From: Methanomethylovorans sp.
GTDB lineage: Archaea > Halobacteriota > Methanosarcinia > Methanosarcinales > Methanosarcinaceae
Assembly: GCA_020854785.1 (NCBI GenBank)
Contig: JAHFZE010000188.1
Location: 1 to 14,030 of the forward strand
Reading direction: 5' to 3'
DNA length: 14,030 nt
How positions within the stretch are numbered: position 1 is the first letter of the stretch; every line of letters starts with the position of its first letter. The translations under genes and the position numbers were made by a program. The notes beneath the pieces were generated by a model. It was not told where the DNA came from and did not search any database. It saw only the letters and a list, made by a program, of their open reading frames with translations. Positions 1-14,030 of the stretch are shown in pieces.

Positions 1-1
1 G

Positions 2-460
2 AACTCTGTGCCTATAACTGTATTTGCTGTACTGCTTTTTGGTTCAGGCATCTATCTCAACAGGAAAGAAAAACAAAAGCAAAAGAAAAACAGCAGAACA
101 GTAGATGGCAGTAATGCCACTCCCATGCCAAAGGAATCTCTTGTTCAGTTCGTCAGGATCGTTCCTTCACAACAAGTTGTGGCAGGTAAGAAGGCAACTA
201 TTGATGTTTGGGTCAAGAATTTCTCTCAGCAGCCGTACGAGAACTTTGCTGTAAAGGCGAGATTCCCAAATACTGTGGACACAAAAGATCCCTGTCTTTT
301 CTTTGACACCATACCCGCAGGCCAGGCAGCAAAACAAACCTGGACCTTTGTGCCCAAAATGCAAGGATGGCTTGGGTTAGAAGAACCTACTATTGTATTT
401 GAGTACCTGGGTACCAGATACACCGGAACCTTAGACACTGTGTGGGTTCCAGTTCAATAA
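2..460 (+). CDS. Membrane-anchored Ig-like (CARDB/DUF58-associated type) protein, 5' end probably outside the window
   Basis: The reading frame is open from the left edge (codon at 2-4) and ends with TAA at 458-460. A GTG at 8 could be a start, but no ribosome binding site is visible, so the gene probably begins upstream. The visible part begins with a hydrophobic stretch (ITVFAVLLFGSGIYL) that looks like one membrane helix. A strongly basic Lys/Arg/Gln segment follows, then about 100 residues of alternating polar and hydrophobic strands resembling a CARDB or Ig-like beta-sandwich (a VVAGKKATIDVWVKN strand pair and a WTFVPKMQGW turn). The basic segment would normally face the cytoplasm by the positive-inside rule, which makes the topology of the Ig-like domain uncertain. 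The stop codon directly abuts the ATG of the first deacetylase gene, so the two are probably co-transcribed. No enzymatic motif is visible and the function is unknown. Confidence 0.6.
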   Translation, partial: NSVPITVFAVLLFGSGIYLNRKEKQKQKKNSRTVDGSNATPMPKESLVQFVRIVPSQQVVAGKKATIDVWVKNFSQQPYENFAVKARFPNTVDTKDPCLFFDTIPAGQAAKQTWTFVPKMQGWLGLEEPTIVFEYLGTRYTGTLDTVWVPVQ

Positions 461-2479
461 ATGTTGTTACATGGAGGCATGATTATTCAGGAAGATGGAA
501 CTCATGGCCCGGAAAAAGAGCCTGATGCAAAGGATGCCATGACAAAACTTAACCAATTGATAGCCTTGCGTTTTGATGATAGCTCAGGAAACATGGTCAA
601 AGACCCAGTTCTTCTTAAAGCTGTAGTTGAGCAGATCATTGCCTCACCAGAGAAAGAGACCATTGAGAGCACTATGGCTAATGCCGATATCAACAAAGAA
701 GTCAGCATTTCTCTTAATGATGCCGTTATCCTTCAACAGGGGAAGCTATCACATTTTCCGAATAAAGCCCCAGATCCTGAACAGGAATGGCAGAATAAAC
801 TGAACGAACTAGCCTCCACGAGTTTTGCGGAAATATCATACGAGTCCTGCGAACTAAAGCTGCAAGAACCTGAGTCTCTGAAGCTGCAGGCTATTTCTCA
901 CACTGTTCCTCTTTCTGCTTCCCATGCAGCTACAAAAACAGAGTCAAATACAACAGGCTTCGAGCCAGTTGTACGATCAGCAACTGGCCAACAAGAAAAT
1001 ACAGTATTGGTACAGGAAAAAGCTGTAACTGGACCTGCCCAGACAGAGAAAAAAGAAAGTTATGTTCCTATACATAAAGGGAGACAAAAAGAAACATCAG
1101 TTTCTGACACCGAAAAACAAATACAAACTTCAGGTAAGGTTACAACGGACGGTACAAGAGATATTGGCCGGAATACTTTGGGGACTGAGGATATTGTCAG
1201 CATAATTGAAGTCCTTGATTCCATAGAATCCGATATCAAGAAGAAAGAGCTTCCTAAAGATCGATCTATACGCATGGCGGGGTCCAAAAAGAACATTCCT
1301 GAGCAACAGACTGACAAGAATACAAAAATATCATCTTCTGATGCATTTGCACACAAGGTCACAAAAGGTGATACAGGGATAACGGCAAAAGTGGCTGTGC
1401 TCTATTCTGAAGCCCATGTCACGCATTCACCTAAAAACACCAATGTTCAGGACTTGGAGCGTCCTGAACGTCTTACGAGGGCTATGGATCATCTTCAACG
1501 CAGTGGGATATTTGGTGAGCGCTGTGATCTTGTCACCGATAAATATCAGGCTTCAGAAGAAGACCTTTTACTTGTCCATTCGAATGAATATGTCAGGTTC
1601 GTAAGGTCATACTCAGCTTCAGGAGGAGGTTTTCTTGGTGATAGTACCTATATGACGTCCAATACATTCGAAGTTGCGCAACTTGCCGTGGGCTCAGCCA
1701 TAAAGGCCGGAGAACTTGTGTTGTCAGGGCAATACGCTGCAGCAATGGTGATGATACGGCCTCCTGGTCACCATGCGGGTGTTGATAAATACAGGGGATT
1801 TTGCATTTTTAATAACGTGGCTGTTCTGGCCCGGTATCTGCAGAAGAAAAAAGGGCTGTCCAAAATAATGATCATTGACTGGGACGCTCATGCGGGCGAT
1901 GGCACTATGGAGATCTTCTACAATGATCCTACTGTAATGGTTGTATCCTTGCATCGTGATCCACACGATTTCTATCCTCGCAGAGGGTTCAGTTCCCAAA
2001 CAGGAGAAGGGCCTGGTTTAGGTTACACTGTTAACGTGGAAATGCCCATGGGAGCAGGAGATGAAGAATACGCTTTTGCTTTTGATGAATTAGTTATCCC
2101 TCTTTTGCATAGGTTCTCACCGGATTTTGTAATATGCAGCTGTGGGTTCGATGCCTATTTCAAGGAACAGCACATAAAACTGAATCTTACTTCTGCAGGT
2201 TATCACATGATGGCAAAGAAGATAATGTCCGTCATGAATGGGAACTTTGTGCTCGTAATGGAAGGTGGTTATCACAAGTTCAATGGTCATCTTACTCATG
2301 TGGTTATCAATTCGCTGCTTGGACTTCCAGATCCTGTTAACGATAAGCTTAAAACTACGGAGTATGAACGCAATCAGCAGAATTTGGTCCTTAAAGAGAC
2401 AGCAAAAAAGATCATCTATGTTAAGGATAAGTTAGGTATAAAGATCTTTAAAGAGGAAGAATGCGTAGCACAGGTGTGA
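461..2479 (+). CDS. Histone-deacetylase-family zinc hydrolase with long low-complexity N-terminal extension
   Basis: This 672-residue protein has two parts. Residues 1-308 are polar, rich in Glu, Lys, Ser and Thr, and resemble no domain I know; they are probably largely disordered. Residues 309 to about 640 form an HDAC/AcuC/APAH-fold domain. The active site looks complete: the His pair in RPPGHHAG (H437, H438), zinc ligands D475 and H477 in DWDAHAGDGT, a third ligand D564 in CGFDA, and the transition-state Tyr Y604 in MEGGY. The family removes acetyl or other acyl groups from lysines, polyamines or small amides; the substrate here cannot be read from sequence. The usual second His after the zinc-ligand His is Ala (A478). 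The start is uncertain: ATG 461 abuts the previous stop without a ribosome binding site, while in-frame ATGs at 479 (after GGAGG at 473-477, very close) and 539 are alternatives. The end overlaps the next gene by 19 bases. Confidence 0.9.
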   Translation: MLLHGGMIIQEDGTHGPEKEPDAKDAMTKLNQLIALRFDDSSGNMVKDPVLLKAVVEQIIASPEKETIESTMANADINKEVSISLNDAVILQQGKLSHFPNKAPDPEQEWQNKLNELASTSFAEISYESCELKLQEPESLKLQAISHTVPLSASHAATKTESNTTGFEPVVRSATGQQENTVLVQEKAVTGPAQTEKKESYVPIHKGRQKETSVSDTEKQIQTSGKVTTDGTRDIGRNTLGTEDIVSIIEVLDSIESDIKKKELPKDRSIRMAGSKKNIPEQQTDKNTKISSSDAFAHKVTKGDTGITAKVAVLYSEAHVTHSPKNTNVQDLERPERLTRAMDHLQRSGIFGERCDLVTDKYQASEEDLLLVHSNEYVRFVRSYSASGGGFLGDSTYMTSNTFEVAQLAVGSAIKAGELVLSGQYAAAMVMIRPPGHHAGVDKYRGFCIFNNVAVLARYLQKKKGLSKIMIIDWDAHAGDGTMEIFYNDPTVMVVSLHRDPHDFYPRRGFSSQTGEGPGLGYTVNVEMPMGAGDEEYAFAFDELVIPLLHRFSPDFVICSCGFDAYFKEQHIKLNLTSAGYHMMAKKIMSVMNGNFVLVMEGGYHKFNGHLTHVVINSLLGLPDPVNDKLKTTEYERNQQNLVLKETAKKIIYVKDKLGIKIFKEEECVAQV

Positions 2480-3525
2480 TCTACAATACTAATCACGAGC
2501 TACATGATTATATGCTGAAAGGTTTTCCAAGTCCGGAAAGCCCGGCAAGGTTACAGGATATCATGCAGCACTTCAAACATAACAATGTATTTGAAAATAA
2601 TAACTGCAAAGTGCTGATCCCCAACAGTGCTTCCTCAATGGACATTCTGCGTGTGCATACAGTGGATTATTTTTCTTTTGTACGGTCACATTCATCAACT
2701 GGTGGCGGATGGCTTGGCAATGATACTTACCTGTGTGAAGGTTCTCTTGAGGTATTGTTGCAGGCCGTCGGATCGGTGCTCGAAGCTGGCAAGGCTGTTG
2801 CAACGGGAAAATGTGACAATGCATTTGCTTTGGTAAGACCACCCGGTCATCATGCTTATGCAGATAGGCACAGTGGTTTCTGTGTGTTCAATAATGCTGC
2901 TATCCTTGCAAAGTATCTGCAGCAGGTCCAGTCCTGCTCAAAGATCGCTATTGTCAATATAGATGCCCATGCTTCGGACGGTACTCAGGATATATTCAAA
3001 GCAGATCCTTCCGTACTATGTATCTCTGTTCATCAGACCCCATCAGGTTTTTATCCGTTCAAGGGCTTTATTCGGGAAATGGGCCTTATGCCTGCCCTGG
3101 GGTACACATTGAACATGGAAATGCCGCAAGAGGCAGGTAACTTTGAATATTCGATCTTCTTCGAGCAGGTCGGCCTCAAGGTGCTGGAGCAGTTCGATCC
3201 GGATATGGTTATCCTGGAATGTGGTTTTGATTCTTACTACAAAGAAAAGCTTGCTAAGCTAAACCTCACACTTGATGGTTACTATGATGTGGTTTCCCGT
3301 ATCTGTGGCAGATGGCCAACCATTGCACTGCTGGAAGGAGGTTATCATGAGGATCTCGGCTTGCTGGCAGATGTTGTGGTCCAGGCATTAGCAGATAACA
3401 GGTATACTAAAGATGAGGTTGATCAGATGAATTTACTGGCTTCCCGGCAGAGTTCTTGCAGACGCATATTCGGTAACAAGCTGAATGAACTAAAGAGCCT
3501 GTTGTCATCCTATTGGGATCTTTAA
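2461..3525 (+). CDS. Histone-deacetylase-family zinc hydrolase, tandem paralogue
   Basis: This 354-residue protein consists almost entirely of an HDAC-fold domain clearly related to that of the preceding gene; both share a GGG(F/W)LG(D/N)xTY segment. The predicted active site is complete: H130 and H131 in RPPGHHA, zinc ligands D168 and H170 in NIDAHASDGT, D257 in CGFDS, and Y295 in LEGGY. It lacks the long N-terminal extension of its neighbour. The position after the zinc-ligand His is again Ala (A171), and the first Asp of the usual DxD is Asn (N166), while the metal-binding Asp is kept. The ATG is preceded by GAGG at 2453-2456 and lies inside the end of the upstream gene, which indicates coupled translation. 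A GNAT gene follows 20 bases later, so a deacylase and an acetyltransferase are probably made together. The substrate is unknown; lysine, polyamine and small-molecule deacetylation all remain possible. Confidence 0.9.
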   Translation: MRSTGVIYNTNHELHDYMLKGFPSPESPARLQDIMQHFKHNNVFENNNCKVLIPNSASSMDILRVHTVDYFSFVRSHSSTGGGWLGNDTYLCEGSLEVLLQAVGSVLEAGKAVATGKCDNAFALVRPPGHHAYADRHSGFCVFNNAAILAKYLQQVQSCSKIAIVNIDAHASDGTQDIFKADPSVLCISVHQTPSGFYPFKGFIREMGLMPALGYTLNMEMPQEAGNFEYSIFFEQVGLKVLEQFDPDMVILECGFDSYYKEKLAKLNLTLDGYYDVVSRICGRWPTIALLEGGYHEDLGLLADVVVQALADNRYTKDEVDQMNLLASRQSSCRRIFGNKLNELKSLLSSYWDL

Positions 3526-3545
3526 CATATCGATCAGGTGTTTAT

Positions 3546-4466
3546 ATGATAGAACTTGCTTACTATGCTGGTGGCTTAAGGTTCTCTAAGCTGGAATATT
3601 CATATGAGCTGGATAAGCTGAAAATAGGCAGATTTGATTATTTCAATAAACATCTGGGTATGAACGACTACATGGGTAACTTTCGCAGCTGGCTTAAAAG
3701 GCAATCTGTGACCCTTATTGTCGGAATAGATAATATCACTATCGTGGGTTGGGTAATGACAGAAAAATGGAAGCTGAATGCTAAAGATGGCCGTTCTGTC
3801 TATGTATTGAGAGGGATCGAGGTTTCGCCATCTATTGCGCGTAAAGGTATTGGTAGAACATTGTTCGCATTAAGCTTCAAGACCTGTTCCGGACATATGC
3901 TGACAAAGCCGGTGAACTCTGTAGCAAAGGCTTTTTTCCTGTCCATGGGTTTCCAGGAACCTGACAGGAATTGTCCGGTTGATCTTAGCAGCTATCCAGG
4001 TTATCTTTTTCTCCCCAAAGCTTACGAATTGCAGGACATCCCCCATGAACTCATAATGAGCAAAGGAGGAATAGTTGAATGCCAGAAGAATACTTCTTTA
4101 AAGGATATTTTCCGGCCTGACTTTACTTCGATCTCTATTCAGGATACTGAAGAGGTGCCCGCAGCAGAAGAGGGTATGCTCATAAGGAACATTGCACTGG
4201 ATAACATCGCCAAAGACGGACCAGGAACAGAAATTGATGATAATTGTGCAGGATGCTCCACTCTCCCCTCTGTTCCCGTGATCATGGACGCTGTGGACCG
4301 AGGCACCTCTAAAAGCAGAGAGTTCTTGAAAGATCACAAAATGATGACCTCATGCTGTTGTGGTGAGTACGTGACTCATAAATATGCAGTGTCAGGTAGC
4401 CCATCTGGTTTTCTTTTTGTATGCACTTCATGCGGAAAAGAAAGATATTTTCTGAAAGATCAATAG
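3546..4466 (+). CDS. GNAT-family N-acetyltransferase with C-terminal zinc-ribbon-like tail
   Basis: This is a 306-residue protein. Residues ~1-150 carry a GNAT-type fold: strand IVGWVMT, strand LRGIEVSPS, the acetyl-CoA pyrophosphate loop ARKGIGRTLFA (residues 98-108), and the closing AKAFFLSMGFQ helix-strand. The loop normally reads R/Q-x-x-G-x-G; here the first position is Ala (A98), so catalysis is likely but not certain. A linker of ~90 residues, containing a CxxC, leads to a Cys-rich end (C270-C272, then C293 and C296 in a CxxCG) that resembles a zinc ribbon, perhaps for binding protein or nucleic acid. The start at 3546 is chosen because AGGTG at 3536-3540 precedes it at good spacing; an ATG at 3513 would overlap the upstream gene and lacks such a site. 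It is the last gene of the deacetylase operon and resembles the GNAT encoded at 10168-10926, including the stretch after the GNAT core. Confidence 0.75.
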   Translation: MIELAYYAGGLRFSKLEYSYELDKLKIGRFDYFNKHLGMNDYMGNFRSWLKRQSVTLIVGIDNITIVGWVMTEKWKLNAKDGRSVYVLRGIEVSPSIARKGIGRTLFALSFKTCSGHMLTKPVNSVAKAFFLSMGFQEPDRNCPVDLSSYPGYLFLPKAYELQDIPHELIMSKGGIVECQKNTSLKDIFRPDFTSISIQDTEEVPAAEEGMLIRNIALDNIAKDGPGTEIDDNCAGCSTLPSVPVIMDAVDRGTSKSREFLKDHKMMTSCCCGEYVTHKYAVSGSPSGFLFVCTSCGKERYFLKDQ

Positions 4467-4470
4467 TGTT

Positions 4471-4501
4471 TTCATTTTTCTGTTCATTCATATCTTTTTA
4501 T
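4471..4501 (+). terminator. T-rich probable archaeal terminator
   Basis: A run of T clusters lies immediately after the GNAT stop codon with no strong hairpin before it. This fits the T-tract type of intrinsic termination known in archaea. It separates the deacetylase operon from the next promoter at about 4560. Confidence 0.45.
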
Positions 4502-4510
4502 GACTTATAT

Positions 4511-4529
4511 GTTTGCATTGATAGCAAAC
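4511..4529. repeat. Inverted repeat GTTTGC-N7-GCAAAC upstream of the signalling operon
   Basis: Arms of six bases (4511-4516 and 4524-4529) are perfectly complementary around a seven-base spacer. The element sits about 30 bases upstream of the candidate TATA box, where archaeal activators or repressors often bind. It could instead be a weak hairpin that helps end the upstream transcript. Confidence 0.4.
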
Positions 4530-4558
4530 GAACAGAAAGCATTTTATTGGTTTAATTC

Positions 4559-4566
4559 TATATATT
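4559..4566 (+). promoter_or_regulatory. TATA box for the CheF-like/KaiC operon
   Basis: TATATATT lies in an A/T-rich stretch about 40 bases before the ATG at 4606. A start of transcription some 25 bases downstream (near 4588) would give a leader of about 17 bases carrying the AGGT ribosome binding site at 4597-4600. Neighbouring A/T runs make the exact box uncertain. Confidence 0.55.
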
Positions 4567-4605
4567 ATATTATTATAATTTAAAACAACTATATGTAGGT
4601 AAAAC

Positions 4606-5193
4606 ATGGCACAGGAGCAGGGTATTGCAAAAGTAGATCTTAATTATATCTTCAAAGCTGTCATTATGGGGACTTCTCTCTACTCTGATAACTGGGAGAA
4701 AGGAGTACTTTATCTCACTAATCTGAACCTGTGGTTCTCTGAAGGCAAAGGCTGGTTCACTATTCCACTCAAGAACATAACAATGGTGGGTAGGGAGGTA
4801 CCTAATACGATCCGCATGAAAGCACAGCGTGCCATAGGTACAACCCACGTGCTGATAATCGACTATCTCCAGGCTTCCAGTGTCAGTGCAGATTCATATG
4901 CCTCGTCAGTGGCATTATTGGGCGGTAATGAAGTAGTGGTGAACACCTTGAAAGCTTATTTGCAGCCGATGTGTGGAACTCCTCCCAGGTCTCAGTCCCT
5001 TTCAGACATTGACAAGAAACTGCTTTACATGCTCTATACAGGGATCAATGATATGCTGAAACTTTCCTTCCTCATAGGAACGGATGCAGAAACCCTTGCC
5101 GGGAGCTTCAAGAATCTCAGGGATCAGGGACTCTGTGATACGATGGGAAAACTGACACAAGAAGGTATGACAAAGATCAAGGAGCTGATGTAA
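4606..5193 (+). CDS. Short CheF-like protein (archaeal taxis adaptor family, DUF439-like)
   Basis: This 195-residue protein appears to have two parts. Residues ~14-118 form a beta-rich, PH/GRAM-like domain; a KGVLYLTNLNLWF strand pair, WFTIPLKNITMVGRE and the long strand HVLIIDYL are typical of archaeal CheF proteins. Residues ~131-195 look like a winged helix (DIDKKLLYMLYTG, then AETLAGSFKNLRDQGLC and a short wing). In haloarchaea CheF connects the Che system to the archaellum switch; the haloarchaeal proteins are longer, to my knowledge about 280-300 residues with a repeated N-terminal domain, so this is a half-length relative. No CheA, CheY or archaellum gene is visible here, so a motility role is not shown and an adaptor role within the local KaiC module is an alternative. 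The start follows AGGT at 4597-4600. It is the first gene of a + strand cluster reaching 10926. Confidence 0.6.
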   Translation: MAQEQGIAKVDLNYIFKAVIMGTSLYSDNWEKGVLYLTNLNLWFSEGKGWFTIPLKNITMVGREVPNTIRMKAQRAIGTTHVLIIDYLQASSVSADSYASSVALLGGNEVVVNTLKAYLQPMCGTPPRSQSLSDIDKKLLYMLYTGINDMLKLSFLIGTDAETLAGSFKNLRDQGLCDTMGKLTQEGMTKIKELM

Positions 5194-5197
5194 TGGT

Positions 5198-5219
5198 CTT
5201 TTTTCTTCTATTTTTCTTT
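5198..5219 (+). terminator. Pyrimidine-rich tract between CheF-like and V4R genes
   Basis: T6 at 5199-5204, T5 at 5211-5215 and T3 at 5217-5219 fill the short gap before the next ribosome binding site. Such tracts can cause partial termination in archaea, so this may lower expression of the downstream genes relative to the CheF-like gene. Confidence 0.3.
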
Positions 5220-5220
5220 A

Positions 5221-5227
5221 GGAGGTG
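5221..5227 (+). promoter_or_regulatory. Strong ribosome binding site GGAGGTG of the V4R gene
   Basis: GGAGGTG matches the archaeal anti-Shine-Dalgarno sequence and lies six bases before ATG 5234. It excludes the in-frame GTG at 5225, which lies inside the site. Confidence 0.75.
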
Positions 5228-5233
5228 TCTGAT

Positions 5234-6226
5234 ATGAGCGATATACCACCAGGTTTGCCTCCTTTTATGGGCTCACCGGCAGGTGGTCCTCCACCCATGG
5301 CCTCGGGTGGCAGTTTTGCTCAGTCTCTTGGTGCTTTTGGTACCATGTTAAAGATACAGGAAACAATTAGTACCAGATTCCCTATTTCAAAAGTACCCTG
5401 GAGAGACACCAGGGTTTTCCTGCGCGCACATAGCATCGAGTCGATCAGATCCACTCCCTTGTACGGTTTTATGATGCGCTTGTTCAAGGATGTGGGCTTA
5501 GGAGACATGCAGCTTGTAGGATATGCACCAATGCATTATGTGTTCGCAGTTCCAGGATGCCCTGTTTGTAACATCTATCCTGCTCTTCATAACCAGAAAG
5601 TGTGTGTAGCTACCACGGATGCTTTGCACCGGTTCTTCAAAGAAGAACTAGAGCTGGAATGTATGGTCGAGGAAACAGAATGTGTAAAAGATAGTGGAGC
5701 AGTTTGCAAGTTCAAGGTAGCATTGCAGCCTATTTCTGCTTATCAGGTCCTCCTTGATGACAATGACAGATTGATCCTTTCCGGTAAAAGACCTCCGGCA
5801 ATGGAACAGCCTGAACTTGTCAGCAGGGTAGAGGTACTTACTATATATAAACTTCTTGACCGTGGGAAGCTTTCTGACATAGGTGAAGCTTACATGCAAT
5901 TTGCAGGCAGCATGCCGGTGAAAGAAAAAATATTCGATCCTCCATGGAAGACGGCCGAGGAGCTCAGATCCATCATTTCCAAACATGGTGCCTTTGGTGC
6001 TGCCTTTGGGGAAATGGCTACAAAAGTTCAGTCTGTCCAACACTCCGCTTTAGAGATGCCTTCATCTCCCCCTGCATCATCTACACCGTCTACATCGTCT
6101 GTTCCTTCTTTATCATCCGCTCCTGCTGCACCTTCGGTTCAGGAGCAGGCATCGAAGATCAAAGATGAGGCAAAGAATGCAGGAAGCTTTGCTGAGCTCA
6201 TAGCAAAGATGAAAAAACAAAACTGA
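5234..6226 (+). CDS. V4R-domain (4-vinyl reductase-like) ligand-binding sensor protein
   Basis: This 330-residue protein starts with a Pro/Gly-rich tract (residues ~1-30). The following ~130 residues end in a pattern typical of V4R domains: a hydrophobic strand leading to CPVC (C109, C112), a helix TTDALHRFFKEEL, then EETECVKDSGAVCKFKV with C150 and C158. V4R domains bind small hydrophobic ligands or metals in sensors and tetrapyrrole enzymes; the four cysteines here could hold zinc or a heme or corrinoid-type ligand, which is inference. Residues ~190-260 may be a helical or winged-helix-like part. A Ser/Pro/Ala linker (~276-300) ends in an amphipathic helix (SFAELIAKMKKQ) that could dock on a partner. 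No membrane segment is seen, so it is probably cytoplasmic. It lies in a row with the Sm-like, KaiC-like and roadblock genes and is the best candidate for the input sensor. Confidence 0.65.
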   Translation: MSDIPPGLPPFMGSPAGGPPPMASGGSFAQSLGAFGTMLKIQETISTRFPISKVPWRDTRVFLRAHSIESIRSTPLYGFMMRLFKDVGLGDMQLVGYAPMHYVFAVPGCPVCNIYPALHNQKVCVATTDALHRFFKEELELECMVEETECVKDSGAVCKFKVALQPISAYQVLLDDNDRLILSGKRPPAMEQPELVSRVEVLTIYKLLDRGKLSDIGEAYMQFAGSMPVKEKIFDPPWKTAEELRSIISKHGAFGAAFGEMATKVQSVQHSALEMPSSPPASSTPSTSSVPSLSSAPAAPSVQEQASKIKDEAKNAGSFAELIAKMKKQN

Positions 6227-6235
6227 GGATTTAAA

Positions 6236-6577
6236 ATGGTTTGTGATTCCCTGAATCTTAAATGTGACCTGATCTCCCGATTTACGGGTGAGATGGTGCG
6301 TGTCATTACTGGCAGTTCTCATTATAGAGGAGAATGCCTGATGGTAGACATAGGATCAAATGATGTCTTTCTCAAAGATGTTGTACGTAAGATCGATTCC
6401 GGCTGGACCAAAGTAACTGATCTTATGTTCATAAGCGGATCTTCCGTTGAGGCAATTTATGTTGAATTAGGTTATCCGTTCGAGGTAAACGAATCTCTTA
6501 TCCTCTCAGTGGAGAACGGACTGATCAATCATAGTTCTGATCTTGAAAATGATCATGAGCTGGAGGGACTTCTATGA
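6236..6577 (+). CDS. Sm-like (LSm-fold) small protein of the KaiC operon
   Basis: This 113-residue protein follows GAGG at 6225-6228. Residues ~12-77 match the Sm pattern position by position: FTGEMVRV (G18, V21, V23) as strands 1-2, YRG (30-32), D38, N42 and LKD (46-48) as the Sm1 motif, then MFISGSSVEAIYV (64-76) as the Sm2 motif. The usual Arg of the Sm2 IRG is Ser here, which would alter the classic uridine pocket of RNA-binding Sm rings. It may therefore form a ring or act as a protein-binding module and not bind U-rich RNA; that is inference. Residues 80-113 form an acidic tail. The stop overlaps the KaiC-like start by four bases (ATGA), so translation is coupled and the two proteins are likely partners. 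The alternative is another small beta-barrel such as an SH3-like fold. Confidence 0.55.
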   Translation: MVCDSLNLKCDLISRFTGEMVRVITGSSHYRGECLMVDIGSNDVFLKDVVRKIDSGWTKVTDLMFISGSSVEAIYVELGYPFEVNESLILSVENGLINHSSDLENDHELEGLL

Positions 6578-7653
6578 GCGAAGAGGTGAGGATCCCCACA
6601 GGCATTGCGGGCCTGGACAGGGTGATAGAAGGTGGTGTGCGCGATAAGACCACATTGCTAGTCGTAGGTTCAAGTGGTACTGGGAAATCGACTTTTGCAA
6701 TGCAGTATCTTGCTTATGGGCTTGAGCATGGGGAAAATGCTCTTTATGTTAGCATGGAAGAGCCAGCAGAACAGATCCTCAGGGAAGCCCGCATGCTAGG
6801 TTTCAATTTAGATAGATACTACAACAAAGAACTTTTCTTCTTCCACTCTAAAGGAAAGGATTTCGTTAAGCTGGTAGACGAGCAGTTACCAGCTCTTGTG
6901 GAGGCTAATAAGGATTATGCTGTTAAGACACGGGTGGTCATTGACCCTCTTACTCCACTTATCTGGGCCGTTCAGGATAAGCAGGAACAGCGGGATATCA
7001 TCACCAAGCTGTTCTACACTTTAAAGCAGCTTGGTCCGGTACTCATCACTACAGAGGAACATGCATCTCCGGGAGAAACGGTAGGTGAGGATGTGCTTAT
7101 CCCTATCTATATGTCCGATGGCGCAGTCCATCTTTCCTACAGGCCTATAGGCGGTGCTTTTAACCGGGCTCTTGAGATAATTAAAATGCGTGCTACGAGA
7201 CACGGGGAAGAGGTCTATCCATATATATTTGTCCGTGGAATAGGTGTTGTTGTCAGGACCACTCCTCTTGTTTCAGCTGAAGATGCAAATAAATATGATG
7301 ATATGTTCGACAAAGCGATCAGAACGGCAGCTGACCTCGGTGCTTCTGAAAGCCTGCTTGAACGCATAGAATATGTGAAGAATAACTGGGCATATTCCTT
7401 CTCACCCAAGGAAACTCTTCAGATATTCTTTGAATCCCAGGGACTTACTGGTTCCATTAGAAAAGAGGACGTTGAAAGACGTAAACAGGAAGCTCAGTAC
7501 ATAGCCGAGCACGCAGGCGAGCAGTCTGCTTTCCTTGCAGATGTTGAAAAGACACTTGTTGGCCAAGAGCAGATATCCAGTGTCACAAAACAGAAGAATG
7601 AAGGTCTTATTGATATCGAGGAGCTCAAAGAACTTGAAGAGCTTGTGAAATAA
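6574..7653 (+). CDS. KaiC-like RecA-superfamily ATPase
   Basis: This is a single-domain KaiC relative of 359 residues. It opens with the family signature IPTGIAGLDRVIEGGV. It then has a complete Walker A (GSSGTGKST, residues 32-40), the catalytic Glu pair in SMEEP (E62, E63), Walker B ending in VVIDP (D124), and EIIKMRATRH, typical of the KaiC core end (~205-214). The core ends near residue 235. The remaining ~125 residues are mostly helical, with an acidic end, and resemble no named domain; they may bind partners. Archaeal KaiC-like ATPases have been proposed from comparative genomics to be hubs of signalling networks. Here the gene is flanked by V4R, Sm-like and roadblock genes, consistent with that. 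GGAGG at 6562-6566 precedes the start, which overlaps the preceding stop. All nucleotide-binding residues that I can identify are intact, so ATP hydrolysis is expected. Confidence 0.88.
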   Translation: MSEEVRIPTGIAGLDRVIEGGVRDKTTLLVVGSSGTGKSTFAMQYLAYGLEHGENALYVSMEEPAEQILREARMLGFNLDRYYNKELFFFHSKGKDFVKLVDEQLPALVEANKDYAVKTRVVIDPLTPLIWAVQDKQEQRDIITKLFYTLKQLGPVLITTEEHASPGETVGEDVLIPIYMSDGAVHLSYRPIGGAFNRALEIIKMRATRHGEEVYPYIFVRGIGVVVRTTPLVSAEDANKYDDMFDKAIRTAADLGASESLLERIEYVKNNWAYSFSPKETLQIFFESQGLTGSIRKEDVERRKQEAQYIAEHAGEQSAFLADVEKTLVGQEQISSVTKQKNEGLIDIEELKELEELVK

Positions 7654-7673
7654 GCATATCTGATGTGGTCCCG

Positions 7674-8444
7674 ATGGCAGTGAAAAAAACAAAAGAGGAT
7701 CTTGAGGACGTATCTCTGCTAAAGTTCGCTCTGGTTTCCCAGTTGAAGAGAACTTACGAAACAAGTGATGTGGATGTATTGCTGTTCGCAGGAGTAGATG
7801 GAAAGATATATGCTTCATATATTCCAGACAGTATTGGTCCTAAGATATTTGAACTGACAAATCTCATCACCAGTAATTTATTGCACATCAGCCAGCAGCT
7901 TTCAATGGGCCTGCAGCAGTCAGTTATAGAATATGAGTTTGGTACTGTTATTTTCTCTTCTGTGGGTAGGGGGGCATTACTTATCTCATTGTTCACTACC
8001 AAAGTAGACCTTTCTCAGAACATGCGAAAAATAGAGATCACAAGGGAAGTTATGCAGCATCTTTTCGAGCAGCGGCCGATGACCGAGGCTCAGCTCTCCA
8101 CATATCCAGCAGATGTTTCCCGGGAACTGAGGGAACTTGCAAAATGCGTGTTCAATGAAATGTACACACAATCTTCTGAATATAAAAAGAACATGGAGGT
8201 CCTTAGCGACATAAAAAAGAAGATAACAGGTGTTATGGGGCGCGGAGAGGTTGATCAGGTGCTAGCTATGGCCTTTAATGAAATCGCATCTTCTCCAAAA
8301 TGGATGACAGAAAAACTCTGGCCCCTATTACTGGAAATGGTGATCAATGACCAGATACGTCCTCTTCATGGCGATTACATTGCCGACGTTTGTATGGCAG
8401 AGTGGATACCTGATATCAAACGTAAGCTTGAGTCTTTTGTATAA
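7674..8444 (+). CDS. Roadblock/LC7 (longin-like) domain protein
   Basis: This is a 256-residue protein. Residues ~15-130 show the roadblock order: a helix (LLKFALVSQLKRTY), a strand pair DVDVLLFAGVDGKIYASYI with the typical central DG, a long helix (ELTNLITSNLLHISQQL), three strands (SVIEYEFGTVIFSSVGRGALLISLF, 83-107) and a final helix. Residues 131-256 are predicted helical and resemble no named domain. Roadblock domains dimerise and regulate small GTPases (MglB type) or act as scaffolds; no Ras-like GTPase gene is seen in this window, so the partner is probably the KaiC-like ATPase upstream or the MinD-like ATPase at 12281-13021. The start is placed at ATG 7674; GTG 7665 is an in-frame alternative, and the ribosome binding site is weak in either case. 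The gene lies 20 bases after the KaiC-like gene. Confidence 0.65.
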   Translation: MAVKKTKEDLEDVSLLKFALVSQLKRTYETSDVDVLLFAGVDGKIYASYIPDSIGPKIFELTNLITSNLLHISQQLSMGLQQSVIEYEFGTVIFSSVGRGALLISLFTTKVDLSQNMRKIEITREVMQHLFEQRPMTEAQLSTYPADVSRELRELAKCVFNEMYTQSSEYKKNMEVLSDIKKKITGVMGRGEVDQVLAMAFNEIASSPKWMTEKLWPLLLEMVINDQIRPLHGDYIADVCMAEWIPDIKRKLESFV

Positions 8445-8460
8445 AAACGGATGTGGAAGC

Positions 8461-10128
8461 ATGGTGAAAGTCACTGATTTGAAAAACAAACTGGAAGAAG
8501 CTTCATGTTGTATTGATTCATACGATGATAATGGTGCAGGCTGTCAGCCTGATTACGAGACCTCAGTTACAGATATTCCGGCCTCATCTCCTTCATCAGT
8601 ACAGGCAGATGTATCTGAGACAACTGATGGTTGTGATCTATCTGAAAAGGTTGCTGAATATGCATCTGAAGACAGATCACAGGTCATTTATGATGATGCA
8701 GCTTTTCAGCTTATTCATAAAAAACTTGCTTATTTTGAAACCAGATTCTCTGAAGTACAGCTCAAGATCGATGAGGGACTTTCACAGAATTCTGGCTCTT
8801 TAAATGCTTTGAAAAATGAGATGTCCTCTCTTGCTTCAAATAAGGAATTGGCTAAATTGAGAACAGAATTCGATTCGTTGCACAAAAAACTAAACAGAGT
8901 GGTAAAAGACGAAGACGCCTTCAACAGTCAATCCCTTAATGCTTCAAAAGTCCCTCCAGATGTGCTCCAGATCACCTACTCAAAAACTTTGAATGACCTT
9001 TACAGAGCAATCTTAGGTATTTACGGTGACAGTGAAGCAGAAGCAATAGTTAATTCGATCAGGGACAGCGTTCGAGGGTTCTGTGCAGGTGTGGATTTTT
9101 TTCGGTTCGAAGAGGGTACTTTTGTTGTAAAGGAGCTTTCAGATGCAATCCAGTCCAGGCTGGTTTCCACAAAGCAGATACATGGTACTTATATAGAGAT
9201 ATTTAAAAGACTGGCAGAATATGCGCCAAACTATGAGTCCCAAGATTTCCGCTCTTTTGTGGAAACAGGCAGCAGGGAATATTCAGTTGAGAAAATAGCC
9301 GAACATAATCGTCGTCTTAAGGATCTGGAATGTCTTGTGAACAAATACTTGCAGGAGTTGAACAATGTTTCAGAGAACATGGGATTTGTGGCACAGTTAC
9401 AGAACCAGCAACTTGATGAGATAAAAGCTAAATCAGAGGATATTATCAATATCAGGGACCAGATCTCAAGCCTTTCGCATGCTGTAAACTTACATACGCG
9501 TCTTTTCAAGAAACTCAATAGTAATTTGGAGAATATACGCTCACAGCTAGAATTAATTGAGTCGGGTTCAGACAACAAAGTAGTGGCACAGGATATTCTG
9601 TGCATATCTTCCGAGATTTCCCAGGCTGTACCCTCACAGACCGAACTTGCAACTCTGGCTGCATCTTTGAACGATCTGAGAGAACAAACATCATTGATGG
9701 TATCAGAGCTGTATTCGCGTGTAGATTCGGTTTTCTCGGATGTTCGTGGTATTGAAAGCGTTTCAAAAGAAGTGTCTTTATTGCAAGAACAACTTCAGAA
9801 GCTACGCTTGGACATGCAGGAAGATGTGATGTATATAGATCTGGGTGACATTGAAGACCTTACAATCTATGAAGATGAACAAGGTTTTCTTGAAAGTGAT
9901 ATGTGTATTGACCTAGATGACCTGCACGAGTTCACAGGAACAGTTATAAACACATTGATGGATGTTGGTCCTTCTACATTCAAACAACTAAAAAAAGCAT
10001 TGTCTTCCTCTAAAGTGAAACTGGATGAAGAGGAACTAATGGAGATAATGGATGAGGCTTTATCTTTGGGTTCGGTCATTTTACAGAGAAAAGGAAGATA
10101 CCTGTATTACAGTGCTAGCAATGAGTAG
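8461..10128 (+). CDS. Long coiled-coil protein with C-terminal winged-helix domain
   Basis: This is a 555-residue, mostly helical, acidic protein without membrane segments. Residues ~10-75 are low-complexity. Heptad-like stretches run from about 85 to 145 and from about 280 to 455 (for example QLQNQQLDEIKAKSEDI and SLLQEQLQKLRLDM), separated by a helical part. An Asp/Glu-rich patch (~465-490) precedes a winged-helix-like domain at 491-552 (TGTVINTLMDVGPSTFKQLKKAL, then a recognition helix and a KGRYLYYS wing). The architecture recalls a cytoplasmic scaffold or signal transducer that ends in a DNA- or protein-binding module; no MCP signalling tip is recognised. The start at ATG 8461 is chosen because it follows the upstream stop by 16 bases, with a short GGA nearby; the frame is open further upstream inside the roadblock gene but has no better site. 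Its position suggests a structural partner of the KaiC/roadblock pair. Confidence 0.75.
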   Translation: MVKVTDLKNKLEEASCCIDSYDDNGAGCQPDYETSVTDIPASSPSSVQADVSETTDGCDLSEKVAEYASEDRSQVIYDDAAFQLIHKKLAYFETRFSEVQLKIDEGLSQNSGSLNALKNEMSSLASNKELAKLRTEFDSLHKKLNRVVKDEDAFNSQSLNASKVPPDVLQITYSKTLNDLYRAILGIYGDSEAEAIVNSIRDSVRGFCAGVDFFRFEEGTFVVKELSDAIQSRLVSTKQIHGTYIEIFKRLAEYAPNYESQDFRSFVETGSREYSVEKIAEHNRRLKDLECLVNKYLQELNNVSENMGFVAQLQNQQLDEIKAKSEDIINIRDQISSLSHAVNLHTRLFKKLNSNLENIRSQLELIESGSDNKVVAQDILCISSEISQAVPSQTELATLAASLNDLREQTSLMVSELYSRVDSVFSDVRGIESVSKEVSLLQEQLQKLRLDMQEDVMYIDLGDIEDLTIYEDEQGFLESDMCIDLDDLHEFTGTVINTLMDVGPSTFKQLKKALSSSKVKLDEEELMEIMDEALSLGSVILQRKGRYLYYSASNE

Positions 10129-10167
10129 CGGGTGCTCTATTACAACATATTCGGTGGAGATATTATA

Positions 10168-10926
10168 ATGCAGGAAATGGAAAAGATCCATCAGGCTGGC
10201 AACATATCTTATGCTCTTCTTGTATCATCAGATGCAGTTGACGATCTTAATATAGATGTAGGAACAGTTGGCTTTGAGGGTTTCAGTTATTTTCATCAGA
10301 AATTTGGAATGCCTTATACGTTCCTGCTCAAGAGGTCCATTGAATCGGGGCATTTTCTGTTCGTATCCATAGCTGAGAATGATAAGCTCATAGGATTTGC
10401 AAGATTTGAGAAACTGGAAGAGCACACAGAAAAAGAGATCAAAGGGAAGATGAATATTGTCAATCCTTCTTTATTTCTGTTGCGTAGTATGGAAGTTCAT
10501 TCTTCTTTCCGCAATTGTGGGATCGGCCGGGTCTTGTTCTCAACTGCTGTACACTATCTTCAGGGTAATGTTCTCACAGTTCCAGACAATAAGGAAGCTG
10601 CAAACTTCTTTAGAAAAAAGCTTGGTTTCACCGAGATCACAGATGCTGTTGGAAATTACAAACAAAGGTATGAAGGGCACCTGATGCTCGCATATCCCAA
10701 AGCTGTTAGTCTATGGCACGAGATAGCAGCTAAATATCCTAGGATCGTGTATCCTGAGTTGGTAGACCTATATGAATCATTAAAATTTCGTCATAACATG
10801 GGTAAGGCAATATCCTGTAATGATGTTAGCAGGTTTGAGGTTTTGCTCTCAGAGTGTAACGGAATGCTAGCCTATGTAATGGAAACTGAAATGCACCGTG
10901 TGCTCATCGAGTTGCGCAGAGGGTGA
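10168..10926 (+). CDS. GNAT-family N-acetyltransferase, relative of the one at 3546-4466
   Basis: This 252-residue protein has a GNAT core. Strand KLIGFARFE (~73-81) and the strand before the loop (LLRSMEVHSSF) lead into a full acetyl-CoA loop RNCGIGRVLF (R115, G118, G120), followed by NKEAANFFRKKLGF, the usual closing helix and strand. After the core, residues ~170-252 resemble the post-core part of the first GNAT (EGHLMLAYPKAVSLWHEI versus a similar PGYLFLPKAYELQDIPHEL segment), but there is no Cys-rich tail. The start at 10168 is chosen because GGTGGAGA at 10153-10160 lies seven bases upstream; the frame is open back to 10132 without such a site. The acetyl acceptor is unknown. It is the last gene of the KaiC operon and gives that operon its own acetyltransferase. 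Confidence 0.75.
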   Translation: MQEMEKIHQAGNISYALLVSSDAVDDLNIDVGTVGFEGFSYFHQKFGMPYTFLLKRSIESGHFLFVSIAENDKLIGFARFEKLEEHTEKEIKGKMNIVNPSLFLLRSMEVHSSFRNCGIGRVLFSTAVHYLQGNVLTVPDNKEAANFFRKKLGFTEITDAVGNYKQRYEGHLMLAYPKAVSLWHEIAAKYPRIVYPELVDLYESLKFRHNMGKAISCNDVSRFEVLLSECNGMLAYVMETEMHRVLIELRRG

Positions 10927-10996
10927 GTTTTATTCTCATCATCTGTGGGCATACACGTCGTTAACTTAAGGATCTGTGAGATCGGATATTCGGCCT

Positions 10997-11713
10997 TTAC
11001 GAAATCTCTATATCTGGCAGGTTCTTGGACGCAACCGAAGATCCGTTGAATGATAGTTCAAGATCATGTTTTCCGGCAAAAAAACCTCTTCCTCTTGATT
11101 TTATTACTCGAAGGTATCGCCGCTCTTCATTGCTTCTTTGATCCCTATCTCCAAGTTCGATCACCACATCCGAAAGATGACTTAAGATACTGTTACTGAT
11201 CTCACTCGCTGTTAGATCTGCTGTTACCACAAGGATCGTATTTGAAGCTTCAAACGCCCTGAACAAATTTACACAGAAACTTCTTTTTTCTAAAGGTAGC
11301 AATTCTCTACCATCCTCAAAGGATGGTGAAATGCACAGTAACAATGTTGCAGGATCAATGACCACCCTGTCAGGATTATCCTGTGCGAGGGTATGAAAGT
11401 ACTTAAGTGTTGCATAATCTCCTTTTGTAAGGATCTCTCTATCCAGTTCAAGGAGTTTTAGGTTCCCGCATTTGAGAACTTCATCATCAAAGAATGAGTA
11501 GTTCTGTGCGATTTCCAGCAATTTGTTCACGGGTTCGGACAATACGGTGATATAAACACACTTTTCACCAGCCTTTGCAGCTTTGAACAGTGAATGTAAG
11601 CATGTAACGGTACGTCCGCTTCCAGTGGGCCCTGCTATCAGTATACTTGAGCGTTGCATAAGACCACCGTGAAGTATAGCATCCAGATTGGGTATGTATG
11701 TGGGAGATAGCAT
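10997..11713 (-). CDS. KaiC-like RecA-superfamily ATPase with altered P-loop (GxxGxGRT)
   Basis: This is a 238-residue single RecA domain. The start YIPNLDAILHGGL matches the KaiC entry motif. Walker A reads GPTGSGRTV (residues 28-36) with Arg in place of the universal Lys (R34). The catalytic Glu pair is changed to Ser-Glu (S59, E60) in VLSEP. Walker B, VVIDP, is present (D120), and a VIKSRGRG segment at ~203-210 corresponds to the end of the core. Nucleotide binding may be weak or the protein may be regulatory; Arg at this position usually impairs hydrolysis, but this has to be measured. The start is supported by AGGTG on the - strand at 11718-11722, four bases before the ATG. It converges on the GNAT gene and shares the divergent intergenic region at 11714-11864 with the winged-helix gene. 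Confidence 0.75.
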   Translation of the reverse strand: MLSPTYIPNLDAILHGGLMQRSSILIAGPTGSGRTVTCLHSLFKAAKAGEKCVYITVLSEPVNKLLEIAQNYSFFDDEVLKCGNLKLLELDREILTKGDYATLKYFHTLAQDNPDRVVIDPATLLLCISPSFEDGRELLPLEKRSFCVNLFRAFEASNTILVVTADLTASEISNSILSHLSDVVIELGDRDQRSNEERRYLRVIKSRGRGFFAGKHDLELSFNGSSVASKNLPDIEIS

Positions 11714-11750
11714 GAGCCACCTTATTACAATATCTGTGTTGTTTAGATAG

Positions 11751-11760
11751 TTATATATTT
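11751..11760 (-). promoter_or_regulatory. TATA box for the - strand KaiC-like gene
   Basis: On the - strand this reads AAATATATAA. Transcription starting about 25 bases downstream, near 11730, would give a short leader containing the AGGTG site before the start codon at 11713. Confidence 0.55.
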
Positions 11761-11779
11761 ATCGAAATAAATGTTTATG

Positions 11780-11804
11780 TGCTTGTCGCGGCTGTACACA
11801 AGCA
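11780..11804. repeat. Inverted repeat TGCTTGT-N11-ACAAGCA in the divergent intergenic region
   Basis: Seven-base arms (11780-11786 and 11798-11804) are perfectly complementary. The element lies between the two divergent candidate promoters. A TGTACA palindrome at 11793-11798 overlaps it and recurs at 11822-11827, next to the + strand TATA-like box. It is a candidate operator, possibly for the adjacent winged-helix protein. Confidence 0.45.
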
Positions 11805-11831
11805 GTATGCATTTCCGAAATTGTACATCAC

Positions 11832-11840
11832 ATTAATAAT
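11832..11840 (+). promoter_or_regulatory. TATA-like box for the winged-helix/MinD pair
   Basis: ATTAATAAT is centred 29 bases before ATG 11865, and no Shine-Dalgarno sequence precedes that ATG. The spacing fits a leaderless transcript beginning at or next to the start codon, a common arrangement in archaea. Confidence 0.4.
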
Positions 11841-11864
11841 ACTGAACCTGTTCAAATCCGTCAA

Positions 11865-12284
11865 ATGTTGATCATCATGCCTGTACCAGAAATTGATATT
11901 AATATTATTGCTTTGCTGAACGATCTTGATGATCGCTTAAGGCAGCTGGAGTCAAGAGTTGCAGAAATTGAAATGAGATCTTCTCCACCGATAGATGATA
12001 AAATGGCTATGTTCCTCACAGTGCCTGATTCTATTCGCAAGTCGCTTTTTGCCGTATCAAGTCTGATCTCATGCAATGCGGATGAAGTAAGTGAGATAAC
12101 GGGTCGCCACAGGTCTATTGAGAACAAATACCTCAATGAGCTATACAGATCAGGATGGTTAAAAAGGGAACGAAAAGGTAAGAAGATCTTCTACTCTCTA
12201 AAAAAGAGATTAGATGCCGAGAGGCATGAATGTGAGTCTGTGGTGGAAGAAATAGAGAGTAAGCTAGATCAGTTATTGGGGTGA
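11865..12284 (+). CDS. Small winged-helix (ArsR-like) protein flanked by coiled coils
   Basis: This is a 139-residue protein. Residues ~12-38 form a short coiled coil (LNDLDDRLRQLESRVAEIEM). Residues ~52-112 form a winged helix: helix IRKSLFAVSSLI, then ADEVSEITGRHRSIENKYLNEL as the HTH, then LKRERKGKKIFYSL as the wing. The tail (113-139) is helical, acidic and probably coiled. It is likely a dimeric DNA-binding regulator, although in this family wings can also mediate protein contacts. ATG 11865 has no ribosome binding site and may be leaderless; ATG 11877 is an in-frame alternative. The stop overlaps the MinD-like start by four bases, so the two proteins are made together and probably work together. 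The inverted repeat upstream would be a natural autoregulatory site, which is inference. Confidence 0.7.
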   Translation: MLIIMPVPEIDINIIALLNDLDDRLRQLESRVAEIEMRSSPPIDDKMAMFLTVPDSIRKSLFAVSSLISCNADEVSEITGRHRSIENKYLNELYRSGWLKRERKGKKIFYSLKKRLDAERHECESVVEEIESKLDQLLG

Positions 12285-13021
12285 AAAAAGTGCTGCTGAG
12301 TTTCCATTCATATAAAGGTGGTACAGGAAAAACGACCTTTGTGGGCAATCTGGGTGTCCATCTTGCTCAACAGGGTCAGAACATATGTATCATTGATACA
12401 GATGTGAACGGTCCGGGTCTGCATTCACTTTTTGATATTCAGTTCTCTGCCACACTGGTAGATTTCTTGCGGGATGAATGCAAGGTCAATGAGATCATAT
12501 ACAAACCATATAGGGATTTGGGTCTCTATATTATTCCATCTAAAGCCTGTGAAGAAGATATTACCTCAATGTTCAGTTCTCCAGGTGAAGCTAAAGACAA
12601 AATGCTTGAGATCATTAAGTTCCTAAAGAGGCAGTTGCAGGTGGACCATGTGCTCTTTGATTGCAGCCCCGGTATTAATAAATCCAGTTTACTAACTATG
12701 AATATAGCTGACAGGGCGACTATTGTTTCTACCATAGATGTGCAGGATATAAGAGGAACTTATATTCTGTCCAATATGTCTTCCAAGCTTGGTACTAAAG
12801 CTAACCTGCTTTTCAACAGAACTCCTAAAGATAAATGTGATGAGATCAATTGCATAGTTGCAGAGTTCAGCAAAAAACTGGGTACTTCACTTCTTGGCTC
12901 ACTTACTTTTGATGAGACAGTGGCCCGTACATGGTCAAGGAAACTGGTGATAATAGAGGAACAGGATTGCGACTATTGTCAGCAGCTAAGTAGCATTGCA
13001 ACGAGATTACTGATATCCTGA
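12281..13021 (+). CDS. MinD/ParA-family ATPase
   Basis: This 246-residue protein belongs to the deviant-Walker-A group of P-loop ATPases. It has SYKGGTGKTT with the signature Lys K12 and the P-loop Lys K17, IIDTDVNGPGL (D39, D41) as the A' motif, and HVLFDCSPG (D127) as Walker B. Family members cycle between ATP-bound dimers on a surface and free monomers, and so position DNA, cell-division proteins, chemoreceptor arrays or archaella. A C-terminal CxxC (C230, C233) is unusual for MinD and might bind metal. No strong membrane-targeting helix is visible at the end, so cargo may be a protein complex or DNA and not the membrane. It starts with GTG within the stop of the winged-helix gene (GTGA overlap). 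A ParA-like ATPase with a coiled-coil DNA-binding-fold partner resembles a partition pair, but no other partition feature is seen. It ends two bases from the convergent pseudo-KaiC gene. Confidence 0.85.
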   Translation: MKKVLLSFHSYKGGTGKTTFVGNLGVHLAQQGQNICIIDTDVNGPGLHSLFDIQFSATLVDFLRDECKVNEIIYKPYRDLGLYIIPSKACEEDITSMFSSPGEAKDKMLEIIKFLKRQLQVDHVLFDCSPGINKSSLLTMNIADRATIVSTIDVQDIRGTYILSNMSSKLGTKANLLFNRTPKDKCDEINCIVAEFSKKLGTSLLGSLTFDETVARTWSRKLVIIEEQDCDYCQQLSSIATRLLIS

Positions 13022-13023
13022 CC

Positions 13024-13752
13024 CTATGATCTCTTATATTCTTCTATATGTTCATGGACGATCTTGTCCAGTTCTTTTCTCTCTTCCATACTGAGACTGA
13101 ATATTTCCTTTACTTTTTTCAGGTCGGTGCTCACAGCAGGCTTTAAAACCAGTCTGCCATTTTCTAAAGCATATTGTATGTCATCCTTGCTTTTTTTCGG
13201 CCCAAACTGGATCGCATCTTCTGTTACATAAAGGACTGTGTCGAATACAGTATGTAGAAGTTTCTCCGTTTCTGTGTCGAAAATATTATGGGCGACGGTG
13301 CATATTAATGTTCCCTGTTTATCTCTCACGCGGGAGGAAAGCAAGTCAAGGAAACGCAGAAATGGGACCTTATTATGGCGCCATCGCAGAAATGCCAGAT
13401 CCTCAAGAAATAGTAACTGCCTTGGTTGTATTTTAGATTCTATTTGCATCAATAGTTCTGTCATATCCGTACAAGTGACGCCACCTGAAGAGTATTCTGA
13501 TGAATTTTCATAATTTGGTGCAAACGCATTATCTAAAATATGGTTACAACAGAATTCATTGTATGGTCCCCTGTCTTGTTCTGTAAAGAAGATCATGGAC
13601 ATTGGTACGCCAGTGTTTTCTACAAATGAAGCCACCATGCGGTATACCAGTTCGGACATCCTGGCCTGCGCTCCATATGTGAACAGTATGGCATGACCCT
13701 CTATCAGATCAAACAGGTCTGTTGCCACATTTTCACCAGTAATCTCGGTCAT
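13024..13752 (-). CDS. RecA/KaiC-like protein lacking a P-loop (probable pseudo-ATPase)
   Basis: This is a 242-residue protein. Its order of elements follows a KaiC-like core. A strand AILFTYG enters a loop where Walker A should be (GAQARMSEL, residues 27-35) with no GK(S/T). A helix then leads to the strand MSMIFFTEQD (51-60), where KaiC has its Glu pair. QLLFLEDLAFL (112-122) sits at the Walker B position, and GTLICTVAH (147-155) corresponds to a following core strand. Residues ~180-242 are helical and basic-acidic. Homology to KaiC is inferred from this pattern and is not certain. If correct, it is a catalytically dead partner that may bind an active KaiC-like or MinD-like ATPase. An AGGGGA ribosome binding site lies four bases before the ATG. 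It is convergent with the MinD-like gene and divergent from the gene at the right edge. Confidence 0.6.
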   Translation of the reverse strand: MTEITGENVATDLFDLIEGHAILFTYGAQARMSELVYRMVASFVENTGVPMSMIFFTEQDRGPYNEFCCNHILDNAFAPNYENSSEYSSGGVTCTDMTELLMQIESKIQPRQLLFLEDLAFLRWRHNKVPFLRFLDLLSSRVRDKQGTLICTVAHNIFDTETEKLLHTVFDTVLYVTEDAIQFGPKKSKDDIQYALENGRLVLKPAVSTDLKKVKEIFSLSMEERKELDKIVHEHIEEYKRS

Positions 13753-13768
13753 AGTTCCCCTACAAAGG

Positions 13769-13791
13769 TTTTTATAGTTAATATCATTTAC
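13769..13791 (-). promoter_or_regulatory. Candidate promoter of the pseudo-KaiC gene
   Basis: The - strand contains an A/T-rich stretch with ATGATATTA and CTATAAAAA. The second is the better TATA match but lies only about 21 bases before the ATG, too close for a leader with the AGGGGA site; the first gives a more plausible spacing. Which is used cannot be decided from sequence. Confidence 0.3.
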
Positions 13792-13915
13792 AATTAGGTC
13801 TCATACTTCCTTTATCTGTATTCTTCAGGCGTATGCTTGTGTAGTTATTATATTTTACTGTTCCATCTGTTTTTTTCAATTTCCAGATTATTGAATTTCC
13901 CGTGCAGTGAATGCT

Positions 13916-13927
13916 AAAGCATGCTTT
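13916..13927. repeat. 12-base perfect palindrome AAAGCATGCTTT
   Basis: A continuous self-complementary 12-mer lies in the divergent intergenic region about 50 bases upstream of the start codon at 13978. It could be an operator for the gene at the right edge. No second copy was noticed nearby, so a chance occurrence is possible. Confidence 0.3.
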
Positions 13928-13964
13928 GCGAAAAGGTTAATAGTGATAGTAGCAGATTTAATTT

Positions 13965-13971
13965 GAGGTGG
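13965..13971 (+). promoter_or_regulatory. Strong ribosome binding site GAGGTGG
   Basis: This close match to the archaeal Shine-Dalgarno sequence lies six bases before ATG 13978. It is the main evidence that the short frame at the right edge is a real gene. Confidence 0.65.
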
Positions 13972-13977
13972 CATTGT

Positions 13978-14030
13978 ATGTCAAAATTCCTAAAGAGAAA
14001 TTACGAAAGAAAAGGTGAAAAGAAAAATGA
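13978..14030 (+). CDS. Start of an unidentified gene, cut by the window end
   Basis: Only 17 complete codons are visible, encoding MSKFLKRNYERKGEKKN, a very basic N-terminus with no recognisable motif. The start is supported by the GAGGTGG ribosome binding site. No signal peptide or flagellin-type leader can be seen in the visible part. It is divergent from the pseudo-KaiC gene; the function cannot be stated. Confidence 0.55.
   Translation, partial: MSKFLKRNYERKGEKKN

Follow-up and report, generated by a model that had tools for sequence, protein, structure and literature searches.

A truncated CheF in a conserved KaiC/roadblock gene cluster that probably couples chemotaxis to the archaellum in Methanosarcinaceae

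Introduction

In archaea, CheF is regarded as the general link from CheY to the motor, where it is thought to dock via its PH domains. The canonical protein (PF04283, arCOG02394; PDB 7ovp, 7od9) is about 266 aa long and comprises a first PH domain (PH1), a second PH domain (PH2) and a C-terminal domain. According to the part of the Methanococcus study covered, the C-terminal domain by itself binds CheY-P (PMC9126983). For che regions that have no CheF, such as che2 of Methanosarcina, the passages covered of Schlesner et al. (2009; PMC2666748) leave open whether and how motility is controlled. KaiC-family and roadblock proteins have already been associated with archaeal type IV pilus and archaellum loci, a proximity also seen here, and the passages covered describe neither the present gene set nor a replacement of CheF (Makarova, 2016; PMC4858521).

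The window analyzed here is a stretch of 14,030 nucleotides from Methanomethylovorans sp. (contig JAHFZE010000188.1), in which seven same-strand genes at 4606-10926 keep their synteny across loci of the Methanosarcinaceae (Table 1). The first of these encodes a shortened CheF, named mini-CheF. Taken as a whole, the cluster is likely a lineage-specific module that couples chemotaxis to the archaellum in this family.

Table 1. Features of the window, with the properties on which each assignment is based.
Feature	Position	Strand	Properties
HDAC-family deacetylase A, linked	461..2479	+	N-terminal extension; Pfam Hist_deacetyl 4e-87
HDAC-family deacetylase B, linked	2461..3525	+	Pfam Hist_deacetyl 2.2e-77
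GNAT acetyltransferase A, linked	3546..4466	+	Pfam Acetyltransf_1 1.9e-5; cysteine-rich C-terminus by eye
Putative promoter region	4531..4583	+	AACAGAA-type box, then TATA-like box and AT palindrome (TATAATTATA-like)
mini-CheF (195 aa)	4606..5193	+	PH-like domain equivalent to PH2 of CheF, followed by the C-terminal domain of CheF; no counterpart of PH1
V4R-domain protein	5225..6226	+	five invariant cysteines, conserved C-terminal tail (SF..L..KMK) (alignment of 21)
Sm/LSM-like small-barrel protein (113 aa)	6236..6577	+	PDB profile SmD3 5.9e-4
Single-domain KaiC-like ATPase	6574..7653	+	P-loop GSSGTGKST, EE 62-63, D124, conserved C-terminal tail
Roadblock/LC7 domain protein	7674..8444	+	domain at residues about 10-136, then a C-terminal helical domain (about 120 residues)
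Coiled-coil protein	8461..10128	+	conserved central block, conserved C-terminal block with invariant KGRY (alignment of 16)
GNAT acetyltransferase B	10168..10926	+	Pfam Acetyltransf_1 9.4e-11
Second KaiC-like protein, flanking	10997..11713	-	Pfam KaiC 2.5e-21
TrmB-like winged-helix protein, flanking	11865..12284	+	Pfam TrmB 7.2e-4, below cut-off
ParA/MinD-type ATPase, flanking, separable	12281..13021	+	Pfam AAA_31 1.4e-16

Organization and distribution of the cluster

An earlier note on this DNA had drawn the seven genes together as a KaiC-centred signalling operon, and the synteny across family loci confirms both the same-strand set and its conserved order. Nor is the order limited to one genome, as the roadblock gene was found in 37 of the class's 237 genomes and in 27 of 392 sampled across the phylum, every carrier belonging to the Methanosarcinaceae; among the 392, this roadblock protein was found in no genome outside the family. 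The carriers are Methanomethylovorans, Methanolobus, Methanosalsum, Methanohalobium and one more genus (some genus names are inferred), with one partial case in a sixth. A Nitrososphaerales locus with 30% identity (L033) was excluded from the syntenic set. Alignments comprised the window plus 18 of 24 loci for KaiC, 21 of 23 for mini-CheF, 20 of 23 for roadblock, 20 of 23 for Sm, 20 of 24 for V4R and 15 of 19 for the coiled coil; near relatives, truncated calls and calls of odd length were omitted by no fixed rule.

When the window and 21 loci were set side by side, elements similar to the putative promoter were seen by eye in most upstream regions, with none in L029. A by-eye comparison of the mini-cheF upstream region with those of archaellin genes, some che genes and one arlCDE gene gave no evident common motif, the archaellin genes having a conserved box of their own. 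The window contains no RNA family above its gathering score and no tRNA.

GNAT B lies 3' of the coiled-coil gene in 21 of 24 loci, and a close HDAC homologue (hdacB query, E 2.3e-78 or better) is present in 38 of 39 cluster genomes and in none of 72 others. The second KaiC-like protein was rejected as ArlH (20.1 bits against a cut-off of 215). ParA/MinD was likewise rejected as a core component owing to a distribution unlike that of the cluster: at E 1e-30 there is no match in genera g3, g9 and g12 or in genomes G142 and G125, and three g14 genomes that lack the roadblock gene do have matches.

Mini-CheF and its partner proteins

Mini-CheF aligns with canonical CheF over residues 26-189 on 105-258 (hhalign E 1.1e-10; BLASTP E 1e-12) and with the C-terminal domain of 7ovp at E 0.011. 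Its Pfam CheF-arch score of 18.6 bits is under the curated cut-off of 25, and it does not have two N-terminal PH domains, the alignment starting at CheF residue 93-105 in a protein of only 195 aa. From these comparisons, its identity as a shortened CheF that keeps PH2 and the CheY-P-binding C-terminal domain is well supported. Both forms occur together with che and archaellum genes; unlike CheF, mini-CheF sits in the seven-gene cluster with KaiC and roadblock, mostly distant from the che cluster.

The KaiC-like ATPase matches Pfam KaiC at 2e-45 and PDB KaiC profiles at values down to 7.9e-45. Its P-loop, Glu pair and Walker B Asp are invariant in 19 sequences, and presumably have the roles assigned from KaiC, the Glu pair being catalytic. 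The protein has one KaiC domain (residues 7-227), which is not duplicated as in circadian KaiC. It shares this single domain and an archaellum context with ArlH, the KaiC-like ATPase of the archaellum motor, but is distinct from it, scoring 54.9 bits against the NCBIfam ArlH cut-off of 215, and a separate locus of the genome encodes a true ArlH.

The V4R protein, with a start at GTG 5225 or ATG 5234, is likely a divergent V4R member, as its matches to Pfam V4R (25.3 bits, E 1.7e-5; cut-off 31 bits) and to the V4R part of NCBIfam MsvR (1.2e-5) are both below cut-off. For the Sm-like protein, the matches to the SmD3 profile and to Pfam LSM (the latter in 3 of 21 sequences) are weak and consistent, making it a candidate Sm fold. 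The roadblock protein has the roadblock/LC7 fold with no Pfam roadblock match, and differs from MglB and Roadblock3 in its additional helical C-terminal domain. The folds named in the earlier note (CheF-like, V4R, Sm-like, KaiC, roadblock, coiled coil and GNAT) are borne out, the Sm-like one more tentatively, except for the DNA-binding fold proposed for the coiled-coil protein, for which profile searches gave no solid family match and Pfam no match indicating homology to ArlD/E.

Co-occurrence with CheA and exclusion of canonical CheF

Among 53 family genomes with CheA and an ArlH over cut-off, 36 have the cluster, 16 have canonical CheF, none has both and one has neither (G176, 60% complete). 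CheA is present in 37 of 39 cluster genomes, the remaining two being 72-73% complete. Conversely, the cluster is missing in 12 of the 14 genomes with ArlH over cut-off and no CheA, G131 included; 10 of these 12 are at least 90% complete, and the two carriers are 72-73% complete. Fisher tests of these associations gave p values of 5e-4 and 4e-6, which overstate the association because members of a genus do not count as independent observations. In addition, eleven genomes (g5 and the Methanosarcina-type g13) in which CheA is accompanied by an ArlH of the weaker kind (193-213 bits), and nine further genomes with CheA and no strong ArlH, have neither CheF nor the cluster.

Hidden canonical CheF genes in cluster genomes were sought with Pfam PF04283 and a family-built profile. 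In G136-G139, a protein of about 400 aa exceeds the Pfam CheF cut-off (27-28.5 bits); unmatched by the canonical CheF profile, it was counted as a paralogue. Two matches in G146, one at 3.2e-4 (78 residues, internal stop) and one at 9.0e-4 (below cut-off), were left out of the 17 canonical-CheF genomes. No canonical CheF was seen in the inspected che clusters of L174, L175, L176 and L097, where genes were named partly by Pfam and partly by eye.

As the cluster is found only where normal CheF is missing, it probably directs swimming by a route not described before. The earlier note's conserved multi-gene signalling cluster stands, while the evidence does not point to KaiC as its centre; the CheF-like gene is the informative member because the CheF exclusion, the CheA co-occurrence and the archaellin and che neighbours, which that note had missed, identify the pathway. 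Its statement that no characterized system is known to have this set holds in the literature searched, which did not extend to a study of KaiC hubs in archaea published in 2017.

Genomic context and alternative explanations

Archaellin genes lie near and upstream of the cluster in 15 of 24 loci, as counted with a strict motif that misses at least one gene (L112:11250-12326, archaellin by Pfam); two of the genes were checked with Pfam. In two Methanosalsum-type genomes, the cluster is also close to flaC/D/E and che genes. One of these runs (G149) reads flaD/E, flaC+D/E, archaellins, HDAC, GNAT, cluster and then MCP-CheW-Y-B-A-C-R-C-D, in a single direction except for minus-strand genes. A point against the coupling model is that CheA and roadblock are at least 138 kb apart in 12 of the 13 cluster genomes that carry both on a single contig.

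It is possible, if somewhat doubtful, that only mini-CheF takes part in chemotaxis, with KaiC, roadblock, the coiled coil, V4R and GNAT acting as a regulatory unit of their own on a shared transcript, serving archaellin expression or polar assembly. Such a role would have a parallel in the Haloferax KaiC-family protein CirA, which influences motility gene expression according to the part of that study covered (PMC13286277). The two parts are also separable: G141 (99% complete, with CheA and no canonical CheF) is missing mini-cheF and the v4r start but keeps roadblock and most of KaiC, and in G147 the cluster is split, mini-cheF and sm lying about 1.5 kb or less from flaD/E genes and beside an archaellin gene. 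However, the detached v4r-kaiC-rb-cc block of G147 is followed by a 200-aa gene and then by cheY-cheB-cheR-cheC-cheD, placing it near chemotaxis genes. Moreover, a 99% complete genome of the Methanolobus-type genus g11 (G131) has ArlH with no match to CheA, roadblock or mini-CheF, so the gene set tracks chemotaxis rather than the archaellum.

Roadblock/MglB and ParA/MinD proteins organize poles in other systems, and a ParA gene lies 1.4 kb downstream of the cluster. A polar positioning system in which roadblock, the coiled coil and KaiC work with the neighbouring ParA/MinD to place receptor arrays and the motor is nevertheless unlikely, as the ParA gene is distributed differently from the cluster, no cluster protein has a Pfam GTPase match, and the exclusion of canonical CheF would be left unexplained. 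A general stress or redox signalling hub without a motility role, suggested by the V4R/MsvR-like domain and by CheF-like proteins of 360-400 aa that are paired, away from che loci, with other KaiC-like genes, is highly improbable given the CheA co-occurrence, the exclusion of canonical CheF and the archaellin and che genes nearby, which it would make incidental.

Proposed mechanism

In the coupling of chemotaxis to the archaellum favoured here, the single CheA found per genome would phosphorylate CheY, and CheY-P would be bound by the C-terminal domain of mini-CheF. The one PH-like domain that mini-CheF retains would dock on the ArlCDE switch ring jointly with the Sm-like barrel, the KaiC-like ATPase, the roadblock dimer and the coiled coil, and so alter rotation. 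The KaiC-like, V4R, Sm-like, roadblock and coiled-coil proteins would serve as the platform of mini-CheF, its state set by ATP binding and hydrolysis of the KaiC-like protein, a relative of ArlH, with redox or ligand input supplied by the V4R protein. The linked GNAT and HDAC enzymes may adjust a cluster protein or CheY through acetylation. For the six genes other than mini-cheF, these roles are proposed from linkage, which by itself cannot assign them. A counterpoint to this model is the absence of PH1 from mini-CheF, canonical CheF being thought to dock by its PH domains. Also weighing against it are the loss of mini-cheF in G141, the genomes with CheA and neither CheF nor the cluster, and the protein over the Pfam CheF cut-off in G136-G139.

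In a more specific version, tentative and rather doubtful, the KaiC-like hexamer would combine with the roadblock dimer and the coiled coil into an adaptor stage, driven by ATP and seated on the six-fold ring of ArlCDE, that replaces the PH1 of CheF. In this arrangement, CheY-P, the ATP state, a redox or ligand signal from V4R and reversible acetylation by two GNATs and two HDACs would all be read before the motor switches. If true, KaiC-type ATPases would act directly in motor output, besides ArlH.

Implications for chemotaxis in Methanosarcinaceae

The CheA of the Methanosarcina che2 system falls into one group with that of cluster genomes (100/100 split). The 21 g5/g13 CheA genomes, mostly che2-only, differ in having neither CheF nor the cluster. 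Relatives of the che2 system in other genera go with a truncated CheF inside a KaiC/roadblock cluster, a finding relevant to the ways in which che systems that lack CheF might act on the motor. Motor coupling in these methanogens thereby becomes open to testing, and the prediction is that KaiC-like and roadblock proteins take part in the switching of the archaellum.

Gene layout of the window

The earlier note had described seven open reading frames on one strand, separated by short gaps, and this arrangement was borne out at 4606-10926; comparison with orthologues shifted three of the starts (roadblock to 7674, coiled coil to 8461 and GNAT to 10168). Among the loci found, the nearest named relative of the window is a Methanomethylovorans MAG (KaiC identity 96%). 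The AT palindrome preceding mini-cheF is also found 5' of mini-cheF orthologues at most loci, and is possibly an operator. ParA of the TrmB-like/ParA pair is conserved in most genomes of genera g1 and g11 and occurs in three g14 genomes without a roadblock gene, while ParA homologues gave no match in the other cluster genera. Strong DUF835 domains lie beside other CheF-like/KaiC pairs; that of the window's own protein is under the cut-off.

Features of the window and of related loci
Feature	Location	Strand	Remarks
Window	C126:1-14030		genome G000 (2.06 Mb, 76.5% complete)
Two HDAC-family deacetylase genes, one GNAT gene	461-4466		directly 5' of cluster
AT palindrome (TATAATTATA-like)	4566-4583		between TATA-like box and mini-cheF start
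Second KaiC-like gene		minus	3' of cluster
TrmB-like and ParA/MinD gene pair	11865-13021		3' of cluster
DUF835-like protein gene	13027-13752		3' of cluster; DUF835 E 2.2e-4
CheF-like/KaiC-like pair	L104:8548-12223
CheF-like/KaiC-like pair	L106:7567-10873
CheF-like/KaiC-like pair	L107:6867-10169
CheF-like/KaiC-like pair	L109:8005-11543
Damaged cluster of G141	L102:11988-13260
Coiled-coil gene of G142	L227:4200-6525		two overlapping frames
HDAC gene of G149	L096:14412-15901		two overlapping frames

A shortened CheF

CheF is described in PMC9126983 as two PH domains followed by a C-terminal domain, the latter sufficient alone for CheY-P binding, with docking on ArlCDE thought to be due to the PH domains. 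The first cluster gene product, mini-CheF, scores only E 0.0017 against Pfam CheF. Using a profile built from ten aligned canonical CheF proteins, all from genomes of Methanosarcinaceae, residues 26-189 align to canonical CheF 105-258 (E 1.1e-10), and BLASTP against one canonical CheF gives E 1e-12 with 25% identity for that single pair. In addition, the mini-CheF profile matches residues 247-332 of Pyrococcus CheF (7ovp), in its C-terminal domain (E 0.011). Judged from the alignment range and the published domain layout, the gene encodes a shortened CheF that keeps PH2 and the predicted CheY-binding C-terminal domain, PH1 being absent. The association of CheF-like and KaiC-like proteins recurs, as four loci outside che loci encode CheF-like proteins of 360-414 amino acids beside another KaiC-like gene; at L104 and L109, a PAS/DUF835 or response-regulator protein adjoins the pair.

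Conservation and genomic neighborhood

The KaiC scan returned 25 loci, 24 of them syntenic, and within these 24, mini-cheF and the roadblock gene are each present at 23 and downstream gnatB at 21. The roadblock profile matched 37 of 237 genomes (5 of 39 genera) in a whole-genome search of the class, all Methanosarcinaceae, and 27 of 392 genomes in a phylum-wide sample, again in Methanosarcinaceae only. Genome G141, although a single contig, lacks mini-cheF and the v4r start, and its KaiC match begins only at residue 25. The split frames of the G142 coiled-coil and G149 HDAC genes suggest a frameshift or sequencing error. Locus L011 comes from a MAG named Methanococcoides (EBM-47), whose cluster KaiC is 92% identical to that of the window, as in Methanomethylovorans; the name is probably wrong.

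Archaellin genes, identified by a strict motif, lie 5' of the cluster at 15 of the 24 loci, and two in G142 were verified by Pfam as Arch_flagellin. Most of the other nine loci have little upstream DNA; L031 shows no archaellin motif despite several kb of it. In G149, the array is unidirectional except for a few minus-strand genes and runs flaD/E, two other proteins, flaC+D/E, archaellins, two other proteins, HDAC, GNAT and the cluster without gnatB, followed by MCP, CheW, CheY, CheB, CheA, CheC, CheR, CheC-like and CheD (CheY, CheB, CheR and CheD named by eye). The cluster is split in two in G147, where mini-cheF (60% identity to the window protein) and sm (49% to the L029 counterpart) adjoin an archaellin gene, with divergent flaD/E and flaC+D/E genes within about 1.5 kb. 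Downstream of v4r-kaiC-rb-cc, the second part, the same strand carries a 200-amino-acid gene, cheY, cheB, cheR, a CheC-like gene and cheD. In other genomes the components are dispersed: CheA and roadblock genes are at least 138 kb apart in 12 of the 13 cluster genomes with both on one contig. The che genes of G142 (CheY, CheB, CheA, CheR, CheD; L174) lie at a different locus from its complete arl operon (arlCDE, F, G, H, I, J, with ArlF under its cut-off; L177).

Distribution relative to chemotaxis and the archaellum

Among 111 genomes of Methanosarcinaceae, 39 carry the cluster (roadblock gene in 37, mini-cheF in 38) and 17 canonical CheF, and none of the 111 carries both. ArlH is above cut-off in 67 genomes. 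Of these, 53 also encode CheA: the cluster occurs in 36 and canonical CheF in 16, and one, G176 (60% complete), has neither. Among the 14 without CheA, the cluster is found in two (72 and 73% complete) and missing from 12, ten of which reach 90% completeness or more. G131, a Methanolobus-type genome of genus g11 (99% complete), encodes ArlH and gave no match for CheA, roadblock, mini-CheF or HDAC. Given this distribution, the cluster tracks chemotaxis and not the archaellum as such. However, there is counter-evidence: 21 CheA-encoding genomes of g5 and g13 have neither cluster nor canonical CheF (eleven with weaker ArlH of 193-213 bits, nine without strong ArlH, and G176), G141 encodes CheA with its damaged cluster lacking mini-cheF, and four cluster genomes encode a CheF paralogue of about 400 amino acids above the Pfam CheF cut-off. 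As the genomes are not independent, weight is placed on the pattern and not on the p values (5e-4 and 4e-6).

The cluster accompanies relatives of the Methanosarcina che2 system in other genera. In a tree of 13 CheA proteins, with midpoint rooting only, a 100/100 split separates three neighbors of canonical CheF (che1) from ten others, namely six from cluster genomes and four che2-type proteins (three g13, one g5). The che2-type regions L222, L223 and L224 encode CheY, CheB, CheA and CheD, with a CheR-like gene (by eye) in L223 and L224; neither CheF nor the KaiC cluster is present in the 20 kb examined. According to Schlesner et al. (PMC2666748), Methanosarcina che2 regions are the sole archaeal che regions without CheF, and whether and how che2 affects motility is left as a question.

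No published description of the seven-gene set was found in the literature searched, a scope excluding the 2017 archaeal KaiC-hub paper, which may show the same gene neighborhood. Makarova et al. (2016; PMC4858521) had noted that type IV pilus loci of archaea have KaiC-family and roadblock genes in their vicinity, and the KaiC-REC fusions confined to six genera of Methanosarcinaceae (PMC5847659) are distinct from the cluster.

Proposed mechanism

Most likely, CheY-P would be bound by the C-terminal domain of mini-CheF and the signal would reach ArlCDE via its PH-like domain, with partner proteins helping. KaiC proteins assemble as hexamers. As the ArlCDE assembly is six-fold symmetric according to PMC9126983, a KaiC ring could, speculatively, sit on it.

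Close HDAC homologues (E 2.3e-78 or better) are present in 38 of the 39 cluster genomes (all but G184, which is represented by a short contig) and absent from all 72 non-cluster genomes of Methanosarcinaceae; this co-occurrence may reflect linkage. An acetylation input to the system is nonetheless plausible; CheY acetylation is known in bacteria.
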